NCBI GenBank assembly: GCA_021325515.1
Contig: JAJPHC010000057.1
Coordinates: 124,001 to 188,000, forward strand
Source of the DNA: Acidobacteriota bacterium
GTDB taxonomy: Bacteria; Acidobacteriota; Thermoanaerobaculia; Gp7-AA8
Length of the DNA: 64,000 nt
Direction: 5' to 3'
This document shows, piece after piece, positions 1 through 64,000 of the stretch. Each line of letters opens with the position of its first letter. Within the stretch, counting starts at the first letter, position 1. Both the position numbers and the translations under genes were made by a program. Under the pieces are notes generated by a model, which worked only from the letters and a program-made list of their open reading frames with translations, searched no databases and had not been told where the DNA came from.

Positions 1-168
1 GCCGGCGCCAAATGTCCCGACTGGCGACGAGCGGAACACGTAGCTCTTGAGCTCACTGTGTCCGGCGTAGACGCCTTTCAGCGCCTTTTGCATTTCCTTC
101 TCATATGAGTGACTACAAGATGCCAGCACTGCTGCTGCGAACAGCCAGACGACGACCGAACGAATCAT
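1..168 (-). CDS. Lipoprotein, N-terminal part only (runs off left edge)
   Basis: The first 56 codons of a reverse-strand gene are present and the reading frame is still open at position 1. The ATG at 166-168 is preceded by a strong GGGAGG ribosome binding site. The product begins with a short signal peptide whose last residues, LASC followed by Ser-His, form a good lipobox, so it is probably a lipid-anchored envelope protein with Cys18 as the lipidated residue. The visible mature part is polar and matches no family I recognise. It lies immediately downstream of the subtilase-like gene on the same strand with an 18-base gap, so the two may be co-transcribed. Confidence 0.7.
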   Translation of the reverse strand, partial: MIRSVVVWLFAAAVLASCSHSYEKEMQKALKGVYAGHSELKSYVFRSSPVGTFGAG

Positions 169-186
169 GATTCCTCCCTTTCCTGT

Positions 187-2124
187 TCAGTAGGTGAATG
201 AGACGTAGGTGCTGAGGAAGTGCTGCTGGTCGAGCTTCAGTTCGTCGCCGGTCGCGGTGGTCCCATCGAAAGTAAGCGATATCAGGGGCGAAGGACCGGC
301 AACATAGCGGGCGTTGTTCCTGTCGTAATGGCGTACCCACACCACCGGTTTTCCGCCAGACTCTCCGAGATAGAAGGTGTAATGCTGATCGGAGAGTGCG
401 GGATCCGCCGGCACTGTGAGCGTCATCGTGCGGCTGTCGTTTGCGCCGCCGAAGGACAGATGGAATGTCCCTTTCGCGATGCTCACCACCTTCCCGTTGG
501 CGCCGAGCAGTTGGACGCCACGTCCCGACAGCAGCATGCGCGGATCGAAGAAGCCGCCAGCGGTGATTTCGTCTTTGACCTTCGGAATCATCAGCGACGC
601 GTCGATCACTTCGCGCCGCATCGCAAACGGTCCGGTGCCATCGAGGAGATGCTTGAGCCACGCTGATGTTGCAACCACCGGACTGGCAAAGCTTGCCCCG
701 TGATCGGCCGGCGCGATCGCCAGGTGTTGGAAGCCGCAACCCGGCGCAATGACGTCGACCGATGACGGATACTTCGAATTCGTCGTGGACCCCCAAATCA
801 TTCCGCTAGGGTCCCCGTATGTGACAGTGACGAAGTTCTCCCACTTCGAGCTAGCGGCCTGCAGCGGAGCAACCGGAGTCGTCTCTCCGGGGTCATCGAG
901 TGCTGCGACTACTCCAAAACTCTGAGTGCCCACCAGGAACCGCGGCGCGATGATCTGCAACGCATCTGACGTCACGGCAAGTGAGAAGTTCACCCATGCG
1001 TGATTCTTCTCGAACCACTTCCACATCAGTGCTTGAATGAGAAGGTCGGGGACATTTTGTATGCTCCCGGTGTCGGTCACGAACGGTTTGTCGATCCACT
1101 TTTTCGCATCGTCGAAGTAGCTCTTGAATTTCGGCTCGTTGTAGACGGCAAGACGAAAAGCCTCGAGGTCATTCTTCAATCCGGGATTCCGCTTCGGATT
1201 CAGCTCCACGGTCTGGATGTACGGATCGAGATCCGAGAGACCGAGCAACTGGGTTACGTAATGAGCGACGCTCAAGACCTTGCTGCCATGACCGGCCGAC
1301 ACGGGGTCGGTGTCGTTCACATCCCAGTCGATGATGACCAGCGGTTCTGCCGCCGCCTTCTTTTTTAGCGCCGCGAGTGCGGGGCCGTAGCTCGACTGCC
1401 GGTTCTTATAAAGATCGATATACGGCGAGCTCGCAAACCACGCCGGACACTTTGCACAATCGGCGGGAGCGCTCGAATCGAGCAGGCGCACCTGCGCGAA
1501 TCCATCTTCGGAAATCACGAGCGCATGCGCGAAGAAGTTCGCGCGCGGCAGATTTGCCGCGAGATGGACGAGCGTCGCCGCATCGAAGCGGAGCTCCGTC
1601 GTCGTGGCGCGCCGATTTGGGGACTTCTTCGCTTCGAGCAGGCGATTGTCTATGAAGTTGTGTTCCGGCGTCGCCGCCGGCGGGGCGTAGGCGGAGGTCC
1701 CGAGATCGAATGAGCGAATCGCGGGCGCGAAATCGAACGTCGTGTTCGCGCGTACCGGCACGGGCGGCAGCTTCAGCTCGTTCTTTCGCTGCTCCGGAGT
1801 CAGGGTTGCGGATGCGGCGTGCATCGCGCCGATGAGCGCATCGGTCGTCTCGGGTCCTGCCCCCTTGTAATAGTCGAGGTAACGGTCGAGGACAGTCGCA
1901 TAGGCGTCGCCAGCTTTTCTCGGAACGACCGGCCACTGGTCGTACGGCACGGCGCGCGTGGCCAGAGTCAGGATGTCGGCGCGTTCGGAGTCGGAAATCG
2001 CCTGATCCGGCATGACCACGAGGACCTTGGGACGCTCCCCGGCAGAAGCTGATATGGACAAAGAGGAGAGAATCGTGATGCACGCAGTGGCTCTGCGCCA
2101 TCGAACGGACACCTGATCTAGCAT
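187..2124 (-). CDS. Divergent subtilisin-like (S8 fold) secreted protein
   Basis: A 645-residue protein. I start it at the ATG ending at 2124 because a GAGGAG site lies just upstream and the first 29 residues form a signal peptide ending in SASA. Three S8-like blocks are visible: Asp266 in VIIDWD, His279 in AGHGS only 13 residues later, and Ser478 in GASFASPVVA. The spacing between Asp and His is unusually short. The place where subtilases carry the oxyanion Asn (AAAGN) reads GVVAALDD, so that residue appears to be missing. The first 250 residues match nothing I know. It may be a weak or dead protease, or a protein that uses the fold for another job. It lies on the left of a tRNA remnant, so it may belong to an integrated element. 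Confidence 0.7.
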   Translation of the reverse strand: MLDQVSVRWRRATACITILSSLSISASAGERPKVLVVMPDQAISDSERADILTLATRAVPYDQWPVVPRKAGDAYATVLDRYLDYYKGAGPETTDALIGAMHAASATLTPEQRKNELKLPPVPVRANTTFDFAPAIRSFDLGTSAYAPPAATPEHNFIDNRLLEAKKSPNRRATTTELRFDAATLVHLAANLPRANFFAHALVISEDGFAQVRLLDSSAPADCAKCPAWFASSPYIDLYKNRQSSYGPALAALKKKAAAEPLVIIDWDVNDTDPVSAGHGSKVLSVAHYVTQLLGLSDLDPYIQTVELNPKRNPGLKNDLEAFRLAVYNEPKFKSYFDDAKKWIDKPFVTDTGSIQNVPDLLIQALMWKWFEKNHAWVNFSLAVTSDALQIIAPRFLVGTQSFGVVAALDDPGETTPVAPLQAASSKWENFVTVTYGDPSGMIWGSTTNSKYPSSVDVIAPGCGFQHLAIAPADHGASFASPVVATSAWLKHLLDGTGPFAMRREVIDASLMIPKVKDEITAGGFFDPRMLLSGRGVQLLGANGKVVSIAKGTFHLSFGGANDSRTMTLTVPADPALSDQHYTFYLGESGGKPVVWVRHYDRNNARYVAGPSPLISLTFDGTTATGDELKLDQQHFLSTYVSFTY

Positions 2125-2335
2125 GATTCTCCTCTCAAGGCCGAATTGCACCGTTGACAATAGGAGTGTCTGGAAGACCACGTTCCCTACCCTCAGTCTG
2201 AGGACACGAGCCCGTGCGGTATGTGGAGTCGAGACCTCGCAACCGTCGCGGCTTGTTTCCCGTGGCCGACTTGATCGCAAGTCACCTCGTCACCCTACGT
2301 GAGTCTCCGATGAGGAGAACACGTCCGTCAGGTTG

Positions 2336-2372
2336 GCCTGTGTCGCGGGTTCGAGTCCCGTCGCCCGCTCCA
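2336..2372 (+). pseudogene. tRNA-Gly 3' remnant (probable attachment site)
   Basis: The segment holds a complete T-arm (stem GCGGG/CCCGT around loop TTCGAGT), then CGCCCGC, T and CCA, which is the 3' acceptor strand, discriminator U and encoded CCA typical of bacterial tRNA-Gly. The matching 5' acceptor strand GCGGGCG is absent from the preceding 150 bases, and no anticodon arm with U33 can be drawn. So only the 3' part of the tRNA is here. Such fragments are typical of the far end of elements that integrate into tRNA genes. The orientation predicts that the element lies to the left, towards position 1 and beyond. Confidence 0.75.
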
Positions 2373-2414
2373 ATCAATGCACCCCATCGACCCCGGTATA
2401 AGATCCCCTCCCCG

Positions 2415-2654
2415 ATGGATTCCCGAGAGATGATTCGGAACTTCCTCCTCGCGCGCTTCCGCTCGAAGATCCGCGGGGGCGCGCTTGCGTTTGATGCTCC
2501 GCTGATCTCCAGCGGTGTGATCGACTCGTTTGGTGTCCTCGAGGTGATGGCGTTTCTCGAGGATACGTTCGCGATCACCATCGATCCCAACGCGCACGAG
2601 CCGGCGGAATTCGAGACCGTCGACAGCATCGCTGCGCTGGTCGTCCGGCCGTGA
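2415..2654 (+). CDS. Acyl carrier protein
   Basis: A 79-residue protein with the ACP signature GVIDSFG; Ser38 is the predicted 4'-phosphopantetheine attachment site, with Phe replacing the usual Leu after it. The length and the helix pattern (VLEVMAFLEDTF after the serine) fit a stand-alone carrier such as DltC. The start ATG at 2415 has no clear ribosome binding site; the next ATG is at 2430. It is the first gene of a five-gene operon, and its TGA overlaps the GTG of the next gene in GTGA. In this context it probably carries the acyl group that the MBOAT protein transfers across the membrane. No phosphopantetheinyl transferase lies in the window. Confidence 0.88.
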   Translation: MDSREMIRNFLLARFRSKIRGGALAFDAPLISSGVIDSFGVLEVMAFLEDTFAITIDPNAHEPAEFETVDSIAALVVRP

Positions 2655-3478
2655 GCGCGCCGGCCTGGGAGTGCGATCTCGTCCTCGGGCTTCCTCACAC
2701 GAGCCATCGCGGGTTCTCCGAGCATCACCTCCTGAAATTCGCGGGGCACTTCCAATGGAATGCGATTGCGGCTGCGGCAGGGCTGCCGCTGTCTTCACTG
2801 CGCACCACGGCGGGAGCCGAGGTGTATGCGAGCTTCTATTACATCGAAGTGATCGTGCCCGATGACGCGCCGCTCGAGTCGTTCCGGCTCGATGACACGG
2901 TGCACTTCGCGATCTCGCTGCGCGCTTTCAAGAACATCGCGATCGAAGGGCGCGTTGCAGTTTCGCGCGGAGTCGCGATTCACTTCGCCAACATCTTCAT
3001 CACTCCGGAAAAGGGCAACAGCCGCCTGCGCGTCGCACCGCCGGCGCAGGCCGATTTCTCCTCGCTGCCGCTGCTGCCGAACGACGAGAATCCGTTTCAG
3101 CTCACGCGTGCCGCGGAGGAGAGCGGAGTGCTGGACGTGATCGGCGATGGATGGGAGCGCGCCGGCAGCTTCGATCACCGCTATGCGATCGACGCCGACC
3201 GCGACACGAATGGCGCGGGGCTGGTCTACTTCGCGAACTACATCGCGTTCATGGATACGGCGGAGCGGCTCGCACTGCAATCGCTGGGAATCGATGCGCC
3301 GATGCGCTCGCTCCGCCGGCGCCGCATCGCCTACTACGGAAACGCCGAGGTTTCCGACACGATCACGGTGCACGTCGAGGTGTTCCGGAGGGAAGCGAGC
3401 CTCGCGTTTCGCTATCGCATCACCCGCGATGAAGATGGCGCGATGATCGCCCTGTCGGAGGCGATCAAGGCGCGATGA
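2651..3478 (+). CDS. LnmK-like double-hotdog acyltransferase/decarboxylase
   Basis: A 275-residue protein starting at GTG 2651. The N-terminal half, with GLPHTSHRGFSEHHLLKFAG (13-32) and EVYASFYYIEV (57-67), resembles the N-terminal hotdog of LnmK and of the Pnap_2097 biosynthetic family. The C-terminal half contains YFANYIAFMDTAE (193-205), typical of a thioesterase-like hotdog. LnmK of leinamycin biosynthesis takes methylmalonyl-CoA, acylates itself on a tyrosine, decarboxylates it and passes propionyl to an ACP. Tyr59, Tyr63 and Tyr64 are candidates for that residue here; I cannot align them with certainty. Four-base overlaps on both sides with the ACP and SGNH genes suggest it loads the adjacent ACP. 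The substrate is inferred. Confidence 0.68.
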   Translation: MSAPAWECDLVLGLPHTSHRGFSEHHLLKFAGHFQWNAIAAAAGLPLSSLRTTAGAEVYASFYYIEVIVPDDAPLESFRLDDTVHFAISLRAFKNIAIEGRVAVSRGVAIHFANIFITPEKGNSRLRVAPPAQADFSSLPLLPNDENPFQLTRAAEESGVLDVIGDGWERAGSFDHRYAIDADRDTNGAGLVYFANYIAFMDTAERLALQSLGIDAPMRSLRRRRIAYYGNAEVSDTITVHVEVFRREASLAFRYRITRDEDGAMIALSEAIKAR

Positions 3479-4437
3479 ACCGTCACGCGCGGCGGTTGCT
3501 GCTCGTCGTACTCTGGCTCGTGGTGGCCGACGTCTTCGTGCCGCCGCTGCTGCAGCGCGCGGAGCATGCGCGCTACGAGCGGGGAGGAGCGTTCCGCTTC
3601 GAGAATTCGGATCTCTTCGCGCTCGGGCCAATGGTTCGGTATCTCCGCGAGCATCCGCACGGCGATCGCCCGCGCGCCGTCTTCCTCGGCAACTCCGTCG
3701 TCTTCGGCTACGGGATCGATGCACGCGAGGCGCTGCCGGCGCAGTTCGAGCGTTTCGCGCGCGGGCGCCGCGTCTTCAATGCTGCAGTGAATGGTCAGGA
3801 GATGGGCGACAGCCTGTTGGCCGGCAAGGCGATCATCGACTCGGTCGACACACTCTTCGTGCAGGTGATTCCGCACCACGACGCGGCACGCCCCATCCTC
3901 GGCAAGCTGCTGCCGGTGAGCAGCGAGGATGCGCAGCGCTACGGCCTCGAGCAGTTCGATCCGATCGAAGCGCGGTTGCGCTCGATCCTCGGCCGCGTGT
4001 GGCGTCTCTATGCCTCGAACGACCGGCTGCAGGCGGCGTGGTTCGGAACGTCGACGCGCCAGTTTCTCTATCTGCACAAGCGCAATTGGATCGTGAGGCG
4101 TGCGGCGCCGCCGCCGATCTCGCCCCACATCTCGCCGGTGAACCTCGTCTCGCCGCGCAATGGAACCGGCGATCCGACGTCGATCTCGCAGTCCATGGTG
4201 GCGCTGGCGGACGTCGCGGCGGCGCACCGGAAGCGCGTCGTCTTTCTGCATTTCCAGCGCGCGGGCGACGCACTCGATCCGAACGTCGCGGGTGCATTCA
4301 ATGCGCGATACGCGCCGCATGCGGAGCTGGTGATCGTCGACGTGCCGCCTGCGCTCTATTCCGACCGGCAGCACCTGACGCCGGATGGCGCCGCCTCGGT
4401 CGCGGCGGCGCTCGCGGCGCATGAGGGACTGCAATGA
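3475..4437 (+). CDS. Membrane-anchored SGNH-hydrolase-like protein (DltD/AlgJ-like role)
   Basis: A 320-residue protein with one N-terminal hydrophobic segment (about 7-26) and a large domain predicted to face outwards. SGNH-type features are FLGNSVVFGYG with Ser74 as the likely nucleophile (GNS in place of GDS), NAAVNGQ around 102-108, and DRQH at 297-300, the usual DxxH block. In Dlt and alginate acetylation systems, proteins of this fold and topology take the acyl group from the MBOAT step and place it on the polymer. ATG 3475 overlaps the previous stop in ATGA and the gene overlaps the MBOAT gene in the same way, which strongly supports a shared task. A plain esterase is the alternative. 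Confidence 0.8.
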   Translation: MNRHARRLLLVVLWLVVADVFVPPLLQRAEHARYERGGAFRFENSDLFALGPMVRYLREHPHGDRPRAVFLGNSVVFGYGIDAREALPAQFERFARGRRVFNAAVNGQEMGDSLLAGKAIIDSVDTLFVQVIPHHDAARPILGKLLPVSSEDAQRYGLEQFDPIEARLRSILGRVWRLYASNDRLQAAWFGTSTRQFLYLHKRNWIVRRAAPPPISPHISPVNLVSPRNGTGDPTSISQSMVALADVAAAHRKRVVFLHFQRAGDALDPNVAGAFNARYAPHAELVIVDVPPALYSDRQHLTPDGAASVAAALAAHEGLQ

Positions 4438-5537
4438 TCTTCACCGAATTGCGGTTCGTGCTGCTCTTCGCCGGCTGCTGGATCTCGTTCTTCGCAGTGC
4501 CGAGGAAGATGCGGATGGCGGTGCTGGCGGCGTGGGGAATGACGTTCTATGCGCTGTTCGCCGGATGGTTCCTCGCGGTCGTGCTGGCGTTGACGCTGGC
4601 GGCGCTCTACGTCGTGCCGCTGGCCGCGGGGCTCGCGATCGTGGGCGTTCTCGTTTACGTCAAGCTGTCGCCGGCGATCGTTCCGCTCGGCATTTCGTAT
4701 CTGGCGTTCGAGCTGCTGCACGTCGCGATCGAGAGGAAGCGAGGCAGGCTGCGCGAGCTCTCGCTGCCGAAGATGCTGGCCTTCGCCTTCTTCATGCCGG
4801 CGCGCGCGGCGGGGCCGATCAAGCGCTTCGCTCCTTTCGTCGCGGCGGTCGAAGCGGCGGAACGGTCGGCGGAGAACGTCTACGGCGGACTGCTGCGCGT
4901 GCTCATCGGCCTGGCGAAGAAGTTCGTGATCGCCGACCTCCTCGCGCTGACCGTGGAGGAATCGCGCTACGTCGATTCGATGCGCCACGCGTGGGTGATC
5001 GTGATCGCGTTCTCGTTTCGCATCTTCTTCGACTTCAGCGCCTACTCGGACATCGCGATCGGCTTCGCGCAGATGCTCGGCATCACGCTGCCGGAGAATT
5101 TCAACTGGCCGTATCTCGCGGCGAACATCCGCGAGTTCTGGGAGCGGTGGCACATCACGTTGTCGCAGTGGGTGCGCGATTACGTGTTCACGCCGTGCGG
5201 GCGGCTGCTCTTCCGCACGCCGCTGCGGCCGTATCCGGCGGTCATCGCGACGATCAGCTATCTGATCACGTTCGCGATCGTCGGTGCGTGGCACGGTCTG
5301 ACGCCTGCGTTCGTGTTGTGGGGCGTCTATCACGGCGTGCTGCTCTCCGCGTATCACGTGGTGAGCATCAAGATGCCGGCCGCGATCACCGATCGGGCGT
5401 GGTATCACGGCCGGCCGATGCGGTTCGTCGGCATGGCGTCGACGTTTCTCTTCGTCACGATCGGCTGGGTGCCCTTCTTCCTGCCGATGACGAAGGCGAT
5501 GACGTTCTGGATGCTGATGTTCGGAGTGAGACGATGA
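4434..5537 (+). CDS. MBOAT-family membrane acyltransferase (DltB/AlgI-like)
   Basis: A 367-residue polytopic membrane protein. The diagnostic MBOAT block is FSAYSDIAIGFAQMLGI followed by NFNWPYLAANIREFWERWH, with conserved His240, and the second block GAWHGLTPAFVLWG carries the invariant His287. Known members (DltB, AlgI, PatA) form a pore through which acyl groups move from a cytoplasmic thioester donor to the outside. It lacks about 30-40 N-terminal residues compared with DltB-type proteins, but both histidine blocks are intact. The start overlaps the SGNH stop in ATGA, and its TGA overlaps the start of the 36-residue microprotein. The likely donor is the ACP encoded at the head of the operon. 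Confidence 0.92.
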   Translation: MIFTELRFVLLFAGCWISFFAVPRKMRMAVLAAWGMTFYALFAGWFLAVVLALTLAALYVVPLAAGLAIVGVLVYVKLSPAIVPLGISYLAFELLHVAIERKRGRLRELSLPKMLAFAFFMPARAAGPIKRFAPFVAAVEAAERSAENVYGGLLRVLIGLAKKFVIADLLALTVEESRYVDSMRHAWVIVIAFSFRIFFDFSAYSDIAIGFAQMLGITLPENFNWPYLAANIREFWERWHITLSQWVRDYVFTPCGRLLFRTPLRPYPAVIATISYLITFAIVGAWHGLTPAFVLWGVYHGVLLSAYHVVSIKMPAAITDRAWYHGRPMRFVGMASTFLFVTIGWVPFFLPMTKAMTFWMLMFGVRR

Positions 5538-5644
5538 AGGCTCTGCTGCGGGATGTGCTCCTCTCGCTGGCGATCGCGGCGCTGATCGTCGCGCTGTTTC
5601 TCTTCGCGTCGTTCGACTCGACGTTCATCTACCGCGGCTTCTGA
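5534..5644 (+). CDS. DltX-like single-pass microprotein with C-terminal FIYRGF
   Basis: A 36-residue open frame whose ATG overlaps the MBOAT stop in ATGA. It has one hydrophobic helix (about residues 8-25) followed by a short tail ending FDSTFIYRGF, with the stop directly after it. DltX of Gram-positive dlt operons is likewise a small single-pass protein ending in an aromatic FIY-type motif, and its C-terminal tyrosine is reported to accept the acyl group from DltB before DltD passes it to the polymer. Tyr33 is the equivalent here. Such short genes are usually missed in annotation. The position, topology and tail together make this call fairly strong, although the sequence outside the tail is generic. 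Confidence 0.78.
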   Translation: MKALLRDVLLSLAIAALIVALFLFASFDSTFIYRGF

Positions 5645-5658
5645 GGTTGCGGCGCGCT

Positions 5659-6030
5659 TCAGATCAAGCCTGTGCTGCGCATCGAACGGCCGAGAAGATA
5701 GTTCAGCGCGATCGCGACGCCGGTGCGGTGCGGCATCGTGGCCACCATCGGCGCCGCCAGCAGCGCGAGAAACAGCACGCACTGCGCGAACCCGTGGGGC
5801 CGGAATCCGAGGAAGAGCGCGGCGATGCCGAAGAGGAGCGGGATGCGATCGGTGAGGACGATGAACATCCAGGCGTCGCCCTGATTCGGCTGGAATTCGA
5901 GGGCGCACGATGAGCAGCGCTCGTGCGCGGCAAGCCAGTATCGGAAGAGCCGTCCTTCACCACATCGCGGGCAACGGCGGCGAAATCCGCGGACGATGGC
6001 CGTGCGAAAGGTCGGTGTCACGAGTTGCAC
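5659..6030 (-). CDS. DUF983-family membrane protein
   Basis: About 123 residues with a zinc-ribbon-like N terminus, RCPRCGEGRLF, and a second pair CSSC about 20 residues later, followed by NQGDAWMFIVLTDRIP and two hydrophobic segments. This is the DUF983 pattern, whose biochemical role is unknown. The start is uncertain: I use the GTG ending at 6030; a second GTG lies at 6021. A GGAGG stretch occurs further upstream, but no start codon lies at a fitting distance from it. It converges on the acylation operon with 14 bases between the stops and diverges from the glycosyltransferase gene. Confidence 0.72.
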   Translation of the reverse strand: MQLVTPTFRTAIVRGFRRRCPRCGEGRLFRYWLAAHERCSSCALEFQPNQGDAWMFIVLTDRIPLLFGIAALFLGFRPHGFAQCVLFLALLAAPMVATMPHRTGVAIALNYLLGRSMRSTGLI

Positions 6031-6081
6031 AACCGGTGCTGCGGCGCGAGCGATTCCTCCACTATCATCCGCACGGTAATC

Positions 6082-7629
6082 GTGGCCAAAGCAAGACGCA
6101 CTCAACAACAGATACGTTCCGACGATCCCGCGGGCTGGTGGCGCGACCCGGTCGCGTGGGTGATCACCGCCCTCGCCGCTCTTCTCCTGCTCGTCAACCT
6201 CGGCGGGCGCGCGCTTTGGGAGGACGAGGCCGAGACCGCACTTCTCGGCCGCAGCATCCTCGCGCATGGAAAGCCGGTCGCGAGCAACGGCATCAATGTG
6301 ATCTCCCAGGAGGCGGGACGCGAATTCGGTTCCGACTACGTCTGGCGATGGTCGCCGTGGGTTCAGTTCTATCTCGGCGCGGCAGGGTTGAAGATGTTCG
6401 GCGATTCGGCGCTCGGTGCGCGACTGCCGTTCGCGCTGCTCGCGATCCCAGTCATTCCGCTGGTCTATCTGATCGGACGCCGCGCGTTTGGCTCGATTCT
6501 CGTCGCCAGACTCGCCGCGCTCGCGCTCGCGACGTCGCCCTGGTTCCTGTTGCAGTCGCGTCAGGCCCGATGGGAAGCGCCGGCGTATCTCCTCACCTGC
6601 ATCGTGCTGCTCGCGGTCTTCGAGATGGAGCGGTCGATCGCCTGGCCGGTGGTGATCGCGGCAGCCGGCGCCGCACTTTTCTACACAAACTACTTTGTCG
6701 CGGTCTGTCTGCTCGTTTCGATCGCGGCCGCTTCGCCGATGCTGCGTCGCGATCGCGATTTCCTCATCAGGCTCGCCTGTGGGCTCGCCGGCGCTGCGGC
6801 GCTGTCGATTCCCGGCGTGATCTTCTTCCACGTTCTCGGCAAGACGGGCGGCGGACAACTGAGCGCGCTCAAGCAGTTCTGGCTGTATGCGGTGCAGTTC
6901 GTGACGTTCCTCGCGCCGCTGCCGCTCGTCATCATCGCGTTGTTCAACGACAGGCGGCCGGCGACGCGCTTTGTGCTGGCGACGGTGACGGCGCTGTGCA
7001 TCATCCTCGCGTTCGCGCCGTGGAGCATGTTCCGCTATCTCACGATCGCGTTTCCGATCGCGGCGCTCGTGTCGGGCGTTGCGCTCGCGTGGCTGATGGC
7101 GCGGAGCAGGGTGGCGGGATGGATCGGAGTCGCGCTGCTCGTCTGCACATCGATCCTGCATCAACTGCCGCTGGGCTACATGCAGGTCGAGGGTACGGAG
7201 ATCGCGCAGCCGTCGATCTCACCGATCGCGTCGTACGTGCAGGAGATGATTTCGCCGCCGCGCGATGCGGATGTTGCGGTCGTTGAGTATCTGCGCGCGC
7301 ATGCTTCACCGGGCGATACCGTGCTGGCATCGTATGGCGATCTGCTGCTGCAGTTCTACACGCGGCTGCATGTCACCGGCGGGCTGGAGGGACACCTGCC
7401 GCCGCCTTCCGATCCCGAGTGGATCGTTCTGCGTCCGTACTATGTGAGCCCCGAGCCGGGGAAGGATTTCGAGCTGCTGAAGGCGATGGACCGCACGATC
7501 GACTTGCGGCAATACGACGTCGCGACGACGGTCCCCGATCCGATCCTGAGCGGCAATCCCGACCCGATGTTCCACCTCTTCCGCGAGGACCCAACCGCCA
7601 AGCCCCTCCGCCTGCTCCGCCACCGTTAA
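6082..7629 (+). CDS. GT39/ArnT-like integral membrane glycosyltransferase
   Basis: A 515-residue protein with about eleven hydrophobic segments. After the first transmembrane helix it carries GGRALWEDEAETALLGRSI, the acidic first loop that holds the catalytic Asp/Glu in the dolichyl-phosphate-mannose and ArnT family, followed by WRWSPWVQFYL, also typical. Members transfer sugars from polyprenyl-phosphate donors to proteins or lipid A on the outer face of the membrane. The start is GTG 6082 (product begins VAKARRTQQ); no clear ribosome binding site is visible. The stop codon TAA lies inside the first copy of a palindromic repeat. Donor and acceptor cannot be told from sequence. Confidence 0.85.
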   Translation: MAKARRTQQQIRSDDPAGWWRDPVAWVITALAALLLLVNLGGRALWEDEAETALLGRSILAHGKPVASNGINVISQEAGREFGSDYVWRWSPWVQFYLGAAGLKMFGDSALGARLPFALLAIPVIPLVYLIGRRAFGSILVARLAALALATSPWFLLQSRQARWEAPAYLLTCIVLLAVFEMERSIAWPVVIAAAGAALFYTNYFVAVCLLVSIAAASPMLRRDRDFLIRLACGLAGAAALSIPGVIFFHVLGKTGGGQLSALKQFWLYAVQFVTFLAPLPLVIIALFNDRRPATRFVLATVTALCIILAFAPWSMFRYLTIAFPIAALVSGVALAWLMARSRVAGWIGVALLVCTSILHQLPLGYMQVEGTEIAQPSISPIASYVQEMISPPRDADVAVVEYLRAHASPGDTVLASYGDLLLQFYTRLHVTGGLEGHLPPPSDPEWIVLRPYYVSPEPGKDFELLKAMDRTIDLRQYDVATTVPDPILSGNPDPMFHLFREDPTAKPLRLLRHR

Positions 7630-7784
7630 GTTGGTTTTCGGGGGTCACACCTGGAAAATCAACTTAACGTCATGCCAGGTCGCCACCGTTAAGTTGATTT
7701 TCCAGGTGTGACCCCCAAGAACCAACTTAACGGTCCGTCGTTAAGTTGATTTTCCAGGTGTGACCCCCGAAAACCAACTTTACT
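7624..7784. repeat. Three copies of a 46-bp imperfect palindromic repeat
   Basis: Units lie at 7624-7669, 7687-7732 and 7739-7784. The first is inverted relative to the other two. Each starts CGTTAAGTTG and, except for the decayed third copy, ends CAACTTAACG, with a conserved asymmetric core containing CCAGGTGTGACCCCC. The ends of each unit can pair, and the first can also pair with the second or third. The TAA stops of both flanking convergent genes fall inside the TTAA ends of the outer units. It may act as a bidirectional terminator or be a MITE-like or REP-like mobile repeat; no transposase lies nearby. Confidence 0.85.
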
Positions 7785-9009
7785 CGTAGCGGAGGGCGTC
7801 GATGGGGTCGAGGTGGGAGGCTTTGAGGGCGGGGAAGAAGCCGAAGGCGATTCCTACGGCGCCCGCGACGCCGAACGAGATCGCGATCGACATCGGGCTC
7901 ACCACGATCGGCCAGCCGCTCAGCTTTGCGGCCAGTGCCGAGACGCCGATGCCGGCGAGCACGCCGATCAGTCCTCCGACGATCGACAGCGTGATCGCCT
8001 CGAACAGGAACTGCAGCAGCACATGACGTCCCTTCGCGCCGATTGCCATCCGGATGCCGATCTCGCGCGTTCTCTCCGTCACGCTCACCAGCATGATGTT
8101 CATGATCCCGATCCCGCCGATCACGAGCGAGATCGCCGCGATCGACAGGAGGAGCGTCCGCAGGATCTTCATCTGCTGCTCGTTGGCCTGCGCGATCTCT
8201 TCCTGCGAGCGCATCATGAAATCGGAATCGCCGCCGGGAGGAATGCGGTGGCGCTGGCGCAGCAATCCCTCGATCTCAGTCATCGCCTGCTGCACGCCCG
8301 TCGCGTTGCGCGCCGCGGCCTGGATCATGTTGACCTTCGTCTGCCCCATCAGCCGCTTCATCACGGTCGTGTAAGGGGCGACGATCTGATCGTCCTGATC
8401 CTGTCCCATCGTGTTGCCCCCTTTTTTCTCGAGGACGCCCACGACTTTGAACGGCACGTTCTTGATGCGGACGATCTGCCCGACCGCCGCGCCCTGCGGA
8501 AAGAGATTGTCGGCAACCGTCTGGCCGATCACGCACACTTTGGCCGCCGAGCGCACATCCGCATCGGTGAAGAACTGGCCGTCCGAGAGATTCCACGCGC
8601 GGATGAACGGCCAGTCGACGCCGACACCCATGACCGACGTTCCCCAGTTCAACTCGCCGGCGACCGCCTGTCCCGCCGTTCGCATGATGACGGAGACGTA
8701 GGCAACGGACGGACACTCGGCCTTGATCGCATCGGCATCCTCGACGGTCATCGTCGACTGTCCTGTGAAGATGCGGGCGCCGCTCTGCGTCGCGGCTCCG
8801 GGGAAGATCATGATGAAGTTCGAGCCGAGGGAGTTGATCGTCTCCTGAATGGACTGCGTCGCACCGTTGCCGATGGCGACGACGACGATCACGCATCCGA
8901 CGCCGATCACGATGCCGAGCATCGTGAGGAACGAGCGAAGCTTGTTGCGGAAAATCGCTTTCAGTCCGACGATCGTGATGTTGCCGAGGCGAGTGACTGC
9001 ATTCTTCAT
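7780..9009 (-). CDS. MacB-type ABC transporter permease
   Basis: A 409-residue protein with one N-terminal transmembrane helix (about 25-48), a long extracytoplasmic domain and three C-terminal helices that include the FtsX-like block RTREIGIRMAIGAKGRHVLLQFLFEA. In MacB the ATPase is fused to this permease; here it is a separate gene whose TGA overlaps this ATG in ATGA. MacB-type exporters are mechanotransmission pumps that work with a MacA adaptor and an outer membrane channel. No TolC is encoded beside it; the only one in the window belongs to the RND operon at 50.7 kb. The substrate is unknown. Confidence 0.92.
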   Translation of the reverse strand: MKNAVTRLGNITIVGLKAIFRNKLRSFLTMLGIVIGVGCVIVVVAIGNGATQSIQETINSLGSNFIMIFPGAATQSGARIFTGQSTMTVEDADAIKAECPSVAYVSVIMRTAGQAVAGELNWGTSVMGVGVDWPFIRAWNLSDGQFFTDADVRSAAKVCVIGQTVADNLFPQGAAVGQIVRIKNVPFKVVGVLEKKGGNTMGQDQDDQIVAPYTTVMKRLMGQTKVNMIQAAARNATGVQQAMTEIEGLLRQRHRIPPGGDSDFMMRSQEEIAQANEQQMKILRTLLLSIAAISLVIGGIGIMNIMLVSVTERTREIGIRMAIGAKGRHVLLQFLFEAITLSIVGGLIGVLAGIGVSALAAKLSGWPIVVSPMSIAISFGVAGAVGIAFGFFPALKASHLDPIDALRYE

Positions 9010-9770
9010 GGCGAGACCCGTGTGGCCGCGGTGGCCGCGACCGGTGGAGCGATGCCCTTTCCGGCGACACGAACCTGTTCGATGCGCTGGTCGCTCTGGA
9101 TGAGGCCATCGCGTACGTGGACGATGCGCCGCGCATGCTGCGCGATGTCCGGCTCGTGAGTGATGAGCACCACCGTTTTTCCGTCGTCGTTGAGTTGCTG
9201 GAAGATTCCCATGATCTCTTCCGAGGTGCGCGAATCGAGATTGCCGGTCGGTTCGTCGGCGAGGAGGATCGCGGGGTTGGTCACGAGCGCGCGCGCGATC
9301 GCGACGCGCTGCTGTTGTCCGCCGGAGAGTTGCGACGGCTGGTTGTTCTCGCGGCCCGCGAGTCCCACGCGATGCAGCGAGTCGAGCGCCGCCTGCCTTC
9401 TCTGCCCGCGCGTGAGCCCGAGCTCGCCGTACAACATCGGCAGCTCGACGTTCTCCAGCGCCGAAGTCCGCGCCAGCAGATTGAAGCTTTGAAAGACGAA
9501 GCCGATCTTCGCATTGCGAATGACGGCGCGCTGATCGCGATTCAGCGTCGAGACATCGATGCCATCGAGCAGGTACGTGCCGCTGGTCGGCCGGTCGAGG
9601 CAGCCGACGATGTTCATCAGCGTCGACTTGCCTGACCCCGACGGTCCCATGATCGCGACGAAGTCTCCTTCTTCGACGAGGAGGTCGACGCCCGCGAGTG
9701 CGCGCACTTCGACCTCACCCATGCTGTAGACCTTCGTCAGGCTGTGAATCTCGATGACGGCGCGTGCCAC
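9006..9770 (-). CDS. ABC transporter ATPase of the MacB/LolD type
   Basis: A 254-residue ATPase starting at GTG 9770. Walker A is GPSGSGKST (42-50), the Q-loop is FVFQSFNLL, the signature [13 protein letters not shown] starts at 148, and Walker [14 protein letters not shown] follows. The length and the lysine-less [18 protein letters not shown] opening are typical of the MacB/LolD group. The last 30 residues extend beyond the usual domain. Its start overlaps the stop of the adaptor gene by one base and its stop overlaps the permease start, so the three genes form one coupled operon, adaptor-ATPase-permease. Confidence 0.94.
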
Positions 9771-11050
9771 TATCGGCCTCTTCCTCCGCCACCGCCGCCC
9801 GGACGTCCGCCGCCGCCCTGCATGCCGCCGCCGAACGCCGCCGGTCCTTCGACCTTCGTCGTCGCGAGGCCGACGATGATCGGATCGCCCACGCTCAGTC
9901 CCTCGAGGACCTCCGTGTAATGACCATCACTGATGCCGGTGCGGATCTGCACGGCCTTCGGCTTCTTGTCGGGGCCGAGGAGGTAGACGGTCTGCTGTTT
10001 GGCGGGCGCTTTTCCGCCGGCGTTGCCGAACGCGTTTGCGGCGCCGGCGATGCCGCGGCGGTGTTGTCCCATCTGTGCGGCAGCGCGCTCCGGTGCCGCG
10101 TTGTTCGCGGTCGAGGTCTGCTCCGCAGACTTCGACTCGCTGCTCTTCGACTCGTCGTCCGCCGGCTTGAAGCGCAGCGCACCGTTAGGAATGCGCAGCA
10201 CGTCCGCCACCGTCGCGACTTCGATCGTGACGTTCGCGGTCGTCTTCGGCTTCAAGAGCTCTTCCGGATTGTCGACTTCGATGATGACGGGATACGTGAC
10301 GACGTTCTGCGCGACGCTCGCGTTGAGGCGGATCTGCGAGATGCGGCCGCGGAATTCGCGATCGGGGAACGAGTCGACCGTGAATCGCGCCGGCTGCCCG
10401 ATCTGCACACGTCCGATGTCCGATTGATCGACGTCTGCCTGCACCTGCATCTTGCGCAGATCCTGTGCGATCTGGAACAGCGTCGGTGCCTGGAACGAGG
10501 CCGCGACGGTCTGGCCGACATCGTAGGCGCGATCGATGACGATGCCGTCGATCGGCGACACGATCTTCGTGTAGCGAAGATTGGTGTTGGACTGACTCAG
10601 TGCGGCGAGCGCCTGCTGCACGCCGGCCTCCGCCTCTTCGTATTGCGACTTCGCAGCATCGAGATCGGCCTGCGCGGCGAGCCCGCTCGCGGCGAGACGG
10701 CGCTGGCGATCGAACGTGATCTTCGCGTTCGCAGCGGTCACCTTCGCCTTGGTCACATCCGCCTGCCGCTGCTCGACCTGCGCCTGAAACGGAGTCGGAT
10801 CGAGCTCGGCCAGCAGTTGTCCCTTGTGCACGCGGCTGTTGAAGTCCGCGTAGAGGCGCGCGATCACGCCTGAGACCTGGCTGCCGACCTGAACGGTCGT
10901 GACGGCGGAGAGCGTGCCGGTGGCGGTGACCGTCATCGTGATGTTGCCGCGGTCGACCTTCTCTACTTTGTACTGATCGGTTTTCTTGCCTCGTCCCTTG
11001 CAGGCGACGAGCGCTGCGAGGGCAAGGATGGTGAGTGTCTTACGTCGCAC
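9770..11050 (-). CDS. MacA-like periplasmic adaptor lipoprotein
   Basis: A 426-residue adaptor. Start is GTG 11050, supported by GGAGGAG ten bases upstream. The signal peptide ends ALVACKG, a lipobox with Cys17. The lipoyl/barrel-sandwich halves are around VQVGSQVSGVIARLYADF and IVSPIDGIVIDRAYDVGQ, separated by a coiled-coil hairpin (about 95-165). A beta-barrel and membrane-proximal region follow. Between them, at about 300-350, is a Ser/Ala-rich low-complexity insert, and the tail after FGGGMQ is almost only Gly and Arg, which is unusual. It is the first gene of the MacAB operon. Confidence 0.9.
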   Translation of the reverse strand: MRRKTLTILALAALVACKGRGKKTDQYKVEKVDRGNITMTVTATGTLSAVTTVQVGSQVSGVIARLYADFNSRVHKGQLLAELDPTPFQAQVEQRQADVTKAKVTAANAKITFDRQRRLAASGLAAQADLDAAKSQYEEAEAGVQQALAALSQSNTNLRYTKIVSPIDGIVIDRAYDVGQTVAASFQAPTLFQIAQDLRKMQVQADVDQSDIGRVQIGQPARFTVDSFPDREFRGRISQIRLNASVAQNVVTYPVIIEVDNPEELLKPKTTANVTIEVATVADVLRIPNGALRFKPADDESKSSESKSAEQTSTANNAAPERAAAQMGQHRRGIAGAANAFGNAGGKAPAKQQTVYLLGPDKKPKAVQIRTGISDGHYTEVLEGLSVGDPIIVGLATTKVEGPAAFGGGMQGGGGRPGGGGGGRGR

Positions 11051-11128
11051 GTGCTGAAGCTCCTCCGCGAGGTACGACTCAACGATCCGAACGTTGAATC
11101 CGGGGGAGTGTAATGCACGGTCGGAGCC

Positions 11129-12907
11129 TCAGCGGAGAACGTCACCAAGAATTCGCGCGAAGGCCTCGGCCGGGTTGTCGCCGACGCGATACTCCTCCGG
11201 CTTCATCTCGTAGCGAAAGACGGTGCGGCCGCCTTTCGTGATGGATGCCGTCGCGCTGCGGCGCTTGCGGCCGCGGCCGAGGTGCTCGAGCGCGCCATCG
11301 AAACGGATGACCACGTCAGCGCCGTCCGCGACGGTGAGGTCGTGTTTCGTGAGGATTCGCGCCAGCTCCGCGGTGAGCGCGGCGTCGCTGCCACGAATCG
11401 CGACCTTGTGCGTGCCGTTGAGTGCGTGCTGCGCGTTGGCAATGGCGGTTTCGTTTGCATCGCCATCGCCCCCTTCGATGTAGGGGACGACGCTGCTGTT
11501 GCTGTGGGGGACGGACGTCTCTTCCGTCCTCGTCGACGTCGGTGCCGGTGCCGGCGCCGGCGCCGGCGTCGTTACCGTTTCCGGAGTGAGCGGACGAGAC
11601 GTCCGCTCCCCACTCGGCGGAGGTGCAGCCGTGGCTGTCGTCGTCGTGACAGGGGGCTGCGTCTGCGTCACTTCGATCGTGGTCTGCGCCGCAGTTGCCG
11701 GCGCGGGAGGAGCGGCCGCAACCGTAACTGTGACCGGCGGCACTGCTGCAACGGCTGGTTGGGATCTCGGCTTCATCAGCAGGACGAAGACGACGGCGAC
11801 GACGGCAAACGCCAGCAGGAATGCGACGCCGATCCCGGCGTAAAGCGCGCCGCGGTTCTTCTTCGCCGGCGCCACGGCCGGCGGCCTCGTGATGATGGTC
11901 GGCGCCGCCGGTGCTCTCGCGGGAGCGGGGACTGGTGTCTGCAGCAGCGTTGCATCCGCCTGCGTGCCGGTGAGCGACTGTTCGATCTGATCGAGTGCGT
12001 TCGCCATTTCGCCGGCGGTGGCGAAGCGCTTCGTGCGATCGCGCTCGAGGGCGCGCAGCAGGACGCTCTTCAGATTCGCAGGCATGTCGGGCGGGAGCAC
12101 GGGAATGGGGATCACCTGCGAGCCCGAGGCGTGGTGCATCAGATACTGATGGGGAGAGGTCGCCTCGAACGGCGGGCGGCCGGTGAGCATTTCAAAGAGG
12201 ACGACGCCGAGCGAGTAGACATCGGCGCGGCCGTCGATCTTGTCGCCGTCGGCGAGGATGCCGAGGTGCTCCGGCGACGCGTAACGCAGCTTGCCGACGA
12301 AGATGCCCGTCTTCGTGACGGCATGATCGATGTCCTCGGACTTCGCGACGCCGAGGTCGATGATCTTGACCTCGTCGTTGTGCGTGACCATCAGATTCTC
12401 GGGACTGATGTCGCGATGGACGATCCCGGCTTTGTGAATCGCATCGAGGCCGCGCGCCGCCTGTGCGGCGAGGCGCACGGCGCGCCGCGCGGGCAGCACG
12501 CCCTGTCGCCTCACGATCTGCGCGATGTTCTCTCCCTCGATGAAGTCGGAGACCATGTAGTGCGAGTGGTCGGGAAGCTCGGCGAAATCCTGGATCGTCG
12601 CCACGTTGGGATGCTGGACGCGGGTGGCGAGCTTCGCTTCGCGGAGAAAGCGGTCATGGGCCTCGCTGCTTTCCGCGATCTGCGGCCGGATCACCTTGAC
12701 GACGCGCGTGGTGCCGAGGAAGGTGTGCTCGACTTTGTAGACCTCGCCCATGCCGCCGGCGCCGAGGCGCTCGATGATCTTGTACTTGCCGTCGATCGGC
12801 TCGTCTGCGTAGCGGCGGAGAAAGTCGGTGATCGGTTCACCGCAATGCGGGCAGGCCTTGAAATTCCGGTCGATTTCCGCGCGGCACCGAGGGCAGTGAA
12901 AGGCCAT
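11129..12907 (-). CDS. Zinc-ribbon Ser/Thr protein kinase with extracytoplasmic domain
   Basis: A 592-residue kinase if started at ATG 12907 (another ATG lies at 12922). A zinc ribbon uses Cys5, Cys8, Cys19 and Cys22. The Hanks-type kinase domain follows: glycine loop GAGGMGEV near 49-56, Lys71, HRDISPEN with Asp166, and DLG in place of DFG with Asp184. One transmembrane helix lies at about 354-378. Outside the cell are a Pro/Thr/Ala-rich stretch and a compact C-terminal domain of about 100 residues that resembles a nucleic-acid-unrelated alpha/beta fold I cannot name. It is divergent from the bactofilin gene. The linker contains one of the dispersed 19-bp palindromes. Confidence 0.93.
   Translation of the reverse strand: MAFHCPRCRAEIDRNFKACPHCGEPITDFLRRYADEPIDGKYKIIERLGAGGMGEVYKVEHTFLGTTRVVKVIRPQIAESSEAHDRFLREAKLATRVQHPNVATIQDFAELPDHSHYMVSDFIEGENIAQIVRRQGVLPARRAVRLAAQAARGLDAIHKAGIVHRDISPENLMVTHNDEVKIIDLGVAKSEDIDHAVTKTGIFVGKLRYASPEHLGILADGDKIDGRADVYSLGVVLFEMLTGRPPFEATSPHQYLMHHASGSQVIPIPVLPPDMPANLKSVLLRALERDRTKRFATAGEMANALDQIEQSLTGTQADATLLQTPVPAPARAPAAPTIITRPPAVAPAKKNRGALYAGIGVAFLLAFAVVAVVFVLLMKPRSQPAVAAVPPVTVTVAAAPPAPATAAQTTIEVTQTQPPVTTTTATAAPPPSGERTSRPLTPETVTTPAPAPAPAPTSTRTEETSVPHSNSSVVPYIEGGDGDANETAIANAQHALNGTHKVAIRGSDAALTAELARILTKHDLTVADGADVVIRFDGALEHLGRGRKRRSATASITKGGRTVFRYEMKPEEYRVGDNPAEAFARILGDVLR
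11589..11607. repeat. Dispersed palindrome AGCGGACG-AGA-CGTCCGCT inside kinase gene
   Basis: A perfect eight-base inverted repeat around AGA. The same core, GCGGACG-AGA-CGTCCGC, occurs at 18493-18509 and, as GCGGACG-YCT-CGTCCGC, in every unit of the 28.6-29.2 kb array. Here it is read in frame and encodes part of the Pro/Thr-rich linker of the kinase, suggesting that a mobile palindrome was inserted into a tolerant part of the protein. Confidence 0.7.
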
Positions 12908-12983
12908 GAACAGGCCAATCATAGTGGAGTGCGCCGGTGATATGCTTTCGCCCCCGAAAACACGGTCCGAGGTCGATCAACCC

Positions 12984-13415
12984 ATGGCCCTCTTCTCGAA
13001 AGACACACCTGCCGCTCCGAAGCCTGTGCCGCGCGTGGAACCGCAGGCGCACGCCGCGGGCGGAGCTACGCACATCGGTCCCCAGACCAGCATCGAGGGA
13101 ACGGTGACGGGGAGCGATCGCGTGGTGATCGAGGGGAGCGTCAAGGGGAAGATCAACCTCACGAGTGATCTGCACGTCGGCAGGCAGGCGCGGGTCGAAG
13201 CCGCGGTGCATGCGAAGAACGTGATCATCGAGGGAAAGCTCACCGGCGACATCTCAGCAGATGATCGCGTGGAGCTCGTAATGACAGCGACCGTCGACGG
13301 CAACATCAAGGCGCCGAAGATCGTCGTGGCGGAAGGCGCGAAGTTCCGCGGCTCCGTCGATATGGGATCGCCAAAGCCGAAGGAAGAAGCGGCGCAGCAG
13401 GCGAAGACGAAATAA
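12984..13415 (+). CDS. Bactofilin (polymer-forming cytoskeletal protein)
   Basis: A 143-residue protein starting at ATG 12984, eleven bases after GAGG. The core from about 28 to 125 is a run of short beta-helix turns such as GPQTSIEGTVTGSDRVVIEGSVKGKI, with the hydrophobic spacing typical of bactofilins; both termini are Pro- or Lys-rich and disordered, as usual. Bactofilins polymerise without nucleotide and act as scaffolds in cell shape or polar organisation. It is transcribed away from the zinc-ribbon kinase, with about 75 bases shared for promoters. Confidence 0.93.
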   Translation: MALFSKDTPAAPKPVPRVEPQAHAAGGATHIGPQTSIEGTVTGSDRVVIEGSVKGKINLTSDLHVGRQARVEAAVHAKNVIIEGKLTGDISADDRVELVMTATVDGNIKAPKIVVAEGAKFRGSVDMGSPKPKEEAAQQAKTK

Positions 13416-13460
13416 CCGCGCGCCATCTCACGCGCATCACAAACATTGGAGGTTTCTTAC

Positions 13461-14999
13461 ATGTCCGCAACCGCTACCACTCCGCTTCATGAACAGTACT
13501 CGCTGCGCGCACCGCGCGAGTACGGCAACTACATCGACGGCGAATGGGTGAAGTCGTCGTCAGGCCAGACGTTCGAGAACCGCAATCCGGCGAACAGCGA
13601 TGACCTCATCGGCACGTTCCAGGAATCGAATTCGGACGACACCGCGCAGGCAGTCGATGCAGCGCAGCGCGCGTTCGAGGGCTGGCGCCTGACGCCGGCG
13701 CCGAAGCGCGGTGAGCTGATCTATCGCGCGGCGGAGATCCTCAAGCGCGACAAGGAAAAGATCGCGCGCGAAATGACGCGCGAGATGGGCAAGGTCCTCG
13801 ACGAGACGAAGGGCGACGTGCAGGAAGCAATCGACCTCGCCTACCTGATGGCGGGAGAAGGCCGCCGGCTGCACGGCGTGACCACGCCGTCGGAACTGCC
13901 GAACAAGTTCAACATGTGCGTCCGCATGCCGCTCGGCGTCGCGGGCCTCATCACGCCGTGGAACTTCCCGATCGCGATTCCGGCGTGGAAGTCGATGCCG
14001 GCGCTCGTCGCAGGAAACACGATCGTCATCAAGCCGGCGTCGCTCACGCCGCTCTCGGTCGTCATGCTGGCGGAAGCGCTGGCTGAAGCGGGACTGCCGA
14101 AGGGCGTGTTCAACGTCGTCACCGGCGGCGGCCGCGAAGTCGGCGAACCGCTCATCAAGAATCCGCACACGAAGGTCATCTCCTTCACCGGCTCGACGGA
14201 AGTCGGCCGCGACATCTCGATCGCCTGCGCGCCGACGTTCAAGCGCCTCCATCTGGAGATGGGCGGCAAGAACGTGATCATGGTGATGGACGACGCCGAC
14301 GTCGATCTCGCGGTCGATGGCGCCCTGTGGGGCGCATTCGGCACCGCCGGACAGCGCTGCACCGCCGCCTCGCGCCTCGTCGTGCACAAGAAGGTGTATC
14401 AGCAGTTCGTCGACAAGCTCGTGGGGCGGACGAAGAAGCTCAAGGTCGGCTTCGGTCTCGACCGTGTCGACATGGGTCCGAACATCTCCGCCGGCCAGGT
14501 GGAGACCGTGAAGAAGTACGTGAAGATCGGCAGGGACGAAGGGGCGACGTGCGTCGCCGGCGGCAACGAGCTGCGCGATGACGCCTACGCGAAAGGCCAC
14601 TTCCACGAGCCGACCGTATTCGCCGATGTGAAGCCCGACATGCGCATCGCGCAGGAGGAGATCTTCGGACCGGTGACGGCGGTGATTCCGTGCGAAGACC
14701 TCGAGGATGCGATCAGGATCGGCAACGGCGTCCGCTACGGTCTGTCGTCGTCGATCTACACGCGCGATGTGAACAAGGCATTCGTCGCCATGCGCGACAT
14801 GTACACGGGCATCTTCTACGTCAACGCTCCGACGATCGGTGCGGAGACGCATCTGCCGTTCGGCGGCACGAAGGAGACCGGCAACGGTCATCGCGAGGCC
14901 GGCGTGGCGGGCATCGACGTGTTCACGGAGTGGAAGTCGTGCTACATCGACTACTCCGGCTCGCTGCAGCGCGCGCAGATCGACACGGAGGAGATCTAG
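13461..14999 (+). CDS. NAD(P)-dependent aldehyde dehydrogenase
   Basis: A 512-residue protein starting at ATG 13461, eight bases after GGAGG. All aldehyde dehydrogenase hallmarks are visible: PWNFP with Asn168, Lys191 in KPAS, the cofactor loop FTGSTEVGR, Glu266 in LEMGGKN and the nucleophile Cys300 in GQRCTAASR. The C terminus has [20 protein letters not shown], a variant shared with a broad succinate/betaine/aminoadipate semialdehyde group. The exact substrate is not readable. The start of the M28 peptidase gene follows after two bases, so they are probably co-transcribed, though a metabolic link is not obvious. Confidence 0.95.
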
Positions 15000-15001
15000 G
15001 A

Positions 15002-16336
15002 GTGCGGTGGCTCGCCGCCGCAACGTTGCTTTCGATCGTGGTGCCGGCGTCCGCACAGGATGCCGGCACACTCGTCTCGAGCGCACTCGCGAAGACGACG
15101 TCGTACGAGACGCTCTCCTGGCTGACGGATGAAATCGGCCCGCGTCCTTCGGGATCCGCGAATGCAGCGCGCGCGGTCGAATGGACGGCGGGGCAGTTCC
15201 GCGCGTGGGGCATCGACGTGCGGACGGAGAAGGTCGTCGTGCCGCACTGGGTGCGCGGCGAAGAGCGCGCGTCGCTCGTCTCGCATCGCGATCAGAAGAT
15301 CGTGCTGACCGCCCTCGGCGGCAGCGTGGCCACGCCGGCCGCGGGGATCACGGCCGACGTCGTCGAAGTCTCTTCGTACGACGAGCTGAAGCAACTCGGC
15401 GCGAAGGTGCGCGGCAGGATCGTCTATTACAACAACCCGATGGATCCGGAGCTCGTGAAGTCGGGGCGCGCGTTCGAAGCGTATTCACGCGCGGTGATCT
15501 ATCGCGGATCGGGCGCGAGCCGGGCGGCGGAGTACGGCGCGGTGGCCGTCGTGATTCGCAGCGTGGCGTCGGCCTCGCTGCGCACACCGCACACCGGCGC
15601 GATGCGCTACGACCCGAAGCATCCGAAGATTCCCGCGGCGGCGATGACGACGGAAGATGCCGATCTCGTGCACCGCCTCCTCGCGCGCGGCGACCGAGTG
15701 CAGATGCACATGCTGCTGACGCCGAAGACTCTGCCGGATGTCGAGTCGGCGAATGTCGTCGCCGAGATTCGCGGCAGCGAGAAGCCGGACGAGATCGTGC
15801 TCATCGGCGGCCATCTCGATTCGTGGGATCTCGGCACCGGCGCGATCGATGATGGGTCGGGAGTGGCGATGGTGATGGATGCGATGCGCATCATCAGAGA
15901 GTCGGGGCTGCGCCCGAAGCGAACGATCCGCGCCGTGCTCTTCATGAACGAGGAGAATGGACTCAATGGCGGCCGCGCGTATTTCGCGGCGCACAAGAAC
16001 GACAAGCACGTTGCGGCGATCGAGACCGATGCCGGTGCCGCTCTGCCGACGGGATTCAGGACGACGTTGAAAGGCGATGCACTCGACGCGCTCACCGCGC
16101 GCACGAAAGTTCTCGACGGCCTCGGCGCCAACAGGTTCGAGCATACGGCGGAAACAGGCGCGGACACTTCGTTCCTGATCGAGAACGGGACCGTCGGCTT
16201 CAGCCTCGTGCCCGACCCGCTGCACTATTTCGACTACCACCACACCGCGGCCGACACGCTGGACAAGATCGACGCAAGGGAACTGCAGCAGGACACGGCG
16301 GCAATCCTCGCGCTGACCTGGCTCCTCGCGAACTGA
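15002..16336 (+). CDS. Secreted M28 metallopeptidase, carboxypeptidase Q-like
   Basis: A 444-residue protein starting at GTG 15002; the upstream TAG of the dehydrogenase gene forms part of a TAGGAG sequence. The signal peptide ends at PASAQ. A PA-type domain (about 110-215) is inserted before the catalytic part. Predicted zinc ligands and catalytic residues are His271 and Asp283 (GGHLDSWDLGTGAIDD), Glu317 and Glu318 (NEENG), Asp343 (ETDAG) and His413 or His414 (DYHHTAADT). This architecture matches plasma glutamate carboxypeptidase, which releases N-terminal residues from peptides and dipeptides. It is one of three secreted peptidases with a PA domain in the window. Confidence 0.92.
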   Translation: MRWLAAATLLSIVVPASAQDAGTLVSSALAKTTSYETLSWLTDEIGPRPSGSANAARAVEWTAGQFRAWGIDVRTEKVVVPHWVRGEERASLVSHRDQKIVLTALGGSVATPAAGITADVVEVSSYDELKQLGAKVRGRIVYYNNPMDPELVKSGRAFEAYSRAVIYRGSGASRAAEYGAVAVVIRSVASASLRTPHTGAMRYDPKHPKIPAAAMTTEDADLVHRLLARGDRVQMHMLLTPKTLPDVESANVVAEIRGSEKPDEIVLIGGHLDSWDLGTGAIDDGSGVAMVMDAMRIIRESGLRPKRTIRAVLFMNEENGLNGGRAYFAAHKNDKHVAAIETDAGAALPTGFRTTLKGDALDALTARTKVLDGLGANRFEHTAETGADTSFLIENGTVGFSLVPDPLHYFDYHHTAADTLDKIDARELQQDTAAILALTWLLAN

Positions 16337-16365
16337 TTCCTTCGTGGAGTGACAGGCGCTCCTTG

Positions 16366-16426
16366 GTGGAGCGACAGGCGCCTCGCCTGTCGGCTCGGTG
16401 GACAGGCGAGGCGCCTGTCCCTCCAC
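16366..16426. repeat. 26-bp inverted repeat with self-palindromic arms
   Basis: Arms at 16366-16391 and 16401-16426 are inverted copies differing at one base, separated by nine bases. Each arm contains the sequence GACAGGCG-CCT-CGCCTGTC or its complement, so it can also fold alone. A partial third copy, GTGGAGTGACAGGCG, starts at 16354. It sits between the M28 and the sulfatase-fold genes, 30 bases after the former's stop. It may act as a terminator or be a REP-like element. Confidence 0.8.
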
Positions 16427-16449
16427 GAGATGTGCAACGATTGCGGGCG

Positions 16450-18477
16450 ATGAAGCTTCGCGTCGCCCTGCTCTCTCTGCTCCTCGCCGCGTGTCATCGC
16501 GAGGAACTGCGCTTCGAGAAGGCTCCGGTCATCCTGATCTCGATCGACACGCTGCGCGCGGATCATCTTCCGGCCTACGGCTACACGAAGGTCGAGACGC
16601 CGCACATCGATGCGTTGCGGCGCGATTCGATTCTCTATCGCAACGCGTATTCACACTGCCCGATGACGCTGCCGTCGCATCTCTCGATCCTGACCGGACT
16701 CGAGCCGCGCGAGCATGGAGTGCGCGACAACGCCGGCTTTCATTTCGATGGCTCGAAGCATCCGACGATTCCCTCGTTGTTGCGCGAGCACGGCTACGCG
16801 ACGGGCGCCGCGGTGTCGTCATTCGTGCTTCGCGGTGAGACGGGCATCGGTCCGCTGTTCGATTCTTACAATGATGCGATCGATGCGCGTCCGGGCGCGG
16901 CGTTCCGCGAATATCAGCGTCCGGGGAATGTGACCGAGGCGATCGCCGAGAAGTGGATCGATGCGCACGCGGCCTCGCCATTCTTTTACTTTTTTCATAT
17001 CTACGAACCGCATGTCCCATACGAACCGCCCGAGCCCTTTCGCAGCCGCTATGCGAGCGCGTACGACGGCGAGATCGCGACGGCGGATGCGATCGTCGGG
17101 AAGCTGCTCGAGCATCTGAAGGCGAAGGGAATCTACGACCGCGCCATCATCGTGCTCTGTTCCGATCATGGCGAAGGGCTGAACGATCATGGCGAGGATC
17201 AGCATTCGATTCTCGTCTATCGCGAGGCGATCCATGTCCCGCTGCTGCTGAAGCTGCCGCAATCGAAGCGTGCGAATACGAGTGTGGATGCGCCCGCTGC
17301 ACTCTCGGACATCTTCAACGCGATACTCCGCCTGACGGGTGCGTATCCGAGGGCGGTGCCGTGGCTGCTCGATCTGCCGGCCTCGCGGCGCATCAGGAGC
17401 GAGAGCCTTTACGCGCGCTATCACTTCGGCTGGAGCGAGTTGCTGTCGGTGATCGACGAGCGCTATCACCTCATCGCTTCAACGACGCGTTCCGAGTTGT
17501 ATGACGTGCAGAAGGATCCGGCCGAGCGCCACGACCTCGCGCAAAGCGATCGCCGCGCGGCGGCAGGCTATCGCTCGGCACTGGACTTCACGCGCGATGT
17601 TCCGATGCCGGAAGCGATCGACGCGGAGACGAAGGCGAAGCTCGCAGCGCTGGGATACATCGGCGAGAGCCGCGGCGCGGTGCCGGGGCCGTTGCCCGAT
17701 CCGAATCAGGCGATCGGGACGCTCGAGCCGATGCGAAAGGGAATCGAGCTCGCGTCGTCGAATCACATCGAGGAGGCGGTCGCGATCTTTCGCTCGATCC
17801 TCGCGCAGTCGCCGGGAATGATCGAGGTTTGGACCCAACTGGGCGATGCACTCGCACGCGGAGGGAAGCTCGACGAGGCGATCGCGGCGTATCGCGAGGC
17901 GATCGCGCACGCCTCCACTCCCTCCGCCGATCTGCTCCTCCCCCTCGGCAATCTTTATCTGCAGGCGGGCAAGCCGGACGATGCGCAGCGTGCGGGCGAG
18001 TTGGCGATCGCTGCGAGTCCGCGCCGTGCGCAGGAGCTGCTGGCTCGTGTCGCGCTGGCGCGGCGCGATCTCGCAGCGGCGAATCGTTACGCGCAGCCGC
18101 TGGTGGATGAGCCTTCGGGCATGCTGCTGCTGGCGGAGATCGCGTCGGCGCGCGGCGACTATGGGGCCGCGCTGCAACTGCTGGATGGGGCGCAGCGGAT
18201 GGCGGAAGAGCGCGAGCTCGCGCCCGTCTACCGTCTCGACTACCTGCGCGGCGACGCGCTGGCGCGGTTGGGACGCGTCGAGGAATCACGAGCCGCCTAT
18301 CAGCGCGAGATCGCCGCGTTCCCGAGCGATCTGCACGCCTTCACCAACTTCGCCGTGCTGCAGTTTCTCACCGGCGATCGCCGCGGCGCGGAAGTCACGC
18401 TGCAGTCGATGGTTAGGGCGAATCCGACGGGCGCTGCACGCGCACTGGCGGCGCGTACGCGCGAGACGCTGAAGTAG
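16450..18477 (+). CDS. Sulfatase-fold lipoprotein fused to TPR repeats
   Basis: A 675-residue protein from ATG 16450. The signal peptide ends LLAAC, with lipobox Cys15. Residues 25-390 have the alkaline-phosphatase/sulfatase fold: metal ligand Asp33 in ISIDTLRADHL, and SDHGEGLNDHGE near the C-terminal part of the fold. The nucleophile block reads HCPMTLPSHLSILTGL. Aligned on PSxxxxLTG, the formylglycine Cys is replaced by Thr73, as in phosphotransferases of the LtaS/EptA kind, so it is probably not a classical FGly sulfatase. Residues of about 430-670 form TPR-like helical pairs. It could be a phosphatase, phosphodiesterase or phosphotransferase acting in the envelope. Confidence 0.85.
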   Translation: MKLRVALLSLLLAACHREELRFEKAPVILISIDTLRADHLPAYGYTKVETPHIDALRRDSILYRNAYSHCPMTLPSHLSILTGLEPREHGVRDNAGFHFDGSKHPTIPSLLREHGYATGAAVSSFVLRGETGIGPLFDSYNDAIDARPGAAFREYQRPGNVTEAIAEKWIDAHAASPFFYFFHIYEPHVPYEPPEPFRSRYASAYDGEIATADAIVGKLLEHLKAKGIYDRAIIVLCSDHGEGLNDHGEDQHSILVYREAIHVPLLLKLPQSKRANTSVDAPAALSDIFNAILRLTGAYPRAVPWLLDLPASRRIRSESLYARYHFGWSELLSVIDERYHLIASTTRSELYDVQKDPAERHDLAQSDRRAAAGYRSALDFTRDVPMPEAIDAETKAKLAALGYIGESRGAVPGPLPDPNQAIGTLEPMRKGIELASSNHIEEAVAIFRSILAQSPGMIEVWTQLGDALARGGKLDEAIAAYREAIAHASTPSADLLLPLGNLYLQAGKPDDAQRAGELAIAASPRRAQELLARVALARRDLAAANRYAQPLVDEPSGMLLLAEIASARGDYGAALQLLDGAQRMAEERELAPVYRLDYLRGDALARLGRVEESRAAYQREIAAFPSDLHAFTNFAVLQFLTGDRRGAEVTLQSMVRANPTGAARALAARTRETLK

Positions 18478-18492
18478 GGGCGCCCGCCGGCT

Positions 18493-18509
18493 GCGGACGA
18501 GACGTCCGC
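18493..18509. repeat. Dispersed palindrome GCGGACG-AGA-CGTCCGC
   Basis: A seven-base inverted repeat around AGA located 15 bases after the stop of the sulfatase-fold gene. It is followed by GCTCC, matching the GGAG that precedes the palindrome in the 28.6-29.2 kb array when read on the other strand. It is one of three places in the window with the same element. Confidence 0.75.
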
Positions 18510-18514
18510 GCTCC

Positions 18515-18545
18515 AAAAAAAAGCCCCGGCCGTGAGGCCGGGGCT
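18515..18545 (-). terminator. Rho-independent terminator of the TonB-dependent receptor-like gene
   Basis: A perfect ten-base stem, AGCCCCGGCC (18522-18531) with GGCCGGGGCT (18536-18545), closes a GTGA loop. Read on the reverse strand it is followed by eight T residues (18522 to 18515). It lies 23 bases after the stop of the reverse-strand gene that ends at 18569. Confidence 0.92.
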
Positions 18546-18568
18546 CTTCCTGCTGCTGGAGTTGCGAA

Positions 18569-21500
18569 CTAGAAGCGGATACCGACTGCGAACCGGTACG
18601 TACGCGGAAGCTGGTAAGCGTCCTGGTTCGTCGGCTGGCCGAACGTCGGATCGAGCATGTAGTTGTAATGACCCGCAGGATCGTCGCCCGCGTGATACTG
18701 CTTCGGGGTTTCCGTGAACGGGTTGAAGAGGTAGAAGCCATTGCGGCAGACGGTAGTTGCCTCGCCGTGGCACACGGGCTTCTGACCGGTAGGAATGGTC
18801 GAGCGAGGCGCCGTCTGGGCAGTATAGACACGCGTCTCAACGACCGAGCCAAGGCCCGTCGCGGCGAACTCGACGCCCTGCTTGTTGAACACGTTGACCA
18901 GGTCACCACGAACGAAGATGTTGACCTTGCCAAATGTCGGCAGGTTGTAGGTCGTCGACAGATCCGTCCGCGTGATCGAGTCGACACGGAAGCCGCCACG
19001 ATTGCTGAAGTAATACTGAACGTTGGTGGGCGGCGTCGAGTAGCCGGGGTTCGTAATGATGCCGGCCATTCTCACGTTTCCGATCGCCGAATACGGAGCG
19101 CCGCTGTGGTAGTGCTCGATGGCGCCGAAGTTCAGATCGCCCCAGTGCAGCGGGATATCGTAGTTCGCGAAGATATTGAGGCGGTGACGGATGTCTTCAT
19201 TCAAATATCCGACCGGCAGGTTCTGCGCGAACTTCTTGTACTCCGGATAGTCGTTGTTGCCGACGAAGACGGTGGCGTTGTTGAACGTCTCGCCTTCGAC
19301 GTTGCCGCGGAGCTTCGAGTACGTGTAGTTCGCACCGAGGTTCAGGTGACCGAAGCGATAGGCGCCCTGGGTCTGAAGTCCCTGGTAGCGGCGCGAGAGG
19401 CCGGAGTCATCGTTGCGGTAGACCGTAAGGTCGACCTTCGAGCCGTCGGCGGCCGTGTTCTTCCCGGTCGACAGATCGGTGAACGAGACGTAGAAGTCCG
19501 ACCAGTGACGGTTGATGTAATCGGCGCGGAGGTAGCCGTTGGAGCCGAGCTGGTGACCGTAGCCGAGTGCGTACTCCTGCGAGTTCGGCGACTTGAGGCT
19601 GCCGTCGAGCTTGGCCGTCAGGCCGGGGAGGAAGATCGCTGCGATGTCCTTGTAGGTGTTGTTGCAGCCCGGGGTCGTGCAGCCGCCGACGGACGTGAAC
19701 CAGTCGAACACCTGCTTGATGACCTGATCGGTCGGCAGATACGGTGCGCCGCCCGCGTTGATCGCCGGTCCCTTGTAGTTGTAGTAGATCGAGCCCGGCT
19801 GGCCGCCCGAGGCGACGCTGTCATTGACGCCGTTGTCGATGTGCGACACGTACTTGGCGTAGCTGGCGCTGATGCGGTTACGGCCGTCGCCCTTGACGTC
19901 GTAGATGAGTCCGAAACGCGGGCTGACCGCGGAGTCGTCCGAGACCTTGTTGCGCGACTGGTCGAGGGCGTTGTTCTTGTCGTAGCGCATGCCGAGGTTG
20001 AACGACCAGTGGTTGTTGAGGTCCCACTTGTCGTTGACGAAGACGCCCTTCGTCGCGGCGTCGCTCGTCTTGCTGAGCGCGTTGATCGGCGTCCACTCGA
20101 CGTAGAAGTTGCTCTCCGGCTTCATCTGGAAGAAGACATCCTGGCCTACGTAGATGAAGTTACCCCAGAGGCGGAAGTCGGAACCCGACTGATAGTTGTT
20201 CTCGTGGCGGAGCTCGTGGAAGTCGTCATAACCGGCGACGACGTTGTGCGAGCCCATGCCCTTCGTCGAAACGAAGTAGTTGGCCTTGACGAGGTAGTCC
20301 TTGTTGTTGCGGGTCTTCGGATCGCAGGCGCAGAACGTCGGCGACCACATGCGGCGCGCGGTGCTGATGTCGCGCAGCAGGGTGCCCTGGATGAGGTCAC
20401 GCGGACCACCGCCGCCGATGAAGGCGAAGTAGCGGCGGCTCCACTGTGCTTCGACGAGAAGGCTGTTGCTGATCACGCCGCTGTAGTGCGCGCTCTCGAG
20501 CCAGTTCGGAAGCTCACGGTTGCTCAGGCTGCGAAGATCGACGATGTTGCCGAAACGGTTATTCGTCTCGTTGGTGATGTTGTGCAGATACGAGCCAACG
20601 AGCGAGTGCTTCGACGTGATCTGTCCCGTCAGCTTCACTTCGTAACGCTTGTTCGGGAGAGTGTTGACGTACGGAATGTTGGTGCCGGTCGTCACGCGGG
20701 CGATTGCCTGATTGAACTTGCGGCCGGCGCCGAAGAACCAGATGCGGTCCTTCATCAGGTAGCCGCCGAGCGTTGCTTCGTACTGGTGGCTGCGGATGCT
20801 CGGGTTCTGCGGCTGCGGAACGCCGGTGATCGGATCCTTGAAATCGGTTTCCTTCGTCCACGACGTGTTGGTGATGTTGTCGCGGAACGAACCGGAGAAC
20901 TCGTTGCCGCCGGACTTGGTCAACGTGTTGACCACGCCGCCGGTGAAGCGGCCGTACTCTGCCGAGACGCCGCCCGTCAGAAGGGTCGTTTCCTGGATCG
21001 CGTCTTCGATGAAGAGGTTCTCTGGCTGGCCACGAATGGAGTCGTTCACGACGACGCCGTTGACCATGTAGAGGTTGTCGTACGACGGAGCGCCGTTGAT
21101 GATGGTCTGGTTGTTCGGACCATCGTTGTTGACGCCCGGCGCGAGCTGAATGCGCTGCGCGATCGTACGTCCGAGGGGCAGTGCTTCGACCTGCTCGCGC
21201 GTGAGCGACGTCGAAACCTGCACGGTCTCCAGCACCGATGGGGCAGTCGCCGTCACGGTGATGGCTTCAGCGACCTTGCTGACCTTGAGGTCGACGTCGG
21301 CGCGAGCCGTCTCGCCGAGGCGAACGTTCACGCTCTGCGTGACCTTCTGCATCCCCTCGAGCTCCGCGGTGACGCTGTATTTGCCCGGAGGCAGCGCCGC
21401 GAAACTGTAATCGCCGTTGGCACCGCTCACGCTCGTGCGCACGCCGATCAATGCGGGCGACGAAATCGTGACAGTGGCGCCTGGCAGTCCTGCACCGCCC

Positions 21501-21607
21501 GATGTGACGGTGCCGGTGAGCGTGCCCGTCGTCTGCGCGAAGGCGTTGACGCCGACGAGCAGAAGCGCGGCCACGAATACTGCTGTGATGATTCTCCTAC
21601 TGACCAT
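18569..21607 (-). CDS. TonB-dependent receptor-like outer membrane protein with regulatory domain
   Basis: A 1012-residue protein with ATG 21607 preceded by AGGAGGAG. The signal peptide ends NAFAQ. Residues of about 27-110 form a carboxypeptidase-regulatory-like beta sandwich (GTVTSGGAGLPGATVTI, ANGDYSFAALPPGKY). A plug-like domain follows (about 120-240, with GGVSAEYGRFTGGVVNTLTK), then a large beta barrel that ends in the aromatic RFAVGIRF. This architecture is expanded in Acidobacteriota and Bacteroidota; members take up oligosaccharides, peptides or metal complexes. No TonB box or SusD-like partner is evident nearby, so the ligand cannot be named. It ends in a strong terminator. Confidence 0.92.
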   Translation of the reverse strand: MVSRRIITAVFVAALLLVGVNAFAQTTGTLTGTVTSGGAGLPGATVTISSPALIGVRTSVSGANGDYSFAALPPGKYSVTAELEGMQKVTQSVNVRLGETARADVDLKVSKVAEAITVTATAPSVLETVQVSTSLTREQVEALPLGRTIAQRIQLAPGVNNDGPNNQTIINGAPSYDNLYMVNGVVVNDSIRGQPENLFIEDAIQETTLLTGGVSAEYGRFTGGVVNTLTKSGGNEFSGSFRDNITNTSWTKETDFKDPITGVPQPQNPSIRSHQYEATLGGYLMKDRIWFFGAGRKFNQAIARVTTGTNIPYVNTLPNKRYEVKLTGQITSKHSLVGSYLHNITNETNNRFGNIVDLRSLSNRELPNWLESAHYSGVISNSLLVEAQWSRRYFAFIGGGGPRDLIQGTLLRDISTARRMWSPTFCACDPKTRNNKDYLVKANYFVSTKGMGSHNVVAGYDDFHELRHENNYQSGSDFRLWGNFIYVGQDVFFQMKPESNFYVEWTPINALSKTSDAATKGVFVNDKWDLNNHWSFNLGMRYDKNNALDQSRNKVSDDSAVSPRFGLIYDVKGDGRNRISASYAKYVSHIDNGVNDSVASGGQPGSIYYNYKGPAINAGGAPYLPTDQVIKQVFDWFTSVGGCTTPGCNNTYKDIAAIFLPGLTAKLDGSLKSPNSQEYALGYGHQLGSNGYLRADYINRHWSDFYVSFTDLSTGKNTAADGSKVDLTVYRNDDSGLSRRYQGLQTQGAYRFGHLNLGANYTYSKLRGNVEGETFNNATVFVGNNDYPEYKKFAQNLPVGYLNEDIRHRLNIFANYDIPLHWGDLNFGAIEHYHSGAPYSAIGNVRMAGIITNPGYSTPPTNVQYYFSNRGGFRVDSITRTDLSTTYNLPTFGKVNIFVRGDLVNVFNKQGVEFAATGLGSVVETRVYTAQTAPRSTIPTGQKPVCHGEATTVCRNGFYLFNPFTETPKQYHAGDDPAGHYNYMLDPTFGQPTNQDAYQLPRTYRFAVGIRF

Positions 21608-21844
21608 CTCTCCTCCTAATGGTTTTACTGCGTGGGACCTCGGGTCTTCCCCGTTGGACGAAAAAATCGCGGGTCATTGTAATGCATTCGAAACACCCGT
21701 ATCGCTAGCAATTAAGTCCAGTGTTTCCAGCCGGTTGAGTTGGGCGGCCGGGCAGGAGAATTCAAGAAATCGGATTTTCGAATCAGTTGGATTGAATTGG
21801 GAGGTAGGTTGGGACGGATGGAAGGCAGTTCATCCCAAGCGGAA

Positions 21845-21876
21845 GCGAGGGTCGCAGCATCTCCGCGGACCCTCGC
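21845..21876 (-). terminator. Hairpin 26 bases after ettA
   Basis: Arms GCGAGGGTC (21845-21853) and GACCCTCGC (21868-21876) pair perfectly around a 14-base loop. No clear T-run follows on the reverse strand, so it may be a Rho-dependent or RNA-stabilising structure rather than an intrinsic terminator. The rest of the 294-base gap 21608-21901 shows no gene; it should hold the promoter of the receptor-like gene, but I cannot point to convincing -35/-10 boxes. Confidence 0.45.
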
Positions 21877-21901
21877 TGCGCTCGCGACGAACTGAATCCA
21901 A

Positions 21902-23581
21902 TTAACGAGACAACTGCCGGTAGCGGATCCGATGCGGCTCCGCGGCCTCCGCACCGAGGCGCTTGCGCTTGTCTTCTTCGTACTCGCTGTAGTTTCCGTC
22001 GAACCAGTAGACGCGGCTCTCGCCTTCGAACGCGAGGATGTGCGTCGCGACGCGATCGAGGAACCAGCGGTCATGCGAGATCACGATCGCGCAGCCGGCG
22101 AATGTCTCGAGTGCTTCCTCCAGCGCGCGCATCGTGTTCACGTCGAGGTCATTCGTCGGCTCGTCGAGCAGCAGAACGTTTGCACCTTCCTTCAGCATCT
22201 TCGCGAGGTGCACGCGGTTGCGCTCGCCGCCCGACAGCGCGCCGACCTTCTTCTGCTGATCCTGGCCGGAGAAGTTGAAGCGCGCGACGTAAGCGCGCGA
22301 ATTCATCTCGCGCGTTCCGAGCTGGACGACATCCGTCCCTCCGGTGATCTCTTCGAAGATCGACTTGTCGGGATCGAGCGGGCGATTCTGATCGATGTAG
22401 GCGATCTTCACGGTTTCGCCGAGCCGGATCGTGCCGGCATCCGGCGCGTCTTGGCCGACGATCATGCGGAACAGCGTCGTCTTGCCGGCGCCATTCGGAC
22501 CGATCACTCCGATGATGCCTCCCGGCGGAAGCTTGAACGTCATTTCAACGATGAGCAGCTTGTCGCCGTAGGCCTTCCGCACGTTGTCCGCTTCGACCAC
22601 GACATTGCCGAGGCGCGGGCCGGGAGGAATGTAGATCTCGAGCTCGTTGATCTTCTGCTGCGTCTCCTGATTGAGCAGCGACTCGTATTGATTGATGCGA
22701 GCCTTCCCCTTCGCATGGCGTCCCTTCGGCGACATGCGAATCCACTCGAGCTCGCGCTCCAGCGTCTTCTGCCGCTGCGACTCCGACTTCTCTTCGCGGC
22801 GCAGGCGCTCCTGCTTCTGTTCGAGCCACGAGCTGTAGTTGCCCTTCCAGGGAATGCCTTCGCCGCGATCCAGCTCGAGGATCCAGCCGGCGACGTTGTC
22901 GAGGAAGTAGCGATCGTGTGTGACCGCGATGATCGTCCCCGCATACTGCTGCAGATGTTTCTCGAGCCACTCGACGGACTCGGCGTCGAGATGGTTGGTC
23001 GGCTCGTCGAGCAGAAGAATGTCGGGCGCCTGCAGCAGCAGGCGGCAGAGCGCAACGCGCCGCTTCTCACCGCCGGAGAGCGTCGCGATGAGCGTGTCGC
23101 CCGGCGGGCAGCGCAGCGCATCCATCGCCATCTCGAGCTTCGAATCGAGATCCCATGCGCCTGCGGCGTCCAGCTTGTCCTGCACCTTCGCCTGGCGATC
23201 CATCAGCTTGTCCATGTCGGCGTCGGGATCGCCGAAGGCGTTGTTGATCTCGTCGAATTCCTTGAGCAGATCGATGATGGGCTGCACGCCTTCTTCGACG
23301 ATCTGGCGCACGGTCTTCGTCAGATCGAGCTCGGGCTCCTGCTCGAGCATGCCGACGGTGTAGCCGGGCGAGAGGACGGTCTCGCCGATGAAGTCCTTGT
23401 CCTTCCCGGCGAGGATGCGCAGCAGCGACGACTTGCCCGATCCGTTGAGACCGATCACGCCGATCTTCGCGCCGTAGAAATAGGAGAGGTAGATGTCTTT
23501 CAGAACCTGTTTGGTCTTGCCGTAGAACTTCGAGACACCGACCATCGAATAGATGATCTTGTTGGGTTCGACTTGTGCCAT
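21902..23581 (-). CDS. ettA: ABC-F protein EttA (energy-dependent translational throttle)
   Basis: A 559-residue soluble protein with two ABC domains and no membrane segments. The first has GLNGSGKSS, LSGGEKRRVALC and LLLDEPTNHLD; the second has GPNGAGKTT, LSGGERNRVHLAK and LLLDEPTNDLD. The charged linker between them (about 240-320), with RREEKSESQRQKTLERELEWI and SPKGRHAKGKARI, is the arm and P-site tRNA interaction motif characteristic of EttA. E. coli EttA has 555 residues. It binds the ribosomal E site and gates the first peptide bond according to the ATP/ADP ratio. It appears to be transcribed alone. Confidence 0.96.
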   Translation of the reverse strand: MAQVEPNKIIYSMVGVSKFYGKTKQVLKDIYLSYFYGAKIGVIGLNGSGKSSLLRILAGKDKDFIGETVLSPGYTVGMLEQEPELDLTKTVRQIVEEGVQPIIDLLKEFDEINNAFGDPDADMDKLMDRQAKVQDKLDAAGAWDLDSKLEMAMDALRCPPGDTLIATLSGGEKRRVALCRLLLQAPDILLLDEPTNHLDAESVEWLEKHLQQYAGTIIAVTHDRYFLDNVAGWILELDRGEGIPWKGNYSSWLEQKQERLRREEKSESQRQKTLERELEWIRMSPKGRHAKGKARINQYESLLNQETQQKINELEIYIPPGPRLGNVVVEADNVRKAYGDKLLIVEMTFKLPPGGIIGVIGPNGAGKTTLFRMIVGQDAPDAGTIRLGETVKIAYIDQNRPLDPDKSIFEEITGGTDVVQLGTREMNSRAYVARFNFSGQDQQKKVGALSGGERNRVHLAKMLKEGANVLLLDEPTNDLDVNTMRALEEALETFAGCAIVISHDRWFLDRVATHILAFEGESRVYWFDGNYSEYEEDKRKRLGAEAAEPHRIRYRQLSR

Positions 23582-23610
23582 AGGGCGCGGATGCTAGCAG
23601 AAGCGGGGGT

Positions 23611-23684
23611 GTTGCGGGCTCGCGGGCGCGCGGGCTCGCGGTGGGTGGGGACCGCGCGCCCGCGTACCCGCGTAACCGCGCAAC
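23611..23684. repeat. GC-rich imperfect inverted repeat
   Basis: Arms at 23611-23642 and 23651-23684 start GTTGCG and end CGCAAC and are built of CGCGGG or CCCGCG steps. They could form a long imperfect hairpin with a GGGTGGGG-rich loop. It lies between the start of ettA and the stop of the phosphatase gene, both on the reverse strand, and may end transcription of the latter. Confidence 0.55.
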
Positions 23685-23690
23685 CAAGAC

Positions 23691-26159
23691 TCAGTGCACG
23701 GTCTCCACTGACACCTCGGCGAACTTGTCCGCTACCGCGTTCCTTCGCGAGACCGACTCCTCGAACGAGATCACGACCAGCGTCTGATCGTCATCGGGCG
23801 GCCGGTTGTGCGTGAATTTCTTCACCGCGGCCAGCAACGATTTCTTGATCTCGTCCGCGGTCATGTGTCCGCAGTCGGCCAGCACGCGCTCGAAGCGGTC
23901 GAAGCCGAAGGGCTCGCCCTCATCGTCCACGGCCTCGATCAGGCCGTCGCTGTAGAGAATCAAACGATCGCCGGCATCGAATTCGACGGAGTGCTCGCGG
24001 AAGACATCGCGCCTTCGCACGCCGAGCGGAAAGCCCCAGGATGAGAGCGGCTCGATCATCCGGCGCGACGCGCGATATACGTAGGGATCGAGATGTCCCG
24101 CCGATGCGAAGCGCAGCGTCTGCGTCTTCGGATCGAGCATGCCGAAGAAGAACGTCATCAGGATGCGGCGCGGCGCGGTCTTGATCACGATCTCGTTCAG
24201 AACCTTGAGCACCATCGCGGGCGAAGGATCGACGCCGATCTGCACCAGCAGCGCCGACTTCGCCATCGACATCACGATGCCGCTCGTGAGCCCATGTCCT
24301 GAGACGTCGCCGAACGCGATGCCGATCTGGCCGCCGGGCTGCTCGAGAAAATCGAAGTAGTCTCCGCCGATCTCGGTCGCTGCGCGATAGTGCGATGCGA
24401 CGGATGCGCCTGCGAGATCGGGGACGTCGAGCGGCAGCAGCGCGGCCTGGATGCGGTTCGCGGCATCGATCTCCGCCTTGACGCGCTCGCGCTCGATGAT
24501 CCGCTTCACATGCGGTGCGAGGTCCTCGTGCGAATAGGCGACCTCGCGCCGGGTCGAAAGTCCGGCGGCGGCGAATGCGATCGCGATCAGCAGCGGCACC
24601 GTGCTCGCCACGATCAGCGACGTGAGGAGATCGCCGCGCGACACGACCAGCAGCGGCAGCGCGTGGAGGATCATCGATCCGAAGAAGACAGCGATGACGG
24701 TCGTCAGAAGATCGAAGGCGAGGAAGATGGCGATGGCCGCGGCGATGCCGCCGAAGCCGAACAGGAAGCGGGGCAGAACGGGATCGATCGGCGGCTCGCA
24801 CATCGCGGCGCAGAGCCCGAGCAGGATCGAGACGATCACGCCGGCCCACAGCATGCGGCGCCGCGAGGCGAATGCGAGAACGCCGAGGAGACCGCCGATC
24901 GGCACGAGCAACGCGTCGACCGCGCTGCCCAGCACGATCATCACCGGGCCGCCGAGGTAGAGGACGTAGTTGGCGCCGGTACTCATTCCCGGCCAGGCGA
25001 GGTGAAGGAACAGAGGAACGGCAGCGACGGCGAGCGCCGCGGCCGCGATCGCCGGCGAGACGAGCAGGCCGCGGAGCACGGAGCGCCCGACGGTGGCGTT
25101 GATCGGATCGCGCCGCAGCAATGCCTCGAACGACGCGATGCGATCGCTCCAGCGCTCGCGCGCGACGCTCTCGCCGACGGACCAGGCGAGAAACATCAGC
25201 AGCGAAATCGGCAGGTCGACGAAGAGCAGCTTGAACCCGACCTGCGCGTACGACGTGAGCCGCGCGTCGATGCCGCCGAGGCCGACGCCTTCCGCGACCG
25301 ATCCGTGGATGACGATGTCGGAAACGATCAGCAGCGTGATGCTGAAGAGAAAGAGAACGGAGGCGCTCTCCACGCCGACTTCGCCCGCGTGGTACTTGCG
25401 GAGGAAAACGACGACGAGCACCAGCAGCACGCCGAACATCGTCGCGAAACGAACGAGCGACGCGAGAATGTCGTTGCCGCTGTCGCCGTCGAAATCCTTG
25501 CCGTCGCTGTATTCCTCCGCGAGCTCCCAGCCGGCGAAGCGATCGCCGATGAAGTAGACGTTCAGGAGTGGGACGATCTTGCCGGTCGGAAATACGGCGG
25601 GTACGCGATAGCGGAAGACCCAGTCCGTGCGCGTGCGAAGAATCGTCGGCCGGGCCGACTCGAATTGTGGATTCGGTGCGCCGGGAAACACTCGCGAACG
25701 AACGAATGCATTCGCGCGGGGCCGGAGCTGCTCTTCCGTCGGATGCGATCCTCCGATCTCCTCGCGCTGGCGCATGCGCGCGCTGAGCACCTCACCCGTC
25801 TGGCCGCTCACCTGCACGGTCAGATAGGGAGGGAACTTCGACACGTTGGGCTCGTAGTACGCCACGCGATACGAGCCGAGGCGCGGGCCGATCACCGGAT
25901 CCGCATTCGCGGCACGGCGTTTCTGCGGGTCCTGTTCCCACTCGTGCAGGAGAATCGGCGAACCCCGCCACACGATCGAGGACCAAAGTTTGTGTGGTGC
26001 AACGCCGAGTTGAGACGCGGCTTCGTCGGCGACCTGCCGGGCCTCCGTTCGCGTGATGCGCAGTCCCTGCGGCGGCTGCGCCGGCAGAAACAGCGGCAGC
26101 ACCATCGCGAGGATGAGAATGCCGCCCGCGCAGGCAAGCCAGGGGAGGAGCTTTTTCAT
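23691..26159 (-). CDS. Membrane-bound SpoIIE-type PP2C phosphatase
   Basis: An 822-residue protein; I start at ATG 26159, where MKKLLPW begins a transmembrane anchor, in preference to an ATG 24 bases upstream. A periplasmic domain of about 200 residues is followed by eight or nine hydrophobic segments (about 230-540), a short helical linker rich in Glu and Arg, and a C-terminal SpoIIE domain (about 586-815). Metal-binding features include EIGGDYFDF and FGDVSGHGLTSG, and DRLILYSDGLIEAVD near the end. Such proteins dephosphorylate anti-sigma antagonists in partner-switching systems in response to an outside signal. No anti-sigma or STAS gene is adjacent. Confidence 0.92.
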   Translation of the reverse strand: MKKLLPWLACAGGILILAMVLPLFLPAQPPQGLRITRTEARQVADEAASQLGVAPHKLWSSIVWRGSPILLHEWEQDPQKRRAANADPVIGPRLGSYRVAYYEPNVSKFPPYLTVQVSGQTGEVLSARMRQREEIGGSHPTEEQLRPRANAFVRSRVFPGAPNPQFESARPTILRTRTDWVFRYRVPAVFPTGKIVPLLNVYFIGDRFAGWELAEEYSDGKDFDGDSGNDILASLVRFATMFGVLLVLVVVFLRKYHAGEVGVESASVLFLFSITLLIVSDIVIHGSVAEGVGLGGIDARLTSYAQVGFKLLFVDLPISLLMFLAWSVGESVARERWSDRIASFEALLRRDPINATVGRSVLRGLLVSPAIAAAALAVAAVPLFLHLAWPGMSTGANYVLYLGGPVMIVLGSAVDALLVPIGGLLGVLAFASRRRMLWAGVIVSILLGLCAAMCEPPIDPVLPRFLFGFGGIAAAIAIFLAFDLLTTVIAVFFGSMILHALPLLVVSRGDLLTSLIVASTVPLLIAIAFAAAGLSTRREVAYSHEDLAPHVKRIIERERVKAEIDAANRIQAALLPLDVPDLAGASVASHYRAATEIGGDYFDFLEQPGGQIGIAFGDVSGHGLTSGIVMSMAKSALLVQIGVDPSPAMVLKVLNEIVIKTAPRRILMTFFFGMLDPKTQTLRFASAGHLDPYVYRASRRMIEPLSSWGFPLGVRRRDVFREHSVEFDAGDRLILYSDGLIEAVDDEGEPFGFDRFERVLADCGHMTADEIKKSLLAAVKKFTHNRPPDDDQTLVVISFEESVSRRNAVADKFAEVSVETVH

Positions 26160-26227
26160 GGCCGATTGTCTCGGATGATACATGCCGCCGGGTTCGAGCC
26201 CGCCGCTGTCCTACACTTGTTCACCAA

Positions 26228-27478
26228 ATGACGACAACGCCGGAAAAGGACGGGAACCGCGCGGCCTTCTTTGCGTTGTTCGTTCTCACGTTCATCAATC
26301 TGTTCAACTACCTCGACCGCCAGATGCTGCCGGCGGTGCTCGAGTCGGTCCGCGCGGATCTGCACTTCAGCGACACGCAGCTTGGTGCACTGGCCACGGG
26401 CTTTCTCGTCGTCTACACCATTACGTCTCCCGTCTTCGGAAGTTTGGGCGATCGCCGGCGCCGCCCGCCTCTCATCGCCCTCGGAGTCGGAATATGGAGC
26501 CTGGCGACGGCGATGGCGGGCTTCGCGCGCGGATTTTTCTCGCTGTTCACAGCCCGTTCATTGATCGGTGTGGGTGAGGCGGCGTACGGAACCATTGCGC
26601 CGGCACTCCTCGCCGATCACTTTCCGGCGGAGAAGCGCGGGCGCGTGTTCGCTGTCTTCTTCTGCGCGATTCCGATCGGCTCCGCCGCCGGCTACATCTT
26701 CGGCGGATTCTTCGACCATCACTTCGGCTGGCGCACGGCGTTCTTCATCGCAGGGTTTCCTGGCCTGCTCCTCGCGCTGCTGACGCTGATGGTGAAGGAA
26801 GTTCCGCGCGGCCAGCATGACGCGCCGCCGGTGCATGCGGAGAAAGTGCGAGCTCCGATCAGCGCCTACATGCACCTTCTGCGGAACAAGCCGTACCTGC
26901 TTTCGTGCCTCGGCTACGCGGCCTACACGTTCGCGCTCGGCGGGCTGGCGTGGTGGACGCCGGCATTTCTCGAGCGCGTGCGCGGCATGACTCGCAGCGA
27001 GGCGACCGTGACGTTCGGTGCGATCGTCGTCGTCACGGGATTCACCGGCACGTTCATCGGCGGCGCACTGGGCGACTATCTCCTGAAGTACACGAAGCAG
27101 TCCTATCTGTGGGTCTGCGGTGTGGCGACGCTGATTGCGGCGCCGGTCGCCTGGGTTGCGTTCACGCAGCCGAACAAGACGGTCTACATGACGGCGATCG
27201 TCATCGCGGAGGTGTTCGTCTTCGCGTCGACGGGCCCGATCAACTCCGCGATCGTGAATGTCGTCTCTCCTACGGAGCGCGCCAGCGCGGTCGCCCTCTC
27301 GATCTTTCTGATGCACATCCTCGGCGACATGCCGTCGCCGCTGCTCATCGGACGATTGTCGGACCTGCATGGATTGCAGAAGGCGTTTCTCATCGTGCCG
27401 GCGGCGATCTTCGTCTCGGGTGTGATCTGGACCTACGCGGCTGTGCGAGGCGACCGGTGCGCAGAGCCCTCACGGTAA
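26228..27478 (+). CDS. MFS transporter (Spinster-like)
   Basis: A 416-residue protein with twelve predicted helices. FINLFNYLDRQMLPAVLESV in helix 1 and GSLGDRRRRPPLI between helices 2 and 3 are typical of Spns/organic-anion members of the major facilitator superfamily. RSLIGVGEAAYGTIAPALLAD in helix 4 also fits. Eukaryotic Spns proteins move lysolipids or sphingosine phosphate; bacterial substrates are mostly unknown. Its last 22 bases overlap the start of an acyltransferase gene, and the pairing of a Spinster-like carrier with a lysophospholipid-type acyltransferase is suggestive of lysolipid salvage, but that is inference. Confidence 0.9.
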   Translation: MTTTPEKDGNRAAFFALFVLTFINLFNYLDRQMLPAVLESVRADLHFSDTQLGALATGFLVVYTITSPVFGSLGDRRRRPPLIALGVGIWSLATAMAGFARGFFSLFTARSLIGVGEAAYGTIAPALLADHFPAEKRGRVFAVFFCAIPIGSAAGYIFGGFFDHHFGWRTAFFIAGFPGLLLALLTLMVKEVPRGQHDAPPVHAEKVRAPISAYMHLLRNKPYLLSCLGYAAYTFALGGLAWWTPAFLERVRGMTRSEATVTFGAIVVVTGFTGTFIGGALGDYLLKYTKQSYLWVCGVATLIAAPVAWVAFTQPNKTVYMTAIVIAEVFVFASTGPINSAIVNVVSPTERASAVALSIFLMHILGDMPSPLLIGRLSDLHGLQKAFLIVPAAIFVSGVIWTYAAVRGDRCAEPSR

Positions 27479-28644
27479 TCATCCGCATCATCCTCCGGAT
27501 CTTCTTCCGGCGGATCGAGCTGGTCGGACTGGAGCACGTGCCGCGCGATGGCGGCGTCATCTTCGCCGTGAATCATCCGAACGGATTGATCGATCCGCTC
27601 TTTCTGCTTTGTCTCGCACCGCGTCCTGTGTCGTTTCTGGCGAAGGCTCCGCTCTTTCACTATCCGGTGATCGGATTCATCACGCGCGCGCTCGACTCGA
27701 TCCCTGTGTATCGCAGGCAGGACAACGTGAAGGGGACGAATGCCGAGACGTTCGGCGCAGCGCGAGCGTTGCTGGCGCGCGGAGGCAGCATCGCGATTTT
27801 TCCGGAAGGGACGACGCACAGCGATGCGCAGCTTCGAGAGTTGAAGACGGGCGCGGCGCGGATCGCCCTCGGGTGCGGATGCGAGGAGACGATCGTGCCT
27901 GCCGGCATTTACTACACGTCGAAGCGACGCTTTCGCAGCTCGGCGCTCGTCTATTTCGGCGAGCCGATCGTGGTGGCGCCTGCGATTGCGGGTGACGATG
28001 GCGAGCCGCCGCCGGAGCGCGTCGACGAACTGACGCGCGAGATCGAGCGCGGGTTGTCCGAGGTGACGCTGCAGGCCGACTCGCATGCGGCACTCGAGCT
28101 CGTCGTGCGCGCGGAGCGGATCGTCACCGGCAGGGAGGAGATGTCACTCGCGGAGGAGCTCGAGTTGCGGCGACGCTTCGTCGAGGGCTACCGCTATCTT
28201 CGCGAGCACGATCCGTCGCGGCTTGCGGAGCTCGAATCGATGGTGCGCCGCATCGAAAAGCGCGGGCGGCCGCGGCGCGTGCGCGTCTCCGCCGTGTTGC
28301 TGTCGCTGCTCCTGCTGCCGGCTGCGATTGCCGGCGCAATCGTCAACTATCCGACCTACCGTCTCGTCGGGTTTCTCGCGCATCGTCTTACCGATGAAGA
28401 AGAGATCGTCGCCACGATCAAGTTCCTCGCGTCGGCGCTGCTCTTTCCGCTGACGTGGATTGCGCTCGCGCTTGCGGTGGGACACATCGTCGTGATGCTG
28501 ATCGCCGCGCCGGTCAGCGCGTATGTCGCGGTGCGCGTGTTCGAGACGCTGGCCGACGCGCTCGCACGGCTGCGCCCGTTGCCGGCGGAAAGGGACAGCG
28601 TGCGCGCCAGGATCCTCGAAGTCGCAAAAGAGCTCGAAGTGTGA
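27457..28644 (+). CDS. PlsC-type glycerolipid acyltransferase (NHPNxxxDP subtype)
   Basis: A 395-residue protein starting at GTG 27457, which lies inside the end of the MFS gene and follows a GAGG site. Motif I is NHPNGLIDP, with five residues between His and Asp in place of the four in PlsC; this subtype resembles yeast Gpt2/Sct1 glycerol-phosphate acyltransferases. Motif III is FPEGTTHSD. A C-terminal extension (about 280-360) holds two long hydrophobic segments. It likely acylates glycerol-3-phosphate or a lysophospholipid at the inner membrane. The stop is followed directly by a tandem repeat array. Confidence 0.9.
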   Translation: MRRALTVIIRIILRIFFRRIELVGLEHVPRDGGVIFAVNHPNGLIDPLFLLCLAPRPVSFLAKAPLFHYPVIGFITRALDSIPVYRRQDNVKGTNAETFGAARALLARGGSIAIFPEGTTHSDAQLRELKTGAARIALGCGCEETIVPAGIYYTSKRRFRSSALVYFGEPIVVAPAIAGDDGEPPPERVDELTREIERGLSEVTLQADSHAALELVVRAERIVTGREEMSLAEELELRRRFVEGYRYLREHDPSRLAELESMVRRIEKRGRPRRVRVSAVLLSLLLLPAAIAGAIVNYPTYRLVGFLAHRLTDEEEIVATIKFLASALLFPLTWIALALAVGHIVVMLIAAPVSAYVAVRVFETLADALARLRPLPAERDSVRARILEVAKELEV

Positions 28645-29219
28645 CTTCGAAATCAACAGAGCACCGCTGCCTCGACGGCAGCGGCTCGCGAAACTCCAAG
28701 TGGGGTGCGGACGTCTCGTCCGCACAGGTTCCCTTTGAAATGAACAGAGCACCGTTGCCTCGGGGGCAGCGGCTCGCGGACGAGGGCGTCCGCGCCCCAC
28801 ATTGAAGCGTGGAGTGCGGACGCCTCGTCCGCACAGGTTCCTTTTTTAAATCAACAGAGCACCCCTGCCTCGACGGCAGCGGCTCGCGGACGAGGGCGTC
28901 CGCGCCCCACATTGAAGCGTGGAGTGCGGACGCCTCGTCCGCACAGGTTCCTTTTGAAATGAACAGAGCACCGCTGCCTCGACGGCAGCGGCTCGCGGAC
29001 GAGGGCGTCCGCGCCCCACATTGAAGCGTGGAGTGCGGACGCCTCGTCCGCACAGGTTCCTTTTTTAAATCAACAGAGCACCGCTGCCTCGACGGCAGCG
29101 GCTCGCGGACGAGGGCGTCCGCGCCCCACATTGAAGCGTGGAGTGCGGACGCCTCGTCCGCACAGGTTCCTTTTGAAATCGACAGAGCACCGCTGCCTCG
29201 ACGGCGTCCGCGCTCCACA
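28645..29219. repeat. Tandem array, 219-bp dimer of 109/110-bp units
   Basis: GTGCGGAC marks each unit and occurs at 28705, 28814, 28924, 29033 and 29143, giving periods of 109, 110, 109 and 110 bases. The units alternate between two types: after CACAGGTTCC one type reads CTTTTGAAATGAACAG and the other TTTTTTAAATCAACAG. The true repeat is therefore a 219-bp dimer. Each unit contains three palindromes: GTGCGGACG-CCT-CGTCCGCAC, CCGCTGCC-TCGAC-GGCAGCGG and GCGGACG-AGGG-CGTCCGC. The array fills the whole gap between two convergent genes, with partial units at both ends. Open frames across it are a by-product of a period divisible by three. Confidence 0.93.
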
Positions 29220-29223
29220 ACGC

Positions 29224-30903
29224 CTACTGCGCGGCGATGCGGGTGCGCGAATATCCCGTCGTATTCGCGATGTCATCGACGATGGCCACGGAGATGTAGT
29301 GCTCACCGCGGCTGACGAGCACTTCGGCGGTGAGTGAGATCGGCCGGCTGCGGAGCAGCGCTTCGTCGGCTCGCTTGAGCTTCAGCGTCTGCGTGCGCTT
29401 GGTCACCGGCGACATCGCGGCGTTGTCGTCGACCACCGCGATGTACAGCGTGAAGCCGCCGACGAGCGTGTCGCCCTGCGGGAGCAGCGTGAGGTCCGAT
29501 GGAAACGTGATGTGCACCGGGACCTTGAAACGCCCCTTGTCGACCGCGATCGGACGTGTCGACGTCAGCGTGACCTGGATGTCGCCTTTGATCTGGGAGT
29601 GAAATGCATTCGAGATCACGCGGTCCTTCGTCTGATCTTCGGCCGTCTTCGCGACGTAGGTCTTGCGTGAGCGGACGCGGAATTCCGGGTTCTTCGTTTT
29701 GACGAGCACCTTGCGGTCCCCGGGCGTGTCATCCTGCTGCCGGTAGCCGAGCGAGTAATACGCGCCGAGGTCGCGGGCGACGGTGTTGAGGGCGAGGTCG
29801 AAATTGTTGGTGCGCATCAGCGCGATGCCGCCCGTCATCTGCGCCATGACTCCGAACACGTTCGCCGTGCTCGTGAAGTCGATGAAGTCGACGGTGGGAT
29901 CGGAGGGCTCGTTCGACGTGACGTCGCCGACCGTGCCTTTCGTAGGATCGGCGCCGTCGATCAGATACATCGTCACGTTGTTCGCATTCGCCTGTTTCGC
30001 GACGCGCTCGAGCTCGTTGGAAAGACTGAAGCGGCCTGCCTCGCGATACGCCGTCGGTACGACGGGCAGCAGCGCGGCGAACGTCTGATCGACCCACTGG
30101 AACATGTCGAGGCCGGGCTTGTCGGGAAGCTGTCCGCCGATGAACACCATCGCCTTCTTCCCTTCGAGTCCGGCGAGAGTCGTGATCATCGTCGACATCG
30201 CGGCGGTGAGCGCCTTCTCATCCTGATAGAGCGACTCGGCGTGTGCGCGGGCCATGCTGAGCGACTGGTCGTACACCGACTGCATCTCGACGGACTGGCT
30301 GCCTCGCGAGCCGTGCGAGGCCGCGCGGGCGTTGTCGATCATGTCCTGGATGTCGCGCCGGAACTGCGTCTTGTCGCTTTCCATCTGAACGCCGCCGCCG
30401 CTGAGCCGCGATGCGTTGTCGAGTCCCTTGCGGATGCGTGCCGCGTCATCGGTGAAGGGAACGATGACATGCAGGCCACGGTTCCACGCCATGACCATCG
30501 CCTGATCGCCGGGGCGGAAGAGCTTGTCGAGAAATTTCTCGACGGAGGCAAAGACTTCATTGCGGCGAAGCGGATGAAGAGACGAGTTGTCGATGAAGAA
30601 GACGATGCGGCGCCGGCGCGCCTCGGCCGGGACCGTGTCGTCAGCCTGCGGCACGCCGGCCGGAGCCGCGACGGATTCGGGCCGGACTTCGTAGAAGTTC
30701 GTGATCGTCTGCGGCTTGCCGTTCTCGTAGACTTCGAAGTCGTCCTTCGTCAGGCCGACGATCGGATTGCCGGCCCTGTCGGTGACGACGACATCGACGT
30801 TCGCGATGCGAACCTCGATCGACTCGACGAGCTTCGTCTGGGCTCGAAGTGGAACCGGGATGCACAACGTCATCGCCAGCACTGCTGTGGCTGTTCGGCG
30901 CAT
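29224..30903 (-). CDS. Secreted VWFA-related protein (acidobacterial type)
   Basis: A 559-residue protein with a signal peptide ending at PLRAQ. Residues of about 28-70 (VRIANVDVVVTDRAGNPIVGLTKDDFEVYENGK) are the opening block of the VWFA-related domain family first defined in Acidobacteria. A von Willebrand A-like domain follows (about 95-330), with RRIVFFIDNSS near its start, but the classical DxSxS metal site is reduced to DNSS. The C-terminal 200 residues are beta-rich and probably mediate interaction. The function of this family is unknown. It converges on the repeat array and diverges from the next gene with 63 bases between the starts. Confidence 0.9.
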   Translation of the reverse strand: MRRTATAVLAMTLCIPVPLRAQTKLVESIEVRIANVDVVVTDRAGNPIVGLTKDDFEVYENGKPQTITNFYEVRPESVAAPAGVPQADDTVPAEARRRRIVFFIDNSSLHPLRRNEVFASVEKFLDKLFRPGDQAMVMAWNRGLHVIVPFTDDAARIRKGLDNASRLSGGGVQMESDKTQFRRDIQDMIDNARAASHGSRGSQSVEMQSVYDQSLSMARAHAESLYQDEKALTAAMSTMITTLAGLEGKKAMVFIGGQLPDKPGLDMFQWVDQTFAALLPVVPTAYREAGRFSLSNELERVAKQANANNVTMYLIDGADPTKGTVGDVTSNEPSDPTVDFIDFTSTANVFGVMAQMTGGIALMRTNNFDLALNTVARDLGAYYSLGYRQQDDTPGDRKVLVKTKNPEFRVRSRKTYVAKTAEDQTKDRVISNAFHSQIKGDIQVTLTSTRPIAVDKGRFKVPVHITFPSDLTLLPQGDTLVGGFTLYIAVVDDNAAMSPVTKRTQTLKLKRADEALLRSRPISLTAEVLVSRGEHYISVAIVDDIANTTGYSRTRIAAQ

Positions 30904-30966
30904 GGAAGAAGTTCTCTTTGCAAACGAGATTAGTACAGTTCAGATCGTGGAGTGAGAGAAGGTGAC

Positions 30967-32067
30967 ATGCCTGTAACACGTCGATTGCGAGTGCGGCACC
31001 GCGCGGCAGTGTTTCTGTTGATCGCAGTCGCTGTTCCCGCGTTTTCCGAAGTGAGAAGGCGCACCGCTGCGCCGCCCCCGCCGTTTCCGGGATGCACGTC
31101 GGTGACCGGCACTCCTGCAGTCACGTTCACACGAGACGAAGGGCGCACGCTGGCGAATGTCACGGAGCCGCTCACCGGCATCGGCTACACGTATGGAGTC
31201 GCGCCGCTCGATACTCGCGGGACGCTGTTGTCGTGGCACAAGTCGACGCTTTCCATCTCGACGGACAACGGCTGCTCGTGGCGTGCAATCGGCGACTGGA
31301 CGATCGACTTTCCGCCTGCGATCACGGCGGCGCGCGGCGGACGCGCGTTCGCATGGTCCGACAATCGCGATTTTTTTCTGCGATACGACTCGCGAGGCGC
31401 AACGCAACTGAAGCCGCCGGGATCATTCGTCGGCGTGGGAACGGATCGAACGAACGGAGATCATCTGCGCGCCGGCGATTCGACGGGCGTGTTGTGGGAG
31501 AGCTCCGATGCCGGCGATTCATGGCAGCAGCTTTCGCGGTTGCCGCCGGAGGCCCGCTCGCTCATCTATCGATTCTCGTTCGATCCTCATAATCTCGATC
31601 ATGTGATCGCCGGCACCGCGGTCAGCGGCGCGTTCGTCACGTTCGATGCGGGGAAGAACTGGAGCCGCACGTCGCTGGCGGAGGGCTTCAACGTGATGAA
31701 CTTCGCGATCTCGCCGGTGGACGCGAATGTGGTCTGGGCGATGGCGGTCGATCTGTCGTCGAGCGTGCACGCCATCTATTGCTCGGCCGACGGCGGGCGA
31801 ACGTTCGCGCGCGTTCTTGCGGAAGCAGCCGGCGTGACGATCATCAATGGACCGGTCATGGCCGCGCATCCGGTGGACGCAAGGTTTCTGTACTTCGTTT
31901 TCGGCACGAGCTTTCAGGCGTATGGGACCGATCTGTACCGCGTCGACGCGTCGGGCGACGTGCGGGTGAATCACAACAGCTACGACGGCGTCGACGCGAT
32001 CGCCTTTTCGCCGCTGGATCCGTCGCTGATGTACCTCGGCCTGGCCACGGAAAAGGGTGTGCGTTAG
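30967..32067 (+). CDS. Secreted BNR/sialidase-like beta-propeller protein
   Basis: A 366-residue protein from ATG 30967, five bases after AAGG. The signal peptide ends PAFSE and is followed by RRRTAAPPPP. Asp-box-like turns recur, such as STDNGCSW, SSDAGDSW, TFDAGKNW and SADGGRTF, the pattern of BNR repeats in sialidases, Vps10 proteins and YCF48. Catalytic sialidase residues (an RIP motif) are absent, so a binding or structural role is more likely than glycosidase activity. It is followed after three bases by the FAD oxidoreductase gene. Confidence 0.8.
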   Translation: MPVTRRLRVRHRAAVFLLIAVAVPAFSEVRRRTAAPPPPFPGCTSVTGTPAVTFTRDEGRTLANVTEPLTGIGYTYGVAPLDTRGTLLSWHKSTLSISTDNGCSWRAIGDWTIDFPPAITAARGGRAFAWSDNRDFFLRYDSRGATQLKPPGSFVGVGTDRTNGDHLRAGDSTGVLWESSDAGDSWQQLSRLPPEARSLIYRFSFDPHNLDHVIAGTAVSGAFVTFDAGKNWSRTSLAEGFNVMNFAISPVDANVVWAMAVDLSSSVHAIYCSADGGRTFARVLAEAAGVTIINGPVMAAHPVDARFLYFVFGTSFQAYGTDLYRVDASGDVRVNHNSYDGVDAIAFSPLDPSLMYLGLATEKGVR

Positions 32068-32070
32068 GCG

Positions 32071-33129
32071 ATGAGCCGCGTCGTCATCATCGGTGCTGGA
32101 GTCATGGGGTTGAGCGTCGCCGCTCACCTCCATGAGCTCGGCGCGGATGATGTCGTGGTCGTCGACCGCGCCCGCGCGCTCGGCGAAGGGAGCAGCACGT
32201 CGCGTGCGACGGGCGGCTTTCGTGCGCAGTTCGCGACGGAGATCAACGTCCGGCTCTCACTCCTCGCGCGGGAGGAGCTGCGGGCCCGGGCAGAGATGGG
32301 CTATCGCCCCTGCGGCTATCTTTTTCTCGCGCGCGAAGAGGCGACGCTCGACGTGCTGCGCGCGGCGCAACGCGTGCAGCATGCGTGCGGTCTGACGGAA
32401 GCGCGCATGATCGACGCGCGCGAGGCGCGTGAGATCAATCCTGCGATCGATGATCCGCTCGTCATCGGCGGCGCGTTCTGTCCGACCGATGGCTTCATCA
32501 CGCCGATGGATGTGCTGCGCGCGTACGCGCACGGCGTGCGGATTCAGTTCGAGTCGGAAGTGACCGGGCTGCGCACAAGCGGAGAGCGGGTGACGGCGAT
32601 CGAGACGACGCGCGGTCTCATCGAGGGCGATCTGTTCGTGAATGCCGCGGGCGCGTGGGCCCGGCAATTCGGCGGCGTGCCTGTGGAACCGGTCGAACGC
32701 CATGTGCTGCCCACGGTCGCGACCGCCGCTCTGCCCGACACGATGCCGATGACGATCTGGGCCGACGACGGATTTCATCTGCGCGTGCGCGACGGCCGCG
32801 TGTTGTTGCTCGCACCGGATGCCGATCCAGAAGCGCGGGCAAGGCAGCGCGTCCCCTGTCTGAAGGAGATCGCGGTCGATCGCGCGAATGCATGGTCAGG
32901 CTTTTATGAGATGTCTCCCGATCATCACGCGATCGTCGGGCGATCGATGCCGTTCGTGAATCTCTTTCTCGCGAATGGATCGTCGGGACACGGCGTCATG
33001 CATGCGCCGGCAATCGGCAGGATCGTCGCGGAGATGATCGTGGGCGCGCCCACCTCGCTCGATGTCTCGGCGCTGCGGCCTTCGCGCTTCGCGGAAGGCT
33101 GCGCGATCGAGGCGCCTGCGCTGCTGTAA
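32071..33129 (+). CDS. FAD-dependent oxidoreductase, DAO family
   Basis: A 352-residue protein. The N-terminal dinucleotide-binding motif is VVIIGAGVMGLSVAAHL, and the stretch GEGSSTSRATGGFRAQF resembles the FAD-contacting loop of sarcosine oxidase beta subunits and related amine oxidases. FYEMSPDHHAIVGRSM and NGSSGHGVMHAPAIGR near the C terminus also fit. It probably oxidises a secondary amine or amino acid. No signal peptide is present, so it is cytoplasmic even though the gene in front encodes a secreted protein. It converges on the large NHL gene with nine bases between stops. Confidence 0.88.
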   Translation: MSRVVIIGAGVMGLSVAAHLHELGADDVVVVDRARALGEGSSTSRATGGFRAQFATEINVRLSLLAREELRARAEMGYRPCGYLFLAREEATLDVLRAAQRVQHACGLTEARMIDAREAREINPAIDDPLVIGGAFCPTDGFITPMDVLRAYAHGVRIQFESEVTGLRTSGERVTAIETTRGLIEGDLFVNAAGAWARQFGGVPVEPVERHVLPTVATAALPDTMPMTIWADDGFHLRVRDGRVLLLAPDADPEARARQRVPCLKEIAVDRANAWSGFYEMSPDHHAIVGRSMPFVNLFLANGSSGHGVMHAPAIGRIVAEMIVGAPTSLDVSALRPSRFAEGCAIEAPALL

Positions 33130-33138
33130 TCGTCCGCT

Positions 33139-36100
33139 CTACGGCTTCACCGCGCGGCGGCGCTGTGCCGCAGCGGGGGGCGGTGTCGAGACCGGCGTGA
33201 CCTGCGAGACTCGCGTGACTCCGGTCGCCGGCACACCACCGCTCGGCGAGAAAATCGAATGCTGCGTCTCGCCGGTCACGTTGTCAGTGCGCACGCCGAC
33301 TGCGGAAACCGTCGCATTGCCTCCGTCCGCGGTCACGACCGCGAGCACGTTCGCGCGATCCTTCCGCCGCTCCGTTGTGTCGAGGCCCAGTGCCGAAAAG
33401 ACCGTGTCGAGCCTGATCTGCTCATACGCGCCAATGCTCATGCTCTTTTCCGCAATCGCGAACGACCGGTTGCCGGCCTCGTACAAGCGCACGGTCACGC
33501 TGCCGCTCGATCCGGAGATCTCGTCGAGGATGACTTGCCAGCGTGTTCCGCGCGCCGGATCGATCGACTGTTCCAGACCATCGAGATACAGCGGGCGATG
33601 TGCCTTCACACTCGTCAGCAGATCGGAGACCGTCGGAATGATGGGGAGATGCCCGGCGACCGTCCATGCTCCTCCCGATGTCGATGTCATCAGGCGCGCG
33701 TAGATCTGCGCCTCCGCTGCGTCGACGAAGATGGATCCTTCGCTGCTCTGCCCCGCTGGTATTCCGAAGAACTGCTCGAGCACGTTGTCGAACTGCTGCA
33801 CGACTCCGGGAACGAGCGTGAGCGTTTTCGCGATTGCCGCCGCTCCTTTCGGACGATAGGTCACGTTCGCGGTGAGCTGAGCTCGCCCCGTCGTGACGAG
33901 CGCCAGCAGCGTCCGGCGCAACGTTTCCGGGCTGCCGGGAACCGGGCCGTTCACCGCGACAGGAACCACGGCGGACACCGTCGAGGCGCCATTGCCGAAG
34001 CGCGCCTTCGCGAGTGCGCGTGAAGATGTCGTGGAGAAGGTCACCGGCGTGCCTGCTGCCGCTCCGCTGCCTGTCGCAGCGTCGACCAGTGTGATGACGA
34101 CTGCGATCGCGCCTCCGCCGGACTCGATGCTTGCGTCAATTCTCGCGCCGTCGATCGCGGCGCCGCCGGTCATCGTCGCGAGGTCGATCGACTTCTCGCC
34201 GTAGCGCGGAACGGTGACGGACGTCTCCGATCGCTTGCTTCCGTTTCCTTCGTAGAGCGTGAGATGAACGCTCGCCGCATCGTTCCCGGTCGTTTCCGCG
34301 AGGATCACGGTCGCACGTGTCGCCGCATTGGAGACGATCCCCGCGGCGCTGAGAGGCGAGCCGAGTCGTGCGCCTTCGCCCAGGAGGTAGACGGGGATGT
34401 CGTATCCATACGAGCCGCCGTTGCGAGATGGTGTGATCACCGACGAGCTCACGATCAGCGAGCCGACCTTCTGTCCGGAGGCGCGAATCTCCAGTTGCCC
34501 GCGCGACGGCCGGGCGAGCGCGAAGATCTGCAGGAGAGGATCGGTGAGATTGACGACGTCATTCGGCGGCACGATGATCGACGCGCGCTTGACGAGGTTC
34601 GAGTCGAACCCGTCGAGCCCCTCTGGCGTGAAGTAGAGATCCGCCTGCACCGGATCGCTTCCGACGTTGGTCAGCCGGATGCGCGAGCTAGAAACATCAC
34701 TGCTGGTCACAAGAGGGACGATGAACGAGCGGCTGCCGGGATCGAGGAGCGAAGTGCGGCCGGAATTCGTCGCCGGCGCGTCGTTGTCCTGAACCAGGAG
34801 GCGCGCCGATTCGCCGTTCTTCGAGCGAACCGTCAGATACGTGTACCGCGGCAGCGCGGACTTGTTCGGCGCGCGGCTGCGCTGTGTGCTCAGCTTCACA
34901 TCCCGAGCAGCACCTCCGGCGATCGCGCTGGAATTCCATCCAGCCTCGGGTACAAGCCATACCTCCGGACCAATTTCGGCGCCGAGCTCCATCGGCGAGG
35001 ACCCGCTGTTGCGGATGCTGATCGTGACCGGCGGCCGCGCCTCATCCGGACCGGCATAGCCGGGGAAGTACGCATACTCCGACTGCTGGCCGTTCACGAC
35101 GAATACCGGCCGCGAAGTGCTCGCGCCTCCCACCTTCAGATTGACGAATGCGTAGGGTGTGATCGCCAGCCCCTGCCCGGTCGAGGCAACGAAGATGATG
35201 CCCTGATACGCGGATGTCCGGTCGTTCGCCGGTCCCGAGAAATTGATCTGGAATGTGCGCGGCTTCTTCGGCTCGAGCGTGACGAAGACCGAATCACCTC
35301 CGAGCGGATCGCTGATCGCAAAGAAGGGTACCGAGTTGATCTCGCCCTTTCCGAGGATCACCTGCAACGAGTCGGTGCCGATGTTTTCGAGCGTGAATGT
35401 CCCATGCCGGTCCTCGAGCTTTTCGCCGAGCGATGTGATGACCGCCTGGGGCTGCACCGTGAAGATGACGTTCGGCGAACCGGTGACGACGGTGACGGGC
35501 TTCGCTTCTGACGGCGGACCGGGACGCGGATCACAACCCGCGACGGCTCTGACACGGTGGTAGTAGGTCGCAGCGCTCGTCGATACGAATGAGGCAGAAG
35601 TCGAGTAGGTGTCCTGCGAATCCACGATGCTCGTGAACGATGAGCTCAACGAGCGCTCGACGGTGTAGTAGGCGCTGGCGTCCAGATCGGGCAGCTCGCC
35701 CCACGCGATGGTGTAGGTCTGTCCTACGCCGACGTTTCCCGGCGGCACGAACTTGATCGATGGAGCCGCCGGAACGAGGCACGGCCTGCCGGTCGTGAAG
35801 GTCGCAGTCGAGGTCGAGACGTTCTTCGATGCATCGCATGCGGCCTTTGCCACGACGCGCCAGGAGTAATTCGTCGAAGGCAAGAGTCCGGTGACGGTGA
35901 TCGCCGTCTTCTGAAGGTCGCGGAGATAGAGCGGTGGCTGCGCGGATGCGCCGAGGTAGAGGTCGTAACTCGACGCGTTGGACGATGCGGACCAGGTGAA
36001 CGTGGCCGACAATGCGACATCGGTTGCGCCATTCTGCGGTGCGATCGCGTTGAACCCGGACGGTGCGAGACATCCGCCTTCGGTGCGAAACGCGCGTTTC

Positions 36101-38847
36101 GAACCGGACGAGGTTTTCGTGGAGTCGCATCCTGCGTGTGCGATGACGAACCAGAAGTACTGCGTGTTCGGCGTGAGCGAGCTGACGGTGTACGAATTCG
36201 ATGAAAGATTTCCCGCGAGAAGTGGAGGAGGATCGGTCGGACCGAAGTAGAGATCGTATGTGGAGACGCCGCTGCCGCTCTGCCATGAGAGCTCGACGGT
36301 GCGGGGTACATTCGTCGCGTTGTCCTGAGGCTGAGAAGGGTTGGGTGGCGACGGCGCAACGCACTCCTGTGCCGTCGTAAACGATCGCACCTCGGACGTG
36401 GAGATCGAGGCGGGTGCGCAGAACGGATCGCCTTTCGCGACGATGCGCCAGTAGTAGACATTTCCCGCGGCGAGATTTGCGAGCGTGAATGCCGTAGCAG
36501 TGACGTCGCCTGCAATCAGCGCAGGAGGATTCGCGGTCGAAGCATAGACGTCGTAGCGGAACGCTCCCTGCACCGCATTCCACGAAAGCGTTGGTGCAAC
36601 GGAGACGATCGCGTTCGCCGCCGGCTGGCTCAGACTTGGAGCGGAGACGTTGACACATGACAGAACGCTGCGGACGCGATTCGCACTGCTGTCCGCGATC
36701 AGCAGGTCGCCGGCGGAGGTGATCAGAACGCCGTAGGGAGTACTCAGACCGGCACTCACCGCTGGTCCGCCATCGCCTGCGAAGCCCGATGTCCCGTATC
36801 CCGCCACGGTGGTGATGGTTCCTCCACTCACCTTGCGAATGCGGTTGTTCAGCTTGTCCGCGATATAGAAGTTGCCGTTGATGTCGGCCGATACTCCGGT
36901 GGGATTTCCGAGGAATGCCTGAGTCGCCGGGCCGTTGTCGCCTCCGTAGCGAATACCGGCCGATTGTCCGGTGTCGCCGCTCCCGGCGATGGTTGTGATC
37001 GTGCCGGTGCCGAGGTCGATCCGGCGGATGCGATTGTTGAGAGTGTCGGCGACGTAGAGAAGATTGCGATCGAGTGCGAGCCCCGTGGGACGATCAAGCT
37101 GCGCCGCAGTCGCAGGGCCGCCATCGCCGGAGAAGCCTTCCGTCGTTCCTGCAATCGTCGAGATGATCTGGGATCCAGCGGCGACCTTGCGGATTCGATG
37201 ATTGAACGTGTCGGAGAAATAGAGATCGCCTGCCGAACTGATGGCGATTCCCGACGGGTAGCCCACGAAGATGGAGCTCGAGCTCGCGGACGCCATGTTG
37301 AGTTGTGCGGATGTGGCGGGACCGCCATCGCCGGAGAATCCGCGCGAGCCGCTGCCGATCACGGTTGCGATGAATCCGCCCGTGATGCGGCGAATCCTGT
37401 TTGCGGCGATGTCTGCGAAGTAGATGTTGCCCGCGTTGTCGATCGCCACGCCGCCGGGATAGCTCATCGTCGCCGAGGTGGCAGGTCCGCCGTCGCCGAG
37501 CGCTGCGCTCGACGAGCCGTACACACCTGTACCTGCAATCGTGCTGATCCTGCCGTCGCGCGCGATTTTGCGAATCCGGCTGCCGTTGTATTCGGAGACG
37601 ATCATCGAGCCCGCTGCATCGAAAACCATCGCGGCGGGTTGATAGATCACACCGGAAGTCGCAGGGCCGCCGTCGCCGGAGAAACGGACGCCGTTGCCGG
37701 CGATCGTGTTGATGATGGAGGTGGCCGCGCTGACGCGGCGGATGCGGGAGTTGAATGTGTCGGCGATCAGGAGGTCATTGTTCGGTGCGGCCGCGACACC
37801 ATAGGGTCCGGTGAGCGATGCCGCGGCCGCGGGACCGCCGTCACCGGCAAACGTTCCGAAGCCATTGCCGGCCGCCGTCGTCACGATGTTGGACGTGAGC
37901 GACATCCTGCGTATGCGATGGTTCAGCGGATCGGCGATGTAGAGGTTGTTCGCGCTGTCGATGGCGAGCCCGCCCGGCTCGCCGAGCGAGGCGTTGAGTG
38001 CAGCGCCGCCGTCGCCGGAGAACCCGTTCGTGCCGTTGCCGGCGATCGTGGTGATGATCCCTGCGGGCGTGATCCTGCGAACGCGATGATTGAACGTGTC
38101 GCTGAGATAGAGGTTCGAGGAACTGTCGAAGGCGAGTGACGGCGGAGAGGAGAGGAGGATGATCGATGGCGTGTCGCCGGAGAGAGCGAGATTCGCGGCG
38201 GTTGCCGGCCCTCCGTCACCGGAGAATCCCCAGGTGCCCGTTCCGGCGACCGTCGCTATCAAACGCGACACGCTCGCGATTTTTCTGACGTTGTTCGACG
38301 CGGAATCGACGGCGTAGAGATCGCCGGACGGCGCGATCGCGAGCCCGCTGAGGAGCCGGAACGAAGCGGTGGTCGCGAGCCCGCCGTCACCTCCCGAGCC
38401 GTACGAACCGCTGCCTGCATAGGTCGTGATGATCGAGGTGCCGGCTTCGACACGGCGGATGCGCCGGTTTCCTTCATCAGCGATGTAGAGGTTCCCCGCC
38501 GCGTCGAGTGCGATCCCGCGCGGATCGGAGAGCGCCGCCTGCGCCGCCGGTCCGCCGTCTCCCGTGAAGCCCGCAGTGCCGTTGCCCGCGATGGTGGTGA
38601 TGATTCCCGTGCTCGCGCTGACTTTGCGGATGCGGTGGTTTCCGCTGTCCGAGATGTAGATGTTGCCCGCTGCATCGGAGATGACGCTCGCCGGCCGATC
38701 GAGTCCGGCGATCGTCGCGGGGCGGCCGTCATCGGTTCCGCCGCCGGCGAATGTAAGAATCGATTGAGCGAGATCTTGCTGCGTCAGAGCAATGCAGACG
38801 ACACATGCCGCAACGATGCGGAATGCAGCTCTGTGGCCGAAACCCAC
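33139..38847 (-). CDS. Giant secreted NHL-repeat/Fn3 protein
   Basis: A 1902-residue protein. Start is GTG 38847 with GAGAGGAG seven bases upstream; the signal peptide ends at QDLAQ. Residues of about 28-728 consist of twelve NHL-type repeats of 55-60 residues, each with a GNIYISDSGNHRIRKV-like strand and a TIAGNGTAGFTGDGGPA-like loop, which should form two six-bladed propellers. Four Fn3-like domains follow (about 730-1119), each opening with Cys and a Pro-rich start such as CVAPSPPNPSQP. The last 780 residues are beta-rich without a named domain, and the protein ends PAAAQRRRAVKP. It is likely a surface or secreted binding protein. Confidence 0.9.
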   Translation of the reverse strand: MGFGHRAAFRIVAACVVCIALTQQDLAQSILTFAGGGTDDGRPATIAGLDRPASVISDAAGNIYISDSGNHRIRKVSASTGIITTIAGNGTAGFTGDGGPAAQAALSDPRGIALDAAGNLYIADEGNRRIRRVEAGTSIITTYAGSGSYGSGGDGGLATTASFRLLSGLAIAPSGDLYAVDSASNNVRKIASVSRLIATVAGTGTWGFSGDGGPATAANLALSGDTPSIILLSSPPSLAFDSSSNLYLSDTFNHRVRRITPAGIITTIAGNGTNGFSGDGGAALNASLGEPGGLAIDSANNLYIADPLNHRIRRMSLTSNIVTTAAGNGFGTFAGDGGPAAAASLTGPYGVAAAPNNDLLIADTFNSRIRRVSAATSIINTIAGNGVRFSGDGGPATSGVIYQPAAMVFDAAGSMIVSEYNGSRIRKIARDGRISTIAGTGVYGSSSAALGDGGPATSATMSYPGGVAIDNAGNIYFADIAANRIRRITGGFIATVIGSGSRGFSGDGGPATSAQLNMASASSSSIFVGYPSGIAISSAGDLYFSDTFNHRIRKVAAGSQIISTIAGTTEGFSGDGGPATAAQLDRPTGLALDRNLLYVADTLNNRIRRIDLGTGTITTIAGSGDTGQSAGIRYGGDNGPATQAFLGNPTGVSADINGNFYIADKLNNRIRKVSGGTITTVAGYGTSGFAGDGGPAVSAGLSTPYGVLITSAGDLLIADSSANRVRSVLSCVNVSAPSLSQPAANAIVSVAPTLSWNAVQGAFRYDVYASTANPPALIAGDVTATAFTLANLAAGNVYYWRIVAKGDPFCAPASISTSEVRSFTTAQECVAPSPPNPSQPQDNATNVPRTVELSWQSGSGVSTYDLYFGPTDPPPLLAGNLSSNSYTVSSLTPNTQYFWFVIAHAGCDSTKTSSGSKRAFRTEGGCLAPSGFNAIAPQNGATDVALSATFTWSASSNASSYDLYLGASAQPPLYLRDLQKTAITVTGLLPSTNYSWRVVAKAACDASKNVSTSTATFTTGRPCLVPAAPSIKFVPPGNVGVGQTYTIAWGELPDLDASAYYTVERSLSSSFTSIVDSQDTYSTSASFVSTSAATYYHRVRAVAGCDPRPGPPSEAKPVTVVTGSPNVIFTVQPQAVITSLGEKLEDRHGTFTLENIGTDSLQVILGKGEINSVPFFAISDPLGGDSVFVTLEPKKPRTFQINFSGPANDRTSAYQGIIFVASTGQGLAITPYAFVNLKVGGASTSRPVFVVNGQQSEYAYFPGYAGPDEARPPVTISIRNSGSSPMELGAEIGPEVWLVPEAGWNSSAIAGGAARDVKLSTQRSRAPNKSALPRYTYLTVRSKNGESARLLVQDNDAPATNSGRTSLLDPGSRSFIVPLVTSSDVSSSRIRLTNVGSDPVQADLYFTPEGLDGFDSNLVKRASIIVPPNDVVNLTDPLLQIFALARPSRGQLEIRASGQKVGSLIVSSSVITPSRNGGSYGYDIPVYLLGEGARLGSPLSAAGIVSNAATRATVILAETTGNDAASVHLTLYEGNGSKRSETSVTVPRYGEKSIDLATMTGGAAIDGARIDASIESGGGAIAVVITLVDAATGSGAAAGTPVTFSTTSSRALAKARFGNGASTVSAVVPVAVNGPVPGSPETLRRTLLALVTTGRAQLTANVTYRPKGAAAIAKTLTLVPGVVQQFDNVLEQFFGIPAGQSSEGSIFVDAAEAQIYARLMTSTSGGAWTVAGHLPIIPTVSDLLTSVKAHRPLYLDGLEQSIDPARGTRWQVILDEISGSSGSVTVRLYEAGNRSFAIAEKSMSIGAYEQIRLDTVFSALGLDTTERRKDRANVLAVVTADGGNATVSAVGVRTDNVTGETQHSIFSPSGGVPATGVTRVSQVTPVSTPPPAAAQRRRAVKP

Positions 38848-39014
38848 TGGACGACTCCTCTCGCAAGACGCAGCGAGAACTGGTGCAACGGGTCGTTAGA
38901 GCGACTTGGGCCTGTGGCTCTGCCGCAATGTAGGTTGGCGACGGCTGGTTGTCAATTTTAGTTGGATCGCATCGACAGAGCGATCGAGCACTTCCCCGAC
39001 CCGAGGATTCCGCA

Positions 39015-39047
39015 AAGAAAAAAGGCGGGCCCGAACAGGCCCGCCTT
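39015..39047 (-). terminator. Rho-independent terminator of groES-groEL
   Basis: A ten-base stem, AAGGCGGGCC (39022-39031) with GGCCCGCCTT (39038-39047), closes a six-base loop. On the reverse strand a T-rich tail follows (39023 down to 39015). It lies 23 bases after the groEL stop. The rest of the 38848-39069 gap shows no gene. Confidence 0.9.
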
Positions 39048-39069
39048 CTCAGAAACCTGAAGTGAATTC

Positions 39070-40728
<1,659 letters not shown>

Positions 40729-41040
40729 TTAGTCGACGATTGCGAGGACTTCGTCTTCGCGAAGGATCGTGTACTCGACGTCATCGAGCTTGATGTCGGT
40801 TCCGGAGTACTTGCCGATGAGGACCTTGTCGCCCTTCTTGACGTCAAGCTTCATGCGCTTGCCGTTGTCGTCGAACTTGCCTTCGCCGACCGCGACGACT
40901 TCCGCTTCCTGCGGCTTCTCTTTCGCGGTGTCGGGGATGATGATGCCGCCGCGGACGGTTTCCCGGGCGTCCAGACGCTTGACGACGATGCGGTCGTAAA
41001 GCGGGCGGAGCTTGATGTCTGCTGCTACTGCTGCTGCCAT
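40729..41040 (-). CDS. groS: Co-chaperonin GroES
   Basis: A 103-residue protein. Two ATGs are in frame; I choose that at 41040 because AAAGGAG lies nine bases upstream, whereas the one at 41049 directly abuts that site. After a short MAAAVAAD extension the sequence IKLRPLYDRIVVKR and the mobile loop region ETVRGGIIIPD are typical of GroES, as is the length of about 97 residues for the core. It caps the GroEL ring. Confidence 0.98.
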   Translation of the reverse strand: MAAAVAADIKLRPLYDRIVVKRLDARETVRGGIIIPDTAKEKPQEAEVVAVGEGKFDDNGKRMKLDVKKGDKVLIGKYSGTDIKLDDVEYTILREDEVLAIVD

Positions 41041-41112
41041 GTTGTACATCTCCTTTCGGTAGTGTTTGCTAGCACTTACGGCGAACTTCGCCGCTGTTCG
41101 AAATCTGCGCTG

Positions 41113-41139
41113 TTAGCACTCAGGCTTTGCGAGTGCTAA
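41113..41139 (-). promoter_or_regulatory. CIRCE operator (HrcA binding site)
   Basis: TTAGCACTC (41113-41121) and GAGTGCTAA (41131-41139) form a perfect nine-base inverted repeat with a nine-base spacer, identical to the CIRCE consensus. It lies about 70 bases upstream of groES and abuts the -10 box. Repression by HrcA with heat-shock release is therefore expected. The hrcA gene is not in the window. Confidence 0.98.
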
Positions 41140-41167
41140 CAATAGGCCGGCGAATTTATTCTGTCAA
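41139..41167 (-). promoter_or_regulatory. Sigma-70 promoter of groES-groEL
   Basis: On the reverse strand a perfect TTGACA (41167-41162) is followed after exactly 17 bases by TATTGT (41144-41139). The -10 box shares its last base with the CIRCE operator, so bound HrcA would cover the transcription start. Confidence 0.88.
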
Positions 41168-41189
41168 GCGCTGGCGGATTTTCGTTGCT

Positions 41190-41225
41190 AAAAAAAAGAG
41201 GCGAGCGAATGGATTCGCTCGCCTC
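41190..41225 (-). terminator. Rho-independent terminator of the beta-helix gene
   Basis: A 13-base perfect stem, GAGGCGAGCGAAT (41198-41210) with ATTCGCTCGCCTC (41213-41225), is followed on the reverse strand by eight T residues (41197-41190). It lies 30 bases after the stop of the reverse-strand gene ending at 41255 and insulates it from the groES promoter. Confidence 0.93.
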
Positions 41226-41254
41226 GTCCGGGACTCCGGATCAAGGAAGGCTGT

Positions 41255-42169
41255 TTACTGCTGACCCTGCAGCGGCTGTGAGCAGGCGTTGCTGCCGCCG
41301 TTACCGTCGATGACGTTGTTCGAGAAGCACTTCGTCACGCCAGTGCCGGTGACGCCGTTGGCGGTGTTGTTCGTGACCGAGTTCCGCGACATGCGGATCG
41401 TCGGGCTTCCGCCGAGGCCTGCGCGGACACCCGTTCCGTTCGCGTTGATGATGTTTCCTTCGAGTACGGCCGTCGATGTGCCGCTCTCGATCTGGAAGCC
41501 AACGCCCGAATTCTTCGTGATCACAGAGTCATACACCGCGGCCGTGGTCGGCGTGGCCGTCGCGATATCGATTCCGTCGCCGCCGTTCGTCGAAATGTGG
41601 GAGTTGGAGACGGTCAGGTTCACTGCGCCCGTGCCCGTCGACAGCGCCGCGATGCCGATGCCGTTGATGTTGAGAATCTCGCAGTGGTGAACAAACACGC
41701 CAATGGTGTTGGACGTATTCGTCGCCACGATGCCGCGGCTGCTGAAGTTCGCGATGTTCACGTCATAGAGCGACACGGATCCGGCCTGAATGATGTTGAC
41801 GCCGTTCGTGCCGAGCGTCGTGCCGGCTCCGTTGATGTCGATGCCTCTCAGCACGATCTTGTCCGTCGCGAGAGCGTTGACGACAATGCCCTGCGTTCCG
41901 GAAGCAAGAACGCTCCCGTACGTGCCGGTGCAGTCGATCGTGATCGACTTCGTGATCGTCACGGCGCCGAAACCACCCGGATCCAGGCAGTTGATGATGC
42001 CCGGGCTCGCGGTCTTGGAGATTGCACCTGCAAACGTCTTACAGGGTGCGGTGCGGCTGCATGGGTTGACGTCGTCGCCAACACCGGAAACCCAGGTGCG
42101 TGTCGCCTGTGCATTTGCAGCGGTCGATATGCCGATGAGCAGAATTGCTGCGATGAGAAACCGTTTCAA
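41255..42169 (-). CDS. Secreted right-handed beta-helix protein
   Basis: A 304-residue protein. I use the TTG at 42169 because GGAGG lies six bases upstream and the first codons give a signal peptide (KRFLIAAILLIGISTAANAQ). The mature part opens with TRTWVSGVGDDVNPCSRTAPCKTF, then runs of short turns with repeated Asn, Ile and Gly (NGVNIIQAGSVSLYDVNIAN and similar), characteristic of pectate-lyase-like parallel beta helices. No catalytic residues of polysaccharide lyases can be assigned. Two Cys pairs at the N terminus and one near the C terminus may form disulphides. Confidence 0.85.
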   Translation of the reverse strand: MKRFLIAAILLIGISTAANAQATRTWVSGVGDDVNPCSRTAPCKTFAGAISKTASPGIINCLDPGGFGAVTITKSITIDCTGTYGSVLASGTQGIVVNALATDKIVLRGIDINGAGTTLGTNGVNIIQAGSVSLYDVNIANFSSRGIVATNTSNTIGVFVHHCEILNINGIGIAALSTGTGAVNLTVSNSHISTNGGDGIDIATATPTTAAVYDSVITKNSGVGFQIESGTSTAVLEGNIINANGTGVRAGLGGSPTIRMSRNSVTNNTANGVTGTGVTKCFSNNVIDGNGGSNACSQPLQGQQ

Positions 42170-42407
42170 AGTCTTCCTCCTCCGTTCAGCGAAACGCCCG
42201 GCAGAATCAGTGTGCGCGCCGCTGGTTTTTCGAATCGTCTTGAAGGTTGAAAAGTATATGTCGTTTTGCCCACCCACTGTGAGCTGAGTCACTCGATCGA
42301 AGAATTCTTTCCGTAAGGTGCCGGGCGCAGCCGTTCCCGCTCTGTTGCAGGAACCGGCTTTCCGGCGGGACGGAAGAAGCGATCGCGGTGCTATCGTTCC
42401 GCTCGTC

Positions 42408-43826
42408 ATGCGCAAACTGTCTCTGCTCCTTTTGGCCGCAGCCGTTCTCTCTCTCTTCTCGCCAGGTGCAAACGCCACGTGCGGCGGCGGCGGGGGAGGC
42501 GGCATGGGCGGCATGATGCCGGGCGGCATGGGGCGCATGGACAACACCATGGCGCCTCCGCGTGTCTATCTCGTTCCCTGGCGCCTCGTGGGTGCGGCTG
42601 AAGCTCCGCCACCCGCGGCGATGACGCTCTACTGGTTCCCTGCGTCGAACGCCGACACGGATCTGCGCGAGTCGCGGATGCTCACGCTGTACAGCGCGCA
42701 ATGCATCGGAATGGAGCTCGTGCGGCCCGATGACGCAGCGACGATCGCGAAGTTCGAGCTCACCGGCAAACTGCCCGCGGCGCTCCTCGTCGGAAAGGAC
42801 GACAAGCTGGTCGCCCGCGTCGACGCGGAGAACGGACACCTGAAGCTCGCGCGCGTCGAGAACATGATTCACGATGCGATCTTCAACGCCGAGACCGCAC
42901 TCGAGGCGCAACTCGATGACGCGCGCAGAAAGGCCGACGCCGGCGACAAGCAGGGTGCCATCGATGCGTATCAGAAGGTGTGGGCGGAGCGATGCATCGC
43001 TCCGAAGAAGGGACGCGCAGCACAGAAGGGATTGAAGAAGCTCGGTGTCGAAGTGAAAGATGCGGCGCTGCGCTCGAGCGATCCGCAGCTCTCGCCCGAG
43101 ATGAACGCGCGGATGATCGCGGAGATGCAGCGCGGTCTGGATGCGGAGCTCGCAACCGATTACGAAGCTGCGCGCCGCGCGTACCTCGCAGCCTCGCAGC
43201 TCGACCCCGCCGATCCGGTGCCGGGCCGTTTCCTCGGCGAGCTCTATCGCCACAACACCGGCGAATGGGCAAAGGCGATCAACACTTTCAAGCGCCTGCT
43301 CGCGATGCAGCCCGATCCTCTCACCCGCGCCGTCGCTCTGCACGGCCTCGGCAAGATGACGATTCATATGGGCAATTCGGCGAAGGGCCTCGCGCTCTTC
43401 GAAGAATCGATCGCCGCCTATCCTCTTCCGCTCACCTATCGCAATCTCGCCGTCTATTGGAACTCGGAAGGACAGCATGCGAAAGCGGATGGCTTCGTGA
43501 AGAAGGCGCTCGCTCTCGATCCTGCCGACTCATACAACCTCATCTTCGCCGCCACTTATCTCGCCGACAGCGGCCGGAAAGAGGAAGCGCTGAAGATCGC
43601 GCAGGAGAACGAGGGCGTCCTCGCCGCCTCCTACAATCTCGCTGCGATCTACGCCATCCTCGGCAACAAGGGAAAAGCGATGGAGATGCTCAAGCGCCAC
43701 TTCTACACGTACGAGCGCTACGACGATGTGCGGGCTCACGAGATGTGGGAGGCGCGCGTCGACTATGTGTTTGCGTCGATGAAGGATGATCCGGAGTTCG
43801 TGAAGCTGACGGCGCTGGCGAAATAA
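42408..43826 (+). CDS. Secreted TPR protein with thioredoxin-like N-terminal part
   Basis: A 472-residue protein from ATG 42408. The signal peptide ends GANAT, followed by a glycine- and methionine-rich stretch (CGGGGGGGMGGMMPGGMG). Residues of about 60-170 form a compact alpha/beta part with TLYWFPASNADTD and LPAALLVGKDDKLVAR, which I would compare with a thioredoxin fold, without a CxxC. The remaining 300 residues are TPR-like helix pairs, for example EYEAARRAYLAASQLDPAD-type repeats. It probably scaffolds an envelope complex. Its TAA overlaps the ATG of the next gene by one base. Confidence 0.8.
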   Translation: MRKLSLLLLAAAVLSLFSPGANATCGGGGGGGMGGMMPGGMGRMDNTMAPPRVYLVPWRLVGAAEAPPPAAMTLYWFPASNADTDLRESRMLTLYSAQCIGMELVRPDDAATIAKFELTGKLPAALLVGKDDKLVARVDAENGHLKLARVENMIHDAIFNAETALEAQLDDARRKADAGDKQGAIDAYQKVWAERCIAPKKGRAAQKGLKKLGVEVKDAALRSSDPQLSPEMNARMIAEMQRGLDAELATDYEAARRAYLAASQLDPADPVPGRFLGELYRHNTGEWAKAINTFKRLLAMQPDPLTRAVALHGLGKMTIHMGNSAKGLALFEESIAAYPLPLTYRNLAVYWNSEGQHAKADGFVKKALALDPADSYNLIFAATYLADSGRKEEALKIAQENEGVLAASYNLAAIYAILGNKGKAMEMLKRHFYTYERYDDVRAHEMWEARVDYVFASMKDDPEFVKLTALAK

Positions 43827-44857
43827 TGAATCCACTCCTTTTCGCCGTGGCACGTGGTGAGCGCGTGCCCGTGGAAGGGGGCGAGATCGTTGCGGAAGCC
43901 GCCGCCGAGGGCATGCTCGGGCTCCTCGCGCACGCGGCTACGAACGTCCACCGCGAGCTGCAGATGAAGGCAGCGGCGATCGAGGCGCATGCCCGTGCGA
44001 TGAACCTCGAGCTGTCGCGCGTCGTCCGCGCGTTTCAGGAGAAGAGTCTGCGCGTGATCGCCTTCAAAGGCGCGGTGCTCTCGCAGCAACTGTACGGGGC
44101 GATGGGATTGCGGAGCTTCAGCGATCTCGACCTGCTCGTCTCGCCGCTCGATGCGGATGCCGCCGAGCATCTGCTGAAGGCTCTCGGTTATCGCGAGCTC
44201 GAATCGCTGAGCGACGCAGAACGCTCGATCAACCGGCGTTACACAGGTGAATCGCTCTTTCTCAACGACGGGAACGGTGTGCTCGTCGACCTGCACACGA
44301 AGTTTTCCAATGAGCAGTTTCCTCTGCGCCTCGCATTCGAAGATGTCTGGTCGCGCCGGACGGAAGTCGAAGGAATCCCAACGCTCGGAATGTCGGATCT
44401 CGCGGTCGTCACCTGCAGTCACGCCGCGAAACATCTCTGGCATCGGCTCGAGTTTTTTGCGCAGATCGCGGCGCTCTCACGTATGCGGCTCGACTGGGCT
44501 GAAGTCGATCGGATCGCGGCCGGCAGTTGCGCCGCGCGGCAGGTCGGGCTCTCGTTTCTGCTTGCGCAGGATCGAATCGGAATCGAGCTGCCTCCTCTTC
44601 CTCGCTGTCTCGCGAAGGCCGCTGATGTTCATGCGCGGTCGGCGCGGCTCGTTGCTTCGCGTCACGACGCCACCGGACGCGACCTCTTCCTTCTGCTCGA
44701 CCGCCGGCGGGACGCGGTTCGCTCGCTCGCGCTGGCTCTGTTCGTTCCGACACGCACCGACTGGCACGCCTCGTCGCTGCCGGCGTTCGCGCACTGGCTG
44801 CTCCGGCCGTTGCGTCTGATGAGCCGCCGTGTGACTGCTTTTTGGCGCGATCGGTAA
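43826..44857 (+). CDS. Nucleotidyltransferase-fold protein (NTP_transf_5 type)
   Basis: A 343-residue protein. The segment VIAFKGAVLSQQLYGAMGLRSFSDLDLLV carries the FKG and S(x)DxD signatures of the uncharacterised nucleotidyltransferase family found in exopolysaccharide and exosortase gene sets. Asp114 and Asp116 would be the metal ligands by rough count. The C-terminal part is helical and Arg-rich. The start overlaps the stop of the TPR gene in TAATG, so the two are translationally coupled. The substrate is unknown. Confidence 0.82.
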   Translation: MNPLLFAVARGERVPVEGGEIVAEAAAEGMLGLLAHAATNVHRELQMKAAAIEAHARAMNLELSRVVRAFQEKSLRVIAFKGAVLSQQLYGAMGLRSFSDLDLLVSPLDADAAEHLLKALGYRELESLSDAERSINRRYTGESLFLNDGNGVLVDLHTKFSNEQFPLRLAFEDVWSRRTEVEGIPTLGMSDLAVVTCSHAAKHLWHRLEFFAQIAALSRMRLDWAEVDRIAAGSCAARQVGLSFLLAQDRIGIELPPLPRCLAKAADVHARSARLVASRHDATGRDLFLLLDRRRDAVRSLALALFVPTRTDWHASSLPAFAHWLLRPLRLMSRRVTAFWRDR

Positions 44858-44935
44858 ATGGGGGACGTCCGACCCAAACTCGGCGCCCAAAGTCGAGCAG
44901 AAGAAGAGCCGGCGGATCGAGATTCAGTGAGCGAT

Positions 44936-44964
44936 CCCCTCTCCCCGTGCAACGGGGCGAGGGG
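44936..44964. terminator. Bidirectional hairpin between convergent genes
   Basis: A 13-position stem with one mismatch, CCCCTCTCCCCGT (44936-44948) with ACGGGGCGAGGGG (44952-44964), closes a GCA loop. It abuts the TTAG region that ends the radical SAM gene. A T-run is lacking on both strands, so termination strength is uncertain. Confidence 0.55.
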
Positions 44965-44966
44965 AA

Positions 44967-46412
44967 CTAATGCGCTTCGGCGGCAAGACGTGCGGGACTC
45001 TCTTCGTGCGCGCGAAGGAACGACCGCGGATCGCTGAGCACGTCGCCCATTCCCATCCGCATTCCCTTCCGGATCGCCTTGAGCGTCACCTTGCCTGTGG
45101 CGATCGCTCCGAGAATCGCGAGCTGCGTCTTGAACTTTCCATGGTACCGATAGCGCACGTCGACCACGTGCTTCCAGAGGCCTGCGTATTCCTTGTAGAA
45201 CTCGAGCAGCGGCAGCTTCGTCGGTAACACCGTGTGCGCGATGTCGAATAGCTCCCAGTCTCGGGTCTGGACGTCGGGCTCGACCTCGTCCCACAGGTCC
45301 GTGCCGGGCAGCGGTGTGAGTACCGAGAACCCGGAGTTGTACGCGCCTGTTTCGTCGATCCAGCGCTTGAGCTTTTCGAAGTCTTCGCGATCCCAGCTGG
45401 GATCGACGATGAAGTTCGGGGTGTAGCCGACGCCGAGCTCCTGCAGGATCCGGATCGCGCGATTGTTGTTGTCGGCCGTGTTCTTCTTGTTGACGGACTT
45501 CAGCCCCGCATCGTCGATCTTTTCCAGGCCGAGGAAGACGGTCATCCGGCCGCATTCCTTCCACTGCTCGATGAGATCGGGGAACTTGCAGATGATGTCG
45601 CTGCGCGTCTGAATCGTGTAGTGCTTCTTGATTCCGGATGCGATGAGCTCCTGGCCGAGCTCACGCCCGCGCTTCACATTCATCCAGAAGATGTCGTCCG
45701 TGATGAAGACATTCGGCGCCTCGATCTGCTGCAGTTCCTTCACGACGCGCGCCGGTGATTTTTCGCGGAATGTGCTTTCGTGAAACTTCCAGACCGAACA
45801 GAAGTTGCATTTGAACGGGCAGCCGCGGGCGGTCTCCAGCAGAGCGAGCGGCCGGCGGAAGTTGATGTAGTACTCGTGCGCGTACTCGCGGATGAGATGG
45901 CGTGCGGGGAAGGGAAGCTCATCGACATTGCCGCGTGCCGGCGCATGACCGGTATCGATCGGCGTCGATTGATTGATCAGGAGTCCGGGCACCTTGCGCA
46001 GATCGCGATCGCGCTGCCATGCATTCACGAGCAGCGGCATGACCTCTTCGCCGTCGCCGACGACGATGACGTCGATCGGATCTTTGAGGAACCATTTCGG
46101 ATCGCGCGATGCGTCGTGGCCGCCGACGACGATCAGAGCATGCGGCGCTTCCTGCCGCACGCGCTTCGCGAGCCGCATCATGCGGAATCGTTCCGTCGTG
46201 AAGTTGCACTGCAGCCCGACGATCTCGGGCTCGAACGCGCGCATCTTCCGAAAGCCCTTGTCGACTCCATCGATGCGCATGTCGATGATCTGGCATTTGT
46301 GGTCGGGCTCGAGACCACCGGCCACGCACTCCAGGCCGAGTGGCTCGACGAAGGTGATCATCTCCAGGCCGATGATTCCGCCGATGGGCGCCTTGAGCAG
46401 AGTGACTCGCAT
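44967..46412 (-). CDS. B12-binding radical SAM protein (HpnR-like)
   Basis: A 481-residue protein. The N-terminal 160 residues resemble a cobalamin-binding Rossmann domain (VVGGHDASRDPKWFL, VIVVGDGEEVM) but lack the DxHxxG motif, as is common in this class. The radical SAM cluster motif is GCPFKCNFC with Cys198, Cys202 and Cys205, followed by SVWKFHESTFREKSPARVV. The overall order and the C-terminal LPLLEFYKEYAGLWK stretch recall hopanoid C-3 methylase HpnR, though I am not sure of that subfamily. Class B enzymes of this type methylate unactivated carbons. No hopanoid synthesis gene is nearby. Confidence 0.8.
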   Translation of the reverse strand: MRVTLLKAPIGGIIGLEMITFVEPLGLECVAGGLEPDHKCQIIDMRIDGVDKGFRKMRAFEPEIVGLQCNFTTERFRMMRLAKRVRQEAPHALIVVGGHDASRDPKWFLKDPIDVIVVGDGEEVMPLLVNAWQRDRDLRKVPGLLINQSTPIDTGHAPARGNVDELPFPARHLIREYAHEYYINFRRPLALLETARGCPFKCNFCSVWKFHESTFREKSPARVVKELQQIEAPNVFITDDIFWMNVKRGRELGQELIASGIKKHYTIQTRSDIICKFPDLIEQWKECGRMTVFLGLEKIDDAGLKSVNKKNTADNNNRAIRILQELGVGYTPNFIVDPSWDREDFEKLKRWIDETGAYNSGFSVLTPLPGTDLWDEVEPDVQTRDWELFDIAHTVLPTKLPLLEFYKEYAGLWKHVVDVRYRYHGKFKTQLAILGAIATGKVTLKAIRKGMRMGMGDVLSDPRSFLRAHEESPARLAAEAH

Positions 46413-46459
46413 TCAACAAAATCTATCACGGCCGCGCGCCGCGCTCCGTCCGGGCGGGA

Positions 46460-49400
46460 TTAAACAGCTCCGACCTGCTCCTCCTCCTCGATCAAGTCGA
46501 GCTCGCGCAAGGTCGCGTCTTCGTCCGGTCGTCCCCGGCGACGCAGCTTTTCCATGTAGAGGTAGAACACCGGCGTCACGTAGAGCGTCAGCGTCTGCGA
46601 GAAGATGAGGCCGCCGACGACAGCGAGCCCCAGCGGCCGGCGCGACTCCGCCCCCGCGCCGAAGCCGAGCGCGAGTGGAAGAGTGCCCATCAGCGCAGCC
46701 ATCGTCGTCATCATGATCGGGCGGAACCGCACGACGCACGCCTCGTAGATCGAAGCCTCGGCGGACTTTCCCGTCTTCTGCGCGTCGAGCGCGAAGTCGA
46801 TCATCATGATGCCGTTCTTCTTCACGAGACCGACGAGCATGATGACTCCGACGAAGGCATAGATCGACAGATCGACATGGAAGATGAGCAGTGTGAGCAG
46901 CGCGCCGAATCCCGCGAAGGGGAGTGCCGAGAGAATCGTCAGCGGATGGATGAAGCTCTCATAGAGAATGCCGAGGACCATGTAGATCACCGCGATCGCG
47001 ATGATGAGCAGAAGCCCGAGGCCCTGCAGCGATGACTGGAACGCCTGCGCCGTTCCCTGGAACGACGTGGTGACGGCCGATGGCAGGCCCTTCGCTGCCT
47101 TTTCGATCTGCGCGACGGCTTGGCCGAGCGAGACGCCGGGCTTCAGGTTGAAGGAGATCGTCACCGACGGGAGTTGTCCGGAGTGATTCACGCTCAGCGG
47201 GCCTACGGTCGGCACCAGCTTCGCGACGGTCGCGAGCGGAATGAGCTCGCCCGATGACGCGCGCACGTAGAGCAGCGAGAGCGATTGCGGATTCGCCTGA
47301 TACTCGGGACTCAGCTCCATGACGACCTGGTAGGAGTTGTTGGGCGCGTAGATCGTCGAGACCTGGCGCGTTCCGTACGACGAGAAGAGCGCGTCTTCGA
47401 TCTGATTCGCGGTCAGCCCGAGTGCGGCAGCGCGCTCGCGATCGATCTGCACGTTGACCGTCGGGTTGCGCAGCATCAGATCGGTGCTGATGTCGATGAT
47501 GCCCGGCAGCGCGCGCATTTTCTCGGTCATCGTCTGCGCGGCTTCGTAGAGCGTCTTCGTGTCGCCCGACTGCAGCGTGTACTGGTATTGCGAGTTGGAG
47601 GAACGTCCGCCGAGTCGAATCGGCGGAGGATTCTGCAACGACACACGCAGCCCGGGAATCGCATTCAACTTCGGACGAAGGTCAGCGATGACCTTGTCGA
47701 TCGAGTCCTTCCGTTCTCCTCGGCTGACGAGGCGCAGCGAGATGATGCCCTGATTGAGCGTTCCTCTGCCGCCGCCCACGAACGAGAAGTACGTCGCGAC
47801 GCGCTTGTCCTGGGAGACGATGTCCATCGCCGCTCGCTGATGCCGCACCATGTCCGCGAACGAGATGCCCTGGATCGCTTCGAGACTGATACGGACTTCG
47901 CCCTGATCCTCGTTCGGGATGAAGCCTTTCGGCACTGCCACGAACAACCACGCCGTGGCTGCGAGGATCACGAACGAGAATCCGAGGACGGCGGCGCGGT
48001 GCTTGAGCGACCACTTCAGGCCGCGCTCGTAGACTGCCAGCATCGAGTCGAAGAATCGCTCGATGCGCCGATAGAGAGCGCCGTGCTGCTCCTTTCCGTG
48101 AGGCCGGAGAAACTTCGCCGAGAGCAAAGGCGTGAGCGAAAGGGAGACGAAGCCCGAGACGAGAATCGCTGCGCCGATCGTGACCGCGAATTCATGGAAG
48201 AGGCGCCCGAGGATGCCGCCCATGAAGAGGATGGGGATGAACACTGCGGCCAGCGAGATCGTCATCGAGAGAATCGTGAAACCGATCTCGCGCGAGCCCT
48301 TCATCGCTGCTTCGTACGGCCTCTCACCGAGCTCCATGTGGCGCACGATGTTCTCGAGCATAACGATCGCGTCGTCGACGACGAAGCCGACGGACAGCGT
48401 CAATGCCATCAGCGAGAGGTTGTCCAGCGAATAGCCGCAGGCGTACATGACGGCGAATGTGCCGACGATGGACATCGGCAAAGCGAGACTCGGGATCACC
48501 GTCGCGGAGAGATTGCGGAGAAAGAGAAAGATGACGAGGATGACGAGGAACAGCGTCAGCAGCAGCGTGAACTGAACGTCGCGCACCGACTCGCGAATCG
48601 ACTGTGCGCGATCGCGATGGATCTCCAGATCGACGGATGCCGGCGCTTCCTTCCGGAACGCCGGCAGCAGGGCGCGGACGCGATCCGACACCTCGACGGC
48701 ATTCGTCCCCGGCTGCTTCTGCACGGCGAGAATGAATCCGCGATGCTGCTTGAACCACGCAGCAGCCTGATTGTTCTCGACATCATCGAGGACCACGCCG
48801 AGCTCTTCGAGATGAATCGGCCGGCCGTTGCGATAGGCCACGGTGATTCGCTTGTAATCATCAGCCTTGTAGAGCTGCCCGTTCGCCTGAACCGTGTACG
48901 ACGTGTACGGACCGTTGAGCACACCGGTCGGCAGATTGACGTTGCTGTTGCGCACCGCGGTGACGACTTCGTCGATGCCGACGCCGCGCGTCGCGAACTG
49001 CTTCGGATCGAGCTGAATGCGGACGGCGTATTTCTGGGCGCCGAACACCTGAACCTGCGCGACGCCGGCGACTGTCGAGATGCGCTGCGCCATGTTGGTC
49101 TCGGCAAACTCGTCGAGCTGATACAGCGGCATCGTGTCGGACGTGATCGCCAGATAGAGGACCGGCGTGTCGGCGGGATTCACCTTGCTGTACGACGGCG
49201 GCGACGGCATGTTGGGCGGCAACTGGCGCGCGGCCGCGGCGATCGCCGCCTGCACGTCCTGCGCGGCATCATCGAGGTTGCGCGTCAGGTCGAACTGCAG
49301 CGTGATCGACGTGCTGCCGAGATATGACGCCGAGGTCATCGAGTCGAGACCGGCGATCGTCGAGAACTGCTTCTCGAGCGGCGTCGCCACTGAAGCGGCC

Positions 49401-49576
49401 ATCGTTTCCGGTGATGCTCCGGGCAGCGACGCGGAGACCTGGATCGTCGGGAAGTCGACGTTCGGCAGATCGCTCACGGGCAACTGGCGGTAGGCCATGA
49501 TGCCGAACAGGAGGATGGCCACCATGACCAGCGTGGTCATGACGGGACGGCGAATGAATATGGAGGCGATGTTCAT
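46460..49576 (-). CDS. RND multidrug efflux transporter (HAE1 family, MdtC/MuxC-like)
   Basis: A 1038-residue inner membrane pump starting MNIASIFIRRPVMTTL, the standard HAE1 opening. The twelve-helix topology with two large periplasmic loops is evident, and GFVVDDAIVMLENIVRH in helix 4 holds the two adjacent proton-relay Asp residues. LPNVDFPTIQVSASLPGASP is typical of the MdtB/MdtC branch. It exports drugs, bile salts or metabolites using the proton gradient. It is the last gene of a tetR-tolC-adaptor-pump operon, six bases after the adaptor stop. There is only one pump gene, so it may act as a homotrimer. Confidence 0.96.
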   Translation of the reverse strand: MNIASIFIRRPVMTTLVMVAILLFGIMAYRQLPVSDLPNVDFPTIQVSASLPGASPETMAASVATPLEKQFSTIAGLDSMTSASYLGSTSITLQFDLTRNLDDAAQDVQAAIAAAARQLPPNMPSPPSYSKVNPADTPVLYLAITSDTMPLYQLDEFAETNMAQRISTVAGVAQVQVFGAQKYAVRIQLDPKQFATRGVGIDEVVTAVRNSNVNLPTGVLNGPYTSYTVQANGQLYKADDYKRITVAYRNGRPIHLEELGVVLDDVENNQAAAWFKQHRGFILAVQKQPGTNAVEVSDRVRALLPAFRKEAPASVDLEIHRDRAQSIRESVRDVQFTLLLTLFLVILVIFLFLRNLSATVIPSLALPMSIVGTFAVMYACGYSLDNLSLMALTLSVGFVVDDAIVMLENIVRHMELGERPYEAAMKGSREIGFTILSMTISLAAVFIPILFMGGILGRLFHEFAVTIGAAILVSGFVSLSLTPLLSAKFLRPHGKEQHGALYRRIERFFDSMLAVYERGLKWSLKHRAAVLGFSFVILAATAWLFVAVPKGFIPNEDQGEVRISLEAIQGISFADMVRHQRAAMDIVSQDKRVATYFSFVGGGRGTLNQGIISLRLVSRGERKDSIDKVIADLRPKLNAIPGLRVSLQNPPPIRLGGRSSNSQYQYTLQSGDTKTLYEAAQTMTEKMRALPGIIDISTDLMLRNPTVNVQIDRERAAALGLTANQIEDALFSSYGTRQVSTIYAPNNSYQVVMELSPEYQANPQSLSLLYVRASSGELIPLATVAKLVPTVGPLSVNHSGQLPSVTISFNLKPGVSLGQAVAQIEKAAKGLPSAVTTSFQGTAQAFQSSLQGLGLLLIIAIAVIYMVLGILYESFIHPLTILSALPFAGFGALLTLLIFHVDLSIYAFVGVIMLVGLVKKNGIMMIDFALDAQKTGKSAEASIYEACVVRFRPIMMTTMAALMGTLPLALGFGAGAESRRPLGLAVVGGLIFSQTLTLYVTPVFYLYMEKLRRRGRPDEDATLRELDLIEEEEQVGAV

Positions 49577-49582
49577 GGTGAC

Positions 49583-50668
49583 CTACAACTGCGTTCTGAC
49601 CTCGACCTTGCTCTTCGCCGTCAGTCGGAGCTGGCCATCGGTGACGACGGTCTCGCCGGCGCTGACGCCCTTGTCGACGACGGATTTCTGATCGACGGTC
49701 TGCGCGATCGTCACAGGCCGCATCTCCACGCCGTTGTCGCTCTTCACGACGAAGACAAACTGGCCGCGCTGTCCCGTCTGGACCGCCTGCGCAGGAATGA
49801 CGACGGACGCCGGACGCTCTGCCAGCGTGACTGCCACGTTGACGAACTGGCCAGGCCAGAGCACGCCGTCGCGATTGTCGTACTTCGCTTTCAATGTGAT
49901 CGTGCCTGTCGTGGCGTCGACAGCGTTGTCGACGAACGTGAGGATTCCGTTCTCCGTTTTCGCCGCTCCCTGCGGTGTCGCTGCCACGAGCACGGGCTTC
50001 TCGCCGAAGCGTGCGCGCAATTGCCCGAGCTGTGCCTCCGGGACCGAGAACTGGACGTAGACGGGATGGATCTGATTGATGACGACGAGCGGCGTCGTGT
50101 CGTTGGCCTTCACGAGATTGCCCGGGTGCACCTGCAGCGATCCCGTGCGGCCGTCGATCGGCGCATGAATCTTGCAGTAGGAGAGCTCGAGCTGCGCATT
50201 CTGAATCGCGGCGCGATCTGCCGCGACGACGGCCTTCGCCGCTTCCGCTCCTGCGGTAATCCGGTCGTACTCCTCGTGCGTCACATAATCCTTCTTCACC
50301 AGCTCGGCGTAGCGCGCAGCTTCCGCCTGAGCGTTGCGCAACTGCGCTTCATCGCGCGCGAGATTGGCCCTCGCCTGCGCCAGCGACGCCTCCAGCGGCC
50401 TCGGATCGATCACGAAGAGAAGCTGCCCGCGCCGCACTTCATCGCCTTCGCGAAACGCGACGCGCATCAGCTGTCCTCCGGCGAGCGCTCGAATGGCGAC
50501 GGTGGAGAACGGCTGAACGCTTCCGATGGTCTTGATCTGCAGCGGAACGTTCTGCTGTTCGGCGACCGCGACCGTGACCGGCACGCGCTCGTCGCGCGCC
50601 TTTTCCTGCTTCTGTGCGCATGCGGCCGCGGCTACGAGTGCCAGCGCGAGTGTGAGGCGTCTCATCAT
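49583..50668 (-). CDS. RND efflux periplasmic adaptor lipoprotein (MdtA-like)
   Basis: A 361-residue membrane-fusion protein. Two successive ATGs (50668 and 50665) open it. The signal peptide ends VAAAACAQ with a lipobox Cys. Lipoyl halves are RALAGGQLMRVAFREGDEV and CKIHAPIDGRTGSLQVHPG, flanking a helical hairpin of about 60 residues, then a beta barrel around PVYVQFSVPEAQ. It links the inner membrane pump to the outer membrane channel. The start overlaps the stop of the TolC gene in ATGA-like fashion. Confidence 0.95.
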   Translation of the reverse strand: MMRRLTLALALVAAAACAQKQEKARDERVPVTVAVAEQQNVPLQIKTIGSVQPFSTVAIRALAGGQLMRVAFREGDEVRRGQLLFVIDPRPLEASLAQARANLARDEAQLRNAQAEAARYAELVKKDYVTHEEYDRITAGAEAAKAVVAADRAAIQNAQLELSYCKIHAPIDGRTGSLQVHPGNLVKANDTTPLVVINQIHPVYVQFSVPEAQLGQLRARFGEKPVLVAATPQGAAKTENGILTFVDNAVDATTGTITLKAKYDNRDGVLWPGQFVNVAVTLAERPASVVIPAQAVQTGQRGQFVFVVKSDNGVEMRPVTIAQTVDQKSVVDKGVSAGETVVTDGQLRLTAKSKVEVRTQL

Positions 50669-51918
50669 TTCGTTTTTTCCTGATCCAGTGATCCTGTGTC
50701 GTGCGCCAGTTGTGCGACGGCGATGAGCCAGTCGGCGCGGGATTGAACTTCCTGCGCGCGTGCCGATTCGAGCGCCGACTCCGCCGTCAGCACGTCGAGG
50801 ATGTTTCCGACGCCGGCCTTGTAGCGATCGCGGGCGACGTCGGCGGATTGCTGCGCGCTCGCCAGGAGATCGCGCGCGGTGGCGAGGCGCTGCGTCGCCG
50901 TGTGAAGAGCGTAGTAACTCGTCCAGACCTGCAGCCCGATCTGCTGTTCGAGCGAGCGGACATTCTCTGTTGCGACCTCTGCATCGAGTTGCGCCTCACG
51001 GATGTCCCACGTATTGCGGTAGCCGGTGAAGATCGGGAAGCGCATCGCGAGGACCGCAGAATACGGCGTGTAGTCGCGGCCGCCGGTGACGATGGACCGC
51101 CCTCCGCTTCCGTTCAGCACGAACGACGGCAGTCCTGCAGCGCGGACCTGGCGGATGCGCGCCTTCGCGCGATCGGCTTCGGCCCGCGCGGCGGCGAGCT
51201 CGGGCCGGTCACTCGCGGCCTTGTTCAGCAGCTCTTCGATGGATTGCGTCACGTTCTGCGCGGGGATCTCGAGCGGCAGATCGCCGAATTCGTAGTGCGT
51301 CGTCGCGGGAGAGCCGAGGACCGTCGCGAATGTGCCTTCGATGGTGTGCAGCGCTCCTTCGATCGATTCGCGATTGAGCTCGGCCTGCGAGAGTGCAGTA
51401 CGCGCCTGCAGCACGTCGGCGATGGTGGCTACGCCCGCTTTGTGCCGTGCGTCCGCCGCGTCGAGCGACGTCTGGCGCTCGCGCACGGTGGCTTCCTGCG
51501 CGGCGAGCAGCGCCTTCGCGTCGAGATAGTCGTAGTAGGTCTGTTCGACGCGGAGAATCACATCCTGAATTGCCTGATCGTGAAAGAGATTCGCCGCGGC
51601 GAGCGTCTGGCGTGCCTGCTCGACCTCCGCCTCGCGGCCGCCGAAGTCGAAGAGGAGATAGCTGAGTGCAACGGATGGTGAGAGCAAAGTCGTCGCCGTG
51701 CCCGACGTTCGCGACCGGGAAAGGGAAGCGTTGAGATCGACCTCCGGCAGATAGGCCGAGCGAGCGCTGCCCAGCGCTGCTTCTGCCGCACGCGCCTGCA
51801 GATAGGTGGTCCGCGTCCGCGGATTGTTCGTGAGGGCGATGTCGATCGCTCTGGCGAGCGTCAACGGCTCGGCATGCGCGAGTGAGGCGACCACGAGCAG
51901 GAGAGCGATCCGCTTCAT
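50665..51918 (-). CDS. TolC-family outer membrane efflux protein
   Basis: A 417-residue protein starting at ATG 51918, which overlaps the TetR stop in ATGA. The signal peptide ends SLAHAE. Two similar halves are visible, each with long helices and a strand pair: LTLARAIDIALTNNPRTRTTYL at the start of the first, and RPELAAARAEADRAKARIRQVR at the start of the second. YKAGVGNILDVLTAESAL near the end is the conserved turn of the family. It forms the trimeric exit duct of the adjacent RND pump and may serve the MacAB exporter as well. Confidence 0.94.
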   Translation of the reverse strand: MKRIALLLVVASLAHAEPLTLARAIDIALTNNPRTRTTYLQARAAEAALGSARSAYLPEVDLNASLSRSRTSGTATTLLSPSVALSYLLFDFGGREAEVEQARQTLAAANLFHDQAIQDVILRVEQTYYDYLDAKALLAAQEATVRERQTSLDAADARHKAGVATIADVLQARTALSQAELNRESIEGALHTIEGTFATVLGSPATTHYEFGDLPLEIPAQNVTQSIEELLNKAASDRPELAAARAEADRAKARIRQVRAAGLPSFVLNGSGGRSIVTGGRDYTPYSAVLAMRFPIFTGYRNTWDIREAQLDAEVATENVRSLEQQIGLQVWTSYYALHTATQRLATARDLLASAQQSADVARDRYKAGVGNILDVLTAESALESARAQEVQSRADWLIAVAQLAHDTGSLDQEKTK

Positions 51919-52511
51919 CGCGCTCCCTTCTTTCTCAGGCCGCGGATGAAGATGCTGGAGACGAGGTCCGCGTCGTGTTCGACCGCGTTGCGATGAGTGT
52001 TCAACATCCGCTGATTCATCATGGCCATGTTGGACTCTACGAAGAGCGCCGCCGCGGCATGCGGATCGACGTCTCTGAAAATCTCTTTCCTGATTCCGTC
52101 GCGAATCGCCCGCGCGGCCGCGTCGGCGAGACTGCGGTAGCGGTCGCTCTGATAGCGGCTGCCCCACACTCGGGTGACTTCGCGCTCGTAAAGCAGAACG
52201 CGGAAGAGGTCCCGCCGTTCTTCGAAGTAGGTGAGATATCGGAGGGAATACTGCTGAAGCTTCCGGTCGGCAGGGAGATCGCCGTTGAGGATCTCGTTCA
52301 TCTCCTCCACCATCGGTGTGAGCGCGGCGTCTTTCACCGCATCGAGAAGCTCCTGCTTGTCGCGATAGTGAAGATAGACCGTCCCTTTCGCGATCCCCAC
52401 TTCCTGGGCCACGCGCTCCATCGTCACGCTCTTGAGGCCTTCGCGGCACATGAGGCGGATGACGGCCTGCTGAATGCTTTCGCGCTTGAGATCCTGCCAG
52501 GCTCGGCCCAT
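51915..52511 (-). CDS. TetR-family transcriptional regulator
   Basis: A 198-residue repressor. The N-terminal helix-turn-helix is VTMERVAQEVGIAKGTVYLHYRDKQELL (about 30-57), and the rest is the ligand-binding helical domain. A GGAGAG site lies three bases before ATG 52511. As first gene of the efflux operon it most likely represses its own transcription and that of tolC, the adaptor and the pump, and is released by a pump substrate. Confidence 0.95.
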   Translation of the reverse strand: MGRAWQDLKRESIQQAVIRLMCREGLKSVTMERVAQEVGIAKGTVYLHYRDKQELLDAVKDAALTPMVEEMNEILNGDLPADRKLQQYSLRYLTYFEERRDLFRVLLYEREVTRVWGSRYQSDRYRSLADAAARAIRDGIRKEIFRDVDPHAAAALFVESNMAMMNQRMLNTHRNAVEHDADLVSSIFIRGLRKKGAR

Positions 52512-52545
52512 TGACTCTCCGGTCAGTTTTTATACGACAGAGTCA
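52512..52545 (-). promoter_or_regulatory. Putative promoter and TetR operator of the efflux operon
   Basis: TGACTCT (52512-52518) and AGAGTCA (52539-52545) form a seven-base inverted repeat with 20 bases between the arms. A TATAAA box lies inside it on the reverse strand (52534-52529), 17 bases before the tetR ATG. No convincing -35 box is seen. The layout fits an autorepressed promoter, but the half-sites are further apart than in most TetR operators. Confidence 0.4.
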
Positions 52546-52580
52546 GTCGCGCGTTGAGTTACGAAAGAGAAAACGCTGTT

Positions 52581-53561
52581 CTAGCCGCGGCCGATCCAGC
52601 CTTTGCGAAAGAAGAAGACGAGCATCACGAGGGCTGTGGCCGCCATCAACCCCAGTGCGAATGGGTAGCCGTACAGCCAGTGCAACTCCGGCATGCGCTC
52701 GAAGTTCATCCCGTAGATTCCGGCGATGAGCGTCAGCGGCAGCATGATCGTGGAGAGGACGGTCAGCACGCGCATGATCTCGTTGGTGCGGTTGGCGATG
52801 ACGGAGAGATAGGCCTCCATCGTTCCGGCCATCATGTCGCGCTCGGAATCTATCGTTTCGGAGATGCGGAACATGTGGTCGTAGAGATCGCGGAAGTAGA
52901 TCAGATGCTGCTTCTGAATGAATGGTGAATCGCCGCGCGACATCAGGTTGAGAAGCTCGCGTTGCGGCAGCGACTGGCGGCGCAGCAGATTGACGTCCCG
53001 CTTGAGATGCAGAAGCTCATCGAGCTGGACCGGCCGTGCGTTCCGGAAGATCTCCTCATGCAGTCCGTCGACGCACTCCTCGACCTTCTCCAGCAGCGGA
53101 AAGTGCGCATCGACCATGACGTCGACGATCTCGTAGAGAAGATAGTCCGGCCCGTTGCTCAGCATGCGTCGGTCGTTCGGCAGCCGCGCGTAGGCGTCGT
53201 CGATCGCCTGGAGCTTTCCCGTGTGCACGGTGAAGAGAAAGTCGTGGCCGAGGAATGCCGCGAGCTTCGAAGTCTGCGTGCGATGCTCGCGAAGCTCCAC
53301 GTCGACCGCGCGGAAGACGAAGAAGTCGTAATCGGGAAAGGCGTCGTACTTCGGGAGTGTGTTGGGGGAGAGGGAGTCCTCTGCGGCGAGCTCGTGAAAG
53401 CCGAAGCGCCGCTCGAGGAGTGCTTCGAGCAGCGCTTCGTCAGGGTCTTCGATGTCGGTCCAGATTCGCGGTCCGGCGCCGCGCTTCCACGCCTCGAGCA
53501 GCGACGCATCTCCCTGTTGGAGTGCGTCGCCGCTCAGGAGCGACACGCGGATCCGTGTCAT
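52581..53561 (-). CDS. corA: CorA-family divalent cation channel
   Basis: A 326-residue protein with a long soluble N-terminal domain, the charged stalk helix and two C-terminal transmembrane helices. The signature YGMNF lies at the end of the first. In the second, the sequence YPFALGLMAATALVMLVFFFRKGW fits, with basic residues after it. CorA pentamers admit Mg2+ (or Co2+ and Ni2+). Its ATG overlaps the stop of the DUF11 surface-protein gene in ATGA, an unexpected coupling. Confidence 0.95.
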   Translation of the reverse strand: MTRIRVSLLSGDALQQGDASLLEAWKRGAGPRIWTDIEDPDEALLEALLERRFGFHELAAEDSLSPNTLPKYDAFPDYDFFVFRAVDVELREHRTQTSKLAAFLGHDFLFTVHTGKLQAIDDAYARLPNDRRMLSNGPDYLLYEIVDVMVDAHFPLLEKVEECVDGLHEEIFRNARPVQLDELLHLKRDVNLLRRQSLPQRELLNLMSRGDSPFIQKQHLIYFRDLYDHMFRISETIDSERDMMAGTMEAYLSVIANRTNEIMRVLTVLSTIMLPLTLIAGIYGMNFERMPELHWLYGYPFALGLMAATALVMLVFFFRKGWIGRG

Positions 53562-56032
53562 CGTTTCAGCATCGTCAGCGCAGCGAATCCAAGCACCGCG
53601 GCGAGCAGCATGAGAACCGCGGGTGACAACGTCGGAATCGCCGCAGCGGCGAGCACGGCGAATCCTGCCGAGCCGGTGTTGTTCGCTGGATTCGATTCGC
53701 CGTTTGCGCTGGTGATCGTGGCGCTATTCGTGTAGTTGCCGGCGAGCGGCACAGTCGCGGTGATCGTGAAGGTGGTCGAGGCGTTCGCGGGAAGTGTCGC
53801 GGCCGTACAGGTGACGGTTGTCGTTCCGGTGCACGCTCCCGGCGGTGTCGAGCCGGTCATCGTCATCGGCGACGGCAGATTGTCGGTTACGACGACGTTC
53901 GACGCGTCGAACGCGCTGTTGTTCGTCGCAGTCAGCGTGAAGGTGACCGTACCGCCGGCAGAGAACGGGCCGGCCGGAACCGTTTTCGTGAGTGAGAGAT
54001 CAACCTGTCCGACTGTCGTCGATGACGTCGCGGAGTTGTTGCCGTTGTTCGGATCGGCGGAGGCCGAGGAGACGGTCGCGGTATTGGAGATCGTTCCCGG
54101 CGGCGTGGTGACGGCGGTGCTCGCTACGAGCGTGAAGGTCGTCGATGCGCCGGTGGCGAGCGTTGCCGCGGTGCACGTCACGGTACCAGCCGCGCCGGCT
54201 GCCGGCGTCGTGCAATTGAACGCAGCGCCGCTCTGACCAAGCGAGACGAACGCCGTGTTGGCCGGCAGAACATCCGTCATCGTCACCGTGGTTGCGGTGC
54301 TGGGGCCGGTATTCGAGACGACGATCGTCCAGGTGATGTTGTTGCCGGCGGCGATCGACGCGGGAGCGCCGTTCTTCGTGATACTGACATCCGAAGAGAC
54401 GTTCACCGTCGTCGGCGCGGTCGAACTGTTGTTGCCGTTGTTGGTGTCCGGTGTCGGCGACGTGACGGTTGCCGTGTTGCTCAGGACGCCGGTCGCTCCC
54501 GGACTGACGGCGACGACGAGTGAGAACGTCGCCGACGCGCCGTTGGCGAGCGTCGCTACCGAGCAGGAGATCGTTGTGGTTCCGCTGCAGTTGAACGCCG
54601 GGCCGGAAGTCTGATTCAACGACACGAAGGTCGTGCCGGCGGGGAGCGCGTCGGTCCATGCGACGCTGGCCGCATTCGATGGGCCGTTGTTGTTCACTGT
54701 GATCGTGTAGGTCAGATTCGTGCCGGCGGTCACGCTCGCAGGCGCAGTCTTGTTGATCGCCACGTCGGCCTGGGCATTGATCGTCGTGCTGGCGGACGAG
54801 GTGTCGTTGTTCGGATTCGTGTCGGCGCTGTCGGTTCTCGCAGTGGCGGTGTTGCTGACGACCGTTCCATTCGCGAGAGTCGCTGCCGCCTGTACGGTAA
54901 TGGTGAACTGTGCGGAATTGCCGTTGGAGAAAATTCCGATCGAGCAGCCGACGGTCCCGTTCGTGTTGGCGGCGGGTGTGGTGCAGTTGGCGCTCGGGCC
55001 GCTGTTCTGCACCAGTGAAACGAAGTTGATGCCCGCCGGCAGCGCATCGTTGAACGAGGCGTTCGTTGCCGCGTCGGGTCCGCTGTTCGTAAGTGTAATG
55101 ACGTAGTTGAACGTCGGGCCGCCCGCCACCGCGGTCGCGGGGGCAGTCTTCGTAACGCCGACGTCGGCGCTGCTCACGGTGAGGCTCGTCGACGCCGAAT
55201 CATTTTCCGGAGACGGGTCATTCGCCGATGTGATGTTGGCGACATTCGTGTACGTCTTCCCTGTCGTCGTGCCGGTGGGGATATGCCCGACGTAGGTGAA
55301 GGTTGCCGTGGAGTTGAGAGGCAGTGTGGCAATGGTGCAGGTCACCGATGTCGAAGGGGCTCCGCAGTTGAACGCCGGCCCGCTGTTCTGCGTGAAGCTG
55401 ACGAACGTCATCGGGTTGCCACCGGGTGAACTGTCCGGAAGTGTGTCGGTCAGGGACACCGTCTGAGCGTCATTCGGCCCGAAATTCGTGACGGTGATGG
55501 TGTAGGTGACGTCGCTGTTGGCGGGCGACGCGGACGGCCCCGACTTCGTCACCGCGACATCCGCGACGTCGCCGCCGGGAATGCTCGTACCGGTGATCGA
55601 CGTGTTGTTCTCGGGATTGTCATCCGGGTTGTCGGAGGATGTCGTCGCGTTGTTGATCAGCGTGGTGCCGGCGGATGCCGTAGGAACGGAGACCACGATA
55701 TCGAACGTCGCCGATGTTCCCGCCGTCATCGTCGTGATCGTGCAGGTGACGGTTCCACCCGGATCGCCGACGTTCGGCGTCGTACAGGTGAATGCTGCGC
55801 CGCTCGTCTGCTGCAGGGAGACGAAGTTTCCGCCGGCGGGCAGGTTATCCGTGAATGTCGCTCTGGGTGCGTCATCCGGACCGCCGTTGCCGACGGTGAT
55901 GGTGAACGTCAGATTGGAGCCAGTATTCGCCGTGGCAGGAGCGAACTTGGAGATGTACATGTCCGAGCTCTGAGCGAGAGCACTGACCCCCAACGTGATG
56001 AGAGCAGCGAGTAACGCAAACCGGAACTTCAT
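53558..56032 (-). CDS. Secreted DUF11-repeat protein with IPTL-CTERM-like tail
   Basis: An 824-residue protein from ATG 56032, with GGGAGG seven bases upstream. The signal peptide ends SALAQ. Six repeats of 110-130 residues follow, each opening like ADVAINKTAPASVTAGTNLTYTITV and containing a DALPAGTTFVS-type strand: this is the DUF11/CARDB-like adhesin repeat. The C terminus, AIPTLSPAVLMLLAAVLGFAALTMLKR, has IPTL, a hydrophobic helix and a basic end, as in IPTL-CTERM sorting signals thought to be handled by an exosortase or archaeosortase-like enzyme. It is likely a surface structure protein. No exosortase is in the window. Confidence 0.9.
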   Translation of the reverse strand: MKFRFALLAALITLGVSALAQSSDMYISKFAPATANTGSNLTFTITVGNGGPDDAPRATFTDNLPAGGNFVSLQQTSGAAFTCTTPNVGDPGGTVTCTITTMTAGTSATFDIVVSVPTASAGTTLINNATTSSDNPDDNPENNTSITGTSIPGGDVADVAVTKSGPSASPANSDVTYTITVTNFGPNDAQTVSLTDTLPDSSPGGNPMTFVSFTQNSGPAFNCGAPSTSVTCTIATLPLNSTATFTYVGHIPTGTTTGKTYTNVANITSANDPSPENDSASTSLTVSSADVGVTKTAPATAVAGGPTFNYVITLTNSGPDAATNASFNDALPAGINFVSLVQNSGPSANCTTPAANTNGTVGCSIGIFSNGNSAQFTITVQAAATLANGTVVSNTATARTDSADTNPNNDTSSASTTINAQADVAINKTAPASVTAGTNLTYTITVNNNGPSNAASVAWTDALPAGTTFVSLNQTSGPAFNCSGTTTISCSVATLANGASATFSLVVAVSPGATGVLSNTATVTSPTPDTNNGNNSSTAPTTVNVSSDVSITKNGAPASIAAGNNITWTIVVSNTGPSTATTVTMTDVLPANTAFVSLGQSGAAFNCTTPAAGAAGTVTCTAATLATGASTTFTLVASTAVTTPPGTISNTATVSSASADPNNGNNSATSSTTVGQVDLSLTKTVPAGPFSAGGTVTFTLTATNNSAFDASNVVVTDNLPSPMTMTGSTPPGACTGTTTVTCTAATLPANASTTFTITATVPLAGNYTNSATITSANGESNPANNTGSAGFAVLAAAAIPTLSPAVLMLLAAVLGFAALTMLKR

Positions 56033-56055
56033 TCGTCGCCTCCCCGGCAAGTTGC

Positions 56056-57168
56056 CTACAGCAGATCGTTGAGTGATGTGTAGCTGCGGCTCTGCGAATC
56101 AGCGACTGCCTTGTACGTGATCGCGCCCTTGTACACGTTCACGCCTTCGGCGAGTCCGGAGTTTTCCCTGATCGCTTTTTCGAAGCCGAGATTTGCGAGC
56201 ATCCGCGTGTAGGGAAGAGTCGCATTCGTGAGAGCGATTGTCGAGGTGCGCGGAACGGCGCCCGGCATATTGGCAACGCAGTAGTGGATGACATCGTCGA
56301 CGACGAAGGTCGGATTCGAATGCGTCGTCGCATGCGCGGTCTCGACGCAGCCGCCCTGATCGATGGCGACGTCGACGATCACCGAGCCCTTCTTCATGTC
56401 GCGGATCATGTCGCGCGTGACGAGCTTCGGTGCGGACGCGCCTGGAATCAGCACGCCGCCGACGAGAACATCGGCGCGCGCGCAGGCATCCGCGATGTGC
56501 GCCTTGTTGGATGCGAGCGTGTTGACGCGCCCCTGGAAGACGTCATCGAGGTAGCGCAGCCGGTCGAGATTCGTATCGAGAATCGTGACGCGCGCGCCGA
56601 GTCCGACAGCCATCTTCGCAGCGTTGATGCCGACGATGCCACCACCGATGATGACGACGTCGCCCGGCAGCGTGCCCGGAACTCCGCCGAGAAGGATCCC
56701 GCGGCCGCCATTCGGCTTCTGCAGGTAGTACGCACCGATGTGCACCGACATGCGTCCCGCCACTTCCGACATCGGCGTGAGCAGCGGAAGCGAGCCGCCG
56801 CGGCCGGTGATCGTCTCGTAGGCGACGCCGGTGATCTTCTTGTCGAGCAGCGTCTTCGTCAGATCGGGAACGGGTGCGAGGTGCAGATAGGTGAAGAGGA
56901 GCTGGCCATCCTTCATCCGCTTGAGATCGGGATCGATCGGCTCTTTCACCTTCACGATCATCTCCGCCTCGTTGTACACGGCATCGGCATCAGGAAGAAT
57001 CTTCGCTCCCGACGCTTCGTACTCCGCATCGGCGAAGCCGCTGCCATTGCCTGCGCCCTTCTGGATGAAAACGGAGTGGCCGTCCGAGCTCAGGTCCCTG
57101 ACACCCGAAGGCGTCATGCCCACTCGGTACTCGTTGTCTTTGATCTCAGTCGGTACACCAATCCGCAT
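56056..57168 (-). CDS. ald: Alanine dehydrogenase
   Basis: A 370-residue protein of canonical length. [20 protein letters not shown] with Arg15 (substrate binding) opens the chain; Lys74 in [11 protein letters not shown] and His95 in FTYLHLAP fit the active site, and [17 protein letters not shown] is the NAD-binding loop. It reversibly deaminates alanine to pyruvate and ammonia with NAD. Upstream is a GAGGAACGGAG purine-rich stretch. It appears monocistronic. Confidence 0.97.
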
Positions 57169-57235
57169 TGCTGTTCTCCGTTCCTCGTGTAGTCGGCGCG
57201 CATTCTATCGCCGAGACGAGAGAACGGAGGACAGA

Positions 57236-58921
57236 CTAATGCGGACGGCGCTTCGGAGTCTGCGGCAGAGGCGGCAAGCCGAACAGTGAGGGCGCGAGCA
57301 GCTTCGCCGAGGCGAGCGCGTTCACCATGCCGTAGCCGTAGTAGAGATCGTACCCGGTTGTTCCCAGATCGGCCGCGCCTCGGAAGAGTGCATTGCGCAC
57401 GTCCTGCGCGGTCGCATCAGGTGCGATCGACCAGACGAGCGAAGCTGCGCCGGATGCGTGCGGCGTCGCCATCGATGTCCCGTTCAGACTCTGATACGAC
57501 TCGCCGCGCGCGCTCGCAATGAGAGTCGAAGAGGCGAGGATCTTCTGGCCGTCGTCATAGCTCACGCCGAGCGCGAGGATCCAGGGATAGTCGAGGTCGG
57601 GCTGGTAGTCGCTGCAGTTGGTGTTCTCGCAACCCTGACGGATCAGAGTCCAGATTGCGATGTCGTCCTTGCCGCCTTTGAAGTTGTAGATCACGGCCGC
57701 CGTGGCACCGGCTGCCATCGCGTTCTTCACTTTTTCGTTGAACGTCAGATCACAACCATCCGTTGTTCCGGTTCCGCATCCGCGCTCGATGACGGCGACG
57801 CGGCCCGCGACGCCGGGAGGAAAATCCTCCGGCCGCCCCAGCTTGCAGAAGACGAAGGACGAGGTCACATCGCGCCTCGGTGAGCCGCGGAGCGCGAATG
57901 CATTCAGTGTCGCACCGCCGTCGATCGCGACATCGGCAGCGGGAATGGAGCCGACGCGGGCAGTCGAGAGCACGCCGACGCCGGGAGCCGCAACACCCAT
58001 GTTCGGGCCGAAGCTGGAGAAGCCGGCGCGCGTGAACGTCTGATCGATCGCACCGGTGGCGATGACCGTTGGATAGGCGCCGGGATACACGACGGCACCG
58101 AGACCGGTGTTACCTGCTGCGGCAACGGCGAGGATGCCGTTGTCATAGATGGTCTGGAACGCCTCGCGATCGGCAGTCGTCGCTTCCGGTCCGCCGAGGG
58201 AGAGGCTGACGATCCACTTCCCGCCGAGCGACTTTGATTTCGACAGGACCCAGTCGAGCCCGGCCACGATTTTTTCCGTGTCGCCCTTTCCGTGACTGTC
58301 GAGCACTTTGATGGACCAGATGCGCGTGTTCGGCGCGACGCCGACGACGCCGAATCCGTTGTCCTGCGCGGCGATCGTGCCGGCGACGTGCGTGCCATGA
58401 CCGTTGTCGTCGACGGGCGCCGCAGCGGTGTCGAATGTGTTGTAACCGCCCGCGTAGGCCGCGGCGAGGTCGGGGTGTGTGGCGTCGATCCCGGTGTCGA
58501 GAATGACGACGTTGACCGGCGCCGCCTTCGCTGCCAGATTCCAGAGCTCCGGCGCGTGGATCGCGGTCACACCCCACGGCGTCGTCTGCTGCACGGAAAA
58601 CTGGGAGAGCTCGGGCGCAGGCTTCAAGGTGGCCGGTGCCTCGTCCTCGAGGAGGCTGCGGGCTGCGACTTCCTCGACGTAACGCACGCCGGGAGACCGC
58701 TTCAGATCCGCTGCTTCGTCCGCCGTCAGATCCGCGGCGAAGCTGTCGAGATTCTCGAACTGACGCACGCGATGCTGTGCGACTTCCGCTTCACCGTGCA
58801 GAACGGCGGCGATCCCGCCGTTGTGATGCGGCTGCTTCAGCGCAACGATGTAGCGAGTGGCCGCCGGTGTCTGCAACGCGGCGAGAAGGAGGAAGGCGAG
58901 GGGAGTGATCTTTCGCAGCAT
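57236..58921 (-). CDS. Secreted subtilisin-family serine protease with PA domain
   Basis: A 561-residue protein from ATG 58921; no strong ribosome binding site is visible. The signal peptide ends TPAAT. An inhibitor I9-like propeptide (about 22-90, RYIVALKQPHHN...VRYVEEV) precedes the S8 domain. The full catalytic set is present: Asp142 (ILDTGID), His175 (GHGTHVAGT), Asn271 (AAAGN) and Ser483 (NGTSMATPHASG). A PA domain (about 335-475) is inserted between Asn and Ser, as in PA-subtilases, and may govern access of substrates. The protein ends QTPKRRPH. It follows the metalloprotease gene on the same strand. Confidence 0.95.
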   Translation of the reverse strand: MLRKITPLAFLLLAALQTPAATRYIVALKQPHHNGGIAAVLHGEAEVAQHRVRQFENLDSFAADLTADEAADLKRSPGVRYVEEVAARSLLEDEAPATLKPAPELSQFSVQQTTPWGVTAIHAPELWNLAAKAAPVNVVILDTGIDATHPDLAAAYAGGYNTFDTAAAPVDDNGHGTHVAGTIAAQDNGFGVVGVAPNTRIWSIKVLDSHGKGDTEKIVAGLDWVLSKSKSLGGKWIVSLSLGGPEATTADREAFQTIYDNGILAVAAAGNTGLGAVVYPGAYPTVIATGAIDQTFTRAGFSSFGPNMGVAAPGVGVLSTARVGSIPAADVAIDGGATLNAFALRGSPRRDVTSSFVFCKLGRPEDFPPGVAGRVAVIERGCGTGTTDGCDLTFNEKVKNAMAAGATAAVIYNFKGGKDDIAIWTLIRQGCENTNCSDYQPDLDYPWILALGVSYDDGQKILASSTLIASARGESYQSLNGTSMATPHASGAASLVWSIAPDATAQDVRNALFRGAADLGTTGYDLYYGYGMVNALASAKLLAPSLFGLPPLPQTPKRRPH

Positions 58922-58982
58922 AGGTTGTCGACCGATGTGAGTACGGCTCCCATGCGGGAGCCGTCCAACAGATCGTCGCAAA

Positions 58983-60422
58983 TCAGTGGCGAAGAATTCG
59001 CCGGCCCTGCGGCGCGGTGATGGGCCAACCGATGTCGCGCAGTTGGTCGATCGTCAGATCGACGCCATGCGTGAGGTCATCGTTGATGTTCGGTTCCATG
59101 AGCAGATTCGGACTCGCGGTGACGTCGAAGTGATAGATGGAAGATCCGCCCTGAACCGTGCAGGGCGCGTACAGCCGTGCGTAGCCTTCGCTGGTCGCAC
59201 CGGCGAGCGAGGTCGGATCGAAGTGCACCGTCACGTTGACGGTGCTCGTGAGAGCCGCGCGAATCGCGGTGCCGTCGGCCTGCGTCACGCTCACCGCCGG
59301 AATCGTCACCGTGTCGTCCGAACCACCCATGCCGGGCGGGAAGCAGGTGTCGGTCTTGTTGTCGACGACGATGATTCCGATCGCGCCCGCGTTCTGGACG
59401 TTCTTCGCTTTGACCGTGAAATTGCAGTTGCCGCGATCGACGAGTGCCCACTTCCCCTTCAGGGCCGCGGCGTTCGTCAGATCCTGACATGCGTCGAGCG
59501 TCGAACTGCTGGTCGAGTCGGTCCCGTCGTTTGCGGCGACGACGTCACCGCTCAGAGAAATGTTCGCGACCGATGCGCCGAACGATGCAGTGCCGATGTC
59601 GTAGTTCTTCGCGATCGCTGAAGGTGCAGTCACCGTCAGCACGGTCACCGGCTTCAGCAGCGTCGCGGCGTGCTGCTTCGTGAGCGCGCCGTCCCACGTG
59701 AGGTGTCCCGTGTTGATCATCGAGACGAGGCGCTGCTCGGGCGTCATCTGCGTCCAGCGAAGGCCGGCCTGATTGTCGAACGTATGCACTTCGAACACGG
59801 TGGGGGTGTTGTTGCTGAAGTTGCCGCTGTTCGTGCTCGTGTTGCCGGCGAAGCCGAGGCCGTGTGCGAACTCGTGAAGAAGAACGGCGATGAGATCGAC
59901 GTCCTTGCCGTGATTCGCGTCGTATCCGTAGTACCAGTTCGAATCGCCGAGGCACGTGGCGTTGTCGACGAGTGCATTGAACTGTGCGCGGATCTGCGCT
60001 GTGTTCGGGCTGAGATCCGTTCCCGCCAGTGCGTTGGCGAGCGCCAGCGGATAGCCGACGTTCGGAAGCGGCGCATTCGCGAAGTTCGAGACGAAGACCG
60101 TTGGCGAGGCCTGTCCGAGAATTGCCGAGCTGGCCGTGCAGGGCTGGCCGGAAACATTGATCGGCGAGAACGTCGCGGAAATCGTGATGGGAACTTTCGA
60201 ATCGAGCAGCTCACCCCAGATCGCGGCGGCATACTTGAACGCATTGAGCCGCTGCTCTCCGAGCGTCGTGCCCGGATTGCCGCCGACCGGCGTAGCCGGC
60301 GTCGGATCATTGAAGCCGGTTCCTGCCGCGTCGTTGTTCTTGATGGTGATCGTCACGCGCGCGAAGGCGCTGCTGCTGACGAGCGTGGAGACGAGAGCGA
60401 GAAGAAGAAGTGTTCTGCGCAT
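58983..60422 (-). CDS. Secreted HExxH metalloprotease with PA domain
   Basis: A 479-residue protein with a signal peptide ending SSAFAR. The zinc site is LLHEFAHGLGF, with His183, Glu184 and His187 and the GxxF continuation seen in gluzincin or metzincin-like enzymes; the third ligand is not certain. A PA domain lies at about 270-400 (ANDGTDSTSSSTLDACQDL, GKWALVDRGNCNFTVKAKN, AGAIGIIVVDN), inserted in the catalytic region. The end, THGVDLTIDQLRDIGW followed by PITAPQGRRILRH, is typical of this family of predicted secreted proteases. It starts two bases after the stop of a small secreted protein. Confidence 0.88.
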   Translation of the reverse strand: MRRTLLLLALVSTLVSSSAFARVTITIKNNDAAGTGFNDPTPATPVGGNPGTTLGEQRLNAFKYAAAIWGELLDSKVPITISATFSPINVSGQPCTASSAILGQASPTVFVSNFANAPLPNVGYPLALANALAGTDLSPNTAQIRAQFNALVDNATCLGDSNWYYGYDANHGKDVDLIAVLLHEFAHGLGFAGNTSTNSGNFSNNTPTVFEVHTFDNQAGLRWTQMTPEQRLVSMINTGHLTWDGALTKQHAATLLKPVTVLTVTAPSAIAKNYDIGTASFGASVANISLSGDVVAANDGTDSTSSSTLDACQDLTNAAALKGKWALVDRGNCNFTVKAKNVQNAGAIGIIVVDNKTDTCFPPGMGGSDDTVTIPAVSVTQADGTAIRAALTSTVNVTVHFDPTSLAGATSEGYARLYAPCTVQGGSSIYHFDVTASPNLLMEPNINDDLTHGVDLTIDQLRDIGWPITAPQGRRILRH

Positions 60423-60424
60423 GA

Positions 60425-60757
60425 TTACTTCTCCGACGGGCGCGGCGATTCATCGCGCTGATTGCGCTCGAGGAACGAGCGCATGCCGCGCTCGCTCGTG
60501 ACGCAGGCGGTCGTGATCGAGCCGTCGTCGTTCTTCTTCGCGACGAGCACGTTGGGCATCGCCGGGATGAAGGTCATTCCCTTCTCGACGATCGCGTCTC
60601 CCGCGACTTCGAACAAAGCGCTCATCGTGAGCGGTGACGCAGCCGCGATCATGTCGAGCTGTTCACGCGTGATCCTGGGGGCGACTCGAGTTTCCGCGGC
60701 CATGGCAGTGCCGGCGATCGATGTCGCGGCGAGCATCGAAAGAATCAGACGACGCAT
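60425..60757 (-). CDS. Small secreted protein upstream of the metalloprotease
   Basis: A 110-residue protein from ATG 60757, preceded by GAGGAGACTGC. The signal peptide ends GTAMAAE. The mature part is short and mostly helical with one possible beta hairpin (PNVLVAKKNDDGSITTACV) and a single Cys, ending in a Pro/Glu/Lys-rich tail. I recognise no family. It is encoded in front of the HExxH protease with two bases between, so it could be a partner, chaperone or inhibitor of that enzyme; that is a guess from position. Confidence 0.75.
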   Translation of the reverse strand: MRRLILSMLAATSIAGTAMAAETRVAPRITREQLDMIAAASPLTMSALFEVAGDAIVEKGMTFIPAMPNVLVAKKNDDGSITTACVTSERGMRSFLERNQRDESPRPSEK

Positions 60758-60834
60758 GCAGTCTCCTCGTTGGGTGGAATTACCTATCGAACAGGCCTTC
60801 GGCCGGTCCACATTCCGTTGACGTAGTAACACAA

Positions 60835-60859
60835 AGGGCCGCCGGAATCCGGCGGCCCT
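60835..60859 (-). terminator. Terminator hairpin after hppA
   Basis: A perfect 11-base stem, AGGGCCGCCGG (60835-60845) with CCGGCGGCCCT (60849-60859), closes an AAT loop. On the reverse strand only a weak T-rich tail (TTTGTGTT) follows. It lies 28 bases after the pyrophosphatase stop. Confidence 0.8.
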
Positions 60860-60887
60860 GAGGGTGATTCGGTTGCAGCCTTGAAAA

Positions 60888-63398
<2,511 letters not shown>

Positions 63399-63539
63399 AG
63401 TTCCTCCGTTAAGTTGTTTCGGTGATCCCGTCCCGACACGAGTGACCAGAGGACGGGCGCTTAGGGCGCGCGGATGATAGCCGAAACGGAGGATTTGCGG
63501 TAGCTGGCGGCGGACGCACTCCACCTGAATTGAGTGACT

Positions 63540-64000
63540 TTATTGCGCGGAGCGGATGTGGATCTCGACGCGCCGGTTCAACTGCCGCCCTTCCGGCGTG
63601 TCATTCGACGCCTTCGGCCGGGTTTTTCCGAACCCGACGGCATTGATCCGGTTCGCAGCCACGCCCCGATCCACCAGATAGTCCTTCACTGCGAACGCAC
63701 GGCGCTCGCTCAGATTCTGGTTGTAATCATCGCTTCCCATCGCATCCGTGTGGCCCTCGACGTCGATGATTTCTTCGGGATAGCGCTTGAAGTTGTCGGC
63801 GAGATTGTTCAGAGGCGGATACGACTCGGGACGCAGCGTCGCCGAGTTGTAGTCGAAGAGCACGTCACTCGTGAGCCGTACGTCGATCTGATTCTCGGCA
63901 GGGCGCGTGACCTCGACGTCGGGAATCTGCTGCAGCTCTTTCTGCTGCTGGTCCATCCGGTGCCCGGCAGCCCCACCGATTGCTGCACCGACGATGGCTC
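63540..64000 (-). CDS. OmpA-family peptidoglycan-binding protein, 5' end beyond right edge
   Basis: The frame stays open to position 64000, so the gene is truncated at its start; an internal ATG at 63956 should not be taken as the start because the preceding codons encode AIVGAAIGGAAGHR, the glycine-zipper helix typical of YiaD-like OmpA lipoproteins. The C-terminal OmpA domain is complete: VLFDYNSATLRPES, EGHTDAMGSDDYNQNLSERRA, INAVGFGKTRPKASNDT and QLNRRVEIHI. It binds meso-diaminopimelate in peptidoglycan and tethers the outer membrane. Confidence 0.93.
   Translation of the reverse strand, partial: AIVGAAIGGAAGHRMDQQQKELQQIPDVEVTRPAENQIDVRLTSDVLFDYNSATLRPESYPPLNNLADNFKRYPEEIIDVEGHTDAMGSDDYNQNLSERRAFAVKDYLVDRGVAANRINAVGFGKTRPKASNDTPEGRQLNRRVEIHIRSAQ

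Follow-up and report, generated by a model that had tools for sequence, protein, structure and literature searches.

A five-gene operon of an Acidobacteriota bacterium probably encodes a carrier-dependent pathway in which MBOAT and SGNH proteins attach a short acyl group, with propionyl the likeliest candidate, as an ester to an extracytoplasmic polymer or glycolipid. An LnmK-like loader is predicted to stand in for the ATP-using ligase DltA. The analysis supports the interpretation given to the operon by a first-pass annotation of the window (the whole 64-kb stretch of DNA analysed here); within it, the propionyl identity of the acyl group and its delivery to a polymer are the parts that we infer.

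The five genes and their products

The annotation had placed five genes joined by four 4-base stop/start overlaps at 2415-5644, and all of the open reading frames were found there on the + strand:

2415..2654, + strand: ACP, 79 aa, phosphopantetheine Ser38 in IDSFG (profile and PDB match)
2651..3478, + strand: LnmK-like acyltransferase/decarboxylase-like loader, 275 aa, GTG start (TIGR04098, fold and conserved residues)
3475..4437, + strand: SGNH acyltransferase-like protein, membrane-anchored, 320 aa (motifs, hydropathy and fold)
4434..5537, + strand: short DltB-type MBOAT, 367 aa, His240 and His287 (Pfam MBOAT and PDB DltB alignment)
5534..5644, + strand: DltX-like membrane microprotein, 36 aa, one TM segment, C-terminal FIYRGF with Tyr33 (FXYXXF motif)

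The four junctions read GTGA, ATGA, ATGA and ATGA, and GC content by codon position follows the pattern of coding sequence in the reading frames of all three long genes. No polymer-synthesis gene lies within the five-gene operon. Chance is no serious explanation for this gene set, because the LnmK-like protein passes its family cut-off, the MBOAT matches DltB (E 8e-37) and the microprotein frame is the sole one of its kind in the window. Membership of the operon in a tRNA-borne island is not supported, since attachment-like repeats flank it on the left side alone.

The second gene was described as LnmK-like, and this assignment stands. Its product scores 150.4 bits against TIGR04098 (LnmK) over residues 11-267, above the curated cut-off of 100, compared to 32 bits for the YbgC thioesterase family in the NCBIfam profile search. 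The predicted model (pLDDT 91) superimposes on LnmK crystal structures with Z 32.0 and rmsd 2.0 over 268 aligned residues, about 9 Z units ahead of the second-best fold family, the acyl-ACP thioesterases (Z 22.7). Tyr59 aligns with LnmK Tyr62, the putative catalytic tyrosine in the active site; it is invariant in 17 relatives, as are N187, Y193, D202 and N231. A better alignment to a plain thioesterase was therefore not found, and that identity is ruled out by score, fold and the conserved tyrosine. Membership of the Pnap_2097 family (TIGR04099) was likewise rejected: the score of 109.2 bits falls below the cut-off of 125, and a tree groups the window LnmK with Streptomyces LnmK and the ACP-LnmK fusions, across a 99/99 branch from Pnap_2097. 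Pnap_2097 proteins belong to a homologous double-hotdog family, but their genes sit in Nit1C-type clusters. Within its own group the window LnmK forms a long branch that is moderately supported (80/83), and it shares only about 30% identity with the Verrucomicrobiota LnmK proteins described below, so its substrate could have changed.

While the carrier scores slightly below the Pfam PP-binding cut-off (19.4 versus 20.8 bits), it matches type II carrier proteins in the PDB with E 2.6e-9, and D37-S38 are invariant across 9 aligned carriers. DltC reaches only 16 bits in the PDB comparison, and the DltC equivalog PRK05087 is not reached (22.9 bits, cut-off 68).

The MBOAT was confirmed, and it is DltB-like. 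The protein scores 93 bits against Pfam MBOAT (cut-off 27) and aligns with PDB DltB at E 7.7e-37, with His240 and His287 at the positions of the catalytic DltB residues His289 and His336; in the same alignment DltB Tyr345 is replaced by Trp296. It falls below the DltB equivalog TIGR04091 (211 bits, cut-off 375). The MBOAT itself has no C-terminal shuttle motif, which is supplied by the 36-aa microprotein. The single TM segment and FIYRGF terminus of the latter fit FXYXXF, the C-terminal acyl-shuttle motif of DltX-type microproteins (PMC12148441), as the annotation had proposed. Among 730 frames examined in the window, it is the only one of at least 20 aa that ends in FxYxxF (listed as 4385-5644, from an in-frame start further upstream). 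Analogous microproteins lie next to short MBOATs in four other Acidobacteriota.

The third product was assigned as an SGNH protein because of its motifs and fold. Hydropathy indicates a single N-terminal TM helix (residues 4-29). A putative nucleophile, Ser74 (GNS), and a D297-x-x-H300 motif are present, and G72, S74 and H300 are invariant in the alignment. SGNH/GDSL hydrolases are the best folds (Z about 14-15) for a low-confidence model (pLDDT 51). The proposal of a membrane-anchored SGNH protein is thus borne out by motifs and fold. No family of Pfam or NCBIfam is matched above its cut-off, and no DltD model is listed in either collection at E up to 1.

The annotation had also noted that the ligase is missing. 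A profile search extended this from the operon to the entire genome, where the best match to DltA reached 91.6 bits against a cut-off of 559.85, ruling out a DltA encoded elsewhere.

Proposed route of the acyl group, and the gene set in other genomes

LnmK is specific for (2R)-methylmalonyl-CoA, as stated in the title of a 2020 paper by Lohman and Shen (a reference of PMC8666670). Judging by its family, the LnmK-like enzyme would take the (2R)-methylmalonyl group from CoA and decarboxylate it, leaving propionyl on the ACP. Such an enzyme would replace DltA, the acyl group being activated beforehand as a CoA ester. By analogy with Dlt and PatAB, the MBOAT would then carry the acyl group from the cytoplasmic ACP arm across to the outer side, onto Tyr33 of the microprotein. 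From acyl-Tyr33 the membrane-anchored SGNH protein would accept it on Ser74 and pass it on to a hydroxyl group on a surface polymer.

The exact operon was absent from the 60 nearest genomes (0/60), and the exact gene order was found in 0 of 148 class members, counting those with a full-length match; the short partial matches cover the C-terminal hotdog half only. Among the genomes searched, the arrangement of separate ACP, LnmK and microprotein genes occurs in that of the window alone. While the expectation of this gene order in related genomes was thus not borne out, the same functional set (MBOAT, SGNH, ACP and LnmK) does recur in three Verrucomicrobiota genomes (L026, L036 and L065). Their operons read MBOAT (ending in FVYFRF), SGNH, ACP::LnmK, MutA-like protein and methylmalonyl-CoA mutase. 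They differ from the window operon in gene order, in the fusion of the shuttle tail to the MBOAT and of the ACP to LnmK, and in their additional mutase and MeaB-like GTPase genes. In L036 and L065 the ACP::LnmK gene and the mutase-fragment gene share a 4-base overlap. The Verrucomicrobiota mutases score 1082 and 1116 bits (equivalog cut-off 876), and (2R)-methylmalonyl-CoA is the isomer made by methylmalonyl-CoA mutase. Their MBOATs are of the long AlgI/PatA type, which uses acyl-CoA elsewhere. The window operon itself is without a mutase, and two mutase genes lie elsewhere in the same genome. Another Verrucomicrobiota genome (G872) was rejected as a further case: it carries a Pnap_2097-like gene and no MBOAT, on a foreign-looking contig.

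Other Acidobacteriota carry ACP-LnmK fusions in surface-polysaccharide clusters, where they either neighbour sugar acyltransferases of the hexapeptide type or are joined to one. A version loaded by a ligase, SGNH-MBOAT-ACP-AMP ligase, also occurs in Acidobacteriota, which makes a swap of loader on an MBOAT/SGNH chassis plausible. The five plasmid and Streptomyces LnmK relatives whose annotated neighbours were read belong to metabolic clusters of the Nit1C, polyketide or a similar type, with no MBOAT or SGNH gene beside them.

A broader proposition is that ligase-free, carrier-dependent surface propionylation, running from LnmK through MBOAT and a tyrosine shuttle to SGNH, exists in at least two phyla, with a dedicated mutase (succinyl-CoA to methylmalonyl-CoA) in Verrucomicrobiota; we regard the case for it as evenly balanced.

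Alternative explanations

The same pathway could carry a different group, with malonyl-CoA converted to acetyl-ACP, or another branched acyl-CoA used, and acetyl or another acyl forming the ester. Envelope esters are usually acetyl, Proteobacteria have a known malonyl-ACP decarboxylase (PMC8666670), and both the lack of a mutase in the window operon and the long branch of its LnmK are consistent with another substrate. However, a decarboxylating loader for acetyl would be wasteful, because acetyl-CoA is abundant and is used directly by MBOATs such as PatA (PMC12148441), and relatives that the tree places on the side of the window LnmK share operons with methylmalonyl-CoA mutase. We consider another acyl group unlikely, though a real prospect. 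It is quite improbable that the LnmK-like protein transfers its substrate without decarboxylation or acts as a carrier-editing thioesterase, such that the surface receives methylmalonyl or an unrelated group that another enzyme has loaded. The operon contains no second loader and the genome no DltA; the family-conserved residues are kept and LnmK is the closest fold by 9 Z units. Set against this, the double-hotdog fold is common to acyl-ACP thioesterases (Z about 22), and decarboxylation is unreadable from sequence.

The DltB-like MBOAT, the DltX-like microprotein and the carrier could instead perform ordinary D-alanylation, with a ligase encoded elsewhere and the LnmK-like gene incidental. 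The genome-wide DltA result, the scores of ACP and MBOAT under the DltC and DltB cut-offs, the coupling of the LnmK gene on both sides and the Trp at the DltB Tyr345 position make this very improbable. Characterised LnmK proteins work in polyketide clusters, and one Streptomyces LnmK gene sits in such a cluster, which would suit an ACP-LnmK pair serving a small-molecule (polyketide-type) pathway beside a separate MBOAT/SGNH unit. Such a division is likewise very improbable given that no polyketide genes were recognised near the operon, that the 4-base overlaps run across all five genes and that the LnmK-MBOAT/SGNH association recurs in Verrucomicrobiota.

If surface propionylation through an LnmK-like loader is correct, the LnmK family, characterised only in secondary metabolism, would gain a role in the cell envelope, and activation would be drawn from central metabolism and not from an ATP-driven ligase. 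Propionylated surface polymers would be predicted in Acidobacteriota and Verrucomicrobiota, abundant and little-studied phyla, and the operons would offer a concrete, testable case in which to study how MBOAT/SGNH export selects its acyl group.

Comparison with known systems

No description of this gene combination was found in the open-access literature searched. Strictly speaking the window operon is not a Dlt system but a novel form of carrier-dependent MBOAT/SGNH acylation. It shares with DltXABCD, by which Gram-positive bacteria D-alanylate the teichoic acids of their cell wall, a carrier, a DltB-type MBOAT with both histidines, a separate FXYXXF microprotein and a membrane-anchored SGNH protein. 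In contrast to Dlt, it has an LnmK-like loader and no DltA, its ACP, MBOAT and SGNH proteins fall below or lack Dlt family cut-offs, and its host is a diderm in which teichoic acid is not expected. In the proposed pathway the carrier would receive its acyl group as a CoA ester is decarboxylated, and not through an ATP-driven ligase.

The MBOAT histidine, the aromatic tyrosine shuttle motif and the SGNH acyl acceptor are also found in MBOAT-SGNH acetylation of the PatA/PatB and AlgI/AlgX type. In these systems, however, acyl-CoA is the direct donor, the shuttle motif is fused to the MBOAT and there is no carrier protein (PMC12148441). A 2025 account describes non-Dlt MBOAT/SGNH pathways as having neither a carrier protein nor a microprotein like DltX (PMC12148441); contrary to it, both are present here, in a diderm. 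With LnmK/LnmL of leinamycin and related biosynthesis (PDB 4hzo, 6x7l) the window pair has in common a discrete ACP and a double-hotdog acyltransferase/decarboxylase of the same fold with the Tyr62 equivalent. Unlike LnmK/LnmL, it lies outside a polyketide cluster, and the predicted recipient of its product is the MBOAT/SGNH machinery and not an HMG-CoA-synthase-like enzyme.

Operon layout and the LnmK-like loader

Five head-to-tail genes occupy positions 2415-5644 on the + strand of the window (contig 13, 124001-188000, within a 5.4-Mb Acidobacteriota genome).

Genes of the window operon, in order
Gene 1, +: ACP, 79 aa
Gene 2, +: LnmK-like loader, 275 aa
Gene 3, +: SGNH protein, 320 aa
Gene 4, +: MBOAT, 367 aa
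Gene 5, +: microprotein, 36 aa, MKALLRDVLLSLAIAALIVALFLFASFDSTFIYRGF

As the first-pass annotation had described, all four junctions carry a 4-base stop/start overlap (GTGA once, then ATGA three times). Because every stop overlaps the next start, the arrangement suggests translational coupling of the five genes.

Gene 2 had been read as LnmK-like, and database comparisons bore this out. Its product passed the NCBIfam LnmK model (150 bits, cut-off 100), missed that of the related Pnap_2097 family (109 bits, cut-off 125) and had LnmK structures as its top phmmer matches. A plain thioesterase, the alternative named for this protein, fell behind in bits (32 for the YbgC thioesterase model) and in fold. 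LnmK entries filled the top seven Foldseek ranks for a structure model built from 15 sequences (mean pLDDT 91; E about 1e-21, next match 7e-12), and the model aligned with LnmK at Z 32.0 over 268 residues, compared with Z 22.7 for the closest acyl-ACP thioesterase (VIA-align). Tyr59 aligns with position 62 of LnmK chain 6x7l and, like F62, N187, Y193, D202 and N231, is invariant across 17 relatives. In a maximum-likelihood tree the loader grouped with ACP-LnmK proteins of Acidobacteriota and Verrucomicrobiota (support 80/83); this group joined Streptomyces and Amycolatopsis LnmK at 99/99, with the Pnap_2097 proteins on the opposite side of the tree. Since the loader's branch is long (1.56), the side of the tree on which it falls is surer than its exact position. 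Every testable feature of LnmK-family membership was found, and we infer LnmK-family acyl loading, in which the enzyme would convert methylmalonyl-CoA to propionyl-ACP as its characterised homologues do.

Two neighbouring genes were also recorded. A DUF983 gene (5659-6003, -) converges on the microprotein gene; in Methylocystis and Tabrizicola, DUF983 also lies directly 3' of LnmK-related Pnap_2097 genes within Nit1C-type clusters, a co-occurrence that may be coincidence. Downstream on the operon's strand is a PMT_2 family membrane glycosyltransferase (5923-7629, +), whose substrate could be the same surface material.

Carrier and membrane components

The window carrier resembles free-standing type II carrier proteins, with its phosphopantetheine serine in IDSFG. 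The proposed MBOAT aligned with solved DltB (E 7.7e-37), its His240 and His287 matching DltB His289 and His336, while Trp296 takes the position of Tyr345; all three DltB residues have been named as key (PMC11035591). It stops short of the two extra FXYXXF-bearing helices of PatA-type MBOATs, and the shuttle motif is carried instead by the microprotein, whose tail (FIYRGF, Tyr33) agrees with its earlier description as DltX-like. A second MBOAT of the window genome (G000 C51:245977-246855, -, on another contig) lies in a 483-aa frame and is of the long type.

The SGNH protein, predicted to be membrane-anchored, indeed has a single N-terminal transmembrane helix and the motifs G72-N-S74 and D297-x-x-H300. 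It scored above no family cut-off in Pfam or NCBIfam, and its best fold matches were SGNH/GDSL hydrolases, on a poor model (pLDDT 51). With DltB, the acyl group passes from the carrier protein to a DltX Tyr and then to a DltD Ser; PatA uses the same relay via its own tail, with acetyl-CoA as donor (PMC12148441). By analogy with these homologues, the window relay would run from the ACP to Tyr33 of the microprotein and on to Ser74 of the SGNH protein.

Recurrence, acyl group and distribution

An LnmK alignment was scanned against genome contigs, with follow-up searches; the related loci came mostly from metagenome-assembled genomes. An equivalent functional set was found in three Verrucomicrobiota genomes.

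Verrucomicrobiota loci with the functional set
L036: MBOAT (474 aa, tail FVYFRF), SGNH, ACP::LnmK, mutase small-subunit-like fragment, methylmalonyl-CoA mutase, MeaB-like GTPase
L065: gene set of L036, but with the small-subunit fragment fused to the mutase
L026 (Prosthecobacter): gene set of L036 as far as the contig end, which falls inside the mutase

The mutases of L036 and L065 scored 1082 and 1116 bits (equivalog cut-off 876), and the MeaB-like GTPase fell slightly below its own cut-off (319 vs 329). ACP::LnmK overlaps the next gene by 4 bases in both loci. The mutase there is accompanied by a short small-subunit fragment, separate or fused, not by a full subunit (L036 6960-7754, L065 8997-11783).

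Methylmalonyl-CoA mutase produces the (2R) isomer of methylmalonyl-CoA. The same isomer is the reported specificity of LnmK (Lohman and Shen 2020, via PMC8666670), so the Verrucomicrobiota operon sets a supplier of LnmK's known substrate beside LnmK, next to an MBOAT and an SGNH protein. This gene neighbourhood provides the strongest argument that the group transferred would be propionyl. MBOAT genes are too uncommon for an accidental association (any at all in 95/297 genomes of the Acidobacteriota sample). Computation showed which genes are present and how they are coupled, their families and folds, the conserved residues, the recurrence alongside mutase and the absence of DltA; the identity of the acyl group is the chief doubt about the window operon, because the two mutase genes of its genome lie outside it and the loader is only about 30% identical to Verrucomicrobiota LnmK.

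The expectation that the gene order would recur in related genomes held for the functional set in Verrucomicrobiota but not closer to home: searches of 60 near relatives turned up no LnmK relative, and among 148 other class members there was none of full length. Within the phylum sample, a convincing relative occurred in only 2/296 other genomes. On these counts the operon is rare; it has probably arrived by horizontal transfer or been lost repeatedly. Exact 28-bp repeats of the tRNA-Gly(CCC) 3' end lie at window 2345-2372 and, on the same contig, at G000 C13:121558-121585 and 122971-122998. The leftmost copy, 4.8 kb upstream of the 2345-2372 repeat, is the intact tRNA-Gly, with a further copy between, an arrangement that suggests insertion of one or two elements at this tRNA just upstream of the operon. 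The repeats resemble attachment sites for elements on its left; an island around the operon is not supported, all copies being on that side.

ACP-LnmK proteins also occur in other envelope loci. In Acidobacteriota, the polysaccharide clusters of L017 and L027/L067 place fusions next to WcaF-like hexapeptide acyltransferases, and a 675-aa protein joins hexapeptide acyltransferase, ACP and LnmK beside an SGNH gene (L023 4984-7011). In a nucleotide-sugar cluster, a more distant fusion has a GNAT-like gene and an aminotransferase as neighbours (L066 8117-9966, -), perhaps for N-acylation of an amino sugar. Given these different partners, several kinds of acyltransferase seem to tap the same loaded carrier.

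Comparison with Dlt

Four more short DltB-like MBOATs with a nearby separate microprotein were found in the window's phylum.

Short DltB-like MBOAT with FxYxxF microprotein, Acidobacteriota
L101: 4734-7255
L102: 6716-8048
L103: 5724-8310
L104: 6416-8894

Their microproteins end in FLYVDF, FIYQGF, FVYVNF or FIYDSF, and two of the four (L101, L103) have an adjacent SGNH-like gene; by gene content these are DltX-type systems outside Dlt. One Acidobacteriota genome (L105 5409-10569, -) encodes an SGNH-like protein, an MBOAT with a fused FLYFQF tail, an ACP and an AMP-binding fatty-acyl-AMP-ligase-like protein, a predicted ligase-loaded, carrier-dependent counterpart of the window operon. Dependence on a carrier and on a microprotein is therefore not confined to Dlt, and the window operon resembles such a chassis in which LnmK has replaced the ligase.

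The first-pass annotation knew of no described system with such a gene set, and none was found in the largely open-access literature searched. Its report of a missing ligase holds across the whole window genome, where no DltA was found (best 91.6 bits, cut-off 559.85). With this ligase missing and the Dlt equivalog cut-offs missed, the operon was rejected as a true Dlt system by membership; downstream of the carrier, it very probably acts as Dlt does.

Follow-up and report, generated by a model that had tools for sequence, protein, structure and literature searches.

A separately encoded FIYRGF peptide as the likely acyl-shuttle arm of a proposed carrier-fed MBOAT/SGNH system in an acidobacterial operon

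We found a 36-residue membrane peptide, here named X, whose gene directly follows that of a DltB-like MBOAT without a C-terminal tail, and which quite probably provides, from a gene of its own, the acyl-shuttle arm of an MBOAT/SGNH machine for envelope acylation. This degree of confidence applies to the shuttle role of X and not to the propionyl group discussed below. The DNA analysed, referred to as the window, is a stretch of 64,000 nucleotides from an Acidobacteriota genome. Its gene closes an operon of five genes in the same direction, with a 4-nt overlap at each of the four junctions (GTGA, ATGA, ATGA, ATGA):

2415..2654, + strand: putative acyl carrier protein, 79 aa, with a DSFGV phosphopantetheine site (PF00550 19.4 bits, cut-off 20.8)
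2651..3478, + strand: LnmK-family bifunctional acyltransferase/decarboxylase, 275 aa, GTG start (TIGR04098 150.4 bits, cut-off 100)
3475..4437, + strand: putative SGNH/DltD-like protein, 320 aa, with an N-terminal membrane anchor, GNS (Ser74) and D297-x-x-H300
4434..5537, + strand: DltB-like MBOAT, 367 aa, without a C-terminal tail (PF03062, E=3e-26)
5534..5644, + strand: X, detached acyl-shuttle peptide, 36 aa, one helix, C-terminal FIYRGF

The frame of X runs from an ATG at 5534 to a TGA at 5642-5644, and its start shares 4 nt with the MBOAT stop (ATGA at 5534-5537); a sequence-only reading of the window had described both the frame and this overlap, and both hold. The product, MKALLRDVLLSLAIAALIVALFLFASFDSTFIYRGF, 36 residues long, consists of a short, positively charged N-terminus (MKALLRD), a hydrophobic helix and the tail ASFDSTFIYRGF, in which Tyr33 (codon 5630-5632) is the fourth residue from the C-terminus. 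Its third-position GC of 0.92, vs 0.90 in the MBOAT gene, fits a coding frame. The terminal FIYRGF matches exactly the acyl-shuttle motif FXYXXF, as published in passages of PMC12148441. In the 64-kb window, 1145 stop-to-stop frames reach 25 residues or more, and of these only X has an F.Y..F ending, which would be expected from composition about 5e-6 times per frame and about 0.006 times in all of these frames. X exceeds the cut-off in none of the family libraries searched, and DUF5345 gives a weak signal over its hydrophobic segment (16.1 bits vs a cut-off of 27).

The MBOAT next to X carries His287 (codon 5292-5294), conserved in 104/104 aligned rows, and its AlphaFold2 model (pLDDT 90.5) has DltB 6bug as best PDB match, with a TM score of 0.75 by query length. 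With PF03062, His287 and the FIYRGF of X, the locus has the features of the broad MBOAT/SGNH acyl-shuttle class, namely an MBOAT with the histidine and an FxYxxF shuttle. At 367 residues this MBOAT compares with a median of 499 in its fused relatives (n=64), which are longer by C-terminal sequence and the tail. A second MBOAT of the source genome (L025, G000:C51:245977-246855) bears a fused FIYFQF tail and offers an internal comparison.

Conservation of the tail in short frames behind related MBOATs, which the sequence-only reading had named as one way to check its claim, was found in one relative of the same family, G005. There, a 36-residue GTG-start frame lies one base past the stop of an MBOAT whose end is 48% identical over 71 residues to that of the window; this frame is 58% identical to X and ends in SFNATFIYRGF. 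The last seven residues, TFIYRGF, agree in 7/7 positions, three of their codons being synonymously changed. Loss of the frame or of its tyrosine from MBOAT-keeping relatives would have spoken against the claim; it was looked for, and G005 keeps both. Between the two peptides, 13 codons are identical, 7 synonymous and 15 nonsynonymous (13, 6 and 15 by position), counts from which purifying selection over the whole peptide is not clear. G005 is the sole orthologous relative found, on a 3.2-kb contig on which the MBOAT is cut; no LnmK or SGNH match was obtained from it, and the complete operon has thus been seen once.

The MBOAT query over 60 related genomes gave 28 matches in 21 genomes, of which those in G020 and G029 are tail-less and have a separate upstream peptide (ending in FLYVDF and FIYQGF, respectively); besides these two, the window and G005, the motif is fused to the MBOAT C-terminus in 24/24 remaining matches. 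A profile built from the four separate peptides matched eight times at E<=0.001 over 148 genomes of the class, and six of the eight matches (G000, G005, G029, G020, G144 and G145) reach the tail and adjoin a tail-less MBOAT, while the other two cover the helix only. Over 396 genomes of the phylum, partly the same set, the peptide profile gave four matches, three of them known from the class search and the fourth, in G375, a long frame ending in EPFIYQGF.

A census across MBOAT loci extended this pattern beyond the phylum. It comprised a non-random sample of 80 loci from named genomes, retrieved by a scan with six peptides taken from the MBOAT of the window; three MBOATs cut by a contig end or with a broken frame (L068, L082 and L145) were left out, here and from both trees. 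Of the remaining 77 MBOATs, 64 carry the motif at their own C-terminus and the other 13 are tail-less. A separate membrane frame ending in [FI]xYxxF occurs within 3 kb of 13/13 tail-less MBOATs vs 0/64 fused ones, a count which, as the search itself used the motif, speaks for the existence of the frame and is no independent evidence that the tyrosine is conserved. The 13 tail-less loci belong to Bacillota, Thermodesulfobacteriota, Planctomycetota, Pseudomonadota and Chloroflexota, with one lacking an assigned phylum. At one of them, L124, the census frame belongs to the first MBOAT of a tandem, and the scored MBOAT has its own peptide directly after it; this locus, from Planctomycetales (4140-8230), thus holds two tandem MBOAT genes, each with a separate peptide (FFFYQGF and KFFYQGF), with FkbH and ACP genes upstream. 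The residue after the tyrosine differs between the groups: in 19 split peptides (13 from the census and six from the window's class, the window's R included) it is N in seven, Q in seven, V in three and R in two, vs F in 53, A in eight, and Q, L and M in one each of the 64 fused tails.

In a tree of the MBOAT core, calculated without the tail columns, the split (16) and fused (74) MBOATs are separated by one change with support 99/80, and a single change was recovered in 100% of 200 bootstrap trees; this tree omits 14 near-copies, and L123 and L125 were left out of the trees only. We had also considered that a fused MBOAT might have split recently in the lineage of the window; this finds no support, as the core tree places the window on the split side, together with DltB-like MBOATs.

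Probably, we infer, this carrier-fed split-shuttle MBOAT/SGNH system propionylates an envelope polymer through acyl-Tyr33, the acylation, the acyl group and the acceptor all being predictions. The route, drawn by analogy, would lead from the carrier protein to the MBOAT, to Tyr33, to Ser74 of the SGNH-type protein and on to the polymer. First, as its family suggests, the LnmK-family enzyme would put a methylmalonyl-derived acyl group on the carrier protein and decarboxylate it to propionyl-ACP. Second, homology to DltX and PatA suggests that the DltB-like MBOAT could move the acyl group across the membrane, via His287, onto the Tyr33 hydroxyl. Third, the tail would swing to the extracytoplasmic SGNH protein, where the acyl group would pass to Ser74 and then to the envelope polymer. 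If this mechanism is correct, two tyrosines may carry the acyl group one after the other, first the LnmK-type Tyr59 and then Tyr33. The two-tyrosine idea builds on the role of the LnmK tyrosine; a later paper, by its title, concerns substrate-assisted catalysis.

That the transferred group is propionyl has, in our estimate, about an even chance. The LnmK-family protein aligns with LnmK in the PDB (4hzo and 6x7l, E=2.9e-8), its Tyr59 falling on the LnmK tyrosine that we take to be Tyr62, and both this tyrosine and an Asn-containing NGAGL loop are conserved in 4/4 of the aligned sequences. The source genome has two methylmalonyl-CoA mutase genes, which make the LnmK substrate plausible. In the leinamycin family, methylmalonyl-CoA is turned into propionyl-ACP, according to passages of PMC9396626, and a double-hot-dog methylmalonyl decarboxylase uses an Asn on a loop, according to passages of PMC8666670; the Asn in the loop of the window's protein may be its counterpart. 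Propionyl is proposed because of these points together, that is, the TIGR04098 family, the leinamycin scheme, the Tyr59 alignment, the Asn loop and the mutase genes. The shuttle may, as a serious possibility that we would still bet against on balance, be correctly identified while the LnmK-family protein delivers another acyl group (acetyl, malonyl or a longer one) or performs only thioesterase-like editing: the protein stays under the Pnap_2097 cut-off (109 vs 125 bits), its second half gives a sub-cut-off YbgC-thioesterase signal, and it is 24-31% identical to distant family members. Against such a role stand the TIGR04098 score above the cut-off, the conserved LnmK tyrosine and Asn-containing loop, and the 4-nt overlap of its gene with the ACP gene. 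LnmK is found above cut-off in 4/347 genomes of the phylum and neighbours an MBOAT only in the window, and the LnmK relatives L159, L160 and L161 have no MBOAT match within the stretch of sequence covered; the LnmK link therefore rests on one operon. It predicts a propionyl modification, which is chemically testable.

Small membrane subunits often stabilise their partners, and X, most of which is a hydrophobic helix, could likewise bind and stabilise the MBOAT without being acylated, leaving Tyr33 a structural role. We consider this unlikely, since it is the extracytoplasmic tail of X that is invariant, and this kind of tail bears an acyl group in PatA and reportedly also in DltX (passages of PMC12148441), and since the motif ends the MBOAT's own chain wherever there is no separate peptide (64/64).

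Among the known systems closest to this acyl shuttle is the D-alanylation system of the Gram-positive teichoic acids, DltX/DltB/DltC/DltD, which likewise combines a separate one-helix FxYxxF peptide with a tail-less DltB-like MBOAT, a carrier protein as donor and an SGNH-type partner, putative in the window. An ordinary Dlt operon with DltX, and D-alanine as the acyl group, would agree with DltB as the closest solved structure to the MBOAT, with the tree, in which this MBOAT shares a side with MBOATs adjoining a DltA-like ligase and an ACP, and with the ACP in the operon. It is nevertheless improbable, even more so than a stabilising subunit: in the 99.84%-complete genome no DltA (TIGR01734) lies over the cut-off (best 91.6 bits vs 559.85), the MBOAT reaches 211.1 bits against the DltB equivalog TIGR04091, under its curated cut-off of 375, the position of the loader, held by the DltA ligase in Dlt, is occupied by the LnmK-family enzyme, and the DltX model PF12459 does not match X at E<=1. 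The peptide gene lies directly 3' of the MBOAT gene, which is a further difference from Dlt. The PF12459 model is insensitive, as among ten peptides from other split loci it matched one, at a Dlt-like locus, with 15.1 vs a cut-off of 25 bits. The earlier description of X as DltX-like holds, with two qualifications. We favour a DltX-like mode of action, to which the single membrane helix with its C-terminal FxYxxF, the tail kept in G005, the missing tail of the MBOAT and the 13/13 vs 0/64 count all point, whereas membership in the DltX family is not supported, given the lack of a PF12459 match and of DltA. The carrier protein, LnmK-family enzyme and SGNH protein, which the earlier description leaves out, suggest an acyl pathway different from D-alanylation.

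That X is a spurious frame with a chance motif, as its mere 36 codons and its lack of above-cut-off family matches might suggest, is already contradicted by the same length and tail in G005, besides the codon bias, the ATGA coupling and the 13/13 rule, and is almost certainly wrong.

Two other systems share parts with the acyl-shuttle operon proposed here. PatA/PatB of Gram-negative peptidoglycan O-acetylation pairs an MBOAT with an SGNH protein, as the window's operon probably does, and PatA ends in the same hexapeptide, whose tyrosine has been shown to be acetylated there according to passages of PMC12148441. In PatA, however, the hexapeptide belongs to the MBOAT chain itself and acetyl-CoA serves as donor, whereas in the window it lies on a peptide of its own and the operon also codes for a carrier protein. 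In leinamycin biosynthesis, an LnmK-family acyltransferase/decarboxylase (LnmK) likewise adjoins a discrete ACP (LnmL), but propionyl there enters polyketide beta-branching, while in the window the LnmK-family gene is accompanied by those of an MBOAT, a shuttle peptide and an SGNH-type protein. The window's SGNH-type protein matches a profile of the SGNH proteins from other split loci weakly (25.7 bits, a one-sequence search) and scores 12.4 bits with Pfam SGNH, below the cut-off of 27; its single-sequence fold (pLDDT 46.6) is too poor for use, and its putative SGNH identity is based on motifs. So is that of the putative carrier protein, which lies below the Pfam cut-off and is matched by several NCBIfam ACP models, DltC among them, all below cut-off.

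Genes that could load or carry the acyl group vary among the split loci. A DltA-like ligase with an ACP occurs near six split MBOATs (L079, L084, L086, L095, L118 and L139), an ACP alone near L089 and L114, a FAAL-type ligase with an ACP near L030, LnmK with an ACP in the window, and FkbH with an ACP signal near L122, L124 and L135, the ACP match of L122 lying on the opposite strand. FkbH acts in glyceryl loading. No ACP, ligase, FkbH or LnmK was found near L029, L065, L066, L131 and L144, with less than 10 kb of sequence covered in four of these five. Any of these genes lies within 6 kb of 13/18 split and 15/64 fused loci (Fisher p = 4e-4), a value that is no test of cause, as a single change on the tree separates split from fused and the loci therefore lack independence; the count omits 24 fused loci of the class with 1.5 kb of flank each. 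A strict rule, by which a separate shuttle would occur if and only if there is a carrier protein, was rejected on account of the 15/64 fused loci with a loader or ACP and the five split loci showing none. Among the fused MBOATs, ligase and ACP accompany L136, L138, L141 and others. FkbH and ACP genes are close to L128, L130 and L133, three verrucomicrobial MBOATs with fused tails that apparently represent carrier-fed systems with a fused shuttle.

The split-shuttle MBOATs could form one old branch, with DltB as its best-known twig, whose cassettes of MBOAT, peptide and, usually, SGNH protein would be carrier-fed by loaders of exchangeable type (DltA-type ligase, FkbH, FAAL-type ligase or LnmK). 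The window would be the first LnmK-fed member, placing propionyl esters on a bacterial envelope polymer via an acyl-tyrosine relay. We put this wider proposal forward tentatively, with confidence just short of even.

Descriptions of separate shuttles outside Dlt were not found in the open-licence full-text literature, and MBOAT/SGNH pathways other than Dlt are said, in passages of PMC12148441, to have neither a DltX-like microprotein nor a similar carrier protein. Both of these points, as worded in those passages, are contradicted by the sequences presented here. Separate shuttle peptides adjoin tail-less MBOATs in Planctomycetota, Pseudomonadota, Chloroflexota, Bacillota, Thermodesulfobacteriota and the window's own phylum, at loci of which some are Dlt-like and others are not, and carrier proteins or their loaders lie near some fused MBOATs as well. 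Such peptides have probably been overlooked because they are short and fall below the cut-offs of the family models tried. A simple search rule could find them: where an MBOAT of this family lacks an FxYxxF end of its own, a separate one should lie nearby.

The surroundings of the operon showed two further features. The 31 bp at window positions 2342-2372 duplicate exactly the 3' end of a tRNA-Gly(CCC), without the tRNA body, and the intact tRNA-Gly(CCC) lies 4787 bp upstream of them on the same contig and strand; this has the appearance of a duplicated attachment site on either side of a 4.8-kb insert, whose end lies some 40 bp ahead of the operon. Downstream, a 45-nt repeat (CGTTAAGTTGATTTTCCAGGTGTGACCCCC...) occurs three times at 7622-7783, one copy being inverted, with a PMT_2-family glycosyltransferase-like gene on one side and an ABC-type permease gene, named by eye from its sequence, on the other.
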